Shown: positions 1 through 64,000 of the stretch, in pieces | Layout: every line of letters starts with the position of its first letter | How positions within the stretch are numbered: position 1 is the first letter of the stretch | Assembly (NCBI GenBank): GCA_025934695.1 | Contig: JAICWS010000001.1 | Location: 649,301 to 713,300 of the forward strand | Length of the DNA: 64,000 bases | Source of the DNA: Alphaproteobacteria bacterium | GTDB lineage: Bacteria > Pseudomonadota > Alphaproteobacteria > Micavibrionales > UBA2020 | Direction of reading: 5' to 3' | Position numbers and translations under genes: made by a program | Notes under the pieces: model-generated | Told to the model about the DNA's origin: nothing | What the model saw: only the letters and a program-made list of their open reading frames with translations | Databases searched by the model: none

Positions 1-1
1 C

Positions 2-193
2 CGCCATATCCCGGTAACCAACCTGTGGCTGAAAGACCTGCGCCACGAAATGACGCCGGAATCGTTGAGCCATGCGGCGGCGTATCTGAAGAAGGCGTTT
101 AACGTCTCGGCCGGCGCAAGCAAGCCGGAAGACAAGGCCTTCGTGCCTGTCGTCCCTGCCCCGGTTGCCGCTGGCGCTAGCCCGACGGTATAA
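2..193 (+). CDS. 3' end of an unidentified gene (partial)
   Basis: An open frame enters from the left edge and ends at a TAA at 191-193, giving the last 63 residues of a protein that begins outside the window. The visible part has a basic, helical stretch with LWLKDLRHEM and AAAYLKKAF, then a proline/alanine/valine-rich tail that looks disordered. Codon use matches the neighbours. No family is recognised, and the frame is inferred only from the absence of stops up to the window edge. It is convergent with the minus-strand gene ending at 478. Confidence 0.5.
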   Translation, partial: RHIPVTNLWLKDLRHEMTPESLSHAAAYLKKAFNVSAGASKPEDKAFVPVVPAPVAAGASPTV

Positions 194-220
194 ATCCAAC
201 TTTTCACGAAAGATATTCCA

Positions 221-455
221 CCCCGACGAAAGTCGGGGTCCAGTTTAGTCAAACTTCTATCTCATGAATTTGGCAATCTCTGGCATATGCGCACGTCGAG
301 GGTGCCGATGGACCGCGGCGCCGTCCTCTTTCGTTTCCAAAGCGTTTATGAGGTAGAAGTTTATCAACTGGACCCCGACTTTCGTCGGGGTGGGACTCTT
401 TGCAGTTGCCTTCCAAAATTCGAAGGAAACTTACGTGACCCCGCCTTCGCGGGGT
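221..455. repeat. Palindromic repeat cluster in a large inverted repeat
   Basis: Two copies of an 18-bp palindrome, CCCCGACGAAAGTCGGGG at 222-239 and its mirror at 373-390, lie in opposite orientation. Similarity continues inward for about 15-20 bases on each side (GTCCAGTT then CTTCTAYCTCAT), so the 221-390 segment is an inverted repeat of about 170 bp. A third palindrome, ACCCCGCCTTCGCGGGGT, follows at 438-455. The arrangement resembles paired REP/BIME-type intergenic elements between convergent genes. The segment holds no supported gene. Confidence 0.7.
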
Positions 456-477
456 GGCATGGAAAGAAAAGTGTTGA

Positions 478-2055
478 TTAATCCCAGTACCCGTAGCCGC
501 GCTGCGACAGCGGTTTCTTCTTGCTCTTGTGCTGGCCGGTGCCGCCGCCGGAGGCGATGTATGATGAGGGCGGCGGCGCGGGCGTGAAGGCCGGCGCGGG
601 ATGCTTGTCGAAAATCTTTTCCAGCGGCAGCTTGGGCCCGAAGGGATCCTCGCCCTTGGCGATGACATCCGCGATCTTCGTCGCGGCTTCGGGGTCGACA
701 TTCAGCCGGTCGACCGCAAACTGGGTGCAAAGCTTGCCGATGGTGGAGAGCAACTGGATGCCGTCAGGCGTGAATTTCTTGCCGGGACCGAACTGTTCCT
801 TATAAACGGCGGCGCCCGCGCGCAAGAGGCCGACCAGGATCGTCGCGTCGCCGAGATGCTTGCCCAGTCCGCGGCGGCCGCTGCGGAAGGGTACGGTGGG
901 CACGGCGCGAAAGAGGCCGAGAACGAGGGCTTCCTTCGCATATTTGTCGGTCTTCTTGTCGTTGAGCGCGGCCGGCAGCTTGTTCAGCTTGTCCATCAGG
1001 GCTTCCATGCCATATGCGTATTCGCCGTAATTCTTGCTGTTCGGCAAATCCGCGGTCTCGACCGGGCGCTGCCAGGTGATCTGCTGCATTTCCTTGTAGC
1101 CACCCCAGGTCTTGGCCATGGCATGTTCATAGATCGTCTTGCCCTCGACCTTTATGGGGAGCGGCGGCTCGACAGGCTTCTCGGCGGCACCCTCGGCAAT
1201 CGGCGCGGCAGCGGCGGGCTTGTCGGTCGCGGCGGCCTCAATAGCGGGCTTTTGCGCATCCTTCGCGGCTTGTTCGCGCGCGTCCTGGATTTCCTTCGGC
1301 GTCGGAACCGTGGCGGCGCCCTTCCAGAAGATGACCCCGCCCTGCAGCGAAGCGACTTCCGAGACATGCGTCGCCACCGGAATGATATTCACCGGCGACG
1401 AATCGAACTGTTTGTCGGCCGGAACCGCCTTGACGCTCTGCATCTGTTCGGCGAGGCCGAAGGCCTTCTCCGTCATCGTCCATTCCGGCGAGATGACGTC
1501 GACGATGCCCTTGTAGATCCCTTCCCAGCTGTCGAGCGGGAGCGCCTTCGACGCTTCCTTGTGGAACAGGCTGTCGAGCGCCTCGCGGTTCATGAAGGTG
1601 CCCTTGAGGAGCGGCGTTTCGGTCTTGACGCGGAAGACATTGCCGTCGTCGTCGAAATGGATGCCGTATTTATTCGCGAAAGAACGATAGGTCGCGCGCT
1701 GGTCCGGATGCGCGATATAATCGGCGTTGTTCTTGTATTTCCGTTCGTAAGCGCGCAGCTGCTGGACGATCTCGAGCGGGTCGTTCAGCTCGTACATCCA
1801 GTTCGCCCTCACTTCGCCTTCGCGCTTGAGGTCGTAATCGACGTAGTAGAGCTTCCATTCCTCGACCTTGGGGTCCGGCTGGTAGATGGCCATGTAGGAA
1901 CGCAGGTTCTTGTCTTCGTCATTGACGAATTCCTGCGTCACCAGCCATCGGTCGCTGTCTTCGGGAAGGCGTTCCGCGAAATCGGGAAGGCGGCGCGGCT
2001 GGCGCATCCATTCCTCTTCGCGCTTCTTGCGCCCGACCCATTTGAACAAGTCCAT
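478..2055 (-). CDS. Unrecognised 525-aa protein of the TelA-like cluster
   Basis: Last gene of a minus-strand series below the TelA-like gene and the 491-aa gene, with 33 bases between its start and the upstream stop. The N-terminal 300 residues are charged and soluble, with aromatic-rich stretches such as WKLYYVDYDLK near residue 68. About residues 255-305 form an alanine/proline/lysine-rich linker. A second ordered region follows at about 305-480, and the last 40 residues are Pro/Ser/Gly/Lys-rich. There is no signal peptide or membrane segment, so a cytoplasmic location is likely. I recognise no family. Its position suggests a role shared with the two genes upstream; that is inference from synteny only. 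Confidence 0.75.
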   Translation of the reverse strand: MDLFKWVGRKKREEEWMRQPRRLPDFAERLPEDSDRWLVTQEFVNDEDKNLRSYMAIYQPDPKVEEWKLYYVDYDLKREGEVRANWMYELNDPLEIVQQLRAYERKYKNNADYIAHPDQRATYRSFANKYGIHFDDDGNVFRVKTETPLLKGTFMNREALDSLFHKEASKALPLDSWEGIYKGIVDVISPEWTMTEKAFGLAEQMQSVKAVPADKQFDSSPVNIIPVATHVSEVASLQGGVIFWKGAATVPTPKEIQDAREQAAKDAQKPAIEAAATDKPAAAAPIAEGAAEKPVEPPLPIKVEGKTIYEHAMAKTWGGYKEMQQITWQRPVETADLPNSKNYGEYAYGMEALMDKLNKLPAALNDKKTDKYAKEALVLGLFRAVPTVPFRSGRRGLGKHLGDATILVGLLRAGAAVYKEQFGPGKKFTPDGIQLLSTIGKLCTQFAVDRLNVDPEAATKIADVIAKGEDPFGPKLPLEKIFDKHPAPAFTPAPPPSSYIASGGGTGQHKSKKKPLSQRGYGYWD

Positions 2056-2088
2056 GGACTTCGCTCCCCGACCCTTCGCCTCAATCTC

Positions 2089-3564
2089 TTAAGGCTTCGG
2101 GCGGTTGGCGCCCATGATGTTCTTGAACTTGTCGAAGTCCGGGCCCTGCGTACCGGCGCCCGAATTGTCGTTCGAGGGAGCGGGCTGCGCGGGAACGTCT
2201 TTCGGCTTCGACGCTTCGTTGTACTGGTCCGTCACCGGCGGCTTCACCTCGACCGACATCGTGTTCACCTGGCTGACGCCGGCCTGGCGGTCCTGCACCT
2301 TCTGCATGACCTTCGCGCGGGACTCGTAATAGCGCGTCAGGAAGCCGGGCAGCCAGTTCGGGATCGGGTCCTTCTTGGGGTTCGCGACCCAGGCCTTCAG
2401 CTTGTCCATCTGCTCCTGCGTGCCGCCGAGATCCAGGAACTTGCGTTGGGCGCGGTCGACCGAATCGCGGATCTGCGTGATCAGGTTGGCGTCGGAATTG
2501 TTGACAGAGACGAAGCCGCGCTCGAGCTTCGCGAGGTTCTGCGACGCATAGAGCAGGTTCGCGTAAAGCTCGCATTCGGCCGAGAACTTCTGGAACGGCT
2601 CGACATGCACGCCGAGGCTCTTGGCGGTCTCGAGCTGCGCGTTCATCTGCGGGATGAGATCGTCGATGATCTTGGGGAACGGCTTGGCGTCGTTCTTGCG
2701 CACGGTGGTCAGGTCGTCCGCGTGGCTCAGGACGTCCTTTTTCTCCTCGGGCTGCAGCCCTTCGATACGGTCGAATTTCTCGTCGCGGTTCAGCGCGCGC
2801 TGGATGGACAGGTAGAAGGCGCCGACATGGGATGCGAATTCGTCCATCGCTCCCAGGACCTGGCCGATTTTCAGGATATTGTCGAAAGACGCCGCGCGGC
2901 TGGAGGCCGTCGCGAAGAGGTCCGACAAAATACCGCCCTCGATCTTCGCCTGGACGGAAGGAACGTCGTTTGCCTGCTCCACCGCGAGGATGGATTTGAC
3001 GACTTCCGAACGCTTGAAAGTCGCGTTCTGGAAGATGCGGCCCTCAATGCGGCGATAGGGCTGGTTCATCTCGTCGAAAGCGATGCCCTCGATGTTGGCG
3101 CCGCGCTTGTAGTGCTCGAGGTCGAAGAAGTGGACTTTGAGTTCAGGGTATTTCGCAGGGGAATAAATCGACCCGAGGTCGAGTTCCTTGTGCGTCGCCA
3201 TCTTCTCGGCGATATATTCCTGCTTGGCGATGAAGGCGACCGCCTCGGCGAAGCTGATGTCGTGCTTGGTCGACGCTTCGGAGACGAATTTGCCGTCCTT
3301 CTGATCCAGGTCGTAGATCATGTAGTGCATGACCCGCCACTTGTCTTCTTCCGGGTTCACCTTCAGCGCGGCCCAGAACTCGACGAAGTTCTCGACCACG
3401 TTGTGATTCATGAAAGCGTCGGTGCGCAGGGCGTCGAAGTAGGCCGACTTGCGCGGAAGCGCCGCAAGCGTGGCGTCGTCGAGAATGCCGGGGTCTTTCT
3501 TTTGCGGAGCCGTATCCACGGATTCCGGAGCTCTCTTTTTATCTCTGCCGCCAAACATGCTCAT
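2089..3564 (-). CDS. Unrecognised 491-aa protein of the TelA-like cluster
   Basis: Soluble acidic/helical protein with no signal peptide. After a short disordered N-terminus, residues ~40-230 contain a mixed region (YMIYDLD, HFFDLEHYKRG). Residues ~230-440 look like a long helical bundle, followed by a disordered tail rich in Pro, Asn and Gly. The segment around YMIYDLD resembles YYVDYDLK of the next gene in position and texture, so the two may share a remote N-terminal domain; this would need profile comparison. It is preceded by an intercistronic terminator at 3606-3634 that separates it from the TelA-like gene. No function is proposed. Confidence 0.75.
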   Translation of the reverse strand: MSMFGGRDKKRAPESVDTAPQKKDPGILDDATLAALPRKSAYFDALRTDAFMNHNVVENFVEFWAALKVNPEEDKWRVMHYMIYDLDQKDGKFVSEASTKHDISFAEAVAFIAKQEYIAEKMATHKELDLGSIYSPAKYPELKVHFFDLEHYKRGANIEGIAFDEMNQPYRRIEGRIFQNATFKRSEVVKSILAVEQANDVPSVQAKIEGGILSDLFATASSRAASFDNILKIGQVLGAMDEFASHVGAFYLSIQRALNRDEKFDRIEGLQPEEKKDVLSHADDLTTVRKNDAKPFPKIIDDLIPQMNAQLETAKSLGVHVEPFQKFSAECELYANLLYASQNLAKLERGFVSVNNSDANLITQIRDSVDRAQRKFLDLGGTQEQMDKLKAWVANPKKDPIPNWLPGFLTRYYESRAKVMQKVQDRQAGVSQVNTMSVEVKPPVTDQYNEASKPKDVPAQPAPSNDNSGAGTQGPDFDKFKNIMGANRPKP

Positions 3565-3605
3565 CTCACACCTGCGAAATATTCATAAGACATTGACAAG
3601 GGTGC

Positions 3606-3634
3606 AAAAAAGCCGGTGTCCGGAGACACCGGCT
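3606..3634 (-). terminator. Intrinsic terminator after the TelA-like gene
   Basis: A perfect 10-bp stem (AGCCGGTGTC and its complement, loop CGGA) at 3611-3634 is followed on the minus strand by a run of T at 3610-3606. It lies 12 bases past the TelA-like stop and 42 bases before the next gene, so it would end or attenuate transcription inside the cluster. Confidence 0.8.
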
Positions 3635-3645
3635 CTTTTACGGTA

Positions 3646-5103
3646 TTACGGGTTCGGGTTGCGGTTCGGACGGCGGCTCGGTGCCGGTTTGTCGTCCTCG
3701 ACCGCGGCAGGCTGGGGCTCAACGGCCGGCTTCGGCGCATTGGGATCCACTGCCTTGTTCTCGTTCGCCGCCGTTTTCTTGGCCTCGATCTCGTCGTTGC
3801 GCTTCTTCGCTTCCTCTTCGGCGGTCTTGACCGCTTCGAGCATGCGCGCCTTGTTCGACGAATCCGCAGCTTCGATCAGCTTGTCGGTTGCGCCGCGCAG
3901 TTGAGTTGCGGTCGCTTCCAGCTGACGCAGGCGCTTCTCGCGCTCGTCGTTTTCGCGCTCGATCAGCTTCTGCAGGCGGTCGGACGCTTCGATCAGCTTC
4001 TGAGGATCGATCGTGCCGCGCGCCTTCGACTGCTGCGTCAGGTTGTGCGCTTCTTCGATCATCTTCATGGTCTGGTCGTGCATCTTGTCGCCGAAATCAT
4101 CGGCTTTCTTGATGGTCTGCGCGGCCTTCAGAGAGGAACCGGCGATACCTGCGGCTGCAAGCATGGCTTTCCACTCGTTCTGGCTGTTGTACATGATGTC
4201 CTGGATCTTCTTGCGCTGGTCTTCCATCGTTTCCATCATCTGGCGCAGCTGTTGTGCGGCGATAACGGAAGCGGCGCGCGAACCTTCGAGGACGGTGATG
4301 CGGTCGATGAAGTCTTCTTTACGCTTCATGACGTCCTTCAGGTACAGTTCGTCTTCGGGATCCTGGCTGTCTTCGAACTGCTTGTTCGCTTCGGGGATGT
4401 ATTCCTCGTTGTAGCGGCGGAGGACTTCCTTCGAGGCGCCCAGGTAGACGCTGATTTCGCGGGTCGCTTCGACGCGGGCGAGGCCCAGCTTCTCGGCTTC
4501 CTTCATGACTTCCTTGATGCCCAGTTCGGTCTTGGCGATGTTGTCGACGAGCTTGATCATCTCGAACAGCATCTCCGGGAGAGCATCCTGCATTTCCTTG
4601 ACGAGTTTTTCGTCTTCGGTGCGCTTGGCTTTCGCGCCGGTCAGGCTGTCTTTCAGGTCGACGAAGAATTTCGAAACGCCTTTGACGCCTTTCACGGTGC
4701 CGCCGGCGAGGCCTTTCAGCAGTTTCTGCGTGGCTTCGCCGAACTTGTCGAGGTTGAGGCCTTTGAGGCCGCCTTCGAGCTGGTTCAGGGCGCCGGCCAT
4801 GACGTTGACCTGCTCGTTGAACTTGCCCTGGATCTTGATCATGTCGTTGGCGATCTTGCCCAGGCGGTCCAGCGGCGGGTGGCCGAAGGAGATGATGGAT
4901 TCGAACGAGTCAGGGTTCCGGTCGATCGGCTCCATGACTTTTTCCATCTCTTTTTTGAGATCGGGATCGGCGTCGATGTAATCAACGACTTTGCCGCGCG
5001 CGCGCTTGCGGCGGCTGTCAGCATCGGCCTCGGTTTCGCCGGGGACGGCTTCATCGGCCATTTTGTTGAACTTGGCTTCGATGCTCTGGTCTTTTCTCAT
5101 CAT
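3646..5103 (-). CDS. TelA-like (toxic anion resistance family) protein
   Basis: A 485-aa, almost wholly helical, cytoplasmic protein. Residues about 100-430 match the TelA/YaaN pattern as I know it: a kinase-like spacing of long helices, then ISVYLGASKEVLRRYNEE (residues ~218-235), a charged segment ending in a helix-rich block, NEWKAMLAAAG, and the late helix TIDPQKLIEASDRLQKLIE followed by EREKRLRQLEATATQL. The C-terminal 60 residues are disordered (Pro/Ala/Asn-rich). TelA proteins accompany tellurite-resistance and Ter-type stress genes, and the molecular role is unclear. This copy lacks a neighbouring XpaC or Ter gene and instead heads a cluster with two unknown proteins. Family call by eye; moderate confidence. 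Confidence 0.6.
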   Translation of the reverse strand: MMRKDQSIEAKFNKMADEAVPGETEADADSRRKRARGKVVDYIDADPDLKKEMEKVMEPIDRNPDSFESIISFGHPPLDRLGKIANDMIKIQGKFNEQVNVMAGALNQLEGGLKGLNLDKFGEATQKLLKGLAGGTVKGVKGVSKFFVDLKDSLTGAKAKRTEDEKLVKEMQDALPEMLFEMIKLVDNIAKTELGIKEVMKEAEKLGLARVEATREISVYLGASKEVLRRYNEEYIPEANKQFEDSQDPEDELYLKDVMKRKEDFIDRITVLEGSRAASVIAAQQLRQMMETMEDQRKKIQDIMYNSQNEWKAMLAAAGIAGSSLKAAQTIKKADDFGDKMHDQTMKMIEEAHNLTQQSKARGTIDPQKLIEASDRLQKLIERENDEREKRLRQLEATATQLRGATDKLIEAADSSNKARMLEAVKTAEEEAKKRNDEIEAKKTAANENKAVDPNAPKPAVEPQPAAVEDDKPAPSRRPNRNPNP

Positions 5104-5179
5104 CTGTGAACTCTCCTTGGGATTTTCTGGCCCTTCACCAACGTCGTTTTAGTGCGAAATATTTTTCTTAATCGCGGAC

Positions 5180-5208
5180 ACGTTACGCAACGCATGACAT
5201 AATGTCAA
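5180..5208 (-). promoter_or_regulatory. Candidate sigma-70 promoter for the TelA-like gene
   Basis: On the minus strand TTGACA (5208-5203) is followed after 17 bases by TAACGT (5185-5180), about 77 bases before the start codon at 5103. The -35 region overlaps the palindrome TGACATAATGTCA at 5195-5207, which could be an operator. Confidence 0.45.
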
Positions 5209-5393
5209 TACACCGCGCCGCCTTTTTTTTGCATTTTGTCCGGATACGATATTCAATCTTTACACTGAAATCAATGCTTCATTAAATGCAGCTCCCATCG
5301 GCATTTCCTGCATTTTTCGTATCGAAAAAATAACATTATGAAAATGTAAAAGCGGCGTTTTTATTTTCATAAATTGGTGATGAAACATGATAT

Positions 5394-5419
5394 GGAAACT
5401 TATCTGTGGATAAGTTTCC
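5394..5419. other. 11-bp perfect palindrome containing a consensus DnaA box
   Basis: GGAAACTTATC (5394-5404) and its exact complement (5409-5419) flank a TGTG loop. The overlap reads TGTGGATAA at 5405-5413, the reverse complement of the consensus DnaA box TTATCCACA. It sits in the 396-bp gene-free, AT-rich stretch 5104-5499 between the TelA-like gene and the next minus-strand gene. Apart from the promoter at 5180-5208, nothing else is recognised in that stretch. Confidence 0.5.
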
Positions 5420-5499
5420 CTGGTGTGAAAGTCTGACGGAGAATCTGTGCACAAAAAAGCAGCACGCTTTACGCATCAAAGATTCTCTCGAGAAAGGCC

Positions 5500-5844
5500 T
5501 CACCGCCCGATTTTGAAATCCGGCACCACGCGCCACTTTTTATCGGGCCCCTTCTCCAGGCGCGCGATCAGCCGGTCGGCGGGCGGCAATTCGTTCGACG
5601 GCAGCGGACGCGGCTTCGGCGGTTTGTCATGGCCGGGCCACTTCACAAAGAGTCGCAGGCCCATGGCGCGGGCGGCTTCGCGCATTTCCTTCAGCACCGG
5701 GTCGCTGCGGCGCGAGGGCACGAGGACGAAGAACGAGCGCAGTCCCCTCTTGTGGCCCTTGGGCGTGATCAGCACTTCGTCGAGCGGCACTTCGCGCCCA
5801 GCGAATTTGTTGAAAGCGCGTCCGATGTCTTCCGGCGTCGGCAT
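5500..5844 (-). CDS. Small basic protein coupled to RNase D, unknown
   Basis: A 114-aa basic protein whose ATG overlaps the stop codon of the RNase D-like gene by one base (TGATG), implying translational coupling. The N-terminal half reads like a compact alpha/beta fold (RSFFVLVPSRR); the C-terminal half is rich in Pro and Lys and ends in a KWRVVPDF strand. No family is recognised. Coupling to an exoribonuclease gene suggests a nucleic-acid context, but nothing in the sequence proves it. Confidence 0.7.
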   Translation of the reverse strand: MPTPEDIGRAFNKFAGREVPLDEVLITPKGHKRGLRSFFVLVPSRRSDPVLKEMREAARAMGLRLFVKWPGHDKPPKPRPLPSNELPPADRLIARLEKGPDKKWRVVPDFKIGR

Positions 5845-6521
5845 CAGCTGGGCTTCGGCACGTGATAGGCGAAGATGTCTTCATGGCCCCAGCCACCCAG
5901 GTCGGCGCGCACGAGGGCCGGCAGGCAGCGGAACAGCCCGTAGGCGATATCTTTCCGGCCCTCAGAATCCATCATCTGGTTCAGCTTTTCCTTCATGGCA
6001 TGGAGGTGCAGCACGTCGTTGCAGGCATAGTCGAGCTGCTCGTGCGTCAGTTCCGGCGCGCCCCAGTTGGTGCACTGCTGTTCCTTGCTGATCTTGATGC
6101 CGAGCACGTGCTTGCTGACGTCCTCGAGGTCGTGCGCCTGGGTATAAGTGCGCGCGATGCGCGAGGCGATTTTGAGACAATAGACGTTTTCGAGGATCGT
6201 GCCGAGATAATGGCCGATCCAGCGCATGTCGCCGCGCGCGAAATAGAAAATCTTCTCGCGCTTCGGATCGGAGAGCAACCTGCGCAGGTTCGGCGCCGCG
6301 TAATTGCCGCGGTCGAACTGCACCATATGCACCTTGCCGTCGTCCGCCCCGTCATATATCTGGAACAGGCACAGCCGGTCGCGGAACACATTGAGCCCCA
6401 TGAACTCGGTATCCATTGCCAGCACTTCGCCCAGTTTCAGGTCGGCGGGCAGGTCGTTTTTGTAGAGCACGTAACGATGCGCGAGGTTGTGGTGCTGGTT
6501 TTGCTGGAGGGCGGGTTTCAT
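5844..6521 (-). CDS. rnd: RNase D-like 3'-5' exonuclease (DEDDy), single-domain
   Basis: A 225-aa protein carrying the DEDDy exonuclease signature: Asp37 and Glu39 in MDTEF, Asp98 in ARGDMRW, and Tyr165/Asp169 in YACND. These residues bind the two catalytic metal ions in the RNase D family, which trims 3' ends of tRNA and other structured RNAs. It lacks the C-terminal HRDC domains of E. coli RNase D; short versions of this kind are common in alphaproteobacteria. It is followed without a gap by the 114-aa gene, and separated from the upstream nucleotidyltransferase gene by a palindromic repeat. A general 3'-5' exonuclease role on another substrate is the main alternative. Confidence 0.85.
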   Translation of the reverse strand: MKPALQQNQHHNLAHRYVLYKNDLPADLKLGEVLAMDTEFMGLNVFRDRLCLFQIYDGADDGKVHMVQFDRGNYAAPNLRRLLSDPKREKIFYFARGDMRWIGHYLGTILENVYCLKIASRIARTYTQAHDLEDVSKHVLGIKISKEQQCTNWGAPELTHEQLDYACNDVLHLHAMKEKLNQMMDSEGRKDIAYGLFRCLPALVRADLGGWGHEDIFAYHVPKPS

Positions 6522-6540
6522 TTTTTAGAATTCCTTTCTT

Positions 6541-6661
6541 GTCCCCTCTCCCGCGCTTGTCGCGGGAGAGGGTTAGGGAGAGGGATTGTACCGCACTCGG
6601 CTGTCGAGGCCGGGACAATCCCTCTCCCCGGCCCTCTCCCAACATGCGTTGGGAGAGGGAG
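6541..6661. repeat. Composite palindromic repeat, copy 1
   Basis: Two hairpins joined by a third, long-range inverted pair. The left hairpin is CCCTCTCCCGCG with its complement, the right hairpin is CTCTCCCAACATGCGTTGGGAGAG, and between them GGGAGAGGGATTGT pairs with ACAATCCCTCTCCC. About 120 bp, between the nucleotidyltransferase and rnd genes. The same design recurs at 22605, 25081 (inverted) and 40649, so this is a dispersed non-coding element, probably mobile or formerly so. Confidence 0.85.
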
Positions 6662-6665
6662 CTAA

Positions 6666-7913
6666 TCACGAAAACTTCGGGTGGAAGTGTTTCGTGGGCG
6701 CTTTCACCTTGTTGTCGTTCGACGCTTCGGCCGCGTTCACACGGGCGATGTCATCGGCGTAGTAGTTTTCGAGGCAGCGGTAGCTGAGGCCGCCCATGTG
6801 CTTCAGCGCGTCGTTCGCCGCCTTGCGCAGGGGCTCGAACTCGCCCTCGTCCAGCGCGGCCAGCGTCATCGGCATGATGTCGGGATAATGCTTTTCGAGA
6901 TAGCGCATCGCCGCCGTCCCCTGTCCGCCCTGCACCTCTTCCTTGCTCTCGAGCGCCATCTTGATGAAGTTTAGCGAGGAGGATAGGTTTTCGAGATGCG
7001 CGAGTTCGCCGCGCTTTTTGGAGGTTTCCAGTGCCTCGCAGAGATGATCGGTCATGAACTTGAGGAACATGTCGCGGATTTCGGTTGCTTCCTGTTTCGG
7101 CACGAATTTATCGACCGGGTAAAGCGGCTCGCCCGAGCCAGCGGGCAGCGTCGGCAGCAGCGTCTTGCCACGCGTAATATAGTCTTCCATCAGCGCTTCA
7201 AATTTTTCGGTCTTGCCACTGCGGATGATGTCCGAAAACGCCTCGGTGATCACCTTTTCTTCTTCGGGAAAGAAGCGGGTCAGGCGGCGATAGGCCTGGT
7301 TGGAGCCCGAGCGCCAGTACTGGTGCAGCCCCAGCGCGTATTCGCAGGTGTGGATCAGCGCCATGACGCCGAGGAAGCGTTTTTCCTCCGTCGAGCCGGT
7401 CTTGCGCACGCAGTCAAGATAGGACTGCAGATTATCGATCTCGCCCTGCCAGCGGCCTTGCGGCGTCGGCGCCGGACCTTCGTCGAGGAATTTCTTCGCC
7501 TTCTGCTGCAGCACGGGGCCGATGCCGAGGCGGTCGCGCACGATATAGCCTTCGTCGAGCATCACGTTCATGAAGGCGAAGTTGGTGTTCTCCTTCACGA
7601 TCTTGTCGTGATAATGCAGCGAGGCGAGATCGTGCACGTTCGTGTCGATCATCATCTCGCGCGGCTTGGGCTCGCCCAGCACGGTGCCGACTTCTTCATA
7701 TTTGAAAACCTGCGTCGCCGCTTTGAAGCCGCCTTTTTCAAGATCGGAGTAAATGATGACGAGATCGAGGTCGGACGAGGCGATCGGTTGCCAGCTGTCC
7801 TGCTTCATCGCGCGGCCGAAGGAGCCCGCGAGGATCACGAGATCGGCGTCGGGATGATTTTTATCCAGCCACGGTTTGACGAATTTCTCGACGACATCTT
7901 TTGCCTGCGCCAT
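6666..7913 (-). CDS. Nucleotidyltransferase (Pol beta superfamily) with C-terminal extension
   Basis: A 415-aa soluble protein. The N-terminal domain has the hallmark of minimal nucleotidyltransferases: GS at residues 30-31 (AGSFGR) and the metal-binding pair Asp48/Asp50 (SSDLDL), in a GSxGR...DxDhh arrangement. After about residue 160 a long helical region follows with many Lys/Glu, and the last 25 residues are a charged tail. Such enzymes transfer a nucleotide to a protein, small molecule or RNA; the substrate cannot be inferred here. Start supported by AGGA seven bases before the ATG. No partner HEPN gene lies next to it, so a MNT/HEPN toxin pair is unlikely. Confidence 0.75.
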   Translation of the reverse strand: MAQAKDVVEKFVKPWLDKNHPDADLVILAGSFGRAMKQDSWQPIASSDLDLVIIYSDLEKGGFKAATQVFKYEEVGTVLGEPKPREMMIDTNVHDLASLHYHDKIVKENTNFAFMNVMLDEGYIVRDRLGIGPVLQQKAKKFLDEGPAPTPQGRWQGEIDNLQSYLDCVRKTGSTEEKRFLGVMALIHTCEYALGLHQYWRSGSNQAYRRLTRFFPEEEKVITEAFSDIIRSGKTEKFEALMEDYITRGKTLLPTLPAGSGEPLYPVDKFVPKQEATEIRDMFLKFMTDHLCEALETSKKRGELAHLENLSSSLNFIKMALESKEEVQGGQGTAAMRYLEKHYPDIMPMTLAALDEGEFEPLRKAANDALKHMGGLSYRCLENYYADDIARVNAAEASNDNKVKAPTKHFHPKFS

Positions 7914-7989
7914 GACACGTCCTCTATTTCTGAAAAGGGGTTATGTTGAATTGAGGGGACGTTAGCAACGATATGAATATAGGTAAAGA

Positions 7990-8016
7990 CACCCGCGCGG
8001 GTTTTTTGCGCGGGTG
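7990..8016. terminator. Strong GC hairpin, possible terminator
   Basis: CACCCGCGC at 7990-7998 pairs with GCGCGGGTG at 8008-8016 around a loop with six T on the plus strand. On the minus strand it follows the small membrane-protein gene ending at 8121 by about 105 bases, but the downstream T-run is poor, so terminator function is uncertain. Confidence 0.35.
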
Positions 8017-8067
8017 AATTACATATTGCAAGTTTCGCGATGGGATATGGATAATAGAAATGAAAAT

Positions 8068-8114
8068 GTCATCCCGAACGAAGCGAGGGTCTTCCCCGCT
8101 CCGCCCGGGATGAC
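8068..8114. repeat. GTCATCCCG palindromic intergenic repeat
   Basis: A 47-bp element bounded by GTCATCCCG and CGGGATGAC with an internal GC-rich section. It abuts the stop of the minus-strand gene ending at 8121. A related element without the same core lies at 27241-27322. Confidence 0.6.
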
Positions 8115-8120
8115 AAATTT

Positions 8121-8426
8121 TTACTGTGTCGTGTTGGTCGTGTTCGTGACGGTGTTGGTGTCCATCGTATTCGTCGTGGTTGTATTGGTGCCGCTGTTGT
8201 CGGCCGGGGCCGTCATCACCGTATTGTCGCCCGCGGCGGGTTCGATGTTGCTGTAGTTCGTCGTGCCAAAGCCTGAATGATGCATGAAGGCCGCGATGAC
8301 CACGACAACGAAGGCCAGCAGGCCGAAAATCACCACGCCGTAACTCGCCCGGCGCTCCTTCTCGTAGCGGCGCTCATAGCCCTCGTGTGCACGGTCGGCG
8401 TCCGTTTGATCGGAATCGTCCATCAT
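8121..8426 (-). CDS. Small membrane protein with T/N-rich tail and NIEPAAG motif
   Basis: A 101-aa protein: a charged cytoplasmic N-terminus (about 27 residues, Asp/Arg/Glu-rich), one membrane helix at about residues 30-48, then SNIEPAAGDN at ~59-68 and a Thr/Asn-only tail (TTTTNTMDTNT...). The start at 8426 is chosen because an AAAGGAGG ribosome site lies just upstream; the longer frame to 8564 has no such support. The tail and motif recur in the 90-aa protein at 11051-11323 and partly in other exported proteins here. Function unknown; probably an inner-membrane protein with a periplasmic disordered tail. Confidence 0.7.
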   Translation of the reverse strand: MMDDSDQTDADRAHEGYERRYEKERRASYGVVIFGLLAFVVVVIAAFMHHSGFGTTNYSNIEPAAGDNTVMTAPADNSGTNTTTTNTMDTNTVTNTTNTTQ

Positions 8427-8557
8427 GTTCCCTCCTTTGCCGCCGGGATATTTCCGGCTGTCGCACCAACGGGGTATGTTGGGCGTTGGTTTCAGGCAAA
8501 TGCTCCCAATAGGGCCAGAATCAATGTAAGAGTTTGATATTAAATGAACTTTAGGCG

Positions 8558-8586
8558 TTGTCAAAATTTACATATTATTGTATTAT
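8558..8586 (+). promoter_or_regulatory. Sigma-70-type promoter of the ParB-like gene
   Basis: TTGTCA (8558-8563), a 17-base AT-rich spacer and TATTAT (8581-8586). The predicted transcript starts near 8593, which excludes the upstream ATG codons at 8558 and 8585 and supports the ATG at 8609 as the start. Confidence 0.6.
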
Positions 8587-8608
8587 GATGAGATATTCAG
8601 GATTTTAC

Positions 8609-9322
8609 ATGAGCTCTTCCGACGAAAAACAGGAAGCGACGAAAGCGCAGTTCGCTGAGGCCGCTGAACATAAGCAAGACGAGCATCCCGAGATGAAACT
8701 CGCGGAGCTGCTGCCGACGCAGCTGACCGTCGGCATGCGCCAGGTCGACCACAAGGAAAAGCACCTGCGCCGGCTGATGAAAAACAAGGATCCGAAAAAA
8801 CTCGAAGAGTTCCTCAAAGAACGTCCCATCCCCGTCGTCATCGGCCCCGGCGGCAAGGCCTATATCATCGACCACCATCATCTGGGGCTCGCGATGCTGC
8901 AGGCCGGCTTCGAGACGGCGCGCGTCGAAATCGTCGACAATTTCTCGGACGCGAAAACGCAGGATGAATTCTGGAAGAAGATGGAAGAGAAGAAATACGT
9001 CCATCCCTACGACGAGAACGGCAAGCTGAAACCCGTCGACGATATCCCGAAGCATCTCACCGGCCTGAAAGACGACCCCTATCGCGCGCTCGCCGGTTTT
9101 GTGCGCGAGCACATGGGTTTCAAGAAAGTCATGACGCCTTTCGCCGAATTCCTGTGGGCCGATTATTTCCGCAAGATCATTCCGAAGGACGTGATCAAGG
9201 ATCACTTCAAAAAAGCCCTGCGCATGGCGGTCAAAGCCAGCCGCCTCCCCGGCGCCGCGCATCTGCCCGGCTACGAAGGACCGAAGACCAAAGCTGCTGC
9301 AGGCGGGCCCAAGGCAGCGTAA
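8609..9322 (+). CDS. ParB-like nuclease family protein (ParBc_2, PF08857-type)
   Basis: A 237-aa protein. After a Lys/Glu/Gln-rich N-terminus it shows the pattern of the 'putative ParB-like nuclease' family: LLPTQLTVGMRQVDHK, then PVVIGPGGKAYIIDHHHLGLAML, KYVHPYDENG, DDPYRALAGFVRE, TPFAEFLWADYFR and a final ARLPGYEGP-like stretch. The DHHH cluster (around residues 88-91) is the likely functional centre. The family is widespread but biochemically poorly characterised, and need not be linked to plasmid partition. The gene stands alone on the plus strand. Start chosen from the promoter position and CAGGA six bases before the ATG. Confidence 0.75.
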   Translation: MSSSDEKQEATKAQFAEAAEHKQDEHPEMKLAELLPTQLTVGMRQVDHKEKHLRRLMKNKDPKKLEEFLKERPIPVVIGPGGKAYIIDHHHLGLAMLQAGFETARVEIVDNFSDAKTQDEFWKKMEEKKYVHPYDENGKLKPVDDIPKHLTGLKDDPYRALAGFVREHMGFKKVMTPFAEFLWADYFRKIIPKDVIKDHFKKALRMAVKASRLPGAAHLPGYEGPKTKAAAGGPKAA

Positions 9323-9381
9323 TTGCACCGGTTATAATTCTTGCTAAAACAGTCGGTTAGATGTTCTTTTCTGAATTTAAT

Positions 9382-9411
9382 TTGACATAATGCCGCAGAC
9401 TCGACTATAAC
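9382..9411 (+). promoter_or_regulatory. Sigma-70-type promoter for a structured leader
   Basis: TTGACA (9382-9387), an 18-base spacer and TATAAC (9406-9411). Transcription should start near 9418, about 185 bases before the next start codon. Confidence 0.6.
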
Positions 9412-9417
9412 ATGAGT

Positions 9418-9602
9418 CAGGCCAAAGCCACCACGGCGCGCGTGTTTAGTGTTTCCCGCACACCGGTATAGCTGAGGTTAAAACAGCCCGACGAAGATAG
9501 CGTGGGTGTTTTTTATGGCCCTTCCGACCGCACATCCATGAGCCCTTCGTCGCCGCGCAAGAGGCGCGGCATGGCATGTTCTTTTTAAAGAGGAGTGAAC
9601 AG
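9418..9602 (+). promoter_or_regulatory. Highly structured 5' leader or small RNA
   Basis: Between the promoter and the ATG at 9603 the RNA can form a long interrupted hairpin: CGACGAAG (9489-9496) pairs with CTTCGTCG (9545-9552), and inside it CGTGGGTG (9501-9508) pairs with CATCCATG (9533-9540) using two G-U pairs. A second perfect hairpin, GCCGCGC/GCGCGGC with loop AAGAG, occupies 9552-9570 and shares one base with the first. The ribosome site AAAGAGGAG follows a TTCTTTTT run that could mask it. No known riboswitch class is recognised. Confidence 0.5.
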
Positions 9603-9884
9603 ATGTCTGCGTCAGAAAATCACAACGAAAATTCCGTCTCGAAGCCCCGCGCCGGCTTGTTCGTGTTATTCAGCCGAAAAGCAAAACCCCAGGCAGCGGC
9701 GAAACAAGCGCCGGATCCCGACCTCGAACGCCTTCTCGATCCATTATCGACGCTCCCGTACCTTCGCCAGACCGTCGAGGATATCTCGCGAGCGCAGCGC
9801 GAGCGGGCACAACGCGAAATGCCGAAAGTCAAAATCCGCGCCGGCTGGCCGCGCGCTTACATGAGAAAAATACCCGCAGCCTGA
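9603..9884 (+). CDS. Small hypothetical protein behind the structured leader
   Basis: A 93-aa basic protein with a disordered, Asn/Ser/Lys/Ala-rich N-terminal half and a helical middle (LLDPLSTLPYLRQTVEDISRA). No signal peptide or membrane helix. Start at the ATG preceded by AGAGGAG at 9588-9595; an upstream in-frame ATG at 9576 lies inside the leader structure. Followed by a strong bidirectional terminator. Family not recognised. Its long leader suggests post-transcriptional control. Confidence 0.6.
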   Translation: MSASENHNENSVSKPRAGLFVLFSRKAKPQAAAKQAPDPDLERLLDPLSTLPYLRQTVEDISRAQRERAQREMPKVKIRAGWPRAYMRKIPAA

Positions 9885-9944
9885 AAAGCATACAGGGCCC
9901 TGGGCGAGACGCAATCGCTCGTAAACGCCCAACAGGATACCCAA

Positions 9945-9977
9945 AAAAACGCCGGCACTTCGCATGCCGGCGTTTTT
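9945..9977. terminator. Bidirectional terminator between convergent genes
   Basis: CGCCGGCA (9950-9957) and TGCCGGCG (9965-9972) flanked by A-run and T-run on either side. It serves the plus-strand 93-aa gene and the minus-strand gene that ends at 9997. Confidence 0.85.
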
Positions 9978-9996
9978 GAATTCAAAGTCCTTCAGC

Positions 9997-10350
9997 TTAC
10001 CAGGTCTTCGGCGCGGGCTGGACGAAGCGGCTGGGCGGGGAAATGGTGCCCGGAACATAGTGGATCACCTGTTCGCGCGTCAGCGTGATCTTGCGCTCGG
10101 CGGCGGCGGCGATGAAAGCGTCTTCGGCTTTCGTAACCTGGTCCTTGGGTGTTTCGGGCGCCATGATCAGACCGGCGTTCTTGCGCCAATTGATGGCGCG
10201 TGTATCCTGGCAGCCGACATCAAAACCGGTCGCTTCCTGAACTTTTTTCTGGATATGCGCGACATCGTAGCAACTCATGCTGTTGACAGGCTCGGGCCCG
10301 AAAATGGCCGTCATTGCCTTGTCCCATTTTTCCTTGAGCTTGAATTTCAT
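9997..10350 (-). CDS. Hypothetical 117-aa soluble protein
   Basis: Starts at the ATG at 10350, backed by AGGAGAAG seven bases upstream; the longer frame to 10404 would overlap the promoter. The protein is mixed helical, with two cysteines close together in the middle (SMSCYDV and FDVGCQDT), and a tail ending in Pro/Lys. No signal peptide. The text INWRKNAGLIMAPE and EQVIHYVPGTI may be strands of a small alpha/beta fold. No family recognised. Confidence 0.6.
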   Translation of the reverse strand: MKFKLKEKWDKAMTAIFGPEPVNSMSCYDVAHIQKKVQEATGFDVGCQDTRAINWRKNAGLIMAPETPKDQVTKAEDAFIAAAAERKITLTREQVIHYVPGTISPPSRFVQPAPKTW

Positions 10351-10385
10351 CTGCTTCTCCTCTTGCCGTTGTATTCGGTGCGAAG

Positions 10386-10414
10386 AGAATAATGCCTTAT
10401 GCATTTAATGTCAA
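10386..10414 (-). promoter_or_regulatory. Sigma-70-type promoter of the 117-aa gene
   Basis: On the minus strand TTGACA (10414-10409), a 17-base spacer and TATTCT (10391-10386), about 36 bases before the start codon. Confidence 0.65.
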
Positions 10415-10449
10415 TTATTATGTTAAATTATCAAACAAATGCTATGAAT

Positions 10450-10650
10450 TCAAAACCTTCGCCGAATAATCGCCGCCAAGAGCATGCCACCGCCAAAAGC
10501 CAGTCCTGCGAAGGTAAGCGGCCGGCGGGCGAATTGCCGCCGCATGTCGGTGGCCGAACGCACCCGGTCTTCGAGCTCGCGCATGTTGTCGGCGAGCTCC
10601 GCTCGGGTCTGCTGGATATGAAATTCTATTTCAGCTGTGTCTTTGCCCAA
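10450..10650 (-). CDS. DUF3618-type small membrane-associated protein
   Basis: A 66-aa protein matching the DUF3618 pattern: an amphipathic N-terminal helix with IQQTRAELADNMRELEDRV, then a basic linker and one membrane helix near the end (TFAGLAFGGGMLLAAII) with a short RRRF tail. It begins with TTG at 10650, inside the preceding holin-type gene (25-base overlap), with GGGAG about nine bases upstream, which indicates translational coupling. DUF3618 genes often sit beside a holin-superfamily gene, as here. Cellular role unknown; envelope stress is a common guess. Confidence 0.65.
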   Translation of the reverse strand: MGKDTAEIEFHIQQTRAELADNMRELEDRVRSATDMRRQFARRPLTFAGLAFGGGMLLAAIIRRRF

Positions 10651-11012
10651 CGAATGCTCTCCCTGATGTTCTCGACCGTGCGCGCGGGCGGCGTCCGGAT
10701 GCGGTTCAGGACGCGCACACCGATGGCGGTGAGCACGCCGGACACTACGATAAGTCCCACTGCGACAATCAGCGTCGCTTCCCATCCCGGCACCACGAGG
10801 GCCAGCGCCTCGACCGCGGTGAAGAGCAGGAAGAACAGCGCGAATAGACTGATGATTCCGGCGGCGGCCAACAAGGCGCCTGCCGCGCGGAATTTCTGCG
10901 ATTCCTCGCGCACTTCCGCCTTCGCCAGGCGGATCTCGGAACGCATGATATCCTGCAGGTTGCGCAGGATATCATGCATGACGTCCGAGACTGACCGATC
11001 GTATCTTTCCAT
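10626..11012 (-). CDS. Phage holin superfamily III-like membrane protein (Phage_holin_3_6 type)
   Basis: 128 aa. An N-terminal helical cytoplasmic section (LRNLQDIMRSEIRLAKAEVREE) precedes two membrane helices at about residues 44-68 and 77-100, then an amphipathic C-terminal tail. The 'ExRLAKxEhxxE' helix followed by two hydrophobic helices is typical of PF07332-type proteins, found in chromosomal operons with DUF3618 and YtxH/YqjD-like proteins. Despite the name they are usually not phage genes; no other phage genes are nearby. Overlaps the DUF3618 gene. Confidence 0.7.
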   Translation of the reverse strand: MERYDRSVSDVMHDILRNLQDIMRSEIRLAKAEVREESQKFRAAGALLAAAGIISLFALFFLLFTAVEALALVVPGWEATLIVAVGLIVVSGVLTAIGVRVLNRIRTPPARTVENIRESIRWAKTQLK

Positions 11013-11050
11013 GCGTGCGTCCCTTGTCAGACGAGCCGCCCGCCGGAGCG

Positions 11051-11323
11051 TTACGGGGTCGTCGTGTTGGTGACCGTGTTCGTCGTATTGGTGTCGCTGC
11101 CGGTCGTGTTCGAGTTCTGCATATCGTAGGTGTTCGGGCTCGTCGTCGTCACGTTACCGGCCGCAGGTTCGATATTCTGCAGATTGCCGGTGCGCACGTG
11201 GTTCTGGTAGAGCGCGACGACGATGATGACGACGGCGATGATGCCGGCGATCCACCAGCCGGCGCTCGAGCCGTCTTTGCGGTAATTGGGGTCGCGATAA
11301 TCCTGGTTGGGGCTGTTGGGCAT
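11051..11323 (-). CDS. Small membrane protein with T/N-rich tail and NIEPAAG motif
   Basis: 90 aa: an Asn/Asp/Arg-rich N-terminus, one membrane helix at about residues 22-39 (WWIAGIIAVVIIVVAL), then QNIEPAAGNV and a tail almost entirely of Thr, Asn, Ser and Val. It is a paralogue in architecture of the protein at 8121-8426. AGAGGTG precedes the ATG. Located next to the DUF3618/holin pair, so it may belong to the same envelope-related group. Function unknown. Confidence 0.65.
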   Translation of the reverse strand: MPNSPNQDYRDPNYRKDGSSAGWWIAGIIAVVIIVVALYQNHVRTGNLQNIEPAAGNVTTTSPNTYDMQNSNTTGSDTNTTNTVTNTTTP

Positions 11324-11427
11324 TTTTGCACCTCTATTCGGCGTTGATGTGGCACTATTGCGATTGCCAACCGCCTGGCCTGCCGGCTGGTTTCGCCCGG
11401 ACGGGCGGTTATTTTGGTGGATAACCG

Positions 11428-11460
11428 AAAAAAACGCGCCCCGGCCGAACCGGGGCGCGT
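11428..11460 (-). terminator. Intrinsic terminator of the secreted helical-protein gene
   Basis: An 11-bp stem, ACGCGCCCCGG (11434-11444) with its complement (11450-11460), followed on the minus strand by a T-run at 11433-11427. It lies 42 bases after the stop at 11502. Confidence 0.8.
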
Positions 11461-11501
11461 CTTCTTTGTGTGTGCAAGTGAGTAGTACCGTATGAAGCCT
11501 G

Positions 11502-12368
11502 TCAGGGACCCGACGCGGGCGCGACCGAGGACGGGACGCTGCTGAACTTGTCGGGATATTGTTTCGCGATGCCGTCGACCACCTTGTCGGAGAAGGCCAT
11601 CATCTGGTCCTCGTCCCGGTCAAAGGCGTCGATATCCGACTTCCAGTCCTTCTTCACACGGGAGGCGGCCTGCGCGGTGATCTGGTCGATATGCTGCTTG
11701 AGCGCGGCCGAGATATCGTCCTTGCTCAGGTTCGTGTTGGCGCCGGATATGAGCGACGCGATATCGTCGGCGTTGCCCTGCGCCCTTGTCTGCGCGTCCT
11801 GAATGCTCTTCTGGTTCTTGGACTTCACGGCGTTGATGAGTGCGATATTGTCGCTCACCTGGTCGTGCAGGAGCGAGCTCAGCTTGCTGCCCGTGTCGTC
11901 GCCGTAATAGGTCTTCATGGTGGAGGCGATGTCGTCCATCCCCTTGGTGAGCCGGTCCTGCACCGCCGACAGGTCGCGCAAGCCTCCGACCGAGCTGATG
12001 ATGTAGTTGCGGGTATAGGACAGCTCGTCGCCGGTCAGGCGGCGCATAGCCATTTTCTGCGTGGCGATCGCGTCCGCCGGGGCGTTCGACGCCGTGGTCA
12101 TATCCGTCGTCGTGTTCGTGACAGCCGACGAATTATCGGGGACCGTGCTGGTCGGCGGCGGTGTGCTTTCCGACGGCGCGGTGGTGTTCGTGGTCGGCGT
12201 TGCCGTGTCGCCGGCGGCCGGCTGCATCGATGGCAGCGACGTCGTGTCGCCCGTCTGGTTGTTGTTGATCGCCGCCGTCACGTCTTCCTGCGGTTCCGTT
12301 GCGGCATGCGCGGACGTAGCAATGGCGGCAAGCGCGACCGCCGCGAGGGTCATTTTCAGCGTCGTCAT
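11502..12368 (-). CDS. Secreted helical protein with disordered linker
   Basis: 288 aa from the ATG at 12368, which has AGGAGA six bases upstream; the track start further upstream is not supported. Signal peptide to about residue 22 (AATSAHA-A). Residues ~30-105 are a Thr/Ser/Pro/Asn-rich linker that includes MQPAAGD, a variant of the NIEPAAG motif. Residues ~110-270 form a helical bundle with YTRNYIISSVGGL, RL, YYGDD, a central LLHDQ and a conserved NADDIASL. From memory this resembles a family of small helical proteins common in Bacillota whose function is unknown; that match needs a search. Periplasmic location is likely. Confidence 0.6.
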   Translation of the reverse strand: MTTLKMTLAAVALAAIATSAHAATEPQEDVTAAINNNQTGDTTSLPSMQPAAGDTATPTTNTTAPSESTPPPTSTVPDNSSAVTNTTTDMTTASNAPADAIATQKMAMRRLTGDELSYTRNYIISSVGGLRDLSAVQDRLTKGMDDIASTMKTYYGDDTGSKLSSLLHDQVSDNIALINAVKSKNQKSIQDAQTRAQGNADDIASLISGANTNLSKDDISAALKQHIDQITAQAASRVKKDWKSDIDAFDRDEDQMMAFSDKVVDGIAKQYPDKFSSVPSSVAPASGP

Positions 12369-12444
12369 GCTGTATCTCCTGTTCGTTGTAAACCGCCCGT
12401 CCAACCTGTGCGCGGCGAGGCCGGTTCCTTGAACGCCATGAGGG

Positions 12445-12903
12445 CTATTCGTCGACGCCGTTGTAGCGCAGCGAGCGTACTTCCGATGGTGTTTCGGCGG
12501 GCATTGTCCAGGCGCCGGGCGCGGAATAAAACGGATAGCTGGCGTAATGGTCGCGCCAGTAAGCGCCCTGGTCGAATGTGACGACGGGCACACCGAGGAC
12601 AGTGTGATATTCCATGAAGCCCACGCGCTCGTCGTGGAGGATGGTGTCGAGATACCTGGCGTTGATCCAGCCCCGGTTGCCGTTCCAGCTCACATCGCAC
12701 CAGACCACGCCGTGCGAACAGCCGGCCAGCGCCAGGTCGGCGCCTGCGGGAACATGCGAGACGACCGGGAAATCATCCCCCGGCCCGGCATGCAGATAGG
12801 TCGAGTCATTGGTGTAGGCGATCGGGTTCGCAGCGCCTGCAGGAGCCGCAAAGGCTGTTGCCGCGAGAAGCGCCAGGCCCGCGATGGCAACTCCGTACCT
12901 CAT
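12445..12903 (-). CDS. Secreted SH3-domain protein
   Basis: 152 aa. Signal peptide to about residue 23 (APAGA-A). Residues ~27-85 match a bacterial SH3 (SH3_3) domain: YLHAGPGDDFPVVSHVPAGADLALAGC, then WCDVSWNGNRGWINARYL. The C-terminal 60 residues are rich in aromatic residues and unassigned. Such proteins bind cell-wall or surface ligands in the periplasm. GGAAAGGGGTGG precedes the ATG. It lies just upstream, on the same strand, of the secreted helical-protein gene. Confidence 0.75.
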   Translation of the reverse strand: MRYGVAIAGLALLAATAFAAPAGAANPIAYTNDSTYLHAGPGDDFPVVSHVPAGADLALAGCSHGVVWCDVSWNGNRGWINARYLDTILHDERVGFMEYHTVLGVPVVTFDQGAYWRDHYASYPFYSAPGAWTMPAETPSEVRSLRYNGVDE

Positions 12904-13127
12904 TGCAAATCCACCCCTTTCCTTGAGTTCTCTTCCGCCAATCGGAAGCCTGCATAAAGAGTTCCTTTTGATTATGTAAAGTTAATATCGCCAAATAGCT
13001 GTGTATATCCATATAATTTCTGGAAAAATGACACTTTATCCTGTATAAAAATGACGCAAAACCAATCGAGGGCAGGGTTCGTTTTTGGCATCGTGCCGCA
13101 AGGATTGTTTAAAGCCAGTTACACCTT

Positions 13128-14591
13128 ATGAAAACAGAACAGCAGAACCTCTCCCTTCGTAGCCTTCCCCTCCCGCTTCTGGCGGTGGGCACGCTGGCGG
13201 TCGTGGCGCGGCTGCTGGCGATGGTGTTCTTCCCCCTGACCGACAAGACGGAAGCGCGATACGGCGAAATCGCGCGCAAAATGTGGGAGACGAACGACTG
13301 GATCACCCCTTGGTATGATTACGGCGTACCCTTCTGGGCCAAGCCGCCCCTGTCGACCTGGCTGTCGGCTGCGAGTATGGATGTTTTTGGCGTCAATGCT
13401 TTCGCTGCGCGCTTTCCCTCGCTGCTGATCGGCCTCACGCTCCTGCCGCTCATGTATGTCTTCGCGCGCCGCGATGAAAAGCCGCTGCGCCTGGCCGCCT
13501 GCCTGATGCTGCTGACGATGGGCATGTACTATGTCGCCATCGGAACCGTCATGACCGACATGACGCTGGTGTTGTCCTGCACCCTTGCCATGGTCGGTTT
13601 CTGGTTCGCGGTCGAGGAAGGATCGAAGCGCTGGGGCTATGTGTTCTTCGCGGGCCTCGGCCTCGGCCTGCTGGCCAAAGGTCCGGTCGCCATCGTGCTG
13701 TGCGGCATTCCCTTGTTCTTCTGGGTGCTGTGGACGAACAGCTGGATGAAGATGTTTAAATCTTTACCTTTCGTCACCGGCACGCTGCTGATGTGCGCCA
13801 TCGGCCTGCCCTGGTATTACCTGGCCGAGCAGAAGACGCCGGGTTTTCTCGAATATTTCATCGTGGGCGAGCATTTCAAGCGCTTTACGGTGCCGGGCTG
13901 GACGGGCGACCGCTATGGCCATGCGCATGAAGCGCCGCTGGGCATGATCTGGCCTTACCTGCTGGCCGACGGGCTGCCCTGGTCTCTGGTGCTGCTGGGC
14001 GTATTCGGCTTCCGCGCGGTCCGCAAGCAAAAGATTTTGCATTCGCCGCTCGACAGCCAGACGAAGTTCCTCTTGTGCTGGCTTATCATGCCGAACCTGT
14101 TCTTTACCTTCGCGCACAACATCATCGAAACCTATCCGCTGGTTTCCCTGCCCGCGCTGGCCGTGCTGGCGGCGCGCGAGCTGGCGCCGCTTGCGGTGAG
14201 CGGCGATGCCATTCGCAAATGGGTTTACGCGTCTGCCGCCTGCCTTCCGGTGCTGATCGTTATCGGCCTGGTGGGCTTGGGCGTTCGCCCGGACCTCTTG
14301 AAGAATTCGGCGATCCATGTCGGCGCAGCCTTCCGCCAGGCGGACCCGGATGTGGACGGCGAAGTCGTCTACGTCGGCGACCGCATTTACTCGATGGAAT
14401 TCTATACATCGGGCCGGACGAGCCACTATCGTTCCATCGAAGAAGCCGTCGCCGCCGCCGAAAAGATGCACGAGCCATTGCTGGCGCTGACAGCGAAGCA
14501 AAGCGCGGCGATCCCCTCCGACGTGGCGCCGCATCTCAAGCTGGTCGCGAAGGCCGATCCGAAATACCTGATTTACGAGGTCGAGAAATGA
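13128..14591 (+). CDS. ArnT/FlmK-like GT-C glycosyltransferase (PMT_2 family)
   Basis: 487 aa integral membrane protein with about 10-12 helices. The first periplasmic loop holds TDKTEARYGEIARKM (catalytic acidic residues near 39 and 42) and PFWAKPPLSTW (about 69-79), both typical of lipid A aminoarabinose transferases and related enzymes that move a sugar from undecaprenyl phosphate to a lipid acceptor on the periplasmic side. The C-terminal soluble part is shorter than in E. coli ArnT. First gene of a four-gene operon; its stop overlaps the GT2 start (ATGA). Acceptor presumed lipid A or another envelope glycolipid; the donor sugar is not proved. Confidence 0.8.
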   Translation: MKTEQQNLSLRSLPLPLLAVGTLAVVARLLAMVFFPLTDKTEARYGEIARKMWETNDWITPWYDYGVPFWAKPPLSTWLSAASMDVFGVNAFAARFPSLLIGLTLLPLMYVFARRDEKPLRLAACLMLLTMGMYYVAIGTVMTDMTLVLSCTLAMVGFWFAVEEGSKRWGYVFFAGLGLGLLAKGPVAIVLCGIPLFFWVLWTNSWMKMFKSLPFVTGTLLMCAIGLPWYYLAEQKTPGFLEYFIVGEHFKRFTVPGWTGDRYGHAHEAPLGMIWPYLLADGLPWSLVLLGVFGFRAVRKQKILHSPLDSQTKFLLCWLIMPNLFFTFAHNIIETYPLVSLPALAVLAARELAPLAVSGDAIRKWVYASAACLPVLIVIGLVGLGVRPDLLKNSAIHVGAAFRQADPDVDGEVVYVGDRIYSMEFYTSGRTSHYRSIEEAVAAAEKMHEPLLALTAKQSAAIPSDVAPHLKLVAKADPKYLIYEVEK

Positions 14592-15562
14592 ATTCCGAAC
14601 GTTCTTACAAAAGCCTCTCGGTGATCCTGCCCGGCTACAATGAGGCCGAGGCGATCCGCCACACGATCGAGGAGACCGATGCGGTCCTGCGCAGCCTGCC
14701 CCTGAAATGCGAAATCATCGTCGTCGACGACGGCAGCATCGACGGCACGGCGGAAAGTGCGCTCAAAGCTGCGCATGCGACGCCGCTTAAAGTGATCCGC
14801 TTCTCCCGCAACTTCGGCAAGGAAGCCGCGATGACCGCGGGCCTCGAGGCGGCAAGCGGCGACGCCGTCGTCATCATGGATTCCGACGGACAGCATCCGC
14901 CCTCCTTTATCCTCGAGTTCGTGAAGCACTGGCGCGAAGGCTATGACGTCGTTTATGCCAAGCGCGCCTCGCGCGGCACTGACAGCTGGCTGCGCCGCTC
15001 TTTAAGCAAGCTTTACTACCGCATCGCATTCAGCGGCACGACTTTCATCGAGCCCAATGCCGGCGATTTCCGCCTGATGTCTTCGACGGTCGTGAAAGCC
15101 ATCCTGTCGCTGCCCGAAAAGACGCGCTTCATGAAAGGCCTGTTCAACTGGGTCGGCTTCAAGAAGCTCGCCATCGACTATACGCCGCGCGAGCGCACGG
15201 CGGGGGAGACCAAGTTCGGCTCGATCCGCCACCTGTTCCGCTTCGGCATCCTGGGCATCATGTCGTTCTCGGCCTTTCCCTTGCGCATGATCAGCCGCAT
15301 CGGCTTTCTGGTCGCGGGGTCGTCCGTGATCTACGGTCTTTACATCATGATCCGCACGCTGTGCTTTGGCATCGACGTTCCCGGCTGGGCAACGCTGACT
15401 GTCGCGCTGACGCTCTTAAGCGGCATTCAGCTGATTTCCATCGGCGTGCTGGGCGAGTACATCGGCCTCATCTTCACCGAGGTGAAGAACCGCCCGCTCT
15501 ATATCGTCGAAAAAGTTACGCAGCAGCAAAGCAACCTGGAGCGGCAGCGGGAAGCGGCATGA
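14588..15562 (+). CDS. GT2 polyprenyl-phosphate glycosyltransferase (ArnC/FlmF-like)
   Basis: 324 aa. GT-A domain with VILPGYNEAE, VVDDGSIDGT and the metal-binding DSDGQHP; two membrane helices at the C-terminus (about 235-255 and 265-290). This is the architecture of DPM1/ArnC-type enzymes that transfer a sugar from UDP or GDP onto undecaprenyl phosphate at the cytoplasmic face. Its ATG overlaps the upstream stop, and its own TGA overlaps the GtrA start, so the genes are translationally coupled. It would supply the lipid-linked donor used by the GT-C enzyme. Confidence 0.85.
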   Translation: MNSERSYKSLSVILPGYNEAEAIRHTIEETDAVLRSLPLKCEIIVVDDGSIDGTAESALKAAHATPLKVIRFSRNFGKEAAMTAGLEAASGDAVVIMDSDGQHPPSFILEFVKHWREGYDVVYAKRASRGTDSWLRRSLSKLYYRIAFSGTTFIEPNAGDFRLMSSTVVKAILSLPEKTRFMKGLFNWVGFKKLAIDYTPRERTAGETKFGSIRHLFRFGILGIMSFSAFPLRMISRIGFLVAGSSVIYGLYIMIRTLCFGIDVPGWATLTVALTLLSGIQLISIGVLGEYIGLIFTEVKNRPLYIVEKVTQQQSNLERQREAA

Positions 15563-15999
15563 AGAAGCTCCTCGAGCCCATCTTCACGCTTATCTTCCGC
15601 TTCATTCCGGAGCGGATTTTCCGCTTCTGCGTCATCGGCGGCTCGGCTGCCGCCGTGCACTGGCTGGTCGTTTTGAGCGTCGTGAGCCTGACCGGCATGG
15701 AACCGCTGATCGCGAACATCATCGCGTTTCTCTGCGCCTTCAGCGTCAGCTACGTCGGGCACAAGAACTGGACCTTCGAGGCGCGCGAGCAGGCGCATGG
15801 TCCCGCCGCCGTCAAATTCTTCACCGTCGCCGTCACGGGCTTTTGCATCAATGAGTCCGTCTTTGCCGTGATGCTGAAAGTTCTGCACATCCATTACCTA
15901 ATCGGATCGGCGGTCGCCATCGCGACAGCGGCCGTCAGCACTTACATCCTGTCCCAATGCTGGGCCTTCAGCCCCGGCAAGAAGGAAGAACTGTCATGA
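15559..15999 (+). CDS. GtrA-family membrane protein, candidate lipid-linked sugar flippase
   Basis: 146 aa with four membrane helices: RFCVIGGSAAAVHWLVVL, PLIANIIAFLCAFSVSYVGHKNWTF, FFTVAVTGFCINESVFAVML and a final hydrophobic segment before a basic tail. The SYxxHKxWTF motif between helices 2 and 3 is the GtrA signature. GtrA proteins are thought to flip undecaprenyl-phosphate sugars across the membrane. ATGA overlaps on both sides place it between the cytoplasmic GT2 and the deacetylase in one translationally coupled unit. Confidence 0.85.
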   Translation: MKKLLEPIFTLIFRFIPERIFRFCVIGGSAAAVHWLVVLSVVSLTGMEPLIANIIAFLCAFSVSYVGHKNWTFEAREQAHGPAAVKFFTVAVTGFCINESVFAVMLKVLHIHYLIGSAVAIATAAVSTYILSQCWAFSPGKKEELS

Positions 16000-16760
16000 C
16001 GATCCTCTGCGCGGATGATTACGGCATGACGGCTGGCATATCGGAGGGCATCCTCGCCCTTTGCCGCCAGGGCAAGCTGAATGCCGTCAGCGTCATGACC
16101 GAAGCGCCCCTGCTGCCCGACTATGCCGCGCAGTTGCTGGAGCTTGCCGGCAAGGTGCAGATCGGCCTCCATTTCAACTTGACGATGCCCTTCCAGGACA
16201 AGCCGGCCTATGCGCGCAATTACCTGATGCTGCGCCCCATCCTACCGGCACAAGAACGCGCCGACATCGCGCAGCGCCTGCGCTTCCAGATGCAGCGGTT
16301 CGAGGAGCTTTTCGGCCGCGCCCCCGACTTTATCGACGGGCACGAGCATGTCCATGTCATGCCCGGCGTTCGCAGCATCTTCCTGTCGGAAATCAGCAAG
16401 CGCTTCGGCACCTCTTCCAAACGCCCCTGGATCCGTCAGGTGGCGAGCCCGGTCCTGAAGACCAATACCCGCTTCAAGGCGCTGGTGCTCAATGTGCTGA
16501 ACTTCGGTTTTCCCGCCGCCTGCAAAAAGCTCGGCTTCGAGACCAACAACGCCTTCCGCGGCGTTTACTCCCTCGCGCCCGGCGCGCCATTCGAACAGCT
16601 TATGACCGGTTGGCTCGGCACGGCGAATGACCGTACGCTTGTCATGTGTCATCCTTCGGCGGAAGTCGAGCCCGGCGACGCCATTTCGCAGACCCGCGTC
16701 AGGGAATTCAAGGTATTGTCGGATGCGCCAGACGTACGCAAATCTGCCGCCGGAAACTAA
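15996..16760 (+). CDS. YdjC/ChbG-family deacetylase (NaxD-like)
   Basis: 254 aa. Metal-binding motifs of the YdjC/ChbG fold: ADDYGM (Asp7/Asp8), GLHFNL, and DGHEHVHVMP with its histidines. Family enzymes remove N-acetyl groups from sugars. In Francisella, NaxD, a YdjC-family enzyme, deacetylates undecaprenyl-phosphate-GalNAc before transfer to lipid A. The operon here with GT-C, GT2 and GtrA partners fits the same logic, which is the basis of the NaxD suggestion. No signal peptide, so action at the cytoplasmic face. Start overlaps the GtrA stop (ATGA). Confidence 0.75.
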   Translation: MTILCADDYGMTAGISEGILALCRQGKLNAVSVMTEAPLLPDYAAQLLELAGKVQIGLHFNLTMPFQDKPAYARNYLMLRPILPAQERADIAQRLRFQMQRFEELFGRAPDFIDGHEHVHVMPGVRSIFLSEISKRFGTSSKRPWIRQVASPVLKTNTRFKALVLNVLNFGFPAACKKLGFETNNAFRGVYSLAPGAPFEQLMTGWLGTANDRTLVMCHPSAEVEPGDAISQTRVREFKVLSDAPDVRKSAAGN

Positions 16761-16895
16761 CGCTGGCCAAAGCGCTCACAGGCTTCTGGCAAAAGAAATC
16801 CTTTCTTTTCAGTGACATAATTTTGTACGTATCGCCGTAAGCTCTTTCGCAATCCATCCGTTAAATCTACAGTAAGGCAGAGGTTCTTGATCACC

Positions 16896-17474
16896 ATGAG
16901 GAACGCGCCTTCGAGCCCGTCCGGCGATGCCGACCACCAGCTGATGCAGCGCATCGCCCAGCGGGACGATGCGGCATATCGCGCGCTCGTGGGAAAGTAC
17001 CTCAACTTCTGCGTCCGCTTTGCCGAGCGCATGGTCGGCAACCGCGCCGACGCGGAAGAGATCGCGCAGGACGTCTGCCTGAAAATCTGGAACGAGGCGC
17101 CGCGCTGGCAGCCTCAGGCGAAATTCTCGACCTGGCTGTACCGGGTCATGACAAACCGCTGCATCGACTACAAGCGCAAGGTCGTTCCCTTCGCGCCGAT
17201 CGATGCGGAAACGATGGCCGATCCGACGCCTGCGGCGGATGATGCCATGGCGAGCAAGCAGCGGGCGCTGCGCGTGCGGGCCGCGCTGGCGGAATTGCCG
17301 GAGCGCCAGCGCGCGGCGGTGACCCTGAGTTACTTCGAGGGCGTCACCAATGCGGAAGCCGCCGAGGCGATGGGGATGCAGTTGAACGCGTTCCAGCAGC
17401 TGCTGTTCCGGGCGCGGCAAAGCCTGAAGCAGAGCTTGAGCGGAGAAAGGGCGGAGACCAAAGATGCAAGATAA
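16896..17474 (+). CDS. ECF RNA polymerase sigma factor (CnrH-like context)
   Basis: 192 aa. Region 2 is clear (YRALVGKYLNFCVRFAERMV, AEEIAQDVCLKIW, FSTWLYRVMTNRCIDYKRK), followed by a linker and region 4 with LPERQRAAVTLSYFEGVTNAEAAEAMG. I chose the ATG at 16896; a TTG at 16887 is in frame and could add three residues. It overlaps by 11 bases the next gene, a small membrane protein that may be its anti-sigma, and is followed by a metal-sensor-like gene. It probably controls its own operon and an unseen regulon. Confidence 0.85.
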   Translation: MRNAPSSPSGDADHQLMQRIAQRDDAAYRALVGKYLNFCVRFAERMVGNRADAEEIAQDVCLKIWNEAPRWQPQAKFSTWLYRVMTNRCIDYKRKVVPFAPIDAETMADPTPAADDAMASKQRALRVRAALAELPERQRAAVTLSYFEGVTNAEAAEAMGMQLNAFQQLLFRARQSLKQSLSGERAETKDAR

Positions 17475-17757
17475 AGAACTCGACAGGCTGCTGGACGAAT
17501 ACAAGGTCGCCGATGCCGACCAGGCGCTGCTCGACCGCATCGTCACGGCCGCGAAGGCGCAGCCCGCGAACGAAAACACGCGCCGCCTCTGGCTGCAGCG
17601 CAGCGCGATGATGGCCGCGATGGCGGTGCTGGGCTTCTGGCTCGGCCATGCGACGGGGCCGAGACAACAGGCGGCGTCCACCACGACGGCGCAATCTTCA
17701 TATTACCTGGACAGCATGATCATGGGTCCGCAGTCGCTCGACGAGATGCGGCTGTAA
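17464..17757 (+). CDS. Small membrane-anchored anti-sigma candidate (CnrY-like position)
   Basis: 97 aa: a cytoplasmic N-terminal region of about 45 residues with charged helices ([26 protein letters not shown]), one membrane helix at about residues 49-66, and a periplasmic tail. It overlaps the ECF sigma gene by 11 bases and lies 15 bases upstream of the metal-sensor-like gene. Size, topology and position match CnrY/NccY-type anti-sigma factors, though sequence similarity was not tested. Function inferred from context. Confidence 0.6.
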
Positions 17758-17772
17758 GAAGGAGAGAATGGC

Positions 17773-18474
17773 ATGAGCGATAACGGCAAGATCAAGACAG
17801 CGGCATTGCTGGGCTCCGTCGCAGCGAATATATTCCTCGTCGCCTTCGTGCTGGGCCGCATGACCTCGCCCGCCGCCGCACCGCAGACGATGGGTTTTCC
17901 GTTCGGGCAGATGCAGCAGCAAGGCATGGGCGGCCCCTTCGGCGGTCCGCCGCCGCGCATGAACGGGAGCCCCGGCGGCCCGCCGCAGCCGCCGCCGATT
18001 TTCCGGCCTGAAGACGTGTTCAATGCGCAGGAAATGCAGCAAGCCATGCAGGAAACGCAGCAGAACTTCCAGAAGGCCGACGCCCTGCGCGCCGACTTCG
18101 CGAACAAGCTGGAACAGGGCCCGGTGAGCAAGGACGATGTCCTCAAGCATTTCGCCGATATGGACACGATCATGAACAGCATGCGACTGAAGGTGCAGGA
18201 CAAGACCGCGGAGAAAATCAGCACCATGTCCGATGACGAGCGCAGGCAACTCGCCCAGCGCCTGAAACAGCGCGGCGGCCCGCCGCCCGGCATGAATGGG
18301 AGACCCGGTTCACCCACCCCGCCCGGTATGCAAGGCAACCCCGGCATGCAAGGCGCACAAGGCTTCCCCGGTATGCCCGGCGCACCCGGAAATCCCGGCA
18401 TGCCAGGCGCGCCCGGTTTGCCGGGACAGGGACAGGATACTGGGCCTTCACCCGGACCACCGAACGGCCCTTGA
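17773..18474 (+). CDS. Periplasmic metal-sensor-like protein with collagen-like tail
   Basis: 233 aa. One N-terminal membrane helix (about residues 9-28), a Gly/Pro/Met-rich linker, then a helical region (~80-165) with [25 protein letters not shown] and a second helix ending [10 protein letters not shown]. This helix layout resembles CnrX/Spy-type heavy-metal sensors. From about residue 185 the sequence becomes collagen-like (repeats of G-x-x with M, P, A, such as [16 protein letters not shown]). Collagen-like tails are unusual for this class; they may be a spacer or surface stalk. Third gene of the sigma operon; AGGAGAG lies before the ATG. Confidence 0.6.
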
Positions 18475-18504
18475 ATCTGAATTATAGGGATTTTCGCGTT
18501 CCGC

Positions 18505-18583
18505 TCTTCTCCTCTGGGAGAAGAAGGGGCCCATCGCTTTATATGCGCATGCGAAGCATGCGGCGATGGGAAGATGAGGGTAC
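18505..18583. repeat. Palindromic repeat at left edge of low-GC island
   Basis: An element of about 79 bp beginning CTTCTCCTCTGGGAGA and ending GAAGATGAGGGTAC, with an internal palindrome GCATGCGAAGCATGC. A second copy lies inverted at 20670-20732, and the two flank a region of about 2.1 kb. Confidence 0.75.
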
Positions 18584-18685
18584 TTTGGCGCAAATAGCGC
18601 GGTTAAAGGAACTGGAGGGTGGCGATATCGTACGCCATCGGCATGCTTGCATCTGATGCTGATGAGTTGAGGTCTGCGGTTCCAG

Positions 18686-19225
18686 TCATTGCTGTGTCAA
18701 GAACTGTATACCCCCAACGACAGATGAATATTCAAGACCTTTCGGGTGAGAAAGGCCTAGGCCATGTAAAAACTCGTGAAGAGCATTCGCAGCGCCAGCC
18801 CCACCCACTGAAAAATCCGTAATGCCGGATTTTAGATACACATCGGCATTGGTGATGTTCTGGAGTCCAGAACTGTGCCCAGACGATTTCTCATCGCCAA
18901 CGTCACCAGGTGGAGTGGTTCCGTAAACAATCGCGAAATCGGGTGAAACACCGGTTGGTGGCGAAGAAGAAAAAGTAACATTTGCAACATTTGAGATCAA
19001 CGCAAGAACGCTCTATAGCTGGGCTTGCTGAGTGGCATCGGTGATTGAGGTCGTCGGTGTGTCGACACCGTGAACGTGAATATAGTTGTATCAAAGGTAT
19101 AATAGAGCGTAGCTCCGGTCCCAGCTACGCCGACCATGTCTCTACGCAGGTTCACCGGGAACCATTGTAAGATCAACGACCGACTGTGGCTGTCCGGCTG
19201 TATTAATCGGGCACATTCAGAAACC
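18686..19225 (-). pseudogene. Decayed serralysin-type (M10) metallopeptidase fragment
   Basis: Reading the minus strand, the last 104 codons contain HEFLHGLGLSHP at 18778-18743, a clear HExxHxxGxxHP zinc motif of M10/metzincin peptidases. Upstream the same reading is broken: the preceding codons run into an in-frame TAG near 19014, and the residues before it (TSITDATQQAQL) continue only after a frame change, from a segment with GATLYYTFDTT. The catalytic region ends abruptly at a stop at 18686, without the calcium-binding repeats. So this is a remnant. Known family; break points are inferred from frame. Confidence 0.75.
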
Positions 19226-19232
19226 TCGCTGG

Positions 19233-20099
19233 CTATTTAACGTGACTCCAAGTCCGAAGCAGGTCTTCTTCGGAGAGTAAGAATGTCTTGCAACCCGCTT
19301 CCCACCAGAGAGCATTGGATGGCGGGCCGCCATCCGGATGGTTGCGGTGGTTCGGCAGGGCGAAGACAAGGTAATCCTGCCCGAGAAGGAAATCCACGCT
19401 GCAAGGCGTGGAAGCGTAAACTGTGATATTGTCGCCAGATTGAAGCGAAGGTTCAGAGGTGGTATTCACTAACACACGGGTAATTGTCAGCCTTGCCTCG
19501 CCTGTCCCAGATACCGTATCGACCGTAAAAGCGCGGGCAGGATCTTCGCTATTCTTGTGGCGCCACTGGTGAGCCTCGTTGACACGACCTTCGAAGACAA
19601 GAATGTCGCGACTATGACGCAGCATTTCCACCTTATCTGACGAGCCCTTTGATTGCTTAACCAACTCAAGCAGACGATGGGGTTCGAGGCCCGTCATCGA
19701 GCATTCTGCTGTATGAAAGCTCGATTTGTCTTTCCCCTCGTTCTCCAACCAACCGAAGACAATGTATTTCTCGCCTTTCAAAAAATGTTTGAATGATTCC
19801 CCGCTAACCCACTCGTCCTTGTGGATGTCATGAATTGGATTAATAATAACGATGGCGTGGTCCGTGAGGGTCTTGCTGGGGGATTTATATAATGACGATA
19901 TACGAAACGGAACATTGGAATAGCCGTCCTTTTGGGCAATGCCTGCAAAAACAATGTCTGCTGCGATAAACTCGGTCTCCAGTGCATTTTCGGCTTGAGG
20001 AAGACACTTTGCATAGGCGGCTTGAGGGCTCAAAAGGCAGAGAAGGAATAAAGCCGCGAGAACATCTTTCCAAAAGAGGTGTCTTTTACTCCACGACAT
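19233..20099 (-). CDS. Secreted protein with two NTR/TIMP-like repeats
   Basis: 288 aa from the ATG at 20099, which has AAGG five bases upstream. Signal peptide to about residue 28 (PQAAYA-K). Two similar halves follow. The first has CLPQ...AADIVFAGIA. The second has ILVFEGRVNEA, FTVDTVSGTG, ITRVLV, then PCSVDFLLGQDYLVFAL and a final Cys (GCKTF). The pattern 'F-x-G-x-V ... F-x-V ... C-x-x-x-F-x-x-G-x-x-Y-L-V-x-A ... C' is that of bacterial netrin/TIMP-like domains. Codon use is less GC-rich than neighbours. Single intact gene of the island; function unknown, possibly protease-binding, which fits the adjacent peptidase remnant. Confidence 0.55.
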   Translation of the reverse strand: MSWSKRHLFWKDVLAALFLLCLLSPQAAYAKCLPQAENALETEFIAADIVFAGIAQKDGYSNVPFRISSLYKSPSKTLTDHAIVIINPIHDIHKDEWVSGESFKHFLKGEKYIVFGWLENEGKDKSSFHTAECSMTGLEPHRLLELVKQSKGSSDKVEMLRHSRDILVFEGRVNEAHQWRHKNSEDPARAFTVDTVSGTGEARLTITRVLVNTTSEPSLQSGDNITVYASTPCSVDFLLGQDYLVFALPNHRNHPDGGPPSNALWWEAGCKTFLLSEEDLLRTWSHVK

Positions 20100-20343
20100 G
20101 GACACCTTCATTCCCTTTCGTGACACTTGGTATGTTGTCTGGTCCATCATTGCCTTTGCTCCGGGAACATGTTGAGAAAATAGCAGCGTCCCGAATCTCA
20201 CCACGTCTACGCGCCTCCCGCAATGGTATTGCTGACCAGCGCATAGGATGCCCGAACAGTTGTACCGATAGCATGAGGCAGGAAGACCGCGAATATACCC
20301 GAACAGGTATAGCGCGTTTTCTATAACTGAATGAAGCCGACGC

Positions 20344-20640
20344 GTATCGCCTGAAAAGCGCGGTCATCGCGTTTGTTGCGCCTAATTTATTCTGGGCGTT
20401 GCGGAGATACAGTTTAACAGCGTTTTCGGACACCCAAAATTATGCCGATTTCCCATTTCGTCTTGCCGGCCATGCACCACTTCAGAACCTCGCATTCCTG
20501 CGGCGAAAGGCTGATGATTACTGCCTTCTGGGGCGTTCGTTCGAGATTAGGAAAGCGGCTGTAAAATTGCTGCGCGTAGAACTGTACCGTTGCCAAGGTT
20601 TGACAATCCATACCAACCTTCTCCGCACTGCTCGCCGCGG
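20344..20640 (-). pseudogene. Truncated, frameshifted LuxR-type regulator
   Basis: The minus strand encodes LSPQECEVLKWCMAGKTKWE-IGIILGV, the first half of a LuxR helix-turn-helix, then reads off into a stop. In the next frame SENAVKLYLRNAQNKLGAT continues the recognition helix and the usual 'TV-x-x-H-L-x-N-A-x-x-K-L' motif. One missing base near 20430 explains the break. The N-terminal signal-binding domain is absent; only about 40 residues precede the motif, ending at the palindromic repeat at 20670. Confidence 0.75.
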
Positions 20641-20669
20641 TTAAACTAATTGATCGCGGGCTGGACGGA

Positions 20670-20732
20670 GTACCCTCACCTTCCCACGCCTTCGGCGCGG
20701 GCCCCTTCCTCTCCCAGAGGAGAGGAGAAGGG
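20670..20732. repeat. Palindromic repeat at right edge of low-GC island
   Basis: Begins GTACCCTCACCTTCCCA and ends CTCCCAGAGGAGAGGAGAAGG. Reverse complement aligns with the left copy at 18505-18583. Abuts the recJ stop. Confidence 0.75.
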
Positions 20733-20733
20733 T

Positions 20734-22575
20734 TTACCAAACCAACGCCGCATCGACGATCTGGAAGTTGACGCTCTTGCGGCCCTGCCAGTGGTTGATG
20801 GTGGCGTGGCCGGCGAGGTGGAGGGGTTTGGAGCCGGCTTTGAGCAGGGTTTCGCCGATCTCGGTGTCGAGGGCGCGGAAGCAGATCGCCTTCACGCTGG
20901 CGCCGCCCGAGGAATCCTGAATGAAACAGCTGACATGTTTTTCGCCGACGACCGTGGGCTTGATGATCTTCACTCCGGTCAGCACGAAGCGCGGTTCAGC
21001 GTGACCAGAACCAAATGGCGCCAGCATTGAAAGTTTTTCAACGAGATCGAGTGTCAGCGAATGGGCGGAGAGGACGCTGTCGAGCTTCAGTTCGGGCTTG
21101 TACGCCTCGCCCTTCAGCTGGTTCGCCGCATGCTGGTTGAGGAAGCCGCGCAGCACTTCGAACATATTGCGCGCGACGGTGAAGCCTGCCGCCATCTTGT
21201 GTCCGCCGCCCGCGATCAGCAACCCGTGTTCCTTGGCCGCGATGATTGCCGCGCCGAGGTCGATGCCCGAAACCGAGCGGCAGGAGGCCTTGCCGATGCC
21301 CTTGTCGTCGAAAGCGACGACGCAGGCGGGGCGGTTGTATTTTTCCTTGATGCGCGCGGCCACGATGCCGATGACGCCGGGATGCCAGCCGTCGCCGCCC
21401 GCGAGGATAACGAGGTCGTCGCTCGGCTGCTCCTCGAGAGCGGAAATCGCATCGTCGAGCACGCCCTCTTCGATCGCCTTGCGCTCGGCGTTGTACTGGT
21501 GAAGCTTATTCGCGAGCATGCGCGCTTCGAGCGGATCGTCGGTCGACAGGAGGCGCCAGCCGAGATCCGCCTCGCCTACGCGCCCGCCCGCATTCACGCG
21601 GGGGCCGAAGACGAAACCGGCATGGAAGGCGGTTGGCGGTTCCGATACGCCGGCGAGATCCGCCAGCGCAGTCAGGCCTGGGTTCTGGCGCATATGCATG
21701 ACGCGCAGTCCCTGCGCCACGAAGGCGCGGTTGATGCCGGTGAGCGGCACCACGTCGGCCACCGTGCCGAGCGCCACGATATCGAGCCACTGGAGGATGC
21801 GCGGTTCGGGGCGTTCCACCGTGTACCAGCCGCGCGCGCGTAAAATCCGGTTGACGGCGACGATGGTCAGGAAAGTCACGCCGACCGCGGCCAGCTGGCC
21901 GAGGCCGCTCGTGCAGTCGAGACGGTTCGGGTTGACGATGGCATGCGCGGGCGGCAGCTGCGCTTCCGCGCGGTGATGGTCAAGCACGACGATATCGAGG
22001 CCGGCGGCCGTGCCTGCGGCGAGCGGCTCGAACGCGGTGATGCCGCAGTCGACGGTGACAAGGACTTTGAGGCCTTCGTCGCGGAGCTTGACCATGGCGG
22101 CCACATTGGGGCCATAGCCCTCGCCGATACGGTCGGGAATATAAACGCGCAGCTCGCGCCCCTGTGCGCGGAAGAAACGCTTCAGCAGCGCCGAGGAGGT
22201 CGCGCCATCGACATCGTAATCGCCGAAGACGCCGACTTTCTCATTGGTCATGATGGCGTTGGCGATGCGCTCGGCCGCCTTGTCCATGTCCTTGAGTTTG
22301 GACGGGTCGGGCAGCTGGGCTTTCAGCGTCGGGTTCAGGAATTCGGGCACCTCGTCGAAGCCGATGCCGCGCGAGACGAGGACGCGGCTGACGATATCGG
22401 GCAGCCCATGTGCCTGCGCGATGCCTTCGGCCAGGCGTCCGTCGACAGGCGCAAAAACCCAGCGCTTGCCGAGCACGGATTTCTCAACCGACAGGGCCGA
22501 TTGCTGCGGCCTTGCGGGCTGTGAAACCGCCGGCGCCGGTTTTGCTTCGGCGAATTTGGTCTTGATGGTCGTCAA
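20734..22575 (-). CDS. recJ: Single-stranded-DNA-specific exonuclease RecJ
   Basis: 613 aa. DHH-family phosphoesterase motifs: GVFGDYDVDGATSSALL near residue 115, VTVDCGIT, and VLDHHRAEAQLPPAHAIVNP, then the DHHA1 motif GGGHKMAAGFTV around residue 470 and a C-terminal OB-like region. RecJ degrades single-stranded DNA 5'-3' in recombination, mismatch and base-excision repair. Starts at a TTG preceded by AGGAAAG. It is the third gene of the hom-glpX-recJ block, an arrangement common in alphaproteobacteria. Confidence 0.95.
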   Translation of the reverse strand: MTTIKTKFAEAKPAPAVSQPARPQQSALSVEKSVLGKRWVFAPVDGRLAEGIAQAHGLPDIVSRVLVSRGIGFDEVPEFLNPTLKAQLPDPSKLKDMDKAAERIANAIMTNEKVGVFGDYDVDGATSSALLKRFFRAQGRELRVYIPDRIGEGYGPNVAAMVKLRDEGLKVLVTVDCGITAFEPLAAGTAAGLDIVVLDHHRAEAQLPPAHAIVNPNRLDCTSGLGQLAAVGVTFLTIVAVNRILRARGWYTVERPEPRILQWLDIVALGTVADVVPLTGINRAFVAQGLRVMHMRQNPGLTALADLAGVSEPPTAFHAGFVFGPRVNAGGRVGEADLGWRLLSTDDPLEARMLANKLHQYNAERKAIEEGVLDDAISALEEQPSDDLVILAGGDGWHPGVIGIVAARIKEKYNRPACVVAFDDKGIGKASCRSVSGIDLGAAIIAAKEHGLLIAGGGHKMAAGFTVARNMFEVLRGFLNQHAANQLKGEAYKPELKLDSVLSAHSLTLDLVEKLSMLAPFGSGHAEPRFVLTGVKIIKPTVVGEKHVSCFIQDSSGGASVKAICFRALDTEIGETLLKAGSKPLHLAGHATINHWQGRKSVNFQIVDAALVW

Positions 22576-22604
22576 CTCACTCTTTCCTGGTTCCCGGGTT
22601 TAGC

Positions 22605-22711
22605 CCCCTCTCCCGCGCTAGCGGGAGAGGGTTAGGGTGAGGGGCTTTACAATGTTTGCCATCGCTAAGCCCCTCACCCCGACCCTCTCCCAACATGCGT
22701 TGGGAGAGGGA
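22605..22711. repeat. Composite palindromic repeat, copy 2
   Basis: Same design as copy 1 at 6541: left hairpin CTCTCCCGCGCTAGCGGGAGAG, centre GGGTGAGGGGCTT pairing with AAGCCCCTCACCC, and right hairpin with CCCAACATGCGTTGGG. Between recJ and glpX. Confidence 0.85.
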
Positions 22712-22717
22712 GAAGAA

Positions 22718-23749
22718 TTACTCGTATCCGCCCTTGCGCGTGAAGTTGTGCGTGGCCTCGATGCGGCGGATGGTGCCCGTCTTCGAGCGCATGATGACGG
22801 AATGCGTATAGGCCCCGCCCGCATAACGTCGTACGCCCTTCAGCATCGCGCCGTCGGTCACGCCGGTCGCGGCGAACATGACGTCGCCATGCGCGAGATC
22901 GTGGAGGCTGTATTTGCGGTTGAGATCCTTGATGCCCCATTTCGCGGCGCGTTTTTTCTCGTCGTCGTTGCGGAACAGGAGGCGGCCCTGCATGAAGCCG
23001 CCGGTGCTGCGGAGCGCCGCCGCGGCGAGCACGCCTTCCGGCGCACCACCTGAGCCAAGATAAATGTCCACGCCGCTGTCCGGCTGGGAGGTCGCGATGA
23101 CGCCGGACACGTCGCCGTCGCTGATCAGCATAATGCGCGCGCCGGCCTCGCGGACTTTCGCAATCAGTTCCTGGTGGCGCGGACGGTCGAGGATGCAGGC
23201 GACGAGGCTGGAAACATCCATCTTGCGATGCTTGGCCAGCTCGCGCAGGTTCTTCTGCGGTGTCTCGTCGATATCGACGATGCCTTCCGGCACGTCGCGG
23301 CCGACTGCCAGCTTGTCCATGTAAACGTCGGGCGCGTTCAGGAAGCCGCCCTTTTCCGCCATCGCGACGACGGCGAGCGCGTTGGGCCCGCCCTTCGCGG
23401 TGATCGTGGTGCCCTCGAGCGGGTCGAGGGCGATGTCGAGTTCCGGCCCTTCGTTGGAGCCGACTTTTTCGCCGATGTAGAGCATCGGCGCTTCGTCGCG
23501 TTCGCCTTCGCCGATGACGACGGTGCCGCGGATGTGAAGATTATTGAGCGCCGAGCGCATCGCGTCGACCGCCGCCTGGTCGGCCGCCTTTTCGTCGCCG
23601 CGCCCCATCAGGAGCGAGGCTGCAAGGGCCGCCGCTTCCGTCACGCGCACGAGCTCGAGCGCGAGGTTGCGGTCCATCGTTAATTTTTCGTGCTGCAACT
23701 TCTGTTCTCCGTCGTCAAAGGAAGTCTTTTTCAGGGACGATCTCGCCAT
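22718..23749 (-). CDS. glpX: Class II fructose-1,6-bisphosphatase GlpX
   Basis: 343 aa. Signature motifs: MGRGDEKAADQAAVDAMR, GTVVIGEGERDEAPMLYIGE, DPLEGTT (metal-binding Asp/Glu), and SDGDVSG. Hydrolyses fructose-1,6-bisphosphate in gluconeogenesis; many bacterial forms also act on sedoheptulose-1,7-bisphosphate. Full family length. AAGGAA lies before the ATG, 14 bases after the hom stop, so it is very likely cotranscribed with hom. Confidence 0.95.
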   Translation of the reverse strand: MARSSLKKTSFDDGEQKLQHEKLTMDRNLALELVRVTEAAALAASLLMGRGDEKAADQAAVDAMRSALNNLHIRGTVVIGEGERDEAPMLYIGEKVGSNEGPELDIALDPLEGTTITAKGGPNALAVVAMAEKGGFLNAPDVYMDKLAVGRDVPEGIVDIDETPQKNLRELAKHRKMDVSSLVACILDRPRHQELIAKVREAGARIMLISDGDVSGVIATSQPDSGVDIYLGSGGAPEGVLAAAALRSTGGFMQGRLLFRNDDEKKRAAKWGIKDLNRKYSLHDLAHGDVMFAATGVTDGAMLKGVRRYAGGAYTHSVIMRSKTGTIRRIEATHNFTRKGGYE

Positions 23750-23763
23750 GCGATAAATTCCTT

Positions 23764-25062
23764 CTAGCCGTTGAACTCCTCGATCCTCATGAGGTACGGC
23801 GGCTCGGTGACCGACTTCAGCTTTGAAATCTGCTCCGCGACCCGGCGAATGCTTTCCTCCGTCGTTTCGTGCGTGGTCAGAATGACCGGCACGGCCTGAT
23901 GGGGATCGCGCCCGCGTTGCAGGACCGATTCCAGCGATACCTTATGATCTCTCAAGATGGCTGAAATATCCGCGATAACGCCGGGCTGGTCAAGCACCAT
24001 CAAACGGATGTAGTAGCTGCCTTTGCGCGCAAGAATATTAGCCGCCTTTAAGGATGATACGCGCTCCGACGCGATACCCATGAGGGGTAGCGCGCGGCCC
24101 CGTGCGACGTCCACGATGTCCGAGACCACGGCCGAGGCGGTCGGATTGCCGCCCGCGCCATACCCCATCAGGAGGACCTTGCCCACATAGTCGCCGTCGA
24201 TGTAGACGGCGTTCAGCGCCCCCTCGACCGCCGCGATCGGCGAATCACTGGGCACGAGGCAGGGTTCGACCGATTGCTCGATGCCGCCCTCGGCCTGGCG
24301 CGCGATGCCGAGCAATTTAATTCTAAAGCCAAGATCGGACGCGAAGGCGATGTCGAGCGGCGTGATGCCGCGGATGCCCTTGATCTCGATATGCTTCACG
24401 TCGGGCACGCAGCCGAAGGCGAGGCCCGAGAGGATCGACAGTTTGTGCGCCGCGTCGACGCCGTCGATGTCGAAGGACGGATCGGACTCGGCGTAACCTT
24501 TCTCCTGCGCTTCCTTCAGGACCGTCGCAAAGGCAGCGCCGGTGTGCGACATTTCGGAGAGGATGAAATTACAGGTGCCGTTCAGGATGCCGTAGACCGC
24601 CTTGATGCGGTTGGCCGCCAGGCCTTCGCGCAGGCCCTTGATGACCGGGATGCCGCCCGCCACGGCCGCCTCGAACGATACCGAACCCTTGCTCTTCTTC
24701 AGAAGATCGAGCACTTCCGCGCCACGGGAGGCGAGCAGCGCCTTGTTGGCCGTCACGACCGGCTTGCCGAGATCGAGCGCCTTTTTGACGAGGTCAAGCG
24801 CCGGGCCCGAAGAGCCGCCCATGAGCTCGACCACCACGTCGACCTCAGGGTCGTTCGCGACATCGACCGGGTTGTCGTGCCATTTCACCTTGGAAATATC
24901 GATGTTGCGGTTTTTCAGCTTGCTGCGTGCCGACACGGCGGTGATGCGGACTTCGCGCCCTGTGCGCTCGAGCAGCATGTCGCCATGCTCCGACAGCAGC
25001 TGGAACACGCTGGCCCCCACGTTGCCGAGCCCTGCGATGCCGATGCGAAGTGGTTGTGCCAT
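23764..25062 (-). CDS. hom: Homoserine dehydrogenase
   Basis: 432 aa from the ATG at 25062 (CAGGA seven bases upstream); the longer frame is unsupported. N-terminal NAD(P)-binding motif GIAGLGNVG, catalytic-domain motif GILNGTCNFIL and DIDGVDAAHKLSIL, and a C-terminal ACT domain (RLMVLDQPGVIADISAIL) that senses amino acids such as threonine. Reduces aspartate semialdehyde to homoserine in threonine/methionine synthesis. First gene of the hom-glpX-recJ block. Confidence 0.95.
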   Translation of the reverse strand: MAQPLRIGIAGLGNVGASVFQLLSEHGDMLLERTGREVRITAVSARSKLKNRNIDISKVKWHDNPVDVANDPEVDVVVELMGGSSGPALDLVKKALDLGKPVVTANKALLASRGAEVLDLLKKSKGSVSFEAAVAGGIPVIKGLREGLAANRIKAVYGILNGTCNFILSEMSHTGAAFATVLKEAQEKGYAESDPSFDIDGVDAAHKLSILSGLAFGCVPDVKHIEIKGIRGITPLDIAFASDLGFRIKLLGIARQAEGGIEQSVEPCLVPSDSPIAAVEGALNAVYIDGDYVGKVLLMGYGAGGNPTASAVVSDIVDVARGRALPLMGIASERVSSLKAANILARKGSYYIRLMVLDQPGVIADISAILRDHKVSLESVLQRGRDPHQAVPVILTTHETTEESIRRVAEQISKLKSVTEPPYLMRIEEFNG

Positions 25063-25080
25063 GAAATATCCTGCGACTTT

Positions 25081-25191
25081 CCCCCTCTCCCAACGCATGT
25101 TGGGAGAGGGTCGGGGAGAGGGATTGTCCTGAACTCGACGTTTAGGACAATCCCCCTCCCTAACCCTCCCCCGCCATTCGGCGGGAGAGGG
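25081..25191. repeat. Composite palindromic repeat, copy 3 (inverted)
   Basis: Same element in the opposite orientation: CTCTCCCAACGCATGTTGGGAGAG first, then GGGAGAGGGATTGTCC pairing with GGACAATCCCCCTCCC, then a GCGGGAGAGGG hairpin. Between the OmpA-like gene and hom. Confidence 0.85.
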
Positions 25192-25205
25192 AATTCGAAT
25201 GCAAA

Positions 25206-26015
25206 TTACTGCCCGCTGTTCACAAAAAGTTCGACGCGGCGGTCAGCGGCTTCCTGGCTGCGCTTGCCGCGATGCGGGTTGGGCTCGTCATCGCCTTTCG
25301 AGACAGCCATCACCCAGCTGGGGCTGACGCCGTCCTGCTCGAGGACGTTCGTGACCGCATCGGCGCGCTTCTGCGCCATTTCAAAGTTGATTTCCTTTTT
25401 GCGCTCGGGATCGTTCGTCGTGTTCACGCGGTGGCTGGCATGGCCGACGACGGTGAGCGCGACATGGTGCTTCGCCCTGATCCGCTTGGCATGGACGGCC
25501 AGCGCGCGATGGTCGGCCGCGGCGATATGGGCCGAGCCATGGGCGAAATAGAGCTGCTGCACCATCTTGCCGTAACTGCCGGGCGCCCGCATGGGCTCGG
25601 TCTGCACTGGCTCGGGGATCGGAGCGGTCGCCGCCGGCTGCTCGATAACGTGATGGGGCATCACGCCCGCGCCATCCACCGGATAGACGCTGACGCTCTC
25701 GTTGTAATCCTCTGGCATCGGCTCGCCCGTCGTGGTGGTGGTCACCGTCTGCTCGACGATCGTGTTCGGAACGGGTTTCGCCTCGCGGTCCTCGCGCAGC
25801 GGCGGCTGTTCGGCCGGCGGCTTCAGGATGGCCCAGCCTTGGGCGTTCTCGCCCGAGTAACCCGTGGTCATCGGGCCCCATTTGCCCGGCATTCCCATAT
25901 GTGAGGGCTTGGCGCTCCACCAATCCTTGAAGTCCTGGGCATCGTTCTGGGCCTTGGTGCAGCCGGCCAGGACCAGCACGGCGGAAGCGGCGATGAGAAA
26001 TCTTGCAATGCGCAT
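25206..26015 (-). CDS. OmpA-family lipoprotein
   Basis: 269 aa. Lipoprotein signal with LAGC at residues 16-19. The middle (20-150) is Pro/Thr/Glu-rich and disordered. The C-terminal 120 residues match the OmpA peptidoglycan-binding domain: LYFAHGSAHIAAADHRAL, LTVVGHASHR, a long helix of the kind 'AQKRADAVTNVLEQDGV', and RRVELFV. The Asp and Arg that contact diaminopimelate are in place. Probably tethers the outer membrane to peptidoglycan. It lies upstream of hom, separated by a palindromic repeat. Confidence 0.85.
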   Translation of the reverse strand: MRIARFLIAASAVLVLAGCTKAQNDAQDFKDWWSAKPSHMGMPGKWGPMTTGYSGENAQGWAILKPPAEQPPLREDREAKPVPNTIVEQTVTTTTTGEPMPEDYNESVSVYPVDGAGVMPHHVIEQPAATAPIPEPVQTEPMRAPGSYGKMVQQLYFAHGSAHIAAADHRALAVHAKRIRAKHHVALTVVGHASHRVNTTNDPERKKEINFEMAQKRADAVTNVLEQDGVSPSWVMAVSKGDDEPNPHRGKRSQEAADRRVELFVNSGQ

Positions 26016-26384
26016 CGGGAAGCCTTCAAATTTTATTTAGAATCAGATTGATAACAGCTCATCAGCAGTTTGCATCAGCCATTTTATTTCATCAATGGGG
26101 AAGCGGTTGAAACGCGTGAAAATTTTGGAGAAATCGCTGCCATAAGACGGCGTTTTCCGCGCGGCAGCCCGCCTGCGTTTCGCCCTTTCAGAGGGGCTAA
26201 ATAGTTTCTTTGTTTTCAAAAACCCCGACAGAAATTCTCACCTTAAATCTTAGCCTGTCGCGCATTGATGCATCACTTCATGTTTCGGGATCAAACAGAT
26301 GAAAAACAACCCTCGTTTTCCTTGACTGCAGTTATGAAAAAGCTTATCGTTCCCGCCAGTCAATGACTGAAAAGGAATCCCGCC
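26016..26384. other. Gene-free stretch between divergent genes
   Basis: 369 bases with no supported gene. It contains a promoter for the NADAR gene at 26322-26350. I see no repeat, RNA gene or other structure in the rest. Confidence 0.5.
26322..26350 (+). promoter_or_regulatory. Sigma-70-type promoter of the NADAR gene
   Basis: TTGACT (26322-26327), a 17-base spacer, TATCGT (26345-26350), 35 bases before the start codon. Confidence 0.55.
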
Positions 26385-27233
26385 ATGGATGAGCAGCCGC
26401 GCAAGAAGAACCTCGAGACCCACACCCTCGTGTTGTTCCTGACCACCGAATTCAGCCAGTGGTATCCGTCCGACTTCACCTCGAAGGAAGGCAAAAGCTT
26501 CAACTGTGCGGAACAGTACATGATGTACTCCAAGGCGATGCTGTTCGGAGATACGGAAACTGCCGAAAAAATTCTCGAGGCGAAGACGCCCGACGAGCAG
26601 AAAGTCCTCGGCCGCGCGGTGAAGAATTTCGACAAGGACGTCTGGGACCAGCACGCATGCGAGATCATTTACCAGGGCAATTATTATAAATTTACCCAGA
26701 ACCCGCACCTCTGGCAGGTGCTTGAGGCGACCGCGCCCAAGCAGCTCGTCGAGGCCGCGCATTACGACCCCATCTGGGGCATCGGGTTGCGCGCCGACGA
26801 TCCGGATGCGCAGGACCCGTCGAAATGGAAAGGCACCAACTGGCTGGGCGGCACGCTCACTAAACTCCGCGACGACCTGCTGGCGCAGGATTTCCAGCCC
26901 GCGATGACCGACGAAAACCGCATCAGCTTCCGCATGTACGACGAGAAAGGCCAGCGCTGGCTCTACGTATCGGGCGGCGAACTCGCCCGCCAGTTCAACG
27001 CGGCCTCGCAGAAAGAAGCGGTCGACAGCCTCACCAACATCCACCCGCGCGACCGCGAATTCGAAACCGTCACCGTCGACTTCAAAGGCTTCGGCAAGAT
27101 CAGCGAGCCCGTCGACAGTTTCATCGCCCGCCACCAGGAAGAAATCGCCTTCATCCAGATGAAGGAAGAATTCCCAGACCTGCTCGACGCCGTGAAGACG
27201 GATCCGCGGATGAAGAAGAAGTACGGGCTGTAA
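26385..27233 (+). CDS. NADAR-domain protein (YbiA/DUF1768 type)
   Basis: 282 aa. Residues ~18-170 match the NADAR family: EFSQWYPSDF, FNCAEQYMMYSKAMLFGD, LGRAVKNFD, and GTNWLGGTL. NADAR proteins are N-glycosidases that hydrolyse riboflavin precursors, or in some cases remove ADP-ribose from guanine. The C-terminal 110 residues are an extra alpha/beta region, ending in FPDLLDAVKTDPRMKKKYGL, not found in E. coli YbiA and not recognised. AAAGGA lies before the ATG. The gene is preceded by a good promoter and flanked on its 3' side by palindromic repeats. Confidence 0.8.
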   Translation: MDEQPRKKNLETHTLVLFLTTEFSQWYPSDFTSKEGKSFNCAEQYMMYSKAMLFGDTETAEKILEAKTPDEQKVLGRAVKNFDKDVWDQHACEIIYQGNYYKFTQNPHLWQVLEATAPKQLVEAAHYDPIWGIGLRADDPDAQDPSKWKGTNWLGGTLTKLRDDLLAQDFQPAMTDENRISFRMYDEKGQRWLYVSGGELARQFNAASQKEAVDSLTNIHPRDREFETVTVDFKGFGKISEPVDSFIARHQEEIAFIQMKEEFPDLLDAVKTDPRMKKKYGL

Positions 27234-27240
27234 AAGCCGG

Positions 27241-27322
27241 CGTCATTCCCGCGTAAGCGGGAATCCCGTTGGTGTGTGACCGCACTACATTGTCACGAGA
27301 TCCCCGCTTTCGCGGGATGACG
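27241..27322. repeat. Pair of GCGGGAAT-type palindromes
   Basis: TCATTCCCGCGTAAGCGGGAAT (27242-27263) and, about 35 bases on, a second palindrome CCCCGCTTTCGCGGG with ATGACGATGG. Two hairpins in one intergenic unit, like the unit at 8068. Lies between convergent genes. Confidence 0.7.
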
Positions 27323-27333
27323 ATGGTTGATAT

Positions 27334-27852
27334 TCATTTCGTCAGGTAATTCTGCGCCAGTTTCACGTAGTGCGCTGACGACCAGGCGACGTGCTTCTTG
27401 TCTTCCTCGGTCAGTTCACGCATGAATTTCGCGGGCGAGCCGCCCCAGAGTTGGCCCGCAGGCACGCGCTTGCCGGGCGTGACGAGGGCGCCGGCGGCCA
27501 CCATCGCCCCCTTCTCCACCACCGCGCCGTCCATGACGCACGTCATCATGCCGACGAAGGCGCCATCTTCGATCGTGCAGGCATGCAGCAGCGCCATATG
27601 CCCGACAGTCACGTCATCGCCGACAACGGTGCCGAGGCCGAAGCTCGACACATGGATGACCGTGCCGTCCTGGATATTCGTGCGCTGGCCGATCCTGATG
27701 CTGTTCACGTCGCCGCGCAGGACGCAGTTGAACCAGATGCTGGAATCATCGCCGATGTCCACATCGCCGACAATCGGCACGTTCGGCGCGATGAAGACGT
27801 TGTTGCCGATGCGGGGAAGGATATTTTTGAAGGGGATGAGGAGAGCGGCCAT
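27334..27852 (-). CDS. Gamma-carbonic anhydrase family protein
   Basis: 172 aa left-handed beta-helix protein with hexapeptide-type repeats (VGDVDIG, IRIGQRT, AFVGMMT). Zinc ligands of the family are visible: His67 (VIHVS), His85 and His90 (VGHMALLHAC). Members include YrdA/PaaY and Cam; activity as carbonic anhydrase cannot be told from sequence alone. Stop lies 12 bases from a palindromic pair; the minus-strand rpsI terminator is upstream. Confidence 0.9.
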   Translation of the reverse strand: MAALLIPFKNILPRIGNNVFIAPNVPIVGDVDIGDDSSIWFNCVLRGDVNSIRIGQRTNIQDGTVIHVSSFGLGTVVGDDVTVGHMALLHACTIEDGAFVGMMTCVMDGAVVEKGAMVAAGALVTPGKRVPAGQLWGGSPAKFMRELTEEDKKHVAWSSAHYVKLAQNYLTK

Positions 27853-27897
27853 ACCCGGGAATATAGCAGAAAGGAGCCAAGAAAAAAGTGCGCATTC

Positions 27898-27944
27898 TCC
27901 CCTCTCCCGCGATAGCGGGAGAGGGAGAAATTGCGGGAGAGGGA
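27898..27944. repeat. Partial composite repeat
   Basis: CCCTCTCCCGCGATAGCGGGAGAGGG plus a second half-hairpin GCGGGAGAGGG; related to the left hairpin of the 120-bp element but without its right hairpin. Confidence 0.6.
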
Positions 27945-27950
27945 CATAAG

Positions 27951-27980
27951 AAAAAAGCGCCCCTTTGCAGAGGCGCTTTT
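27951..27980 (-). terminator. Terminator of the rplM-rpsI transcript
   Basis: On the minus strand a GCGCCTC...GGGGCGC hairpin (27976-27957) is followed by a run of T, 29 bases beyond the rpsI stop. Confidence 0.8.
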
Positions 27981-28008
27981 GTTCTTTGTCGGCAGTAGCG
28001 AGTAAAGC

Positions 28009-28503
28009 TTAACGCTTGACCCACTGCGTGCCGCGGCGTGCCTTGTGGCGGCCGTACTTTTTGCGTTCGACCACGCGACTGTCGCGGGTGAGCAAGCCGG
28101 CCTTTTTCAGGGCCGGGCGCAGCGTGGGTTCGAAGTGCACCAGCGCGCGGCTGATGCCGTGGCGAACGGCGCCCGCCTGGCCGGTCAGACCGCCGCCCGA
28201 GACGACGCAAACGACGTCGAACTGGCCGGTGCGGTTAGAGATTTCGAACGGCTGGCCGATGATCAGGCGCTGCGTGCCGCGCGCGAAATACTTCACGATG
28301 TCGCGGTCGTTGACGGTGATCTTGCCTGAACCGCGGGAAACCCAGACGCGGGCGACCGCGTCTTTGCGGCGGCCGGTGCCATAGGCGCGGCCTTTTTTGT
28401 CGATCACGGGCTTGGCTTCTTCAGCCGCGCCGGGAACGGAAGCGGAAGCGGCGCTTTTTTCAGCCACGGCTTCCTTGAGGTCAGAGAGATTCTTCTTGGT
28501 CAT
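28009..28503 (-). CDS. rpsI: 30S ribosomal protein S9 (uS9)
   Basis: 164 aa. After a disordered alanine-rich extension of about 35 residues, the family core is present: [14 protein letters not shown], a [16 protein letters not shown] segment and the invariant C-terminus [16 protein letters not shown], whose terminal arginine enters the P-site. The N-terminal extension is longer than in E. coli but common in alphaproteobacteria. Second gene after rplM. Confidence 0.97.
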
Positions 28504-28510
28504 CGTTCAA

Positions 28511-28972
28511 TTACCTTTTGTTTTTCGGGTTCATGGCGCCGATGTCCAGGACTTCGGGCTTTTGCGCTTCATGCGGATGCTGGGTGCCGGCATAGACGCG
28601 CAGGCAGGTGAGCTGCTGGCGCGCGAGCGGGCTGTCTTTGGGCATCATGCGGCGGACGGCGTTCATGAGGACGCGGCCGGGATATTTGCCATGCAGGATT
28701 TCGCCTTTCGACTTGCCTTTGATACCGCCCGGGTAACCGGTGTGCCAGTAGAAGATGTCGAATTTCTCTTTCTTGCCCGTGATGCGCAGTTTTTCCGCGT
28801 TGATCACGACGATGTTGTCGCCGCAATCGATGTTGGGCGTGAAGATGGGCTTGTGCTTGCCGCGCAGTCGCAGGGCGATGAGGCCCGCGAGACGGCCGAG
28901 CGTGACGCCTTCCGCGTCGATCAGAAGCCATTTCTTTTCGACTTCCGCCGGTTTTGCTCTGTAGGTTTTCAT
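28511..28972 (-). CDS. rplM: 50S ribosomal protein L13 (uL13)
   Basis: 153 aa starting with [20 protein letters not shown] at the ATG at 28972, with AGGAAAAG six bases upstream (the track start is 8 codons earlier, without support). Contains [18 protein letters not shown] and [18 protein letters not shown], typical of L13. Encoded with rpsI as in most bacteria. Confidence 0.97.
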
Positions 28973-29076
28973 GTTTTCTTTTCCTGTATTATTCAAATAG
29001 TGGGAGATATATGGAGCATCCCGGCGGGAGCGTCAAGGAAAAAGTGAAAATACAATAAAAACAGGATATTAGTATG

Positions 29077-29091
29077 TGGTATTATAATACC
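29077..29091 (-). promoter_or_regulatory. Palindrome with extended -10 upstream of rplM
   Basis: GGTATTATAATACC (29078-29091) is a perfect 14-bp palindrome. On the minus strand it contains TGGTATTAT, an extended -10, about 105 bases before the rplM start. The palindrome may also be an operator or serve the divergent side. Confidence 0.35.
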
Positions 29092-29127
29092 AAAATGCTA
29101 ATCGATTGATTCGAAGTGGAATTATAC

Positions 29128-29445
29128 TTACGGCTTCGTCTCCGCCAGGATCCAGTCGATATAGGGTTTCGAGCCGTTTTCGACCGGCAGCGCGACGATG
29201 CAGGGCGCGGAATATTTGTGCAACTCCTTCACGCGTGCCTCGACCGCCTGGAACAGCGTGGCCCGCGTCTTGAAGATAATCACGGTCTCATCGGCTTCTT
29301 CGATCTTTCCCTGCCAGTGATAGACCGAGTGCATGCCGGGAATGATATTGGCGCAGGCGGCCAGCCGGTCGGCCACCACGGCATCCGCGATTTTCTTCGC
29401 CTCGGCGGCGGATGGCGCCGTCACATAAATAAAGATCGCTGACAT
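29128..29445 (-). CDS. cutA: Divalent cation tolerance protein CutA
   Basis: 105 aa, normal length for the family. Contains the conserved FIYVTAPS, LAACANIIPGMHSVYHWQGKI, ETVIIFKT and LHKYSAPCIVALPV. CutA forms trimers with a ferredoxin-like fold related to PII proteins; its name comes from copper-tolerance screens, but its role is not settled. Single gene between rplM and the divergent plus-strand pair. Confidence 0.93.
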   Translation of the reverse strand: MSAIFIYVTAPSAAEAKKIADAVVADRLAACANIIPGMHSVYHWQGKIEEADETVIIFKTRATLFQAVEARVKELHKYSAPCIVALPVENGSKPYIDWILAETKP

Positions 29446-29527
29446 AGACTAACTTCCTTCCGCGGCAATTCTAGCGCGAATGCCTCCTCCTACAAATAAC
29501 CAATTGAATTCAACGCCTCCGCCAAAT

Positions 29528-29559
29528 TTAACGTCTCATTAACCTATTTCACATATAAT
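29528..29559 (+). promoter_or_regulatory. Candidate CtrA-type promoter
   Basis: TTAA-N7-TTAA at 29528-29542 is the CtrA consensus box; 11 bases later is TATAAT at 29554-29559. The start codon at 29588 is 29 bases downstream. The same box, same 11-base spacing and a TATAGT -10 occur on the minus strand at 49268-49299. Confidence 0.5.
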
Positions 29560-29587
29560 TTTAATATCTTCGGAAATAGGAAGCAGC

Positions 29588-30433
29588 ATGCCAGAAACCG
29601 GCACACCCACATTACACGAAGCGGCAAATACTCACGTCGGGAATGCGTCCTTCGGCCTCGGCCTGGCCGAGAGTATCGCCGAAGGCCACTATGGCGAGGC
29701 GATGCAATCTGCTGCCATGCGCGTCGCCTTTACCCCGAAAGTTTATGAGGCCGCTGCGGAAGTGACCAAATCGGTCCAGCCTGTGGCATCGGCCTTGGGC
29801 TGGGTCGGCAGAAACCTGCCCGTCATCGGCGGCGTCGTGCTCGCGGCGTATGACGCGAAAGAAGTTTACGACCACATTAAAAAGGGCGACTACAAAGGCG
29901 CCGCCGTGGCGGGCCTCGCCGGCGTCGCGGAAGTCGCAGGGACTGTCGCTTTGGGCGGCATCGGCGGCGCAGCCGCGCGCGAAGCCGTCTGGGGCGTCAA
30001 CCATCTTGCGGGCGGGCCGGACATCAACCATTCCGGCCTTGTTTCCGTCGGCATCGGGGCGGTGAAGCTCGGCGAACGCGGCGTTCAGGCGGCCAGCAGA
30101 TTTATGAGCGGCCCGCAGGATCCGGCGAAAATCGCGCAGCAGCAAGTCGAATTGCTTCACAAAGACAATATCCTGCCCAAGACGGTCAAGCTCGACGGCA
30201 AGGAGGTCGGTCTCGACGTCGCGTTGCGCAATCCCGCTTTCAACAAATCCTTCCGCGAAAATCTTCTGGATGCCGAGAAACACGGGCATCTGGATGCCAA
30301 GCCGCTGATCGCCGACCTGGACCACTTCGACACGCTCGAAAAAGAACGCACCGCGGCATCGGCAGGCAGCAAGGCTGCGCCGGCAGCATCCACGGCCACC
30401 GCCCCGCGGGTGGCGGCACCCGCGCACGCCTGA
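29588..30433 (+). CDS. Gly/Ala-rich hydrophobic protein of unknown function
   Basis: 281 aa. After a short polar N-terminus come several glycine/alanine-rich hydrophobic segments (LGWVGRNLPVIGGVVLAAY, VAGLAGVAEVAGTVALGGIGGA), then a soluble charged half and a disordered Ala/Pro tail. The hydrophobic glycine-rich pattern is typical of membrane-inserting or pore-forming modules, but no family is recognised. It lies 14 bases before a gene for a putative zinc peptidase, so the two are probably one unit under a CtrA-type promoter. A ribosome site AGGAAG precedes the ATG. Confidence 0.65.
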   Translation: MPETGTPTLHEAANTHVGNASFGLGLAESIAEGHYGEAMQSAAMRVAFTPKVYEAAAEVTKSVQPVASALGWVGRNLPVIGGVVLAAYDAKEVYDHIKKGDYKGAAVAGLAGVAEVAGTVALGGIGGAAAREAVWGVNHLAGGPDINHSGLVSVGIGAVKLGERGVQAASRFMSGPQDPAKIAQQQVELLHKDNILPKTVKLDGKEVGLDVALRNPAFNKSFRENLLDAEKHGHLDAKPLIADLDHFDTLEKERTAASAGSKAAPAASTATAPRVAAPAHA

Positions 30434-30447
30434 CGCAGACAAGGTTC

Positions 30448-31581
30448 ATGGCGCCTCCGGAAACAAAAGCATCCGCCATCGCCGCCGTCATTGACGATTT
30501 GTCGAGGCCTTTCTCCGCGCTTCCCGGCAAAGCCACGCGCATGTTCAGTATGATGTGCGGCGACGGGCCACGGATCAGGAAACTTTGTGCCGACATTGCC
30601 TTGTTGCCCGAGGGCCGCGACCTGCTGCGCTTCGGCCGCCGGCAGGGCGTAGCGGTCTTTCTTCGCGACGACGCAGCGTTGAACGGGAGTATCGGCGAGA
30701 CCAAAAACCCCGAACATGCCTTTCAATCGGCTGTCGTCACGCTCAATCGCTCTTACCCCGATACCCAGCTGGTGATCACGCTGGTGCATGAGCTGCGCCA
30801 CGCGCAGCAGGCCCACCTTTTGAAGAAAAATGGCGTATTTCACTGGTCATTGCGCGAAGAAACTTTTTATGACCGGCTGATCGAGACGGACGCCTATACC
30901 TTCCAGACCATTTTCGCCCTGAAACTGAAGCAGGCCGGCAGGCCGGAATTCCTCGCCCAGATGAACGATGCCGCGACCGACAACATCAGGGAATTCCTTG
31001 CGGCGCATCCGCCGCAAACATTCAAGGACGAGCAGGCGCTGGCGCGGGGCCTTTTCACATACCTCGCTCTTCATCCGCTCGACGGGTATACCGCGGATGA
31101 ACTTGACTACATCATGGGACAGGCGGCAGCGCAGCCGGCCCGGCAAAAACCCTTGCCGCTGGATAAAATCAAGGGATCCGGTCTGGACGCGCTCTATGGC
31201 AGCGAATTCGTGGCAAGCCTATCGATGCGCGCACTGAAGACTGGGTTTCTCCAGACCTGGAGCTCTTGGGACCGCGCCACGATCCGCGCCGTGGAAAAAA
31301 TGCAGGCGACGGTGGCGGAAGCGACGGAAGACGAACTGTCGCGGCGGGAGCATTTTCTCCTGCTGCGGGCCGTGGCCCGCAAACAGACGTCAGCGCAAGG
31401 GGTCAAGACGATGGCCGGCATGCGCTTTGATACCTATTGCGGCGGCGGAAAACATTCCCGGCGCGCAAGGCCGAAGCTTCTCACGCAATATGCGAAGAAG
31501 GCGTTCGCTGCCTGCCGCCCCACGCGACGGAAAACAGCCGCACGCCGGCCGCGCAGGAATGCCACTTCAACTCCGGGCTGA
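30448..31581 (+). CDS. Putative zincin-like metallopeptidase (DUF6782-type)
   Basis: 377 aa. HELRH at residues 114-118 is an HExxH zinc motif in the context VHELRHAQQ; a downstream RLIETDAYTFQ (Glu146) could supply the third ligand. This layout resembles DUF6782-type putative metallopeptidases. No signal peptide. The C-terminal 45 residues are strongly basic (RRARPKLL, RRKTAARRPRRN) and may be a nucleic-acid binding or export tail. Paired with the hydrophobic protein upstream (14-base gap). Substrate unknown; an effector or contact-dependent toxin role is possible but unsupported. Confidence 0.55.
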   Translation: MAPPETKASAIAAVIDDLSRPFSALPGKATRMFSMMCGDGPRIRKLCADIALLPEGRDLLRFGRRQGVAVFLRDDAALNGSIGETKNPEHAFQSAVVTLNRSYPDTQLVITLVHELRHAQQAHLLKKNGVFHWSLREETFYDRLIETDAYTFQTIFALKLKQAGRPEFLAQMNDAATDNIREFLAAHPPQTFKDEQALARGLFTYLALHPLDGYTADELDYIMGQAAAQPARQKPLPLDKIKGSGLDALYGSEFVASLSMRALKTGFLQTWSSWDRATIRAVEKMQATVAEATEDELSRREHFLLLRAVARKQTSAQGVKTMAGMRFDTYCGGGKHSRRARPKLLTQYAKKAFAACRPTRRKTAARRPRRNATSTPG

Positions 31582-31585
31582 ACTG

Positions 31586-31990
31586 TCACGCTGATTTTTC
31601 GGCCGCGACGAGTTCGACCTTGATCCGGTCAGGGTCTTCAAAGAAAACGGCGTAGTTCCCTTTCCCCGCCGCGTAAGGATGGCGGTCGGCATAGAGGATG
31701 GTCACATTGCGCGCTTTCAGCTCTTCGGTCAGCCTGTCGACGTCCGCGCGGTCGGATGCATGGAAGGCGAGATGGTTGAGGCCTGTGCGCTTGCGGTGGT
31801 AGGCCTGCAGCTTGAACGCGTCCTCGACCTGCACGATGACGAAGTAAGTCTCGCCGAGTTTCCAGCTTTTCCCGTTCTCCCATGTCTGGTAGGGCTCGTA
31901 GCCGAGGCGCCCCAGCAGCCAGCCCCAGAAGTCCGCCGATTTTTTGAGATCGGCGACATTGATTTCGATGTGTGACAGCTGGCCGCGCAT
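31586..31990 (-). CDS. VOC-family (glyoxalase-like) protein
   Basis: 134 aa. Two beta-alpha-beta-beta-beta modules: SHIEINVADLKKSADFWGWLL (His/Glu metal positions), then GLNHLAFHA and YAVFFEDPDRIKVELV. Member of the vicinal oxygen chelate superfamily (glyoxalases, ring-cleaving dioxygenases, resistance proteins); the reaction cannot be assigned. I chose the ATG at 31990 because AAGGGGGAA lies eight bases before it. It is convergent with the preceding plus-strand gene, which stops only four bases away. Confidence 0.8.
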   Translation of the reverse strand: MRGQLSHIEINVADLKKSADFWGWLLGRLGYEPYQTWENGKSWKLGETYFVIVQVEDAFKLQAYHRKRTGLNHLAFHASDRADVDRLTEELKARNVTILYADRHPYAAGKGNYAVFFEDPDRIKVELVAAEKSA

Positions 31991-32048
31991 GACATTCCCC
32001 CTTGCCCAGCCCAAAGCCTAGCAAGTCCCGGAGATTACGCAACCGGTT

Positions 32049-32489
32049 TTACTGCTGATCGTTCAGGCGCTGCTGCGCGTCCCACTGTTCCTGTTCCTGG
32101 CGCTTTTTTTCGTCCCAGGCTTTTTGTTCGGCGCGCTTGGCGTCATTGCGCTTATCCTGCTCGCGCTTCTCGGCCAGTTTTTTCTCGGTGTTTTTCTTGT
32201 CCTTGAGGGTTTTTTCCGCAGCTTCGCGGTTCTTGCGATCAGCTTCGCGCCGCCGCGCATCATCGGCCGCCGCTTTTTGCTGTTCGTATTTGTTGCCGGG
32301 CGCGGCCCCGACCGCCTCGGGCTTGCCGCCGCCTTCGCGCGCCTTTTGCGCATCCATCGCCGCGTGGAAACCAAATCCGCCGTGATTGCCGCCTGTCATG
32401 ACCGCCCCCATTTGCAAAAGGAATAAAAAAATGATTATCCGCTCTATCCATTTTAACACCGGCGATATTAATGCCGGATTAAAGGCCAA
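32049..32489 (-). CDS. Single-helix membrane protein with charged coiled-coil region
   Basis: 146 aa if it begins at the TTG at 32489 (AGGA about ten bases upstream). One membrane helix at about residues 14-31 (KWIERIIIFLFLLQMGAVM), then a glycine/histidine-rich stretch, then a long highly charged helical region of Lys/Glu/Asp/Arg/Gln (~60-135) that reads as a coiled coil. A later ATG (32399) would remove the helix. No family recognised; coiled-coil membrane proteins of this shape are common and not informative about function. Confidence 0.5.
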   Translation of the reverse strand: MAFNPALISPVLKWIERIIIFLFLLQMGAVMTGGNHGGFGFHAAMDAQKAREGGGKPEAVGAAPGNKYEQQKAAADDARRREADRKNREAAEKTLKDKKNTEKKLAEKREQDKRNDAKRAEQKAWDEKKRQEQEQWDAQQRLNDQQ

Positions 32490-32646
32490 GTGATTGAATT
32501 TCCTGGTGGATAATACAAGGAGCTCCTTTCGGTCTGTCCTACCCCCCGGAATAGCTATGGGTGCAGTTGGCCATAACCATGAACTGCGCCCTTTGTATGA
32601 CCGTTTTGAAATAATCCTTTTTGCTCATTCAATGTGACGGGTTTTC

Positions 32647-35241
32647 ATGGTCGAACATATCGAAAAACGCGCATTCCGCTGGTCCATCTTCAAGCGCGGC
32701 CGGCAAGTCTTCAACGTCTGCACCCAGTATGTCTTCCTCAACGGCCTCGTCCTCAGCCTGATGGCGGGAACATCGTCGCTGGCCTACGCCAACCCATCGG
32801 GCGCGACAGTGACGGCGGGTGCCGCGACCATCGCCACGAACGGCACGGAAGAAGACATCACGCAGACGACCAGCCGCGCGGTCATCGACTGGAACAGCTT
32901 CAACATCGCCGGCGGCGAGACCACGAAGTTTGTGCAGCCTTCCACGAGCTCGATCGCCCTGAACCGCGTCACGACCAGCGGACAGGTCAGCACGATCAAC
33001 GGCAACCTGCTGGCGAATGGCCAGATCGTCATCATCAATCCCAACGGCGTCGTGATCGGGCCCCAAGGCAATGTCGACGTCTCGGGCCTTATCGCGACCT
33101 CCGCCGATATCGCCGACAGCACATTCATGAAGGCCACGGGACCGCTCCAGTTCGGTCACGCCGGCAGCGCTTCCGCCGCCGTCGAGAACCAGGGAACGGT
33201 CACCATCGAAAACGCCGGCCTCGGCCTTCTTGTCGCGCCGACGGTACGCAACAGCGGCATCATCCAGGGGCGTCTTGCCCGCCTGCAAATGGGCGCCGGC
33301 GACACCTTCGGCGTCGATCTTTACGGCGACGGTCTCCTGTCGCTTGCGGTCGGTAAGTCGACAACGAAACGCAACCTGCTGGCCGATAACAGCGGCGCGA
33401 TCATCGCCGACGGCGGCAAGGTCCTGATGACGGCGGCGGCGGCGAACAAGGCCCTGAACTCGGTCATCAACACCAGCGGCGTCGTCGAGGCGCATTCGCT
33501 CGTCAATCATAACGGCGAGATCATTCTGACCGGGCAAAACGCCAGCGTGCGCGTTGGCGGAACGGTCGACGCGTCAGGCGCGGACGGCGCCAGCGGCGGC
33601 ACCATCCGCATCGGCGGCGGCGCGCATGGCAGCGGCGACCTCGCGAAAGCCAGCAAGGTCTATGTCGACAACAACGCCACCATCAGCGCGAACGGCGACG
33701 GCGCGGGGAATGGCGGCTCCATCTCGCTCTGGTCGCAACAGCTCACCGCGAGCGCGGGCCAGTTCCAGGTCGAAGGCGGTGCACTGGGCGGCAACGGCGG
33801 CAGTGTCGAAACCTCTTCCGCCGGCACGCTCAACGTGAACGGCATGACGGTCAATGCGCTGGCACCGCTCGGCACCACCGGCAGCTGGGTCATTGATCCC
33901 GCGACCATCGACATTGTGGCGAGCGGCACAACGGGCGCGAAACCCTATGATCCTGTCGCCGACACCAACCCCACGACGCCGGGCACCACGCACCTCGATG
34001 TCGCGACCATCGACAACGCGAAAAGCAACGTCGTTCTGGCGGCTTCCAACGAAATCCACTTCGACACCGATGTGAATATCACGACGGATCACGTCAGCCT
34101 GACCGCGATCGCAGGCGTTGCGGGCAGCGACATCGACGGCCTCAAGGCCGGCGCCGGCGACATTACCCTGTTCGGTCACAGCATCCGCACTGACGAAACC
34201 GACGTGACATTTATCGCGGGCGGCAAAATCCTGCTCGACGACGGCTGGATCCTGACGCATGGCGGGAACATCAATCTGACCGCAGGCCACATCGATATTT
34301 ACGATCATTCGGACTTCCATTCGCTGGGCGGCAATATCAACATCACCGCGATCGCCGCCGGCATTCCGCATGACGGCGAGGTCGACCTCGAGAATTCGCA
34401 TTTTGACTCGACTGGCGCGCAGGATTCTACCATCGGCGGTCTCCATGTGACGGTGGCCGGACAGGCGGTGGACATCAATGACATCGGCGACAGCAACGTC
34501 GTGCGTGAGAACCTGAACGGTGGCCAGATCAACGTCACCGCCCAGCGCTACGCGCAGGCGAACCACAACTGCTTCCGCGCCGGCGGCACGCCTTGTGCAA
34601 GCCCCACACCGACGCCCGCGCCTTCGCCGTCTCCCACGCCAGCCCCGACACCGACGCCGGTCCCCACCCCGGCACCGACGCCAGCGCCGACGCCGCATCC
34701 TACCCCGGCTCCGACGCCAGCGCCTACTCCGGCGCCCACACCTGCTCCGACTCCGGCACCCACTCCTGCTCCGACTCCGGCACCCACTCCTGCTCCTGCT
34801 CCGACTCCGGCACCCACTCCTGCTCCGACTCCGGCACCGACGCCAGCACCGACCCCGGCTCCGACGCCAGCGCCTACTCCGGCGCCGACCCAGCTGCCGT
34901 TCCTCGAGATTAATCCTTTGAGCCGGCCGGTCCTCTCCTATGCCGATGCGATTATCGTGCATAATGCGCCGATCGACCCGGAGCCCTATTTCAATCCCTA
35001 TGATATGCTCGTCACCGATACGAACGTCAGCATCAAGTGGAACCCGGAAGCGGGCGAGATACCCAGGGCGTCCAACAAGCTGAACGACATTTCTCCTGCG
35101 GCGGGCGGCCCGACCACGGCGCCCGAACTCGCGAATATCGAGCCCGCTGCCGGCGGACCCGGCGCCGCCGCAAATCCGGGTCAACAGTCATCGGTTGCCT
35201 GCGTGAACGATTTCCTCGCGAACGTGCCCTGCGCGCGGTAA
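32647..35241 (+). CDS. Filamentous-haemagglutinin-type (TPS) adhesin with Pro/Thr stalk
   Basis: 864 aa. Extended signal peptide of about 49 residues ending in SLAYA-N. Residues ~50-290 match the two-partner secretion (TPS) domain: [53 protein letters not shown] and ATSADI. Residues ~290-640 are filamentous beta-helix repeats rich in Gly, Ala, Thr and Asn. Residues ~652-748 are a stalk of PTPA-type repeats. The C-terminus has two cysteines and carries PAAGG and NIEPAAGG. The cognate TpsB transporter is not in this window. Secreted adhesin is the likely role. Confidence 0.8.
34602..34890 (+). repeat. Degenerate tandem repeat encoding the Pro/Thr/Ala stalk
   Basis: A run of 12-bp-scale units with the theme CCGACNCCGGCNCC and synonymous changes, translating to repeats of PTPA. 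It is a coding repeat within the adhesin gene; length change here would alter stalk length. Confidence 0.85.
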
Positions 35242-35279
35242 GGTCGCAGGTTCCATCGTGAGACCCGGTTGCGTGGATA

Positions 35280-36983
35280 TCACGCGGCGGGCCGGCGTGC
35301 GCGCTGGGGCGGCGGCAGGACCGGTAATGCTTCTATACCAAGAAGGTTAAGCGCTTTCGCATCCGCGCCGCGCAATTTCGCGGCCGCGGTCGCGCGGAAT
35401 TCGGAAAGCTCCCGCGTTTCGGCGGGTGCAGCGCCCTGCGCGGCGAGGAAACCCGCAACTTCGGACATTGGCTTGAACCCGTCCCAGCGCGCATCGAAGA
35501 ATTTGCATTCCGACGCCGAGCGCAGGAGATCGTAGAGCTCGTCAACAGCCCGCTGATAGGATACCGCGTATGTGTCATGCAGGAAGCTCATGAAGCTGGT
35601 CGCTTCGGGCACCGTCAGATGATTGCAATAGACGGCGGTGACGGCTTTAGCCATCACCTCCGGCGAAGGCTTCGCGCCGGCATCTAGAAGAATTCGCGCG
35701 AGATCGAGCTGCCCTTCCTGCACCGCCGTTTCCAATGGCGTGCCCCCCATTCCATTGGCATCGAAAGCATAGCTATTGTCGATCAGGTGATGGAGGAATT
35801 CGGGCCAGACATCCTTGCCCCCGCCTGCGACGGCTTTTTTGCGCCCGGCGCCCCGCGCGACGCAATGGGCATAGGTAGGGAAATTGCCGGACGTTTTCTT
35901 CTCCTTATCGAGGCCCTGATTTTCGAGCCAGAGGAACCTCTGGTAATCGCCGTCCTCCGCGGCGCGATGACCCGCGTTCCTGCCATCGGCGGTGACATTG
36001 ACATTGCCCACATAAGGCAGGAGGACTTTAAGCGTCGTGAGCGTACCCGCGCCGTTCGAACGATGGCCACCCGCGTCGACAAAATCTTCGGGCGCCGGCC
36101 GGCAGCCCAATTCGACGAGGCGCGGGAAGAGGTCTGCACAGTTGTTCAGCGCGGCCTGGTGCATCGTCATGGCATCGACGAAAATCCCTGTCTTGTCATT
36201 TACCTGCGCAACGACCGCTTCGAATAGTTCGCGACGCTGTTCCGGCGTGAAAGGCGGCGCCTTTTCATTGTCGTCATGGCGCGACATCAGCACCCAGTCG
36301 AGCGGATGGAAGTTGCCGGGATATTCGGTGTAGACGTGGGCGGGGTCGATGCCGTCTTTGACGAAGGCCAGCACCTCGTCAAAGGGCCGCGTTTTGATGA
36401 TGTTGATGAATTGCGCCGGACGTTCGTCCACCGCGTTAGCGATAAGCTCTAACATCTGCGCGGCGTCTTTCGAGGCCAGGTTGAAAGCGGAATCCAGATG
36501 GGCCGCCAGCGATTTTTCGACGCCTTTGATGTCGGCTTCGGGATGGTTGTCGGCCATCGTGAGCGTCATTGCCGGACCCTTCATGATTTCTTCGGCGCGC
36601 ACGTAATAACCGCCGTCGTCGACGCGCGACAGGGTGAAGGACAGCAGATGTTCGTCCTTGTGCATGAGCTTGATATTGGCGCCGGTGGGCGGGCGCTTCC
36701 AGAAATTCGCCATATTGTCGTCCCACTCCGCCGTGCATTCGATGGTCATGGACGCATGCATTTTTTCCAGACCCTCGCCGAGCTTGAGCGCGTCCTCGAT
36801 AAGTCCCGTGATATGAACCCCGTCCTTTTCGGCGCCGGTACGATCGGCGGCTTTCGCAGCGCGCGCCTTGGCCTCACCCTTTGTCGGGTCGGCCTTGACC
36901 GCCGCCGCCAGCACCTCTTGCGCCTGTTGCGCATCAGGAATGCGCGTCGAAATCTTTTCAAAAAGATCGGAGATAACGGTCAT
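35280..36983 (-). CDS. Ankyrin-repeat protein
   Basis: 567 aa from the ATG at 36983 (GAGGGAAG upstream); the track start 50 codons earlier lies in the leader. The N-terminal ~230 residues are charged with a helix-rich part (IPDAQQAQEVLAAAVKADPTK) and a beta-rich segment (LSFTLSRVDDGGYYVRAEE). Ankyrin-type repeats follow in the second half (TLTTLKVLLPYVGNVNVTADGRNAGHRAAEDGDYQ, GGTPLETAVQEGQLDLARILLDAGAKPS). Cytoplasmic, no signal. Such proteins bind partner proteins; some are effectors. It has a leader closely related to that of the next gene upstream. Confidence 0.75.
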   Translation of the reverse strand: MTVISDLFEKISTRIPDAQQAQEVLAAAVKADPTKGEAKARAAKAADRTGAEKDGVHITGLIEDALKLGEGLEKMHASMTIECTAEWDDNMANFWKRPPTGANIKLMHKDEHLLSFTLSRVDDGGYYVRAEEIMKGPAMTLTMADNHPEADIKGVEKSLAAHLDSAFNLASKDAAQMLELIANAVDERPAQFINIIKTRPFDEVLAFVKDGIDPAHVYTEYPGNFHPLDWVLMSRHDDNEKAPPFTPEQRRELFEAVVAQVNDKTGIFVDAMTMHQAALNNCADLFPRLVELGCRPAPEDFVDAGGHRSNGAGTLTTLKVLLPYVGNVNVTADGRNAGHRAAEDGDYQRFLWLENQGLDKEKKTSGNFPTYAHCVARGAGRKKAVAGGGKDVWPEFLHHLIDNSYAFDANGMGGTPLETAVQEGQLDLARILLDAGAKPSPEVMAKAVTAVYCNHLTVPEATSFMSFLHDTYAVSYQRAVDELYDLLRSASECKFFDARWDGFKPMSEVAGFLAAQGAAPAETRELSEFRATAAAKLRGADAKALNLLGIEALPVLPPPQRARRPAA

Positions 36984-37050
36984 GGTTTCACTTCCCTCTT
37001 GGCGTTGCGTCGAAGCATTCTGAATTGCCAAGGAGAAATCCGGCCCATAC

Positions 37051-37197
37051 AAAGACAACCCCTGAATTTCTCCATTCAGCGGTTGTTTTGCAGACCGTTG
37101 CTGTGGTGGATACGGACGTGAAACAAAACCCAAAACAGTCCGTCACAAGTTGCACACTGCATGTATACTGTGTCACAAATCCAGTATTATGTCAAAT
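37051..37197 (-). promoter_or_regulatory. Leader A: hairpin and promoter-like region before the ankyrin gene
   Basis: On the minus strand, TTTGACATAATA (37197-37186) is followed by about 90 bases and a hairpin, TGCAAAACAACC...GGTTGT (37092-37055), 72 bases before the start codon. The same blocks in the same order occur in leader B (37929-38077). A -10 box is weaker here than in B: the closest TATACA (37167-37162) is 22 bases after TTGACA. Confidence 0.6.
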
Positions 37198-37275
37198 ACT
37201 ATTTTTACATGTGGACCAGGAAAACGCAAGCAACGGGACGTCCAAGTTACTTAACCTCATGCAGACATTGCAGTT

Positions 37276-37851
37276 TTATATGTGGCCTGAGGACGCGCGA
37301 AGAGCCTTTTTCAAGTCCTGTTGTTTTCGTTCGAGAATATCTATCGGCGCGCTGGGCAATCCGTGGCACTTCTTGAAATTCGCCCATAACTGTTTCTTCG
37401 CAGCCTTGTCGAAACCGCCCAATCCGGCCGCCTGATCCAATGCTCTTTTCGCATCATCGATTAGATCATGCCGCCATAGGGTGCCCTGGCTTATCTCGAA
37501 ACATTCGTCGTAAAGCGCGACGCAAGCGCGCGCTTTCTGGATGAAATAGGTCGCGCCGGCGGCGCGCGCAAAATCGGCGACCAGCCTCCTTTGCATCCCG
37601 GGCGGCAATTTCTCCGAAATCTTTTGAATCTCTTTGCATTTTCGGGCGGCGGTCTCACCGGCATCGCCTCCGAAAAGTTCAAGCTTCCTGAACAGCCAGG
37701 CGTAGATAATTCCGCTCACAAGGCCCCTGTCGTTCCCCACAAAAAAGCGACAGCCGGAATGCTCCTTTGTCATTGCGACAAACTGTTCCGCGGCATTGAT
37801 GGCGTCCTCGGCCGGCGCGGAAGCATTCGGGGATGAAAGAGTTTGATTCAT
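37276..37851 (-). CDS. Hypothetical helical protein sharing a leader with the ankyrin gene
   Basis: 191 aa from the ATG at 37851 (AAAGGGA upstream). Mostly helical, with Lys/Arg/Glu-rich segments and several cysteines (HSGCRFFVG, ARKCKEIQ, ARACVALYDECFEISQG). A short hydrophobic part (GLVSGIIYAWLFRKLEL) may be buried rather than membrane. No signal peptide. Family not recognised. Its leader is a near copy of that of the gene just downstream on the same strand, which suggests coordinated expression. Confidence 0.65.
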   Translation of the reverse strand: MNQTLSSPNASAPAEDAINAAEQFVAMTKEHSGCRFFVGNDRGLVSGIIYAWLFRKLELFGGDAGETAARKCKEIQKISEKLPPGMQRRLVADFARAAGATYFIQKARACVALYDECFEISQGTLWRHDLIDDAKRALDQAAGLGGFDKAAKKQLWANFKKCHGLPSAPIDILERKQQDLKKALRASSGHI

Positions 37852-37928
37852 GCCTTGTCCCTTTGCGTTGCTGGTTTTTGCCGTCAACGGCTGGATCGCG
37901 GCTGGCATGGGCTGGGAATCTACTCGCC

Positions 37929-38077
37929 AAAACAACCTTGAAATTACCGTTCATGGTTGTTTTGCATTTCGTACGGCGCTTTCATTCAGGATGTGAAACG
38001 TGAAGCCGTAAAACCACCCTGGCGCGAAGTTGTACGTCGCGGGGCCAGTATAAATAGCCGCGTCTATTATGTCAAAT
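37929..38077 (-). promoter_or_regulatory. Leader B: consensus promoter and hairpin before the helical-protein gene
   Basis: TTGACA (38075-38070), a 17-base spacer and TATACT (38052-38047) form an almost consensus sigma-70 promoter on the minus strand. Transcription from about 38040 gives a leader of nearly 190 bases with the hairpin ACAACC...GGTTGT (37932-37960), flanked by TGCAAA. The block order and distances match leader A. Confidence 0.7.
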
Positions 38078-38096
38078 TAATTCTCTTCCACCCCGA

Positions 38097-39683
38097 TCAC
38101 GGGTTACTGGCCGGCGCGGCCTTCAGCCGCTGGTCGTAGAGATAGCGCAGGACGGCGGCGGCTTTGTCCTCTGGCAGCGATACCGCCAGCTGGTAGAGCG
38201 ATATGGTCAGCTGGCACGCCTTGGCCTGATCGGCGGGATTGGAGACCGGCGCGCCCAGCAATTTGACGTCGCCACCATAAAGTTTCGCCCAGCTGGCGCC
38301 GAGATCCTCGAAATCCGCCTGGAATTCCTCCGCCGTCGGCACTTTCGTGTCGCCGGAATAATTCCTGATGACCCCGGCCGTCGCCTCGCTCTCGCGCTCG
38401 TTCAGCTGCGAGGAGAAGAGACGCGGATAGTCATAGGCGTCGCCGCGCGAAAAGGCGAAGTTATAGCAGAGCACGGGGTCGTTCTTCTGCAGCGTCTTGA
38501 GCTCCTCGATCGCGACGTTGGTGAATTCGATGATCGCGTCGTCCGAAGTGAAGGGAAGCTTTTCCACCGACACCTGTTCGATGACAGGCATCGTCTCGGC
38601 GCGGATTTCGCCGAGGCTCTTGCCGCGCTCAACGCCCTCCTGCACCGACTTCAGCACGCGCTGGTAGGCATCGGCGTCGCCCTGTTTCAGCGCGGCGTAG
38701 AGCGGGATCTGGAGCAGCGCCTGCTCGATCTTCGGCACGTCCGACATATTCATGCCCGAGAAGGCCACCTCGTTGGACGAGGGATAGCCAGTGATGAAAT
38801 GCGCCTTCAGCATCTCGTCGTCGGAAGGCGACCAGGACTGGTCGGGCGGCGTCGCGTAGATCCTGTTGACGAAGTCGGCGTCGATGCCGCGCCGCGCGAT
38901 CAGGTAGACGCGGTCTTCCTCGTATTTGTTCTCGGCCTCGGCGGCGCTGAAGCCGGGCAGGTCGTATTGGTGGAAGTTCATCGCCGTGCCCTTGCGCATC
39001 AGCCGCTGTTCGCCGGCTGCGAAGGGGATGATGCAGGTGTTGAAACAGCCCGCCGAGGTATAGGTCGAGAGCTTGTGGTCCTCGATCAGCTGGGCGAGCG
39101 CCCGCGCTTCGCGCAACCTTCCGCCCTGGCTGTTGAGGTGGATGATCTTGATGGTCGGATAGGCGTCGAGATATTTTTCCGCCTCGCGCGCGACGCGGTA
39201 GCTCAAGCCGCCCGACAGCTCGAGTTCGGTCGCGTCACGCAGCACGCGGAACTGGAATTTCCCGACCGGGTCGGCGTCGTTCGCGATCTGCCAAAATTCA
39301 TCGATCTGCGGCACGCCCTGCGCCGCGAGCAGCCAGCAGAACTGCAGCACCCGCAGGCACATGACGGCCTGCGCTCCCACGCCCCACCAGGCCTTGCCCG
39401 GATTTTCCGCGGCATAGCGCATGGCCGAGCGCCAGATGCCGACTGCCTGGAACGCGGTGACGGCGGCGATGACGGCCCACAAGCCCAGCAAGGACGCGAT
39501 CGCGGCATCGGGCGATGCGTCGAAATCGATTTCCTCGGCAATGTAACGCGCGCCCGCGAGCAAGACGACCGACACGGCAACGCCATTGAGCCAGAAGGTG
39601 ATGGGCAGCGGCAATTCGCCGCGCCAATGGCGCACAAAAAAGTTATGCGCGAAAAAATCTTTCTGGACGGAAGCGTCTTCCAT
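38097..39683 (-). CDS. Membrane protein with ClpP/crotonase-fold domain (COG3904-like)
   Basis: 528 aa. Three hydrophobic segments in the first 120 residues (LPITFWLNGVAVSVVLLAG, AIASLLGLWAVIAAVTAF, VMCLRVLQFCWLLAAQ) anchor the protein. Residues ~155-250 then show a ClpP/SppA-like fold: IKIIHLNSQGGRLREARALAQLIEDH, TYTSAGCFNTCIIPFAAG and a later FHQYDLPG. In serine proteases of this fold the position after TSAG is Ser; here it is CFNTC, so the nucleophile may be Cys or activity may be lost. The remaining residues are helical. Periplasmic protease or scaffold is possible. Confidence 0.6.
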   Translation of the reverse strand: MEDASVQKDFFAHNFFVRHWRGELPLPITFWLNGVAVSVVLLAGARYIAEEIDFDASPDAAIASLLGLWAVIAAVTAFQAVGIWRSAMRYAAENPGKAWWGVGAQAVMCLRVLQFCWLLAAQGVPQIDEFWQIANDADPVGKFQFRVLRDATELELSGGLSYRVAREAEKYLDAYPTIKIIHLNSQGGRLREARALAQLIEDHKLSTYTSAGCFNTCIIPFAAGEQRLMRKGTAMNFHQYDLPGFSAAEAENKYEEDRVYLIARRGIDADFVNRIYATPPDQSWSPSDDEMLKAHFITGYPSSNEVAFSGMNMSDVPKIEQALLQIPLYAALKQGDADAYQRVLKSVQEGVERGKSLGEIRAETMPVIEQVSVEKLPFTSDDAIIEFTNVAIEELKTLQKNDPVLCYNFAFSRGDAYDYPRLFSSQLNERESEATAGVIRNYSGDTKVPTAEEFQADFEDLGASWAKLYGGDVKLLGAPVSNPADQAKACQLTISLYQLAVSLPEDKAAAVLRYLYDQRLKAAPASNP

Positions 39684-39827
39684 TGAAAATCAATCTTGTG
39701 TGAAAAAATCCCCAGGAACCCAATTAAGCCCATGATGCCATGGATTTATGTAGAGAGAGTTAACCGGAAACGGCCTCCCCCCTCACGCAAGAGTAAAAAG
39801 ACCGCGATAATTTTCCAAAAATAATGC

Positions 39828-39856
39828 TTGAAAAGGCAACCAAAAAGTTGCATATT
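39828..39856 (+). promoter_or_regulatory. Promoter with operator-like inverted repeat, ArsR/SRPBCC pair
   Basis: TTGAAA (39828-39833), 17 bases, CATATT (39851-39856). Inside the spacer, GCAAC and GTTGC form an inverted repeat (39836-39852) suited to binding by the ArsR-type product. The transcript start (~39863) coincides with the first likely ATG, so the message may be nearly leaderless. Confidence 0.45.
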
Positions 39857-39862
39857 GGAATC

Positions 39863-40183
39863 ATGAGCATGGATGCGGTTTTCAGGGCGCTTGCCGATTC
39901 CAGCAGGAGGAAACTGCTGGATCGGCTTCATGCCAGGAACGGACAAACGCTGAACGAACTTTGCGAAGGATGGGACATGTCGCGTCAGGCTGTGACGAAA
40001 CATCTGGGGATACTTGAGGATGCGAACCTCATTTCAACGCAAAAGCACGGACGCGAGAAGATGCACTACATCAACCCCGTCCCGATCCACGATATCGCCG
40101 ACAGGTGGATTGGCAAGTTCGAACGCGGGCCGCTTGGCGCGCTCTCGGACCTGAAAAAACAACTCGAAAGGAAAGAGCCATGA
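39863..40183 (+). CDS. ArsR-family transcriptional regulator
   Basis: 106 aa from the ATG at 39863; an ATG at 39824 in frame overlaps the promoter. Winged helix with DAVFRALADSSRRKLLDRL, the recognition helix MSRQAVTKHLGILEDANLI and wing KHGREKMHYINP. No metal-binding cysteine motif is seen, so it is the type that controls SRPBCC genes. It overlaps the next ORF (ATGA), consistent with a regulator/target pair. Confidence 0.85.
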   Translation: MSMDAVFRALADSSRRKLLDRLHARNGQTLNELCEGWDMSRQAVTKHLGILEDANLISTQKHGREKMHYINPVPIHDIADRWIGKFERGPLGALSDLKKQLERKEP

Positions 40184-40641
40184 ACGACAAATTCGTCTAT
40201 GTCACCTACATCCGCACCACGCCCGACAAACTCTGGGACGCCCTGCTGAAACCCGAATTCCAGCGCCAGTGGTTCTGGGGCACCACGCTGCAGAGCGACT
40301 GGAAAAAAGGCAGCCCCTGGAAGCTGGTGAAACCCGACGGCAGCCTCGACACCACCGGCAAGATCGTCGATATCGACAAGGGCCGCAAGCTGGTCCTGAC
40401 CTGGGCGAACGAAAGTTTTCCCGAGCTGAAGGCCGAAGGCGCCTCGCAGGTGGCCTTCGAGATGGAGCAGAAGGGCGATATCATCAAGCTCACCGTCATC
40501 CACGAAATCGCGCGCGAAAAATCGCAGCTGATCGAAAAGGTTTCCGGCGGCTGGCCGATGGTGCTCTCCAGCCTCAAGACGATGCTCGAAACGGGCGCTA
40601 TGCTCCCCGACCCGCGCACCGCCGGCTCCTGCGCAGCTTAA
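40180..40641 (+). CDS. SRPBCC (AHSA1-like) family protein
   Basis: 153 aa. AHSA1/START-like pattern: VYVTYIRTTPDKLWDALLKPEFQRQWFWG, then a GSPWKL strand, and the final helix GGWPMVLSSLKTMLETG. Ligand unknown; such proteins bind hydrophobic molecules and are often paired with ArsR regulators. The start overlaps the ArsR stop (ATGA), with AAAGGAAAG upstream. A composite palindromic repeat follows. Confidence 0.85.
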   Translation: MNDKFVYVTYIRTTPDKLWDALLKPEFQRQWFWGTTLQSDWKKGSPWKLVKPDGSLDTTGKIVDIDKGRKLVLTWANESFPELKAEGASQVAFEMEQKGDIIKLTVIHEIAREKSQLIEKVSGGWPMVLSSLKTMLETGAMLPDPRTAGSCAA

Positions 40642-40648
40642 CTTTCTG

Positions 40649-40767
40649 TCCCCTCTCCCGCCGCACGGCGGGAGAGGGTTAGGGAGAGGGATTGTCCCGG
40701 CCTCAACGTCGACTACAATACAATCCCTCTCCCCGACCCTCTCCCAACATGCGTTGGGAGAGGGGGG
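40649..40767. repeat. Composite palindromic repeat, copy 4
   Basis: Same 120-bp design as copy 1, same orientation: CTCTCCCGCCGCACGGCGGGAGAG, GGGAGAGGGATTGTCC pairing with a partly changed ACAATCCCTCTCCC, and CTCTCCCAACATGCGTTGGGAGAG. Between convergent genes. Confidence 0.85.
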
Positions 40768-40773
40768 AGTAGC

Positions 40774-41352
40774 CTACCCCTCCCCAAACACCGCGATAAA
40801 ATCAGCCTCTTTCATCGCATAAACAACTGTCGGGTTCGGCCTGCCGTCGGCATGCGTCCGCGCTTCCGCGCGCAGGAAACGCGCGCCGATCTTTTCGATC
40901 GCCTTGCGGGAGCGCTGGTTGTTTTCGCCGATGTGGAAGATGACCGTCTTTGAAAAGCGAAAGACGTGGCGCAGCATCAGTTCTTTCATCTCGCGGTTAT
41001 GACCCTTGCCCCAGCAGCTGCGCGACAGGAAGGTGAAACCGATCGCGATGCTGCGGGCCCGCGGGTTCCAGCCATAATAACGCGAGGTGCCGACGACCTT
41101 GCCGGTTTTGGCGTCGGCCGCCAGCAACGCGCCGCGGGATTCCATCGCCGCGTCGAAGAAGGCGTCGAAAACCTTGCGCTGGTAGCGGTCGGAGTTCGGG
41201 TGCTGTTCCCACACTAAGGGATCGGCGGCCACGGCGAATAAGGCTTCGCGGTCCGCCTCGACCAGCGGACGCAGCGCGACCAGCGCGCCCGATAGCAGCG
41301 GCTGGAAATCGGGCGCTGTGACGGCGCGATTAAGATCATGTTGGCGCGCCAT
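40774..41352 (-). CDS. GNAT-family N-acetyltransferase (RimJ/RimL-like)
   Basis: 192 aa. GNAT motifs: ALRPLVEADREALFAVAADP at the start, GTSRYYGW and ARSIAIGFTFLSRSCWGKGHNREMKELML around the acetyl-CoA-binding strand, then HIGENNQRSRKAIEKIGARF typical of the RimJ/RimL subgroup that acetylate protein N-termini or small molecules. Substrate not known. It is seven bases downstream of the VWA gene. Confidence 0.8.
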   Translation of the reverse strand: MARQHDLNRAVTAPDFQPLLSGALVALRPLVEADREALFAVAADPLVWEQHPNSDRYQRKVFDAFFDAAMESRGALLAADAKTGKVVGTSRYYGWNPRARSIAIGFTFLSRSCWGKGHNREMKELMLRHVFRFSKTVIFHIGENNQRSRKAIEKIGARFLRAEARTHADGRPNPTVVYAMKEADFIAVFGEG

Positions 41353-41359
41353 ATCGGTT

Positions 41360-42235
41360 TTAGCTCTGTTTCGGCGGCTTTGGTGTTGCTGCGGGTTGCG
41401 CTACCGGCTGCGACGCGGGCTTAGGCGCGGGCAGGATGCGCGCGGTTGCGGTCTCTGCGATGGTGTCCTGCACCGCCTTCGACAGGTCGACTTCCGTGCC
41501 CTGCCAGTAGGCGGGGCCGTCGACGAGATGATGCTTCACCTTGCCGGGGAAATCTTTCGCCAGCTGTTCGGACAGGAATTCCGCGCTGGTGTCGGGCCGC
41601 GCGAAGGTGATGAAATCGACGGTCGCGCGATAGCGGCCTTTCAGCAGCTTTTCCATCTGCGCCTTCGCCGCCGGATAATCGGCGAAATCGCCGTCGCCGA
41701 TGACGATGAAATGCGTGGGCTTGCCGTTCGCCTGGTTCAGCGCGGCGGCCTTGATCATCTCGTCGACGGCCGGTTTGAAATCCGCCGAGGCGCCCTTCTT
41801 CTCGAAGCCTTCGCGCACTTTCGGGTCAAGAATGTCATCCGTCACATGACGCACCTCATCCATGCTGCCCCAGAGCGCGATGCCGGCGTGAGCGCCTTCC
41901 TTCAATACCGCGGCGCCGTCGAGCGCGGCATAGAAGGGTTTTTGCGTGATGCTGCCGGTATGGTCGATAAAGACGAAAAATTCATGGGCCTTCTTTTCGT
42001 GCGCGAGCAGCCCTTTGAGGTAAGCGGCCTGCACGGAAATGCGGTCGCGGTAGCGCGCGGCCTGGTGCGCATCCTCGCGCGCCTTCGCCTCTTCCAGCGC
42101 CTTCGCGGCCTGGCCCAAAGCATCGGCCTTGCGGCGATTGTCGTTCGCCGCCTCGGTAAATTCATGCTGGAGCTTTTTCACGGCCTCAAGGGCCTGCGAC
42201 ACATCGGGCCTGCCGCCCTTCGGGGTAAATTCCAT
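41360..42235 (-). CDS. VWA-like domain protein with coiled-coil N-terminus
   Basis: 291 aa from the ATG at 42235; the longer frame would overlap the tRNA. Residues 10-95 are Lys/Glu/Ala-rich and helical. From ~105 a VWA-like fold starts: HEFFVFIDHTGSITQKPFYAALDGA with the MIDAS-type D-x-T-x-S, IALWGS, and THFIVIGDGDFADYP, ending in a Pro/Ala tail. VWA proteins mediate metal-dependent protein contacts. It lies 24 bases downstream of the tRNA-Pro gene and upstream of a GNAT gene. Confidence 0.65.
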   Translation of the reverse strand: MEFTPKGGRPDVSQALEAVKKLQHEFTEAANDNRRKADALGQAAKALEEAKAREDAHQAARYRDRISVQAAYLKGLLAHEKKAHEFFVFIDHTGSITQKPFYAALDGAAVLKEGAHAGIALWGSMDEVRHVTDDILDPKVREGFEKKGASADFKPAVDEMIKAAALNQANGKPTHFIVIGDGDFADYPAAKAQMEKLLKGRYRATVDFITFARPDTSAEFLSEQLAKDFPGKVKHHLVDGPAYWQGTEVDLSKAVQDTIAETATARILPAPKPASQPVAQPAATPKPPKQS

Positions 42236-42259
42236 CGCCGCCGCCGTCCAAAAAAGAAA

Positions 42260-42336
42260 TGGTCGGACTGAGAGGATTTGAACCTCCGACCCCTTGCACC
42301 CCATGCAAGTGCGCTACCAGGCTGCGCTACAGTCCG
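42260..42336 (-). tRNA. tRNA-Pro (anticodon GGG)
   Basis: Minus strand, 77 nt with CCA encoded. Acceptor CGGACTG (42336-42330) pairs with CAGTCCG; the D-arm carries GCGC...GCGC; the anticodon stem CTTGC/GCAAG surrounds loop ATGGGGT with anticodon GGG; the T-arm has GGAGGTTCAAATCC. The cloverleaf is complete. A leading C and discriminator A match tRNA-Pro. Confidence 0.95.
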
Positions 42337-42430
42337 ACACTTTGGTTGGGGGACTATATCAAAGTACCCATAACAAAGTAAAGCGCTGATCGGGGTTATC
42401 GAGCGTAAAAACCGGAAATCCCGTTCAATA

Positions 42431-42805
42431 TCAGGCCCGAGTTCCGCTTTTTTGCGCGGTTTCCGGTGCACCTTCGTGCCCGGGATCGTTGGCCACGGCC
42501 AGCAGGCGGAAGGCCGCCTCGCCCGGCAGCGGCCCGTGTGTGGTTTTGGCGGCGCTGCGCCACTGCGCGATTTCCTCGCGCAGGTCGACGAGCTTGACGA
42601 TCATGAAGCCGGAGATCCCGGCGGCGAAAGCGCCGATGCACAGCACGGCCAGCAGACTGCCGAAACTGAAGGGCAGCAGGACGAAACCAAAAACGCCCAT
42701 CGCCACGAAGGGCAGCGCGAGGATCGGGCCGATCATCTCGCGCTTGGGCCGCGGCATCCCGTCATAGATTTTCTTCAGCCGGAGGAATTCTTCCTGGTAC
42801 ATCAT
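42431..42805 (-). CDS. Two-helix membrane protein of unknown function
   Basis: 124 aa from the ATG pair at 42805 (AGGTG upstream). A helical N-terminus (QEEFLRLKKIYDGMPRPKRE), then two membrane helices at about residues 28-45 and 48-68, a soluble C-terminal half of about 50 residues with charged helices, and a mixed tail. No family recognised. It is upstream of the tRNA-Pro gene on the same strand, and divergent from the three small paralogues. Confidence 0.6.
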   Translation of the reverse strand: MMYQEEFLRLKKIYDGMPRPKREMIGPILALPFVAMGVFGFVLLPFSFGSLLAVLCIGAFAAGISGFMIVKLVDLREEIAQWRSAAKTTHGPLPGEAAFRLLAVANDPGHEGAPETAQKSGTRA

Positions 42806-42995
42806 GGCGCACCTGTTCTGTTGCTTGCACTGGTTGAATATGGTAATTCGGTTCCAGTTGCGAGTCAATCTCAATATCACCGGTCTATGATAGCGCCAAA
42901 CAGGGTCTTTTGACCATTCCCTGCAAACATTTAACATAATATTGACCTGATGGCCAGCTTATGATAGTCTTGCCTTTGTTTTTGAAAGCGCCCCG

Positions 42996-43199
42996 ATGAG
43001 CAAGAAACCGAAGAAGAAAACCACCCTCAGCCTCGACTTCCGCCGCCTATCCGGCGAAGACGCGCGCTCGATGTCGGAGAATACGGTCGGCAACATCGAA
43101 CCCGACGCTACGCCAGCGAGCGCACCTACGCTCCCGGCCGCGGAGCCGGAACAACCCAAAGAGCCTTTTCAGGGGATGTATTATCCCCTTGGCCGGTGA
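42996..43199 (+). CDS. Small paralogue 1 with N-terminal LxLDFRRLSG motif
   Basis: 67 aa. Lys-rich N-terminus, then TTLSLDFRRLSGEDARSMSENTVG, NIEPDA, and an Ala/Pro/Glu-rich tail ending YYPLGR. The first 35 residues align with the N-termini of the next two genes (consensus K-x-I-x-L-N-F-x-R-M-S-G-x-x-x-S-A-M-A-x-x-T). The remainder is low complexity and probably disordered. The gene starts the cluster, and its stop overlaps the next start. Unknown family; see findings. Confidence 0.55.
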   Translation: MSKKPKKKTTLSLDFRRLSGEDARSMSENTVGNIEPDATPASAPTLPAAEPEQPKEPFQGMYYPLGR

Positions 43200-43462
43200 T
43201 GATGGAAGCAAGCGACCGCAAAACGATCAACCTCAATTTCGGCCGCATGTCGGACAAGACCGTCTCCGCTATGGCGGCGCAGACGCTGAGCCCCGATGTC
43301 GCGCTCGAATCTGCATCTCCGCCCTCTTCCGCCGACGCCCCGGATAAGGAAAGCCTATCCTCCCCCTTCAATCAGGCGGCCAGCGCGCAGACAGACAATG
43401 AGACGCTGCGGAGCAGGATCAGAAGAATAGCGGACGAGCTGAAGGACGCTTATGCGATCTGA
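43199..43462 (+). CDS. Small paralogue 2 with KTINLNFGRMSD motif
   Basis: 87 aa. RKTINLNFGRMSDKTVSAMAAQTLSP at the N-terminus, then a Ser/Ala/Asp/Pro-rich middle and a C-terminal helix (ETLRSRIRRIADELKDAYAI). The start at 43199 overlaps the stop of paralogue 1 (TGATG), so the genes are coupled; a second ATG lies at 43202. No signal peptide or membrane helix. Confidence 0.6.
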   Translation: MMEASDRKTINLNFGRMSDKTVSAMAAQTLSPDVALESASPPSSADAPDKESLSSPFNQAASAQTDNETLRSRIRRIADELKDAYAI

Positions 43463-43491
43463 TAAATTCGATAATGGCACAAGGTGAACCG

Positions 43492-43890
43492 ATGACAACA
43501 TATGCCGGCAACGCCGCTCCCCGAAAAATCAACCTGAACTTCCGACGCATGTCTGGCCAGCAGGTCAGCGCGATTGCCGCCGGCACAATGGAAAGCGCGA
43601 ATGTCCCTTCGGTCATCGAGCTGCCCGTGGAGGAAACGCCCGCACCCGGTTTCAACACCGCCGCCGCTCCAAAGCCGCAAACGCTCCAGCAGGCGATCGA
43701 CGATCTTGTCGCCTATAACGAAGCCTTGCGCATCGCCAGCCACATAGCGAGCCGGGGCGTTGCGGACGTCAGGCAAGCCACGGATGAATTGAAACAGGCC
43801 GCGGATAAACTCCAGCAATCCATTCCGGCAGCGGACGCAGAACAGCATCCGTCGCTGTGGCGGCGACTGAAAGGCCGCGTTTTCTCTTAA
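43492..43890 (+). CDS. Small paralogue 3 with RKINLNFRRMSG motif and helical C-terminus
   Basis: 132 aa from the ATG at 43492 (AAGGTG six bases upstream). The N-terminal motif RKINLNFRRMSGQQVSAIAAGTM matches the two preceding genes. A Pro/Ala linker follows, then a helix-rich C-terminus (LQQAIDDLVAYNEALRIAS, VRQATDELKQAADKLQQS) and a basic end. Probably a docking-type short motif joined to variable tails. Function unknown. Confidence 0.6.
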   Translation: MTTYAGNAAPRKINLNFRRMSGQQVSAIAAGTMESANVPSVIELPVEETPAPGFNTAAAPKPQTLQQAIDDLVAYNEALRIASHIASRGVADVRQATDELKQAADKLQQSIPAADAEQHPSLWRRLKGRVFS

Positions 43891-43899
43891 GGTATCGGT

Positions 43900-44409
43900 T
43901 TAAGGAATGGCGCCAGGGCCGACGACGGCCTTGACCTTGTCCGTATTCAGCGGGCGTTCGCGCCCTTTGCCCTGCGCCGCTTTGCGCTCGATCGAAAAGC
44001 CGTTGCCGCGCCACAGGTTATCGCAGACGTCGCGATAGACGCGGATGGCGAGGCCGGCCGCCTGCTTGTCGAACGACAAGTTGAAGGTCTTGCGGATATG
44101 GGCAAGCTTTTCGGCATCGCGTTGCGACAGATTAACCTCGAGATGGCCGGTCAGGTAATCGGTGCGGTCTTTATCGCGCGCGTATTTCTGCGCCAGGGCT
44201 TCGTCGAGGAAGACATCGGGCCCATGCCAGGCGCTGCCGACGTTGATGACCCCACCGGCCTGGATTTCGCGCGCCAGCGGGCTGAGGAAATCGACCGCCT
44301 TGGACAAGACGGCTTTCACCCGGCGGTTGGGCCGCGCGCCGGCCTTGATGTTGAATTGTTCGGAAAGCTTCAGCGCCTTCGCAAAATCGCCTTTACGCAG
44401 TGTCGTCAT
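43900..44409 (-). CDS. Unrecognised 169-aa soluble protein
   Basis: Starts at the ATG at 44409 (AGGTAGGA just upstream). Basic protein without signal: LRKGDFAKALKLSEQFNIKAGARPN, then a middle with VDFLSPLAREIQAGGVIN and DYLTGHLEVNLSQRDAEKLAHIRKTF, ending in a Lys/Arg-rich tail. Small hydrophobic helices in the first half and a possible alpha/beta fold in the second. No family recognised. It is convergent with small paralogue 3 (nine-base gap) and shares no strand with it. Confidence 0.6.
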   Translation of the reverse strand: MTTLRKGDFAKALKLSEQFNIKAGARPNRRVKAVLSKAVDFLSPLAREIQAGGVINVGSAWHGPDVFLDEALAQKYARDKDRTDYLTGHLEVNLSQRDAEKLAHIRKTFNLSFDKQAAGLAIRVYRDVCDNLWRGNGFSIERKAAQGKGRERPLNTDKVKAVVGPGAIP

Positions 44410-44529
44410 GTTCCTACCTCGAAGCCATTGTGATAGCAGGAAATGCAGAATATGGCAATATGCCCAACGTTCCACAAAAAAGGCAATTAACCCATGCCGG
44501 CGAAAGCCGGGATGGTTTTAGAAGCGATG

Positions 44530-44568
44530 AAAAAACCAAAGCCGGCAGGGTTGCTGCCGGCTTTGGTT
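44530..44568 (-). terminator. Intrinsic terminator of the merR gene
   Basis: AACCAAAGCCGGCAG (44534-44548) and its complement (44554-44568) form a 15-bp stem; the minus strand then has a T-run (44533-44530). It follows the merR stop at 44585 by 16 bases. Confidence 0.85.
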
Positions 44569-44584
44569 GAGAATTCGGTGAATA

Positions 44585-45055
44585 TTAGCCGATCAGCTTC
44601 CGCATGGACTTGAGTTCGTCCAGCATCGACTTGAGCTCGTCCTTGTTCTTGTGGACGGCTTTCGCGATCGGCGAGGCCTCTTCGCCCACGCGCGCGTTCA
44701 GGTTGCCGCGGCTGGCGGACAGGAGCTTCTGCACGCCCTTGATCGTATAACCTTCCTGGTAAAGAAGGTGGTGGATGTTCTTGAGAAGCTCCACATCTTC
44801 CGGGCGGTAATAGCGGCGGCCGCCGCCGCGCTTGAGCGGCTTCACTTGCGTGAACTTGGTCTCCCAGAAGCGCAGGACGTGCTGTTCGACGTTCAGGTCG
44901 TCAGCCACTTCCGAAATGGTACGGAAAGCGCCCGCCGACTTCTGCGGCGAGACCTTTTGCTTCATCGGACGGCGGTTGGGCAGTTTCTGAGTCGCCTGGT
45001 CCGGGGCTAATTCAGGTTGCAGTTCGGGCTTCAGTGAAGATTGGTTAGCAGTCAT
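44585..45055 (-). CDS. MerR-family transcriptional regulator
   Basis: 156 aa. A disordered N-terminal extension of about 40 residues precedes the winged-helix: [25 protein letters not shown] and [35 protein letters not shown]-terminal coiled-coil helix without the cysteine motif of metal sensors. A MerR gene directly after ihfA is usual in alphaproteobacteria, and its regulatory target is unknown. Confidence 0.9.
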
Positions 45056-45097
45056 AAAAGGAGATTCCTAAGGGATACTGTTGCTTCGATAACAGAA

Positions 45098-45403
45098 TTA
45101 CTCGGCGGTCTCTTTATTGATGCGCTCTTTGAGAACGTTCGACGCGCGGAAGGTCAGCACGCGGCGCGGCAGGATTGGCACTTCTTCCCCGGTCTTGGGG
45201 TTGCGGCCAATGCGCTGGCGCTTGCTGCGCACCTGGAAGGTGCCGAAGGACGAGATTTTGACCATCTCGCCGCGCTCCAGCGCCTTGCAGACTTCCTCGA
45301 GGACGGTTTCGACGAGATCGGCAGACTCGTTCCTCGACAGGCCAACCTGTTCGTACACAGCCTGGCTGAGATCTGCGCGGGTAATCGTTTGGCTATTGCT
45401 CAT
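45098..45403 (-). CDS. ihfA: Integration host factor subunit alpha
   Basis: 101 aa. HU/IHF fold: [29 protein letters not shown], then [15 protein letters not shown] and [25 protein letters not shown], with the DNA-bending Pro in the arm. Heterodimer partner of IHF-beta; bends DNA at promoters and recombination sites. Placed between fabH and merR. Confidence 0.95.
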
Positions 45404-45557
45404 AATATGACACCTTCAAAAATGTCCGTTGAGTCATACGCTATCGATTCACGATTTATTAGTCAATACAAGGATTTGAATCAAAATTTTACAGTGGATA
45501 ACCGCGCCAAAAAGAATCGCGGATTCCCTCGATTTGGGCCGAGTCGCAAGGGGTATT

Positions 45558-46535
45558 TTACCAGCGCGCGAGAGCCGCGCCCCAAGTGAGTCCGCCGCCC
45601 ATCGCTTCCATGAGAATCAGGTCGCCGCGCTGGATTCGGCCATCATTCACGGCCACCGAGAGCGCGAGCGGAATGGAGGCGGCCGAGGTGTTCCCGTGCT
45701 GCGCCACCGTCACAACCACGTTGTCGGGCGAGAGATTGAGCTTCTCCGCCGTGGCGTCGATGATGCGCTTGTTTGCCTGGTGCGGGACGAGCCATTTGAT
45801 CTCGGACGGGTCGACGTCGTTGGCGCGCATGGCTTCCATAATCGCCTCACTCATGCGGGTGACGGCATGGCGGAAGACTTCCTTCCCGTTCATGCGCACA
45901 TGGCCTACGGTTTTGGTCGAAGAAGGCCCGCCATCCACATAGAGAAGCGAGCGAAGTTCGCCTTGCGAGTGAAGATGCGTCGAGAGAATGCCGCGGTCGT
46001 CCTTCGTGCCCTTGCCGTTGTCATTCGCTTCAAGCACGACTGCGCCGGCGCCGTCGCCGAACAGCACGCAGGTGGTGCGGTCTTTCCAGTCGATAAGCGA
46101 GGTGAAATGTTCCGCGCCGATGACGAGCGCACGCTTCACCTGCCCCGCCTTGATGAAATTGTCGGCGGTGGCGAGCGCATAGATGAAACCCGAACATACC
46201 GCCTGAATGTCGAAGGCGAAGCCCTTGTCATGCATGCCGATATTCGACTGCACCGTCGCGGCCGTCGCAGGGAAAGTATTGTCGGGCGTCGTGGTGGCGA
46301 GGAAGATCGCGTCGATGTCCTGCGCCGTCACGCCCGCCATCTTCATCGCGGCCTGCGCGGCGAAGGTCGCCATGTCGGAGGTCTTCTCGCCCTCGCCCGC
46401 GATGTGGCGCTGCTGTATGCCCGTGCGCTGCAGGATCCACTCGTCCGATGTATCAACCATCGTCGCGAGTTCCTTGTTCGTGAGGACTTTTTTCGGCAGG
46501 TACGAGCCGCAGCCGGTGATGACGGAACGGCGCAT
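45558..46535 (-). CDS. fabH: 3-oxoacyl-ACP synthase III (FabH)
   Basis: 325 aa starting with [13 protein letters not shown] at the ATG at 46535; the longer track frame overlaps plsX. Catalytic triad visible: Cys in [10 protein letters not shown], His in VPHQANKRI, Asn in [10 protein letters not shown]. Condenses acetyl-CoA with malonyl-ACP to start fatty acid synthesis. Its start overlaps the plsX stop by one base (TGATG). Downstream ihfA follows after 154 bases. Confidence 0.95.
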
Positions 46536-47623
46536 CAGGCGGCTCCTTCGGGCTGGGGTTCCGGCTGGCCCTCGAAGCCGAGGCGGCGCAGCTCGGTTTC
46601 CACCTTGTCGGTGAAGCGCCCGACGGCAAGGCCCGCGGCCACGCCGATCGCGTTCGCGAAGCCGATGCCATCGGTGCCGCCGTGGCTCTTGATGCAAAGC
46701 CCTTTGAGGCCGAGCAGGCTCGCGCCGTTATAGTACCGCGGATCAATGCGTTTGGAGAATTTCTTCAAGGCGAAATAAATAATGGCGAGACCCGGCAGGC
46801 TGGGCAGGCAGAAGAGCAATCCCAGCTTGACGAGCCAGGACGAGTTGAAGGCTTCCTTCATCATGTGCTTGATGAGCTTGGCCGTGCCTTCCATTGTTTT
46901 CAAAGTGACGTTGCCGGTGAAACCGTCCGTCACGATGACGTCGAAGTCGCCGGTCATGATCTCGTCGCCCTCGGCATAGCCGACATATTTGCCGGGCAGA
47001 TGCGCCTGCTGGAACACTTCGGAGGCCGCCTTGACGAGCTCATCGCCCTTCATGGCTTCCGAGCCGATGTTGAGCAGCGCGATGCGCGGCTCCGCCCGCT
47101 TGAAGACTTCACGCGAAAACACGCCGCCAAGCACCGCGAATTCCAAAAGGTTTTGTGAAGAGCATTCGGCGTTGGCGCCAAGGTCCATGAAAATCGTCCC
47201 ATGGTTCGGGACCTTCGTCGGCATGTAAGTCGCGATCGCCGGGCGGTGGATGCCGGGCATCACTTTCAGGCTGAATTTGGCCATGGCCATGAGCGCGCCG
47301 GTATTGCCGGCGGAGACGACGCAATCCGCCTCGCCCTTGGCGACGGCGTCGATGGCGAGACGCATGCTGGAGTTGCGGCCGGAGCGCAGGGCCTGCGCGG
47401 GCTTGTCGTGAGCCGTCACGCGGTCGGGCGTGTGGCGGAGCTCCATAACGCTGTCCAGTCCCTCATACTTCTTGATGAGGGGGCGCAGCTGGGCCTCGTC
47501 GCCGTAAATGATGAATTTTGCCTGCGGGTATTTTTCGCGCGCAAGGTGAGCGCCCTCGACGACGATCTGGGGGGCCTTATCCCCGCCCATACCGTCTAAG
47601 GATATGACCAGACCATTGCGCAA
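46535..47623 (-). CDS. plsX: Phosphate acyltransferase PlsX
   Basis: 362 aa. Starts at a TTG (no ATG close to the conserved N-terminus), reading [14 protein letters not shown]. Typical PlsX strings include [26 protein letters not shown] and [16 protein letters not shown]. Converts acyl-ACP to acyl-phosphate for phospholipid synthesis. A proline-rich tail of about 10 residues follows. Operon with rpmF upstream and fabH downstream. Confidence 0.95.
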
Positions 47624-47672
47624 AGCGATGATACCCGGGAAAGTTTTTTAAGGAAGGAGAAGTCCGACGCGC

Positions 47673-47849
47673 TTAATCAACGTCGATGACTTGCTGGCCT
47701 TTGTACATGCCGGTCTTGCGGTCGACATGGTGCGGACGCACCCACTCGCCCGTGTGCTTGTCTTCGACCACCGTCGGCGACTTCAGCGCGTGGTGAGAAC
47801 GGCGCATGTTGCGGCGCATTTTGGAGGTTTTCTTCTTTGGAACTGCCAT
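47673..47849 (-). CDS. rpmF: 50S ribosomal protein L32 (bL32)
   Basis: 58 aa, below most size cut-offs but unmistakable: [20 protein letters not shown], then a core with [20 protein letters not shown]. Cysteine-less type, common in alphaproteobacteria. It is 49 bases upstream of plsX; rpmF-plsX-fabH is the usual order. Its normal upstream partner yceD lies 4.3 kb away here, separated by foreign-looking genes. Confidence 0.95.
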
Positions 47850-48042
47850 AGCTCGATACTCTTTCTCGTTTTTTAAAGCCCGTCACTCTCACCAAGGGGG
47901 CTTTATTACATAAACAAAGCAGTCCCTTAAGGCAAGAAAAATCGGTCTATCAATACCTGTTTTCGCCAGCTTTTCAATTAGAAACCATTGCGGGAAAGGC
48001 AAGTAATGGCTTTTAATTTACATAATTCAAAAGTATCCGCTG

Positions 48043-49221
48043 TTACGCGAGATCCGGCGTCGCCTGCCGCCGACCACCGTCGAGAACCTTGGCCCGCCCG
48101 CCGATCGCTTCGGATAATTCGGCATAGGCTGCGGCGGCCTGCTGGGCCTTGGTGGTTTTGTTATAGGGATCGTTGGAGTGAAGCTCGTTCCAGCCGGTGA
48201 CCAGTCGGCCCTCGTCCTTCGCGGCCAGGACCTTCGTCCAGAACTCTCCCATTTTTTGCGGATTGGGCCAGGCGTCCTGGAAGGCCTTCTTCAGGTCGCC
48301 CCACAGGATTTCCTGCGGATCCTCCGCGCCCAGCGCCTCGCGTGATTTCGTATTGCCTTTCAGCATATCCGCCACGAGCAGGCTCATGGTCCGGTGAAGC
48401 ATCAGGCGCTTGTCTTCCGACAGCACAAAGTCGGGTGCCTTCTGCCCGTCGGGCCAGAAGGATTTGTAATCGCGTTTAAAGGCTTCGTAACTTTCCACGT
48501 CATATTTTGAAGCGCCTTCGATGGACGGCTTGCGCTTGAGCACTTCCTCGACCATCTGGTCCCATTCCTGCCGCAGGTCGCTGTTGGGAGACGGTTCGAC
48601 CCGGATCGGGCTGCGGTATTTATAGAGGTTCCTTTCGCCCTTCAGGACTTCGAGCGCGCGCCGGGCGGCCTCGAGGCCGGAGTGAAGCTGCGACGCCGCC
48701 AGCCGGTCGACGATGACAGCGACGTCCGGTCCCGGCAGTTTCGGCAGGCGCCCGATATTGTCGATCCGGTCGTCCCAATAGCTATATCCGTCAGCCCACA
48801 TCTTCCAGTACAGCTTGCGGCTTTCCGCGTCGTTGGACTCGTAATGAATGCCGGGGATGATCTCGACGACGGCTTCACCCGTCTTCACCGCGCCCAAGGG
48901 CTGCAGCATCCAGGCGCTGTCGTTGGCGCGGACGGCGGTGCCGATAAGAAAGCCTTCATCGTCCGGTATGCCGCCCCATTCCTTCTCGATGCGCAGCATC
49001 ACGCCGTGGCGGTTGGAGAAGATAAGCACGCCTTCCTGGCTGGTCAGATACTGCGTGTCGTCCTGCGGCAGCGGTATCTGCATCTTTTCCAGCGTGTCGA
49101 GGATTTGGGTGACGGTGTCAGGCTTGAAACGCGCCTTCAGCGCCTTTTCGAAGGCTGATTTCTCTTCCTTCGCAGGCGCAGCGCTGTTGAACGACAATGA
49201 AGCTTCTTCCTGTTCCATCAT
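48043..49221 (-). CDS. Unrecognised 392-aa soluble protein
   Basis: I place the start at the ATG pair at 49221, since the candidate promoter at 49268-49299 lies upstream of it; the frame up to 49263 would begin almost at the predicted transcript start. No signal or membrane segment. The N-terminal third includes a beta-rich region (GVLIFSNRHGVMLRIEKEWGGIPDDEGFLIG, AVVEIIPGIHY); the rest is helical, rich in Lys/Glu/Trp. The C-terminus is disordered. No family recognised. It is the farthest gene of the block inserted between rpmF and yceD. Confidence 0.65.
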   Translation of the reverse strand: MMEQEEASLSFNSAAPAKEEKSAFEKALKARFKPDTVTQILDTLEKMQIPLPQDDTQYLTSQEGVLIFSNRHGVMLRIEKEWGGIPDDEGFLIGTAVRANDSAWMLQPLGAVKTGEAVVEIIPGIHYESNDAESRKLYWKMWADGYSYWDDRIDNIGRLPKLPGPDVAVIVDRLAASQLHSGLEAARRALEVLKGERNLYKYRSPIRVEPSPNSDLRQEWDQMVEEVLKRKPSIEGASKYDVESYEAFKRDYKSFWPDGQKAPDFVLSEDKRLMLHRTMSLLVADMLKGNTKSREALGAEDPQEILWGDLKKAFQDAWPNPQKMGEFWTKVLAAKDEGRLVTGWNELHSNDPYNKTTKAQQAAAAYAELSEAIGGRAKVLDGGRRQATPDLA

Positions 49222-49267
49222 ACCGTCTCGAAGTTCCGGCACATGCAAACGCATGTCCGGCATTTAG

Positions 49268-49299
49268 ACTATACGACAGGAATGTTAATATTATGTTAA
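49268..49299 (-). promoter_or_regulatory. Candidate CtrA-type promoter
   Basis: On the minus strand TTAA-N7-TTAA (49299-49285), 11 bases, then TATAGT (49273-49268). Same geometry as the plus-strand example at 29528-29559. Transcript start near 49261, consistent with a 40-base leader to 49221. Confidence 0.5.
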
Positions 49300-49306
49300 T
49301 TCAATA

Positions 49307-49335
49307 CCCTAACCCGGCTTCCGCCGGGGTTAGGG
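49307..49335. terminator. GC-rich hairpin between lipoprotein and 392-aa genes
   Basis: CCCTAACCCGGC and GCCGGGGTTAGGG with a short loop; one bulged base. It follows the lipoprotein gene by 17 bases on the minus strand but has no good T-run, so it may be a stabilising hairpin or a poor terminator. Confidence 0.4.
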
Positions 49336-49351
49336 TTATTTTGTTTCATTC

Positions 49352-50017
49352 CTACGCTGATGGCGGCGGCGAGGCCTGGGCCGGCGGCGGCTTTGCCACG
49401 GAACTGTCGGCCAGCGGGAAGTAAGGCTTCAGGATCGCCTCGAACTTCGCGATTTTCTGGGCGCGGTCGACGGGCGCCTGGTCGGCCGGCATCTCGCGCA
49501 GGGCAAAGTAATCCTCGACCATATGCGCCTGCTGCTCGATGTTCAGGGACTCGAACTTGAGATTGCCGTTGATATCGTAGGCATAGGCCTTGTCGTAGTT
49601 GAAGCCGCTCTTGATGAAAAGAATGATCCCGTCTTTCTCGACGTTCACCCCATGCTGGTGCTGCCAGACGTGTGTCATTTCATGGATGAGCATTTTGCGC
49701 TTGGCGGGGCTGGCTTCCGACAGGTCGCCCAGCTGCGCGTCCTTTTCGACGATATAGATGTCGCCGTTGGGCGTGATGGCCTCAAGGCCGGTATGGCTGA
49801 GGCGCAGAATGCCCGCGATTTTCGGCGCGCCGTTATAGACATGCACCTTGTTGTAATCGATGCTGTCTCCGAAGACAGAGCGCGCCATGTTGGTCTCACC
49901 TTGCGTCAGCGGACGGGGCGCAAGACCGCCGGCGCTTACGCAACCGCCCAGCATCAGGCTGCTGGCCGTGGCCGCGCTGTAAAAAATATGCTTCAGGCGG
50001 CGTGGTAGATTGCTCAT
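49352..50017 (-). CDS. Lipoprotein with HExxH zinc-peptidase motif, paralogue A
   Basis: 221 aa. Lipobox with LGGC at residues 23-26. HEMTHVWQ at residues 112-119 is an HExxH zinc motif; NIEQQAHMVEDYF (about 160-172) probably supplies a further ligand. The rest has short beta-segments (ARSVFGDSIDYNKVHVYNGAPKIAGI) and a Pro-rich C-terminus. Paralogue B (51441-52076) is about half identical by eye and keeps all these motifs. Periplasmic side, outer- or inner-membrane-anchored. Family not named; a small secreted metallopeptidase is likely. Confidence 0.7.
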   Translation of the reverse strand: MSNLPRRLKHIFYSAATASSLMLGGCVSAGGLAPRPLTQGETNMARSVFGDSIDYNKVHVYNGAPKIAGILRLSHTGLEAITPNGDIYIVEKDAQLGDLSEASPAKRKMLIHEMTHVWQHQHGVNVEKDGIILFIKSGFNYDKAYAYDINGNLKFESLNIEQQAHMVEDYFALREMPADQAPVDRAQKIAKFEAILKPYFPLADSSVAKPPPAQASPPPSA

Positions 50018-50115
50018 GCACTGGCCTTTTTTGCGTTCGAAAATGTGGATGCAGAAACGCTATCACAGCGCGAGGCATAAGGAAATACACGTAAAAGTTT
50101 TCAGAATGCGGGGCT

Positions 50116-51339
50116 TTAGTCCGCGTTCGCGGGCACGCCGACCTTCATGTCGGGACGCTCGGTATAAAGCAAAATCACGAGCGCCGCCGCGCCAAGGACG
50201 AGGAAGCCCAGCGTCATGGGAATGAGCGTGCCGTTATACAGCTGGCCGATCACCGCGCCCAGCGTCATCGACATGATCGAGGAGACGGAGCCGATAATCG
50301 CCGAGGCGATGCCCGCGATATGCCCCATGGGCTCCATCGCCAGCGCATTCAGATTGCCGAAGACGAGGCCGAAGCAGAAGAACAACCCCGCCGCATAGAT
50401 GACGAACATCCAGATCTGCACCTCGACCGCGAGGTTCACGCCGAAGAATACGAGCGACGAGGCGACGATATAGGCGAAGGCGCGCTCGCAGATATAATGC
50501 ATGCCCAGGCGCTCGACGAAGCGCGAGTTCAGGAGCGACGCGACACCGAGGACGAGCGCGAGGCCGCCGAAATACAGCGCGAAGAGCTTGCCGACGCCGA
50601 ACTGGACCTGGAAAATCTGCTGCGAGGAATTGAGGTAGCCGATCAGGCTGCCGAAGCTGATGCCCATGCAGGCCATGTAGCACATGGTCGGCCGGTTCCG
50701 GAAGACTTCGGCGAAACCGTTGCGGATGTTCGGCACATGGAACGGGATGCGCTTTTCCGGCGGCAGCGTTTCCTCGAGCCGGAAATAAATCCAGCTTGTC
50801 ACCGCGACGGAATAGAAGAGATAGAGGACGAAGATGGCGCGCCAGGAGGCGACCAGGAGGATCCCCTGCCCGATGCTCGGCGCGACTGCGGGCACCATGA
50901 TGAAAATCATCATCACGATCGACATGATGCGCGCCATCGCGCGGCCCTCATACTTGTCGCGGACGACGGAGACGGCGGAGACATAAGGCGCCGAAACGCC
51001 CAAGCCCTCGATCACGCGGCCCATGAGCAACAGGCCGAACTGCGGCGCGAGGAAGCACAACAGGCTCCCGCACAAATAAAGGCCGATGCCCCAATAAAGC
51101 ACCTTCTTGCGCCCGAGCGCATCCGACAGGGGGCCGCTGATCAGCTGCCCCACCGCCATGCCGCCGAACAGGGCGACGATCATGTACTGGGCATGGTTGG
51201 GGTTCGCGAGCTGCAGGTCCTTCGCGATGGTACCCAGCGCCGGCAATAGGGCGTCGATGGAGATTGCGACCACGGAAATAAGCAGCGCCATGAGAATGGC
51301 GAATTCCTTGCTATGCGGCTGTTCCGTTTCGGCTGACAT
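50116..51339 (-). CDS. MFS exporter, Bcr/CflA type
   Basis: 407 aa with 12 predicted helices. Loop 2-3 motif GPLSDALGRKKVLYWG and the motif-C-like VSVVRDKYEGR are typical of the Bcr/CflA drug-resistance subfamily. Exports hydrophobic or cationic small molecules using the proton gradient; substrate unknown. Encoded between two paralogous lipoprotein peptidases. AAAAGGAC precedes the ATG. Confidence 0.85.
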   Translation of the reverse strand: MSAETEQPHSKEFAILMALLISVVAISIDALLPALGTIAKDLQLANPNHAQYMIVALFGGMAVGQLISGPLSDALGRKKVLYWGIGLYLCGSLLCFLAPQFGLLLMGRVIEGLGVSAPYVSAVSVVRDKYEGRAMARIMSIVMMIFIMVPAVAPSIGQGILLVASWRAIFVLYLFYSVAVTSWIYFRLEETLPPEKRIPFHVPNIRNGFAEVFRNRPTMCYMACMGISFGSLIGYLNSSQQIFQVQFGVGKLFALYFGGLALVLGVASLLNSRFVERLGMHYICERAFAYIVASSLVFFGVNLAVEVQIWMFVIYAAGLFFCFGLVFGNLNALAMEPMGHIAGIASAIIGSVSSIMSMTLGAVIGQLYNGTLIPMTLGFLVLGAAALVILLYTERPDMKVGVPANAD

Positions 51340-51440
51340 GTCCTTTTCCCTCGTTGGGCGAGTATAGAGAAAGAATGGCGCAGGTGGGCAAACTTTTTAC
51401 CCGCTTTCAAAAGATAATTTGCTTCCGCGGATGCGGGTTT

Positions 51441-52076
51441 CTACCGCGGCTTTTGCGGCGCGCAGGGCTTGTCGGACAGGGGCAGGCAGGGTTTGAGCAT
51501 GGCCTCAAACTTCGCCATTTTCACCGCGCGGTCGGGGACGGCCCGTGCCTTCTGGTCACGCAGCGCGAAATAATCCTCGACCATATGCGCCTGCTGTTCG
51601 ATGTTGAGCGAGGCGAACTTCCGCCGGCCGTCGAGGTCATAGGCATAGCAGCTGTTGTAGTTAAAGCCGCTCCTGACGTAGAGGAACACCGCGTCGCATT
51701 CGACATGCTGCCCCTGCTGGTATTGCCAGACGTGCGTCATTTCATGGATCAGGAGCTTCCGCTGCTTCTCGCCCGCTTTGGAGAGATCGGGCTGCTGGCA
51801 ATTCTTGCCGACGAGATAAATGTCGCCGCAGGGCGTGATCGCGCCGAGCCCGTGCTGGCTCAGCGGGAAAATGCCCGCAACCTTGGGAGCGCCTTCATAG
51901 ACGTGCACCTTGCCGTAGTCGACCGTCTCGCCGAAAACGGAGCGCGCCAAGGCGGTTTCGCCGGATGTCAGCCCGCGGCCTTCGAGTCCGCTATGGCTGA
52001 TGCAGCCGCCAACGAGCAGTCCCGTCGCGGCGGCGGCGCAAAAGACGTGTTTGAGGCGGCGGCCCAGCTTGCTCAT
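51441..52076 (-). CDS. Lipoprotein with HExxH zinc-peptidase motif, paralogue B
   Basis: 211 aa from the ATG at 52076. Lipobox with VGGC at residues 22-25. Keeps the same order as paralogue A: VFGETVDYGKVHVYEGAPKVAGI, then HEMTHVWQ, then NIEQQAHMVEDYF. Differences: additional cysteines (CGDIYLVGKNC, YNSCYAYDLDG, ending CLPLSDKPC) that could make disulphides absent from A. It is probably a diverged duplicate with a different environment. Flanks the MFS gene on the other side from A. Confidence 0.7.
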   Translation of the reverse strand: MSKLGRRLKHVFCAAAATGLLVGGCISHSGLEGRGLTSGETALARSVFGETVDYGKVHVYEGAPKVAGIFPLSQHGLGAITPCGDIYLVGKNCQQPDLSKAGEKQRKLLIHEMTHVWQYQQGQHVECDAVFLYVRSGFNYNSCYAYDLDGRRKFASLNIEQQAHMVEDYFALRDQKARAVPDRAVKMAKFEAMLKPCLPLSDKPCAPQKPR

Positions 52077-52162
52077 GGCATGCCCTGTTCGTTCGTCACT
52101 GGATGCCATGACGCTATCATAGGCCGGGAAGCAATGAAAATGTTTTTCAGAATCTTAAGGCG

Positions 52163-52810
52163 TTACTTCGCCTTGCCCTTTTTAGACTTTGCAGGCTTGG
52201 CAGCCTTGGCGGGTTTTTTGGCCTTGGCACCCTTGATATCGTCTTTTTTGGACGTGGGTGCCGGTTTTTTGGCCTGCTTTTCGTCTTTTTTCAGCCCCTC
52301 GAGGACGCGGAACGGGCTGTTGCGCACCTCCTGCCCCACCTCGGCCAGCTGGGCCGCGAGGCTGACGCCCGGTGCGCGGGGATAAGGATCAAGCTCCAGC
52401 GACAGGTATTGGGCCACGACTTCGCCAAGATCGATCATGCCGTTGGTGATCATTTCCGGCGAGGTTTCATCGTCATCGACGGTGATATCGGGTTCGCCCG
52501 CGGTGCCTTTGGTCTCTTCGGTGAAGAAAGTGTCAAAATGCCCGGAAATATGGGCATGGACGTCCTGCAGGGAAACGACGCAGGTCTGGATGACTTCGGC
52601 CTCGAACTCGCCCTCGACGCGGATGGCGGGGCCACCGGTGACGCGGCGGATATTGATCTTCGCCTTCAGGTCGGAGAGTTCGCGCAGGTCAAAACGCCGG
52701 GCCAGGGCGGCGCATTCTTCCACGCTTGCCTCGACCGTTTCTTTTCTGACTTTGTCGGGGGTAATGCCCTCAATCGCGATCAAGCGCGAAAATTCTGTAT
52801 GTCCCGTCAT
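52163..52810 (-). CDS. YceD/DUF177 family protein
   Basis: 215 aa. DUF177 signature: GGPAIRVEGEFEAEVIQTCVVSLQDVHAHI, containing the conserved Cys of the family, then an acidic turn and an EVVAQYLSLELDPYPRAPG motif. YceD proteins act with 23S rRNA synthesis and ribosome assembly, and are normally next to rpmF. The C-terminal 45 residues are a lysine/alanine-rich tail. Divergent from bamE. Confidence 0.9.
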   Translation of the reverse strand: MTGHTEFSRLIAIEGITPDKVRKETVEASVEECAALARRFDLRELSDLKAKINIRRVTGGPAIRVEGEFEAEVIQTCVVSLQDVHAHISGHFDTFFTEETKGTAGEPDITVDDDETSPEMITNGMIDLGEVVAQYLSLELDPYPRAPGVSLAAQLAEVGQEVRNSPFRVLEGLKKDEKQAKKPAPTSKKDDIKGAKAKKPAKAAKPAKSKKGKAK

Positions 52811-52943
52811 TGCCTGCTAGTCCTCGAAATTACCGTGTTATATACACTTTTTTGGTTTCAAAACAAAGGATTTCCTTATTAACCTTGTCTTTTCAGGGCC
52901 AAAACCTTATAAAAATAACGATATGCGCATAAAGGAAGTCCCC

Positions 52944-53402
52944 ATGCTCACTCTTCGGAACATTGCCTGTGCCGCCCTTCTGGCGCTGGGCCTGTCGGCA
53001 TGCACGCCCAATGTGGCGACCCACGGCAACATGCTGTCCCAGAGCAAGCTCAAGCAGATCACCGCGGGCAATTCGACGCGGGCGGATGTGGAATCCTATT
53101 GGGGCCCGCCGACCACCGTCGCCCCGTTCGATAACAACACCTGGTATTACATCGGCGAAACCGATACCCAGGAAGGCGTTTTCGCGCCGAAGCTGGACAA
53201 GCGCCAGATGATCAAGGTCACTTTCGATGCGACCGACCATGTGACCGGCGTGACGGTGCTCGACAACAAGTTGGCCCAGAACGTCGAATTCCAGAGCCGC
53301 GTTACCCCGACCGCCGGCAAGCAGTACACCGCCGCGCAGCAGTTCATCGGCGACCTCGGCAAATTCAACAAAGATGACAAGAAGCAGAGCTCCGGCCCCT
53401 GA
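52944..53402 (+). CDS. bamE: Outer-membrane assembly lipoprotein BamE
   Basis: 152 aa from the ATG at 52944 (AAGGAAG six bases before). Lipobox LSAC at residues 17-20. BamE/SmpA pattern: LKQITAGNSTRADVESYWGPPTTVAPFDNNTWYYIGE and a downstream IKVTFDATDHVTGV strand. Component of the Bam complex that inserts beta-barrels. Divergent from yceD, as usual in alphaproteobacteria; its stop is three bases from the ankyrin gene's stop. Confidence 0.93.
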   Translation: MLTLRNIACAALLALGLSACTPNVATHGNMLSQSKLKQITAGNSTRADVESYWGPPTTVAPFDNNTWYYIGETDTQEGVFAPKLDKRQMIKVTFDATDHVTGVTVLDNKLAQNVEFQSRVTPTAGKQYTAAQQFIGDLGKFNKDDKKQSSGP

Positions 53403-53405
53403 CGA

Positions 53406-53942
53406 TCAGGATTTGAGCTTGAGCGACAGGCGCTTCATCGGCTGGACGGGCTGGCCTGTCCCGATGTCGACGGGCTTTTCCGCCCAGTCCGCGCGCCGGA
53501 TATCGGACAGGCTTTCCGCCGCGCGCTTCAGGTAATCGCTTAAGGCAAAAAAATCCCCGGCACGCGCGTAAGAGATTGCGCTTGCCCGGAACTCACCGGT
53601 TTCCGAAGGATCGGCGCCCCGCTCCATCAGCAGCGTGCAGGCCGCCTGGTGACCATTGTATGCGGCATAGCAGAGAGCATTCATCGAGGCCTTGTCGGCG
53701 GCATGGATATCCGCCCCCGCCTCGATCAGCAGGCTGATCACCGCGTCGCTGCCTTTTTTGGAGGCGGCCATTAATGGCGTGGCTTCGGTCCCGTCACGCG
53801 CTTCCAGCAGCGAGGGCATGGCCTCCAGCATGTCGCGCACCTTCGAAGACTCGTCATTTTCGACAGCCGCAAAGAAGGCCGCAGTGAACTGCGGCGACGG
53901 CGGTATGGAAGCGGCATTAAAGTTGGCCTGTTGCGTAGACAT
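53406..53942 (-). CDS. Small ankyrin-repeat protein
   Basis: 178 aa. Three to four ankyrin repeats: SSKVRDMLEAMPSLLEARDGTEATPLMAASKKGSDAVISLLIEAGADIHAADKASMNALCYAAYNGHQAACTLLMERGADPSETGEF is the core, with the consensus TPLMAA and AGADIHA. No signal peptide; cytoplasmic. The C-terminal 50 residues are unassigned. Convergent with bamE. Confidence 0.85.
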   Translation of the reverse strand: MSTQQANFNAASIPPSPQFTAAFFAAVENDESSKVRDMLEAMPSLLEARDGTEATPLMAASKKGSDAVISLLIEAGADIHAADKASMNALCYAAYNGHQAACTLLMERGADPSETGEFRASAISYARAGDFFALSDYLKRAAESLSDIRRADWAEKPVDIGTGQPVQPMKRLSLKLKS

Positions 53943-53979
53943 CCGGCCAGCATATAATAGTTATGTAAATATGTAAAGT

Positions 53980-54648
53980 CTAAAATACGAACGTCAGGCC
54001 AACTGTGCCCCAATTGCCAGGATTGCCATCGATGTCGCGGCCGTATACGGCGTCCGCGATGAACGACTGGCCTGCATTCTGCCAGCTGATCCCCGCCTGC
54101 TCGCCCGGCCGGCCCGTGTTTTTGCCGAAGACTTCACCCGTCAAGCCGATCGCATCGGTTGCCTTCAGCGCGACATTCGCGCCCCAGGTCGCGTAATTCT
54201 TGTCCGTGCCGTTCGCGTACTGCCAGCCGGCGTCCAGGCTCAGGTTGACGGCTTTATTGACGGCGAATGTAAATGGCGCGTAGGCATAACCGCCGGAAAC
54301 TTTTCCTGCAACTGTGTCGTAATTGATGCCCCCGGCAAAGCTGCTGGTCCACCCGTCCGCCGCCGGGTGCCAGAGATATTTTTCCTGCAGCGTCAGCTGC
54401 GTCACATCGTTGCCGTTGCCGATGTCCCGGGCCGCCTGGAGCGTCGTTTCCAAATTCTTCAGAGTCTGGAACTGCATTGCCGCAACGCCGAGGTCTTCCC
54501 CTTTATCGCTCCGGCTGAACCAGCCCGGAATCTGAATCTGGCCGGCATCGGTGATGCCCGCATCGTCGACGATATAAGGCGACCGCGCCAGCGCCGCCGC
54601 CGGACACAAGGTGAGGAGCCACACAAGGATGCGCGCGGTTAATTTCAC
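53980..54648 (-). CDS. Outer-membrane beta-barrel protein
   Basis: 222 aa. Signal peptide to about residue 21 (AAALA-R). The body alternates hydrophobic/polar residues in strands such as WTSSFAGGINYDTVAGKVSGGYAYAPF, LSLDAGWQYANGT and ATWGANVALKATDAIGLTGEVFG, and the protein ends with Phe (GLTFVF), the classical outer-membrane barrel ending. Resembles the MetA-pathway-type small porins. Probable outer-membrane channel; substrate unknown. It lies upstream of the hppA terminator. Confidence 0.7.
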   Translation of the reverse strand: MKLTARILVWLLTLCPAAALARSPYIVDDAGITDAGQIQIPGWFSRSDKGEDLGVAAMQFQTLKNLETTLQAARDIGNGNDVTQLTLQEKYLWHPAADGWTSSFAGGINYDTVAGKVSGGYAYAPFTFAVNKAVNLSLDAGWQYANGTDKNYATWGANVALKATDAIGLTGEVFGKNTGRPGEQAGISWQNAGQSFIADAVYGRDIDGNPGNWGTVGLTFVF

Positions 54649-54702
54649 TTGTCTTCGTCTCTCCCTGCCCTGCCGCAGCCACTATACGCGTTCGCGCTCC
54701 GA

Positions 54703-54734
54703 CAAAAAACCCCGCCGTCGCCGGAGGGGTTCTT
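54703..54734 (-). terminator. Intrinsic terminator of hppA
   Basis: On the minus strand CCCCTCCG...CGGCGGGG forms a hairpin followed by a run of T at 54709-54704. About 28 bases beyond the hppA stop. Confidence 0.8.
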
Positions 54735-54761
54735 TGTCGCTTTGAAAAGCGGACTTTTTAG

Positions 54762-56876
54762 TTACGGGGTCGCCAGCATCTTGGCCGCAACCGCCACCAA
54801 GAGGATCGCCACGATGTTGGTGATCTTGATGAGCGGGTTGACCGCGGGGCCGGCGGTGTCCTTGTACGGATCGCCGACGGTGTCGCCGGTCACGGCGGCC
54901 TTGTGGGCTTCGGAGCCCTTGCCGCCGAAGTGGCCTTCCTCGATGTATTTCTTGGCGTTATCCCAGGCGCCGCCGCCCGAGGTCATCGAGATGGCGACGA
55001 AGATGCCCGTCACGATCGTGCCGACCAGCATCGCGCCGACGCACTGGAACGCCGATTCAATCGAGCCCTGGCCCGCGCCCGTCACATAGTACACGACGAA
55101 GAACAGGACGATGGGCGACAGCACCGGCAGCAGCGAGGGAATGATCATCTCCTTGATTGCGGCCTTGGTCAGCATGTCGACGGCGCGGCCATATTCCGGC
55201 TTGGTCTTGCCTTCCAGGATGCCCTTGATCTCGCGCAGCTGGCGGCGGACCTCGATCACGATCGAGCCCGCAGCGCGGCCCACGGCCGTCATCGACATCG
55301 CGCCGAACAGATACGGCAGCATGCCGCCCAGGAACAGGCCGATGATGACGAAGGGTTCGTTCAGCGGGAAGGTGATGGTCTTGTTGGGGAAGTAGTGCTG
55401 CAGTTCCTGCGTGAAGGCCGCGAACAGCACGAGCGCCGCAAGGCCGGCCGAACCGATGGCATAGCCCTTGGTCACGGCTTTGGTCGTGTTGCCCACCGCG
55501 TCCAGCGCGTCGGTGACGACGCGGACTTTCTTCGGCAGTTCCGACATCTCGGCGATGCCGCCGGCGTTATCGGTGACCGGGCCATAGGCGTCGAGCGCGA
55601 CGATCATGCCGGCAAGCGCCAGCATGGTGGTCGCCGCAAACGCGATGCCGTAGAGACCGGCCGAGTTGTAGGCGATATAGATGCCGATCGAGATCACGAT
55701 CACAGGGAGCGCGGTCGCCTCGAGCGAGACGGCAAGGCCCTGGATCACGTTCGTGCCGTGGCCGGTTTCCGACGCTTTCGCGATGGAGCGGACCGGGCGG
55801 AACGAGGTCGAGGTGTAGTATTCGGTGATCCAGACGATCAGCGCGGTCACGCCGAGGCCGTCGAGCGCGCAATACAGCAGCTGCAGGCCCGAAACCGTGC
55901 CGCCGGAGGTCAGCGGGATTTCATGCTTGAGGCCGATGTAGTTCACGATCGCCCAGTAGATCAGGCCGATCGAAATGACGCCCGTCACGATGAGGCCCTT
56001 ATAAAGGGCGCCCATGATATTCTCCGAGCTGCCGAGGCGCACGAAGAAGGTGCCGATGATCGAGGAGATGATGCAAAGACCGCAGATGACCAGCGGCAGT
56101 TCCATCATCAGGGCAAGGTCCGTGTCCTTGAAAACGCTGGCCGCGATGAGCATCGTTGCGACGATGGTCACGGCGTAGGTTTCGAACAGGTCGGCCGCCA
56201 TACCCGCGCAGTCGCCCACGTTGTCGCCCACGTTGTCGGCGATCACGGCGGGGTTGCGGGGGTCGTCCTCGGGCAGGTTGGATTCGACTTTGCCGCAGAG
56301 GTCGGCGCCGACGTCAGCGCCCTTGGTGAAGATGCCGCCGCCCAGACGCGCGAAGATCGAGATCAGCGACGCGCCGAAGCCGAGCGCCACGAGCGCTTCG
56401 AGCATCTGACGGGTTTCGGTGTGCTTGCCATGGAGGTAGAAGTAATATCCGCCGACGCCCAGGAGGCCGAGGCCGACGACGAGGAGGCCCGTGATCGCGC
56501 CCGCGCGGAAGGCGACGGTCAGCGCGTCCTGAAGGCCGTGCTGCGCGGCGTCAGAGGTGCGCACGTTCGCGCGCACCGAGACGTTCATGCCGACATAACC
56601 GGCGACGCCCGAGAGGATGGCGCCGATGGCGAAGCCCGCGCCCACTTGTACGCCGAGGCTCACCCCCAGGATGATGCCGACGACGACGCCGACAGCAGCG
56701 ATGGTCGAATACTGGCGGTTCAGGTAAGCGCCCGCGCCTTCCTGGATGGCGGCGGCGATTTCGCGCATGCGCGCATTGCCGGCGGAAGCCGACATGACCT
56801 GGAAGCTGGTCAGGATGCCGTACAGCAGCGCCAGAACGCCCGACGCAAGCACGATTGTCTGGATATCAAAAGACAT
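54762..56876 (-). CDS. hppA: Membrane-bound proton pyrophosphatase (K+-independent type)
   Basis: 704 aa, 16 predicted helices. Pyrophosphate/Mg-binding motifs: [44 protein letters not shown] and the late [36 protein letters not shown]. Lys in GNTTKA marks the potassium-independent subfamily (Ala in K+-dependent ones). Pumps protons while hydrolysing PPi, conserving energy from biosynthesis. Single gene with its own terminator. Confidence 0.95.
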
Positions 56877-57090
56877 TGTTTATTCCTCTTGGTTGCCCCT
56901 CGTGGGATGAGTCTCTTTTTGGGTGGCAGGAATGTGCCTAAAATATAAGAGCATAGCAAGCCCCCATTGCCATATTTTCGAAATTTTATGCGCGATGGTG
57001 CGGGCGGGTCACGGTTGGTTCGTGAAAGGCACTGACAAATTTTTCCATAAACTTATCGTCGTTCTCAAGCAGGCGGGAATGACAAGTCCG

Positions 57091-57966
57091 TTACGGCTTC
57101 ACCTTCGGCGCTCTGCCGTGCTTCGCGGGCGCTGCGGGTTCCGGCGTGGCGGCGGTCGGCTTGGGCTGTTCGATGGGCGGCTGGCGGAGCAGCGGCGGAT
57201 TGTAGTTTTTGCGCGGTACATCGACGAAGTCGGCATGGATGCCGTTCACCTGCGGCAGCGTCACGACCGGCCCATCGAGCGTCGCGGTCATCAGGCGAAT
57301 CTGCGTGAAGCGCTCGTTGAAGGTGCTGGTCAGGTCGTTGGCGGATTTGATCGTGCGCTCATAGGGCAGGACGAGTTCCTGGTTCAGGCGCTGCATCTGG
57401 CGGCGCGCATGCTCGACCATGTCGCCGGGCGACAGGTCGGGATTGAGCGTGAGGATGCCGACGTCGCGCACATAGGCCGAGCCCGCGCCGATTTTGGAGA
57501 GGTTCTGGTCGAAGCAGACGCCGACGCCCAGAGAGGCCAGCGCCGTCGTATAGCTTTGCAGGTCGTCGAGCGCGGTCGAATAATTGCCGCTGTAGAAATC
57601 GCCCGACAGCGTGGTGATGTGTTTGGAGACAAAACGCGCGGCCCAGGGCGCGTCGTTGCTAAGACGGCGGATGCCGGAGGAGAACAGGCCAAGTGGCTGG
57701 CCCCAGCCGGGATTGAGGTTGCCGTAGGCGGCGTTCAGCACCTCGGGGATTTTCTTGTCGCGCGTGTCTTTGAGCGCACCCGCCGCATTCGGGTCGCAGG
57801 CAAAAGCCTGTTCCTGCGCGATCTTGCTCATCGCCGTCTCGATGCGGTCCTGCGTGTTCTCGTTATGCATGGCCTCATAGACCGTGGGACCCAGGAAAAC
57901 GCCAAGTGTCAGGGTCGTGGCGGTGATCGCCAGTCGGCGCGTATATTTTTTAACGAATGCGAACAT
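57091..57966 (-). CDS. Membrane-anchored periplasmic protein, lytic transglycosylase partner
   Basis: 291 aa. One N-terminal membrane helix (about residues 12-28), then a mainly helical periplasmic domain with two cysteines (FACDP, VCFDQ) and a Pro/Ala/Lys-rich tail ending in GRAPKVKP. No family recognised. It starts 12 bases after the stop of the transglycosylase gene, with the same orientation, so the pair is likely cotranscribed. Confidence 0.65.
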   Translation of the reverse strand: MFAFVKKYTRRLAITATTLTLGVFLGPTVYEAMHNENTQDRIETAMSKIAQEQAFACDPNAAGALKDTRDKKIPEVLNAAYGNLNPGWGQPLGLFSSGIRRLSNDAPWAARFVSKHITTLSGDFYSGNYSTALDDLQSYTTALASLGVGVCFDQNLSKIGAGSAYVRDVGILTLNPDLSPGDMVEHARRQMQRLNQELVLPYERTIKSANDLTSTFNERFTQIRLMTATLDGPVVTLPQVNGIHADFVDVPRKNYNPPLLRQPPIEQPKPTAATPEPAAPAKHGRAPKVKP

Positions 57967-57978
57967 CAGTTACCTCAT

Positions 57979-59640
57979 TTATCCAAACGTCTGTTTCGGC
58001 GCGGCGGTTGTCGCGGTCAGTTTCGTGGGCGTATGCGGCGCGACCATGCGCAGCGCCTGCCCGCCCGGAAAGCGGCGCGCGAAGCCGGTGTAGATTTCGC
58101 CCAGCGAACGCGCGCGGCCACTGCCGTCGTAGAATATCGTCTTATTCGCCGATGCTTCCTGCGCGAAGAACTTCACGGCGGGCTGCGTGTTGTCGCGGCG
58201 GAATTCGGTGATGAATTTCGATGCCCCGCCCCCGCCCAGGAAGTGGGCGAGATAGAGCTCGGTCTTGCCGATAGGGCCGCCGACATTGTCCTGCAGGTAT
58301 TGCAGGTTGGCCTTGGAGAATTCGATCGCCATGAGCGCCGAGACCTTCGGATCGTTGCGCAGATCCATGATATATTTCGCTTCCTGCGGAGGCGCGTTGA
58401 TGCGGCCGCCCGAGATTTTGCGCGTCAGCTCGCCATAGCCATATTTGTCGCCGTAGGACTTGAAGACATTGAGCCAGGTGCCGTCGGTGAACTGGAAGGT
58501 GCCGTAGGCCGAGCTCGTATCCGCGCCGACCCAGGGCTTGTAGCCGCTTTCGTGCGAGGCGATCTGCATCATGTAATCGAAGTCGAAGCCCGCCTTCTCG
58601 ACCGCCTCGACCACCGCCTGTACTACATATTCGGGCGCGCCGCGCCGAACATATTTGACCGCCGTCGCATGCAGCTCGTCGCCCGTCATCTGCTGACCGT
58701 TGACGATGGCCGAGAAATCGTCGAGCCCTTGCGCCTTGGCGGCGTCGAGCAGGCCGGTGTCGGCCATCGACTTGCGCGCGGCGGCCTCCAGGAACTGTTC
58801 GGTCTTGTAATCGACCTCGCCGTTGGGCAGCAGCACCCCCGGATATTTTTCCTGGAACTGCGCGACATCGGCCACCACCTGGTCAGTCATGACGCCGTTC
58901 ATGCTGCAGGCGCCAACCTTATAGCCGAGCTGCAGCAGGTCTGCCTGTACGCTGCGGATACGCATCTTCTCGGGCAGGCTGGGATTGACGAAGCTTTTGC
59001 GCAAAACCGTCTGATGGCGCGAGGTGCCGCCGAATTCGCCCTGCAATTCGCGGCGCTTCTGCGCCTGTTCATGCAGAAGACGCAAGGTACGCCCGTCCGC
59101 GAAGTCGGATGCCGGCATGCCGAGCGAGCCGCGGAACCAGTTGAGCGCCACCTTCTCCTGCTGAAGATACTTGCCGTTCGCGCCGCAGTCGCTCAGGGGA
59201 TAACCCAGCGTCATGAGGTCTTCCTGCATGGAAATGATGCGCATGACCTCGGACGAGCCTTCGAAGAGCGGCGCAACCTTGTCTTCCGTGCGGGGCTCGT
59301 CGGTCGTCAGCGACAGGGTGAAGGGATTTGGACGGAACAGGCTTCTGTACGTGCGCTCCGCCCAGTTGCCCATGGTCAGCGACATGCCAAGGGCGAGCAC
59401 ACTGGTGCCCGTGGTCAGGATCAGCGCCTTCTTAAAGGAGCGCATCAGGAAGCCGGCCGGCTTTTCAGGCGTGTGCGATCCGTATTTCCAGTTATATTTA
59501 ATGTCGCGCCAGAAATTCCTCAGCCGCGCCGACATCTTCGAGGCCGCCGTCGACACCGCCGACGTGCTAGCAGGCGGACGCGGAACGGCCGTCTGAAGCT
59601 GCTGCTTCTGCGCACGCATCGCCTTCAGCTTTTCGTACAT
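57979..59640 (-). CDS. Membrane-anchored lytic transglycosylase (SLT) with PG-binding repeats
   Basis: 553 aa from the ATG at 59640; upstream frame lacks ribosome-site support. Arg/Ser-rich N-terminus, membrane helix at about 73-90, then two peptidoglycan-binding-like repeats (about 133-176 and 227-268, each RxxSxQxDLxxLGY...NG), and an SLT domain with catalytic Glu364 in ASHESGYKPW, followed by AYGTFQFTDGTWL. Cleaves the glycan strand of peptidoglycan from the periplasmic face. The C-terminal 100 residues are unassigned. Operon with the 291-aa gene. Confidence 0.8.
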   Translation of the reverse strand: MYEKLKAMRAQKQQLQTAVPRPPASTSAVSTAASKMSARLRNFWRDIKYNWKYGSHTPEKPAGFLMRSFKKALILTTGTSVLALGMSLTMGNWAERTYRSLFRPNPFTLSLTTDEPRTEDKVAPLFEGSSEVMRIISMQEDLMTLGYPLSDCGANGKYLQQEKVALNWFRGSLGMPASDFADGRTLRLLHEQAQKRRELQGEFGGTSRHQTVLRKSFVNPSLPEKMRIRSVQADLLQLGYKVGACSMNGVMTDQVVADVAQFQEKYPGVLLPNGEVDYKTEQFLEAAARKSMADTGLLDAAKAQGLDDFSAIVNGQQMTGDELHATAVKYVRRGAPEYVVQAVVEAVEKAGFDFDYMMQIASHESGYKPWVGADTSSAYGTFQFTDGTWLNVFKSYGDKYGYGELTRKISGGRINAPPQEAKYIMDLRNDPKVSALMAIEFSKANLQYLQDNVGGPIGKTELYLAHFLGGGGASKFITEFRRDNTQPAVKFFAQEASANKTIFYDGSGRARSLGEIYTGFARRFPGGQALRMVAPHTPTKLTATTAAPKQTFG

Positions 59641-59903
59641 CTCATCGGCTCTTGAATAAGGCACGCGGTGGAATCCCGTCCGGTTCAGATTTTTCCTAAT
59701 CCGGCAGAGATTAGCCATAATCAGGATAAAAGGCAAGCGTTGAGTTCCAAAAATAAATCGAGTGATTTCAATGAAAAAGGGGCGCAGGTGCCGCGCCTTC
59801 ACCGAGAACAGGCGTTTCGCGAAACGATCTCTGCGCGACGCCTCAGAATTAATCGCAGCTTAAGCTTTTTCTGCGAAGAATTGAAAAGGTTTTGGGGTGT
59901 TTC

Positions 59904-61943
59904 ATGAAAAAATTATTGCTGGCATCTATTCTTTTCGCGTTGGCAAGCACGGCCACCGGATATGCGCACGAGGCAAGCGTTGGTGACACGTTTGAACAGT
60001 TCCAGGCGAAGATCCATGCGGCAAGACTTGGACCTGCCAGTGAGCTTCCTCTCGGTGCTAACGTAAACGGCAGCGCGTCCCAAACGCCCGAGCAACTGCA
60101 GGCGATGATGGAACAGGAAGCCGCCGACCAGGAAGCGAAACTCCTTCAAGCGGGATGGAACAATGTGCTGCAGATGCAGGCCGCCCGTGACGAACAGCGG
60201 CGCGAAGAGGAAGCGTTGTTTTCGGGCAAGGTCATCGCCGACAGCAAGATCACCGCCGTCACTGTCTATAACGACAAGGCGACCGTCACACGCATCGCGG
60301 AAATTGATCTTCCTGCCGGAAATAATACGCTCGTCTTCAAGGAACTGCCGCGCGGCGTCTTCCCCAATTCCGTTCACGTCGAAGGAAAAGGCCCCGACGG
60401 CGTGAAATTCGGTTCCATCGCGGTGAAGGACACCACGCCGAGCCGCGACGTCGACGCCCACGAGAAGGAGCTGTTCACCAAGATCGAATCTTTAAGGGAT
60501 CAGCTTGCGCTGGTCTTTGCAGAGGAAACGGCGTTGCAATCCAAGGTCGAGTTCCTGTCGAAGTTCCAGGATGTCGCGGTCCGGCATGGGGATGACAAGA
60601 CAATTCAGCCCGAGATGAAGCCTGCGCAATGGGTGGAGGCCGCCCAGAGCATTTACGCCGGCATCGGCGACGCGTTGAAGTCCGTTGAAGCACAGCAGGA
60701 AAAGGAACGCGGCCTCCGCCGGGAAATGGACGCCCTGGAGCAGGAGCTGAACCATATCGAATTCTTCGCGCATCCGTCCTCGGGCCTAGCGACCGGCAAC
60801 GGACACAATCATGCCGTCATGGTGCCCTTCGCAGCCGAAAAGCCGGTGCATGTTAGCGTTACCCTCACCTACCAGACTGACGGTGCGACCTGGTATCCCC
60901 TGTACGACGCGCGGCTGAGCATCACCAGCGGCAAGCTCTCCCTTGACCAGTTCGGCGTCGTCCGCCAACAGACGGGCGAGGACTGGAACAATGTGTCATT
61001 GACGCTCTCCACCGCGCAGCCGCAACGAGACAGCGCCCTGCCCGACCTTTCGACGCGCTGGATCGACGGCGCCCCCAACCCACCTCCGGGAGCTTCCCAA
61101 GGAATGTCGGCGGGCGGAGCAGGCGGATCAAACGACGCTCTTGCCGAATGGCGCGCGAAAACCGAAGCCAAGCGCGTGAAGATGGAACAGGAGCAGGTGC
61201 CCGAGGGAAAAGAAGCCGAGCAGCCCGAAGTCGTGCCGATGGTTACGCCTATCCACCCGCAGCCGGTTATGCGCCTCGGCCCCGTCCCCTTCCGTCCGGC
61301 GGAGATCAACACCAGCGGCTTCGTCGCGGAGTACAAGATGCCGGATGGCAGCACGGTACCGTCGGATAATTCCGAAGTGAAGCTGAAAGTCGGCGCCTTC
61401 GACCTCGACAGCACACTCGAAGTCCGCATTGAGCCGCAGGTCAGCACCAACGCCGTTTTCGTCGTCGAGGCCACGCTGAAAGGCGACGCCTCCATTCTTC
61501 CCGGCCAGGCCAGCCTCTACCGTGACAACGCTTATGTCGGTCAGGCGTCGCTGCCTCTGTTGCGCCCCGGCCAGGAGCATGACCTGTTCTTCGGCGTGGA
61601 CGACCAGGTCTCTGTCCGGCACAGCGTGGTCAAGGACGAGAAAAAGGAAGCCGGCATCATCTCGAAGGACAATCTGATCGAGCGCGGGTCCGTCACAGCG
61701 CTGGAGAACCTGCACGATGCGCCGATGAACATCGTCGTCAAGCAGGCGATCCCGGCCTCCCGCAACGAGAAAGTCCGCGTCGACCTGGAAAAGGATATTA
61801 CGACTTCGGGCTACACCACGGACGCCGACAACGTGAAAGGCCTGCTGAACTGGCAATTGAAGATGGATCCGAAAGAGAAGAAGGACCTCAAGCTCGACTG
61901 GACCGTCAGCTGGCCGTCGGATTATTCCGTGACAGGATTATAA
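59904..61943 (+). CDS. MuiA-like (DUF4139/DUF4140) exported protein
   Basis: 679 aa from the ATG at 59904 with GGGGTG upstream. Signal peptide to about residue 22 (GYAHA region). DUF4140-type N-terminal domain (ITAVTVYNDKATVTRIAEI, PRGVFPNSVHV), a coiled-coil middle (~170-260), then the DUF4139 domain (VSVTLTYQTDGATWYPLYDARL through a beta-rich C-terminus ending LKLDWTVSWPS). Family members were called mucoidy inhibitor A in proteobacteria; the mechanism is unknown. Single gene. Confidence 0.85.
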   Translation: MKKLLLASILFALASTATGYAHEASVGDTFEQFQAKIHAARLGPASELPLGANVNGSASQTPEQLQAMMEQEAADQEAKLLQAGWNNVLQMQAARDEQRREEEALFSGKVIADSKITAVTVYNDKATVTRIAEIDLPAGNNTLVFKELPRGVFPNSVHVEGKGPDGVKFGSIAVKDTTPSRDVDAHEKELFTKIESLRDQLALVFAEETALQSKVEFLSKFQDVAVRHGDDKTIQPEMKPAQWVEAAQSIYAGIGDALKSVEAQQEKERGLRREMDALEQELNHIEFFAHPSSGLATGNGHNHAVMVPFAAEKPVHVSVTLTYQTDGATWYPLYDARLSITSGKLSLDQFGVVRQQTGEDWNNVSLTLSTAQPQRDSALPDLSTRWIDGAPNPPPGASQGMSAGGAGGSNDALAEWRAKTEAKRVKMEQEQVPEGKEAEQPEVVPMVTPIHPQPVMRLGPVPFRPAEINTSGFVAEYKMPDGSTVPSDNSEVKLKVGAFDLDSTLEVRIEPQVSTNAVFVVEATLKGDASILPGQASLYRDNAYVGQASLPLLRPGQEHDLFFGVDDQVSVRHSVVKDEKKEAGIISKDNLIERGSVTALENLHDAPMNIVVKQAIPASRNEKVRVDLEKDITTSGYTTDADNVKGLLNWQLKMDPKEKKDLKLDWTVSWPSDYSVTGL

Positions 61944-62003
61944 ATGCGAAGCGCCATCCCCGCGTGTGGCGCGGGGATGGCGAAATCGTTATCAGCCCAG
62001 CCG

Positions 62004-62234
62004 TTAGTATTTCGGCGCCGGGGCTTCGTTCGGGGTTTCGTTATTGTTGATGGTGGTGTTGCTGCTGCTCGGGACCGGGACTTTATCCGAGCTTTCGTTC
62101 TTGATAATCAGGTTCGTGCCGGTGTCGTTACGGGCCGGCACGCCATTGTAATAGAAATACCCGAGCCCGATGAGGCCGATGACGAGCACGCCCACCATGA
62201 AGTACAGAAATCCGTTATCGGAATTGTCTGCCAT
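62004..62234 (-). CDS. Small single-helix membrane protein
   Basis: 76 aa from the ATG at 62234 with a strong AAGGAGGAGG. One membrane helix (about residues 10-27), short exterior loop with PARND, then a Ser/Thr/Asn/Pro-rich tail (SSSNTTINNNETPNEAPAP). In architecture it resembles the tailed proteins at 8121 and 11051 but lacks the NIEPAAG motif. Function unknown. Confidence 0.65.
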   Translation of the reverse strand: MADNSDNGFLYFMVGVLVIGLIGLGYFYYNGVPARNDTGTNLIIKNESSDKVPVPSSSNTTINNNETPNEAPAPKY

Positions 62235-62336
62235 TGTTCCTCCTCCTTGCATCGCAAAGTTGTGTGTTAAGCCAATCGCGCTGAAAGAGGGATGGTTCCA
62301 AAGGGCGTTTACCTCTTTGGTGGCAGAGGCGCGCGA

Positions 62337-63434
62337 TCAGACATAATGGCTGAATTCGGCCTGCGTGGGCTCGCCACTCAAGGCGTCGGCGGCGAGCTGT
62401 TCGAACCGCCGCAGGACCATGCCGCCATAGACCATTTCGGCCATCAGTTCCTGGATATGCTCGATGATGACGCCCTTCACCTTCGGATCGCGGTAGATGC
62501 GCATGCAGGCCTGGCAGCGGTGCGCGTACATGTTCTCCCACTTGATGCTGGGGTCTTTCTGCGCGGCCCAGGCGACGATCTTCTCGGGGCCGATCTTGTG
62601 CAGCGCGTAGAGGAACAAGTCGCTTTCGGCGTCTTCGATCGCCTGCGCCAGCGGGTTGCGGCCGCTTTCGGGTTTTTCGAGCGCATTGCCGATCTGGAGT
62701 TCCGGCACCGTGCGCATGCCGAGGCCGCAGCAGGGCGCGATCTTGCCGGAGCCCTGCACGACATAGTTCGACAAAACGCTTTCGCAGCCGCGGCGGTGCG
62801 CGACGTTCGACTTGTTCGCGTAAAGCCCGTCGGGATATTCCGCGACATTGTCGGGACGGATCGGCATCCAGGGCGAGCGGATGAAAGTGAAATGCTTGTC
62901 CATCAGTTCTTTTGACGCGAGCGTTTCGATATCCTTTAGTAATTGCGCCTCGTCGACCTGCGACTTCGCGCGCAGCTCGAACATCAGCCCGGTGCTCATC
63001 CCCGCCCGCACCGAGGCACGCACCGCATTCAGCACGTTCGGCAGAGGAATAAAGCGCACATGCTCGTCGCCGGTCGAATAGTTGATTTCGTCGAGGCCCG
63101 CGTCCATCAGCTCGCGGATCCCTTTTTCCGCGACGCTGGGCGAGGTCGCCCATTGCGCGTTCGAGACGATGCGCGTCGACATATTGTAGCTCTTGGCGCG
63201 GCGGATGCATTTGACGAGATCGTCCCAGCGCAAGGACGGCTCGCCGCCCGTGAAGATGACCTGCTTCAATCCGATATCATGCGCCCAGTCGATGGCGGAC
63301 AGGCCGGTTTCAAGCGTAATGTCGTTCTTGTCATGCGGGCTGGAAAAGGTGCCGCACTCCGCGCATTGCGCGTTGCACCGGTAGGTGAGCATCAGCGTCA
63401 GGTTGCGATGCTGAATGAGATCATGTTCGGTCAT
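62337..63434 (-). CDS. Radical SAM protein (SPASM-like C-terminus)
   Basis: 365 aa. N-terminal CNAQCAEC is the CxxxCxxC [4Fe-4S] motif, followed by GGEPSLRWDDLV and other radical SAM strands. Cysteines in the second half (RRGCESVL, APCCGLG, HRCQACM) look like auxiliary cluster ligands, as in SPASM/twitch proteins. Substrate unknown; peptide or sugar modification is possible. Start supported by AAGG. Its likely partner is the unknown gene 26 bases upstream. Confidence 0.8.
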   Translation of the reverse strand: MTEHDLIQHRNLTLMLTYRCNAQCAECGTFSSPHDKNDITLETGLSAIDWAHDIGLKQVIFTGGEPSLRWDDLVKCIRRAKSYNMSTRIVSNAQWATSPSVAEKGIRELMDAGLDEINYSTGDEHVRFIPLPNVLNAVRASVRAGMSTGLMFELRAKSQVDEAQLLKDIETLASKELMDKHFTFIRSPWMPIRPDNVAEYPDGLYANKSNVAHRRGCESVLSNYVVQGSGKIAPCCGLGMRTVPELQIGNALEKPESGRNPLAQAIEDAESDLFLYALHKIGPEKIVAWAAQKDPSIKWENMYAHRCQACMRIYRDPKVKGVIIEHIQELMAEMVYGGMVLRRFEQLAADALSGEPTQAEFSHYV

Positions 63435-63460
63435 GGCGGACCTTAATTTAGGTCAGGCTT

Positions 63461-64000
63461 TCAGGAAAACCAGGAAATCTGGTCCGCCACAATTTGAGCA
63501 TGATGCGCCATGTCGCGCAACTGTTCTGTGGATGCGAAGCGCGGGCCGGCGGGCACGCGGTAGCCGGGGCGCTGCTCGCGGTCCTTCTCGTCCTTGTAGT
63601 TGCTGCCGCTCAAATTCACGAAGGCAACAGATACCGTAATCATGGAGACAGCGACCGCGACGATGGGGCCTTCGTTGAACTCGTCGGTCAGGCCGCCAGC
63701 TTGCAATTCATCATGGCCGGAAACCGCATGCCAGAGCGAGGTAAAGACATTCGCGTTAGTGCCGCAGGCGCTGCTCTCCTTCGCTGAAAGCGTTTCGTGA
63801 TAAAGTCCATAGTCGAGCGTGTCCAAGGCATCGGCCAGCTTCTTGTAACCGGAAGAGAGGCGGATCTCCTTTGCGGGCGCGACGGCGAGGGCTTCCAGCA
63901 GAGCGGAGGGTCTCTGCCAGTAGGTCGTCGCGGCATCTTCCGCCGCGCCCGCATAAAATGCGGAGAGCTTTTTCAGCCCTCCGTCGATCTTGAATGTCAG
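63461..64000 (-). CDS. Unknown protein upstream of the radical SAM gene (partial)
   Basis: The frame is open to the right edge, giving at least the last 179 residues. The visible part is helical with some hydrophobic stretches (PIVAVAVSMITVSVAFV), basic and polar segments, and a short C-terminal helix. No family recognised. It is co-oriented with and 26 bases from the radical SAM gene, so a functional link is plausible. Confidence 0.6.
   Translation of the reverse strand: MTFKIDGGLKKLSAFYAGAAEDAATTYWQRPSALLEALAVAPAKEIRLSSGYKKLADALDTLDYGLYHETLSAKESSACGTNANVFTSLWHAVSGHDELQAGGLTDEFNEGPIVAVAVSMITVSVAFVNLSGSNYKDEKDREQRPGYRVPAGPRFASTEQLRDMAHHAQIVADQISWFS

Follow-up and report, generated by a model that had tools for sequence, protein, structure and literature searches.

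The window, by which we mean the whole stretch of 64,000 nucleotides of alphaproteobacterial DNA that was analysed, carries at positions 42996-43890 three small co-directional ORFs, here called A, B and C. They lie, together with a convergent gene, in a stretch of DNA that is missing from the matching place in related genomes. The features, in window coordinates, are the following:

42876..44584, no strand: lineage-specific insertion of ~1.7 kb, holding the trio and the convergent 191-aa gene; its flanks align to the related genome G001
42996..43199, plus strand: gene A, 67 aa, a diverged motif followed by a Pro/Ala-rich tail
43020..43088, plus strand: motif copy in A (TTLSLDFRRLSGEDARSMSENTV), aa 9-31
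43199..43462, plus strand: gene B, 87 aa; the ATG at 43202 is another possible start (86 aa)
43220..43288, plus strand: motif copy in B (KTINLNFGRMSDKTVSAMAAQTL), aa 8-30
43492..43890, plus strand: gene C; the likelier start gives 132 aa, the alternative at 43474 gives 138 aa
43522..43590, plus strand: motif copy in C (RKINLNFRRMSGQQVSAIAAGTM), aa 11-33, counted from the start at 43492
43684..43839, plus strand: helical tail of C, residues 65-116; a 577-aa protein encoded at locus L026 has a homologous C-terminal helix region
43900..44475, minus strand: gene of at most 191 aa, convergent to the trio and within the insertion, with no family match; a candidate companion of the trio

The coupling of two of these genes by TGATG, noted in the preliminary description, is real, as the stop codon of A (TGA, 43197-43199) overlaps the ATG of B (43199-43201). 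For C, the ATG at 43492 is preceded by AAGGTG and, judged by eye, is the likelier start, favoured over 43474. The GC content at the first, second and third codon positions of A-C ranges over 0.54-0.65, 0.48-0.51 and 0.69-0.75, respectively.

When the stretch 42381-44700 of the window was compared by blastn with G001, the alignment ran to 42875 and resumed at 44585, leaving a gap of 1709 bp here against 63 bp in the relative. The gene order plsX-fabH-ihfA-merR, followed by tRNA-Pro, is kept in five relatives of the genus, with plsX lying past the contig end in one of them (G005); four of the five also have, between merR and the tRNA, a relative of the 168-aa gene, and in G001 extra genes separate it from the tRNA. 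At E 0.01, A, B, C and the 191-aa gene all went unmatched in the corresponding loci of the five relatives. The trio and the 191-aa gene are a lineage-specific insertion at this place, in whose four genes a search of Pfam gave no transposase or integrase match.

The three genes had been described as beginning with a common motif. Its core comprises 23 residues and reads roughly K-x-I-x-L-x-F-x-x-[MF]-S-x(6)-[IM]-A-x-x-T-[hydrophobic]. Profiles from which each copy was omitted in turn were run against a set of 2594 open frames (192,390 aa in all), taken from the window and from three further loci, and they recovered B (E 9.6e-10), C (E 5.5e-10) and a fourth gene, D (E 1.8e-6), which lies elsewhere in the genome. 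The sharing of the motif within the trio is thus firm for B and C, but weak for A, which was found at E 0.78 only (rank 7) when omitted from the profile. A has 7 of the 23 motif residues in common with B, and 7 with C; since its own leave-one-out value is weak, its place in the motif family is argued from its adjacency to the other two and from the core L-x-F-R-R-[LM]-S, and we regard it as a probable, if weak, member, not established by statistics alone. A match elsewhere in the window (30683-30772, E 0.044) was rejected as a further copy, being a short frame within a 377-aa ORF.

It had also been stated that the C-termini of the three proteins differ completely. For B and C this is wrong, as the two are homologous almost end to end (E 1e-11): residues 8-84 of the 87 of B align with residues 11-103 of C, with 37 of 99 columns identical and 28 gap columns, and the likeness of their linkers was reached by none of 400 shuffles. 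B is paralogous to C over almost its whole length.

The whole-genome search for the motif that the preliminary description had proposed was carried out with the A-C profile in six frames over the 4.13-Mb genome at E <=10, and it yielded a fourth copy. Gene D, on contig 2, was the sole match besides A, B and C (E 2.6e-4). The result that the preliminary description had named as refuting its view, a genome lacking more copies and relatives lacking the conserved motif, was thus not obtained.

L013 1495-1782: gene D, 95 aa; the motif starts at aa 4, with three residues ahead of it

By eye, an AAAGGA is present upstream of D. The genes downstream of D we take to encode a 3'-5' exonuclease and a MutT protein, and an ankyrin-like gene, again recognised by eye, is divergent from it. 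Ankyrin-like genes were seen by eye both near D (L013 296-1405) and near the pair of genes from another genus described below (L025 445-3379), which may be a coincidence.

Outside this genome the preservation of the motif, which the preliminary description had made a matter for relatives, is borne out in one place but not in the nearest ones. In the five other genomes of the genus no convincing copy was found; partial, weak matches were obtained in three of them (E 0.35-0.54), and the matches were again partial at E <=10. By contrast, the A-D profile found two tandem genes, 523 bp apart, in a genome of another genus of the same family (G008; E 0.0071 and 0.0154). They lie on contig WGNE01000024.1 of Alphaproteobacteria bacterium isolate RI_263 and are called E and F in what follows. 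G008 is the one genome with matches among the 12 of the family that were searched outside the genus. The two copies, being paralogues, count as one piece of evidence, and E 0.007 over 12 genomes is not overwhelming. To this is added the result of the reverse profile, built from the two G008 motifs only, for which gene C was the best non-self match when 17 other genomes of the family were searched (E 0.372, 13.5 bits). The next matches reached 12.7 bits or less, and, notwithstanding this narrow margin, that C should top the reverse search is hardly due to chance. In the search of the 2594 frames C, B and D came directly after the G008 pair (E 0.02, 0.062 and 0.27, respectively), with A absent among the matches listed.

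Further afield, the matches were at the level of chance. In the order, 142 genomes were searched and, leaving out the own genome and G008, 4 of 140 gave a match at E <=0.05, with ~7 expected; all four were partial and one was interrupted by a stop. In a class sample of 385 genomes, 13 of the 384 others matched at E 0.05, with ~19 expected, and in the genome with the best class match (G477, E 0.0085) no motif was seen in the ORFs of at least 60 aa. Plasmid records gave no match for C, D or F, phage records none for C, and viral contigs none for the E/F motif, C, the 191-aa gene, D or B. Among assembled genome contigs nothing was found with C, and the E/F motif matched the G008 contig only.

The place of the motif differs between its carriers, as it starts at aa 4 of 95 in D, at aa 31 of 111 in E and at aa 54 of 86 in F. 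Moreover, the first 42 residues of F recur in a neighbouring protein, G, which lacks the motif (score 150, reached by none of 400 shuffles). As the motif may stand first, in the middle of the protein or near the C-terminus, it is portable among its carriers. The two adjacent small proteins of G008 concerned (L025 6294-6554 and 6749-6949) share HPEALEYHHAYLSGHFN, and only the first of them bears the motif as well. A second motif, LSxxFN, seemed to recur in B, E, F and G and was rejected, since between genomes its likeness was reached by 54 of 400 shuffles for B/E, 158 of 400 for B and the N-terminal part of F, and 131 of 400 for B/G.

At the residues that two copies have in common, the codons often differ: at 8 of 14 for B/C, 6 of 11 for B/D, 4 of 12 for C/D, but only 1 of 9 for D/F. 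The different codons at many shared residues, together with the codon-position GC of A-C, argue for conservation at the protein level and for coding. The view that the amino-acid sequence of the motif is preserved and the remainder drifts thus gains support from D, from the two G008 copies and from the differing codons.

That the family seemed undescribed agrees with the libraries. None of A-F has a Pfam or NCBIfam match at the curated cut-off; the matches below threshold include DUF6367 for B (E 0.0084), PHROGs gave only weak matches for A-D (the best phrog_10715, E 0.012, for A) and PADLOC none for A-C at E 0.01. In the literature, no relevant account of the motif family was found in titles and the opening parts of abstracts. 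The motif carriers are a new small-protein family of a familiar kind, outside curated Pfam and NCBIfam.

The structure of C was modelled with AlphaFold2 together with four relatives, giving a mean pLDDT of 66.8 and a pTM of 0.26. The model shows an isolated helix at residues 22-34 directly after Ser21, a helix at 65-110, a short helix at 113-116 and a C-terminal helix at 120-131; at this pTM of 0.26 it contains no strand, and none for INLNF. The pattern read in the sequence, I-x-L-x-F, then Ser, then a helix, agrees with the model. Foldseek found nothing with it (best E 8), C itself had no PDB match, and the motif profile had none at E 10. The amphipathic character that had been ascribed to the motif was not significant, the helix moment being equalled by 479 of 5000 permutations and that of the strand by 588 of 5000; the single copies nearest to amphipathic were, among the helices, those of E (61 of 2000) and F (90 of 2000) and, among the strands, that of A (57 of 2000).

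The preliminary description compared the motif to a docking or targeting peptide. Its conservation and its portability fit this idea, but amphipathicity is unsupported, B and C are related nearly throughout and no partner was found. Still, the reading that we favour, tentatively and at somewhat short of an even chance, is that A-D are a young family of small, largely disordered proteins sharing a docking element of ~23 residues for one partner. The element would combine a short extended stretch (I-L-F) with a helix of ~12 residues that is capped by a Ser, and it would probably bind the same partner in every carrier, most simply by its strand joining the partner's sheet while the helix packs alongside. 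The remainder of each carrier would then bring different parts to that partner. The docking peptides of microcompartments and encapsulins are likewise short portable elements, close to one end of the chain and with a flexible linker after them; they differ in that the motif is internal in E and that it forms no significant amphipathic helix (the same 479 of 5000 permutations). Short portable tags reveal shared machines, and a tag present on several otherwise different proteins would be a ready bait for the common partner.

The tail of C suggests what one such part could be. It is related to the C-terminal helix region of a protein that lies in another gene row:

L026 8455-10188: 577-aa coiled-coil protein, between a vWA-like protein and a ClpB-like AAA protein

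The row (L026 6734-13631; G000, contig 3) consists of the vWA-like protein, the 577-aa coiled coil, the ClpB-like AAA protein (812 aa) and a 299-aa protein. The vWA-like protein falls just under the Pfam cut-off for VWA (E 1.5e-4), and the 577-aa protein has no Pfam or NCBIfam match. An HMM of six orthologues of the 577-aa protein matched C with 29.3 bits (E 7e-8), against no more than 7.0 bits for any of 1000 shuffled copies of B and C, and the ungapped score of the C tail against the 577-aa protein, 87, was reached by none of 1000 shuffles. A plain tblastn of C against L026 did not find the tail at E 0.01; once the word threshold had been lowered, the tail was recovered with each of four composition settings, at E 5e-7 to 1e-5 (9e-7 with composition adjustment). 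The match is limited to residues 65-116, and C, with 132-138 aa, does not have the full-length architecture.

For the other carriers the same HMM was not significant (B E 0.96, D E 45, A E 57). Aligned without gaps, the last 18 residues of B fit the end of the tail stretch (7 of 1000 shuffles) and the tail of A fits the stretch that follows C's region in the 577-aa protein (4 of 1000; whole A, none of 1000), whereas whole B was equalled by 50 of 1000 shuffles and D, with 453 of 1000, does not fit. The fit of A is weakened because Pro/Ala-rich tails make shuffles of the whole protein too lenient, as well as by its profile E of 57, and the fits of both A and B are suggestive only. As to the motif itself, it was not found in the 577-aa protein, a difference between the two families; its derivation from that protein was rejected, as there was no profile match and the heads of A-D were reached by 56 to 882 of 1000 shuffles. 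What C shares with the coiled-coil family is the C-terminal helix segment, and, besides, the vWA-like neighbour of the 577-aa protein has a distant paralogue adjoining the trio (window 41360-42304; 25% identity, E 2e-7), which itself has no Pfam match above cut-off.

Under the docking interpretation, the part brought by C, and less certainly by B, would be a helix related to the C-terminal helix of the 577-aa protein, so that C may bridge the partner of the tag to the AAA/vWA machinery or compete for its coiled-coil partner. The computation establishes the motif, its fourth copy and those in another genus, its portability, the homology of B with C and that of the C tail, and the lineage-specific insertion; beyond this we infer that the motif would bind, that strand addition would be its mode and that a link to the AAA/vWA system may exist. 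The distributions of the two families differ. The 577-aa protein is present in all 6 genomes of the genus and in 4 of the 12 others of the family, that is, in 10 of 18, while the trio is convincing in one of the 6 genus genomes; in G008, a genome that is 91% complete, nothing matched the 577-aa protein at E 0.001. Its absence from G008 makes the AAA/vWA system unlikely as the general partner of the tag. A wider version, in which the motif would be a portable tag for recruitment, passing to unrelated small proteins of a single alphaproteobacterial family and directing them to one machine, while C, and perhaps B, would have acquired the coiled-coil tail of the AAA/vWA system as well and would serve as adaptors between that system and the machine, appears to us doubtful to the point of being improbable. 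Were the tag real, an uncharacterised assembly specific to this lineage would become accessible through it, and that assembly may be tied to the row of AAA, vWA and coiled-coil genes.

The chief rival is an ordinary young paralogous family, carried as the cargo of an island, whose N-terminal part alone would be under selection, for an individual function, with neither a common partner nor the function of a tag. The presence of the motif is patchy (no convincing copy in the five relatives of the genus, and one of 12 other genomes of the family), the insertion is missing at the matching place in the five relatives, B and C are paralogous over nearly all of B, and a conserved N-terminus with drifting tails is equally expected of any young gene family. 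Against it, D and F bear the motif on otherwise different sequences, and F bears it near the C-terminus. We consider this explanation rather unlikely, though serious; even so, such a family would document small proteins outside Pfam and NCBIfam.

Alternatively, the motif could be a self-association mini-domain: the strands of two copies would pair and their helices would pack in the manner seen in the first half of ribbon-helix-helix dimers, giving homo- or hetero-dimers. An extended segment followed by a helix can be read by eye in all six copies, tandem neighbours would be natural hetero-partners, and the model of C has the helix 22-34. Ribbon-helix-helix proteins begin in the same way, with a short extended segment and then a helix; but no second helix follows here, as the next one in the C model begins at residue 65, the turn is longer by eye, no ribbon-helix-helix family is among the Pfam matches of A-F, and the periodicity of strand and helix is not significant. 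By these features the carriers would not be ribbon-helix-helix proteins, as far as a C model of low confidence (pTM 0.26) can tell, and we judge self-association to be unlikely.

The trio and the convergent 191-aa gene could also form an accessory module of toxin-antitoxin or defence type, since they share one insertion and are small, unusual genes. This is very unlikely: A, B, C and the 191-aa gene have no PADLOC match at E 0.01, the 191-aa gene has none in PHROGs, the convergent orientation is not that of an operon, and tblastn at E 0.01 found no relative of the 191-aa gene in the surroundings of D (12 kb) or of the G008 pair (13 kb). Finally, that the trio is a pseudo-family of translated-looking small ORFs with a chance resemblance, for which the non-significant A (E 0.78) might speak, has next to no probability, as it is refuted for B, C and D (leave-one-out E 1.8e-6 to 5.5e-10; B/C E 1e-11) and as codon-position GC and synonymous divergence suggest coding.

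Apart from the searches already given, the 191-aa gene has no match in Pfam or NCBIfam; against plasmids it gave matches at E 0.5 only (8 Phaeobacter plasmids), and against the PDB one match at E 0.55. By eye, one stretch of it may be ribbon-helix-helix-like (LEVNLS...RKTFNLSF...), and its single-sequence model has a mean pLDDT of 35.

In G001, the end of tRNA-Pro recurs as a 67-nt direct repeat (L059 7990-8056 and 13223-13289), the two copies being 96% identical and 5233 bp apart. The genes between them presumably encode a very-short-patch endonuclease and a C5 DNA methyltransferase, and the repeat-flanked stretch is probably an element integrated at tRNA-Pro, the tRNA that lies near the trio in the window.
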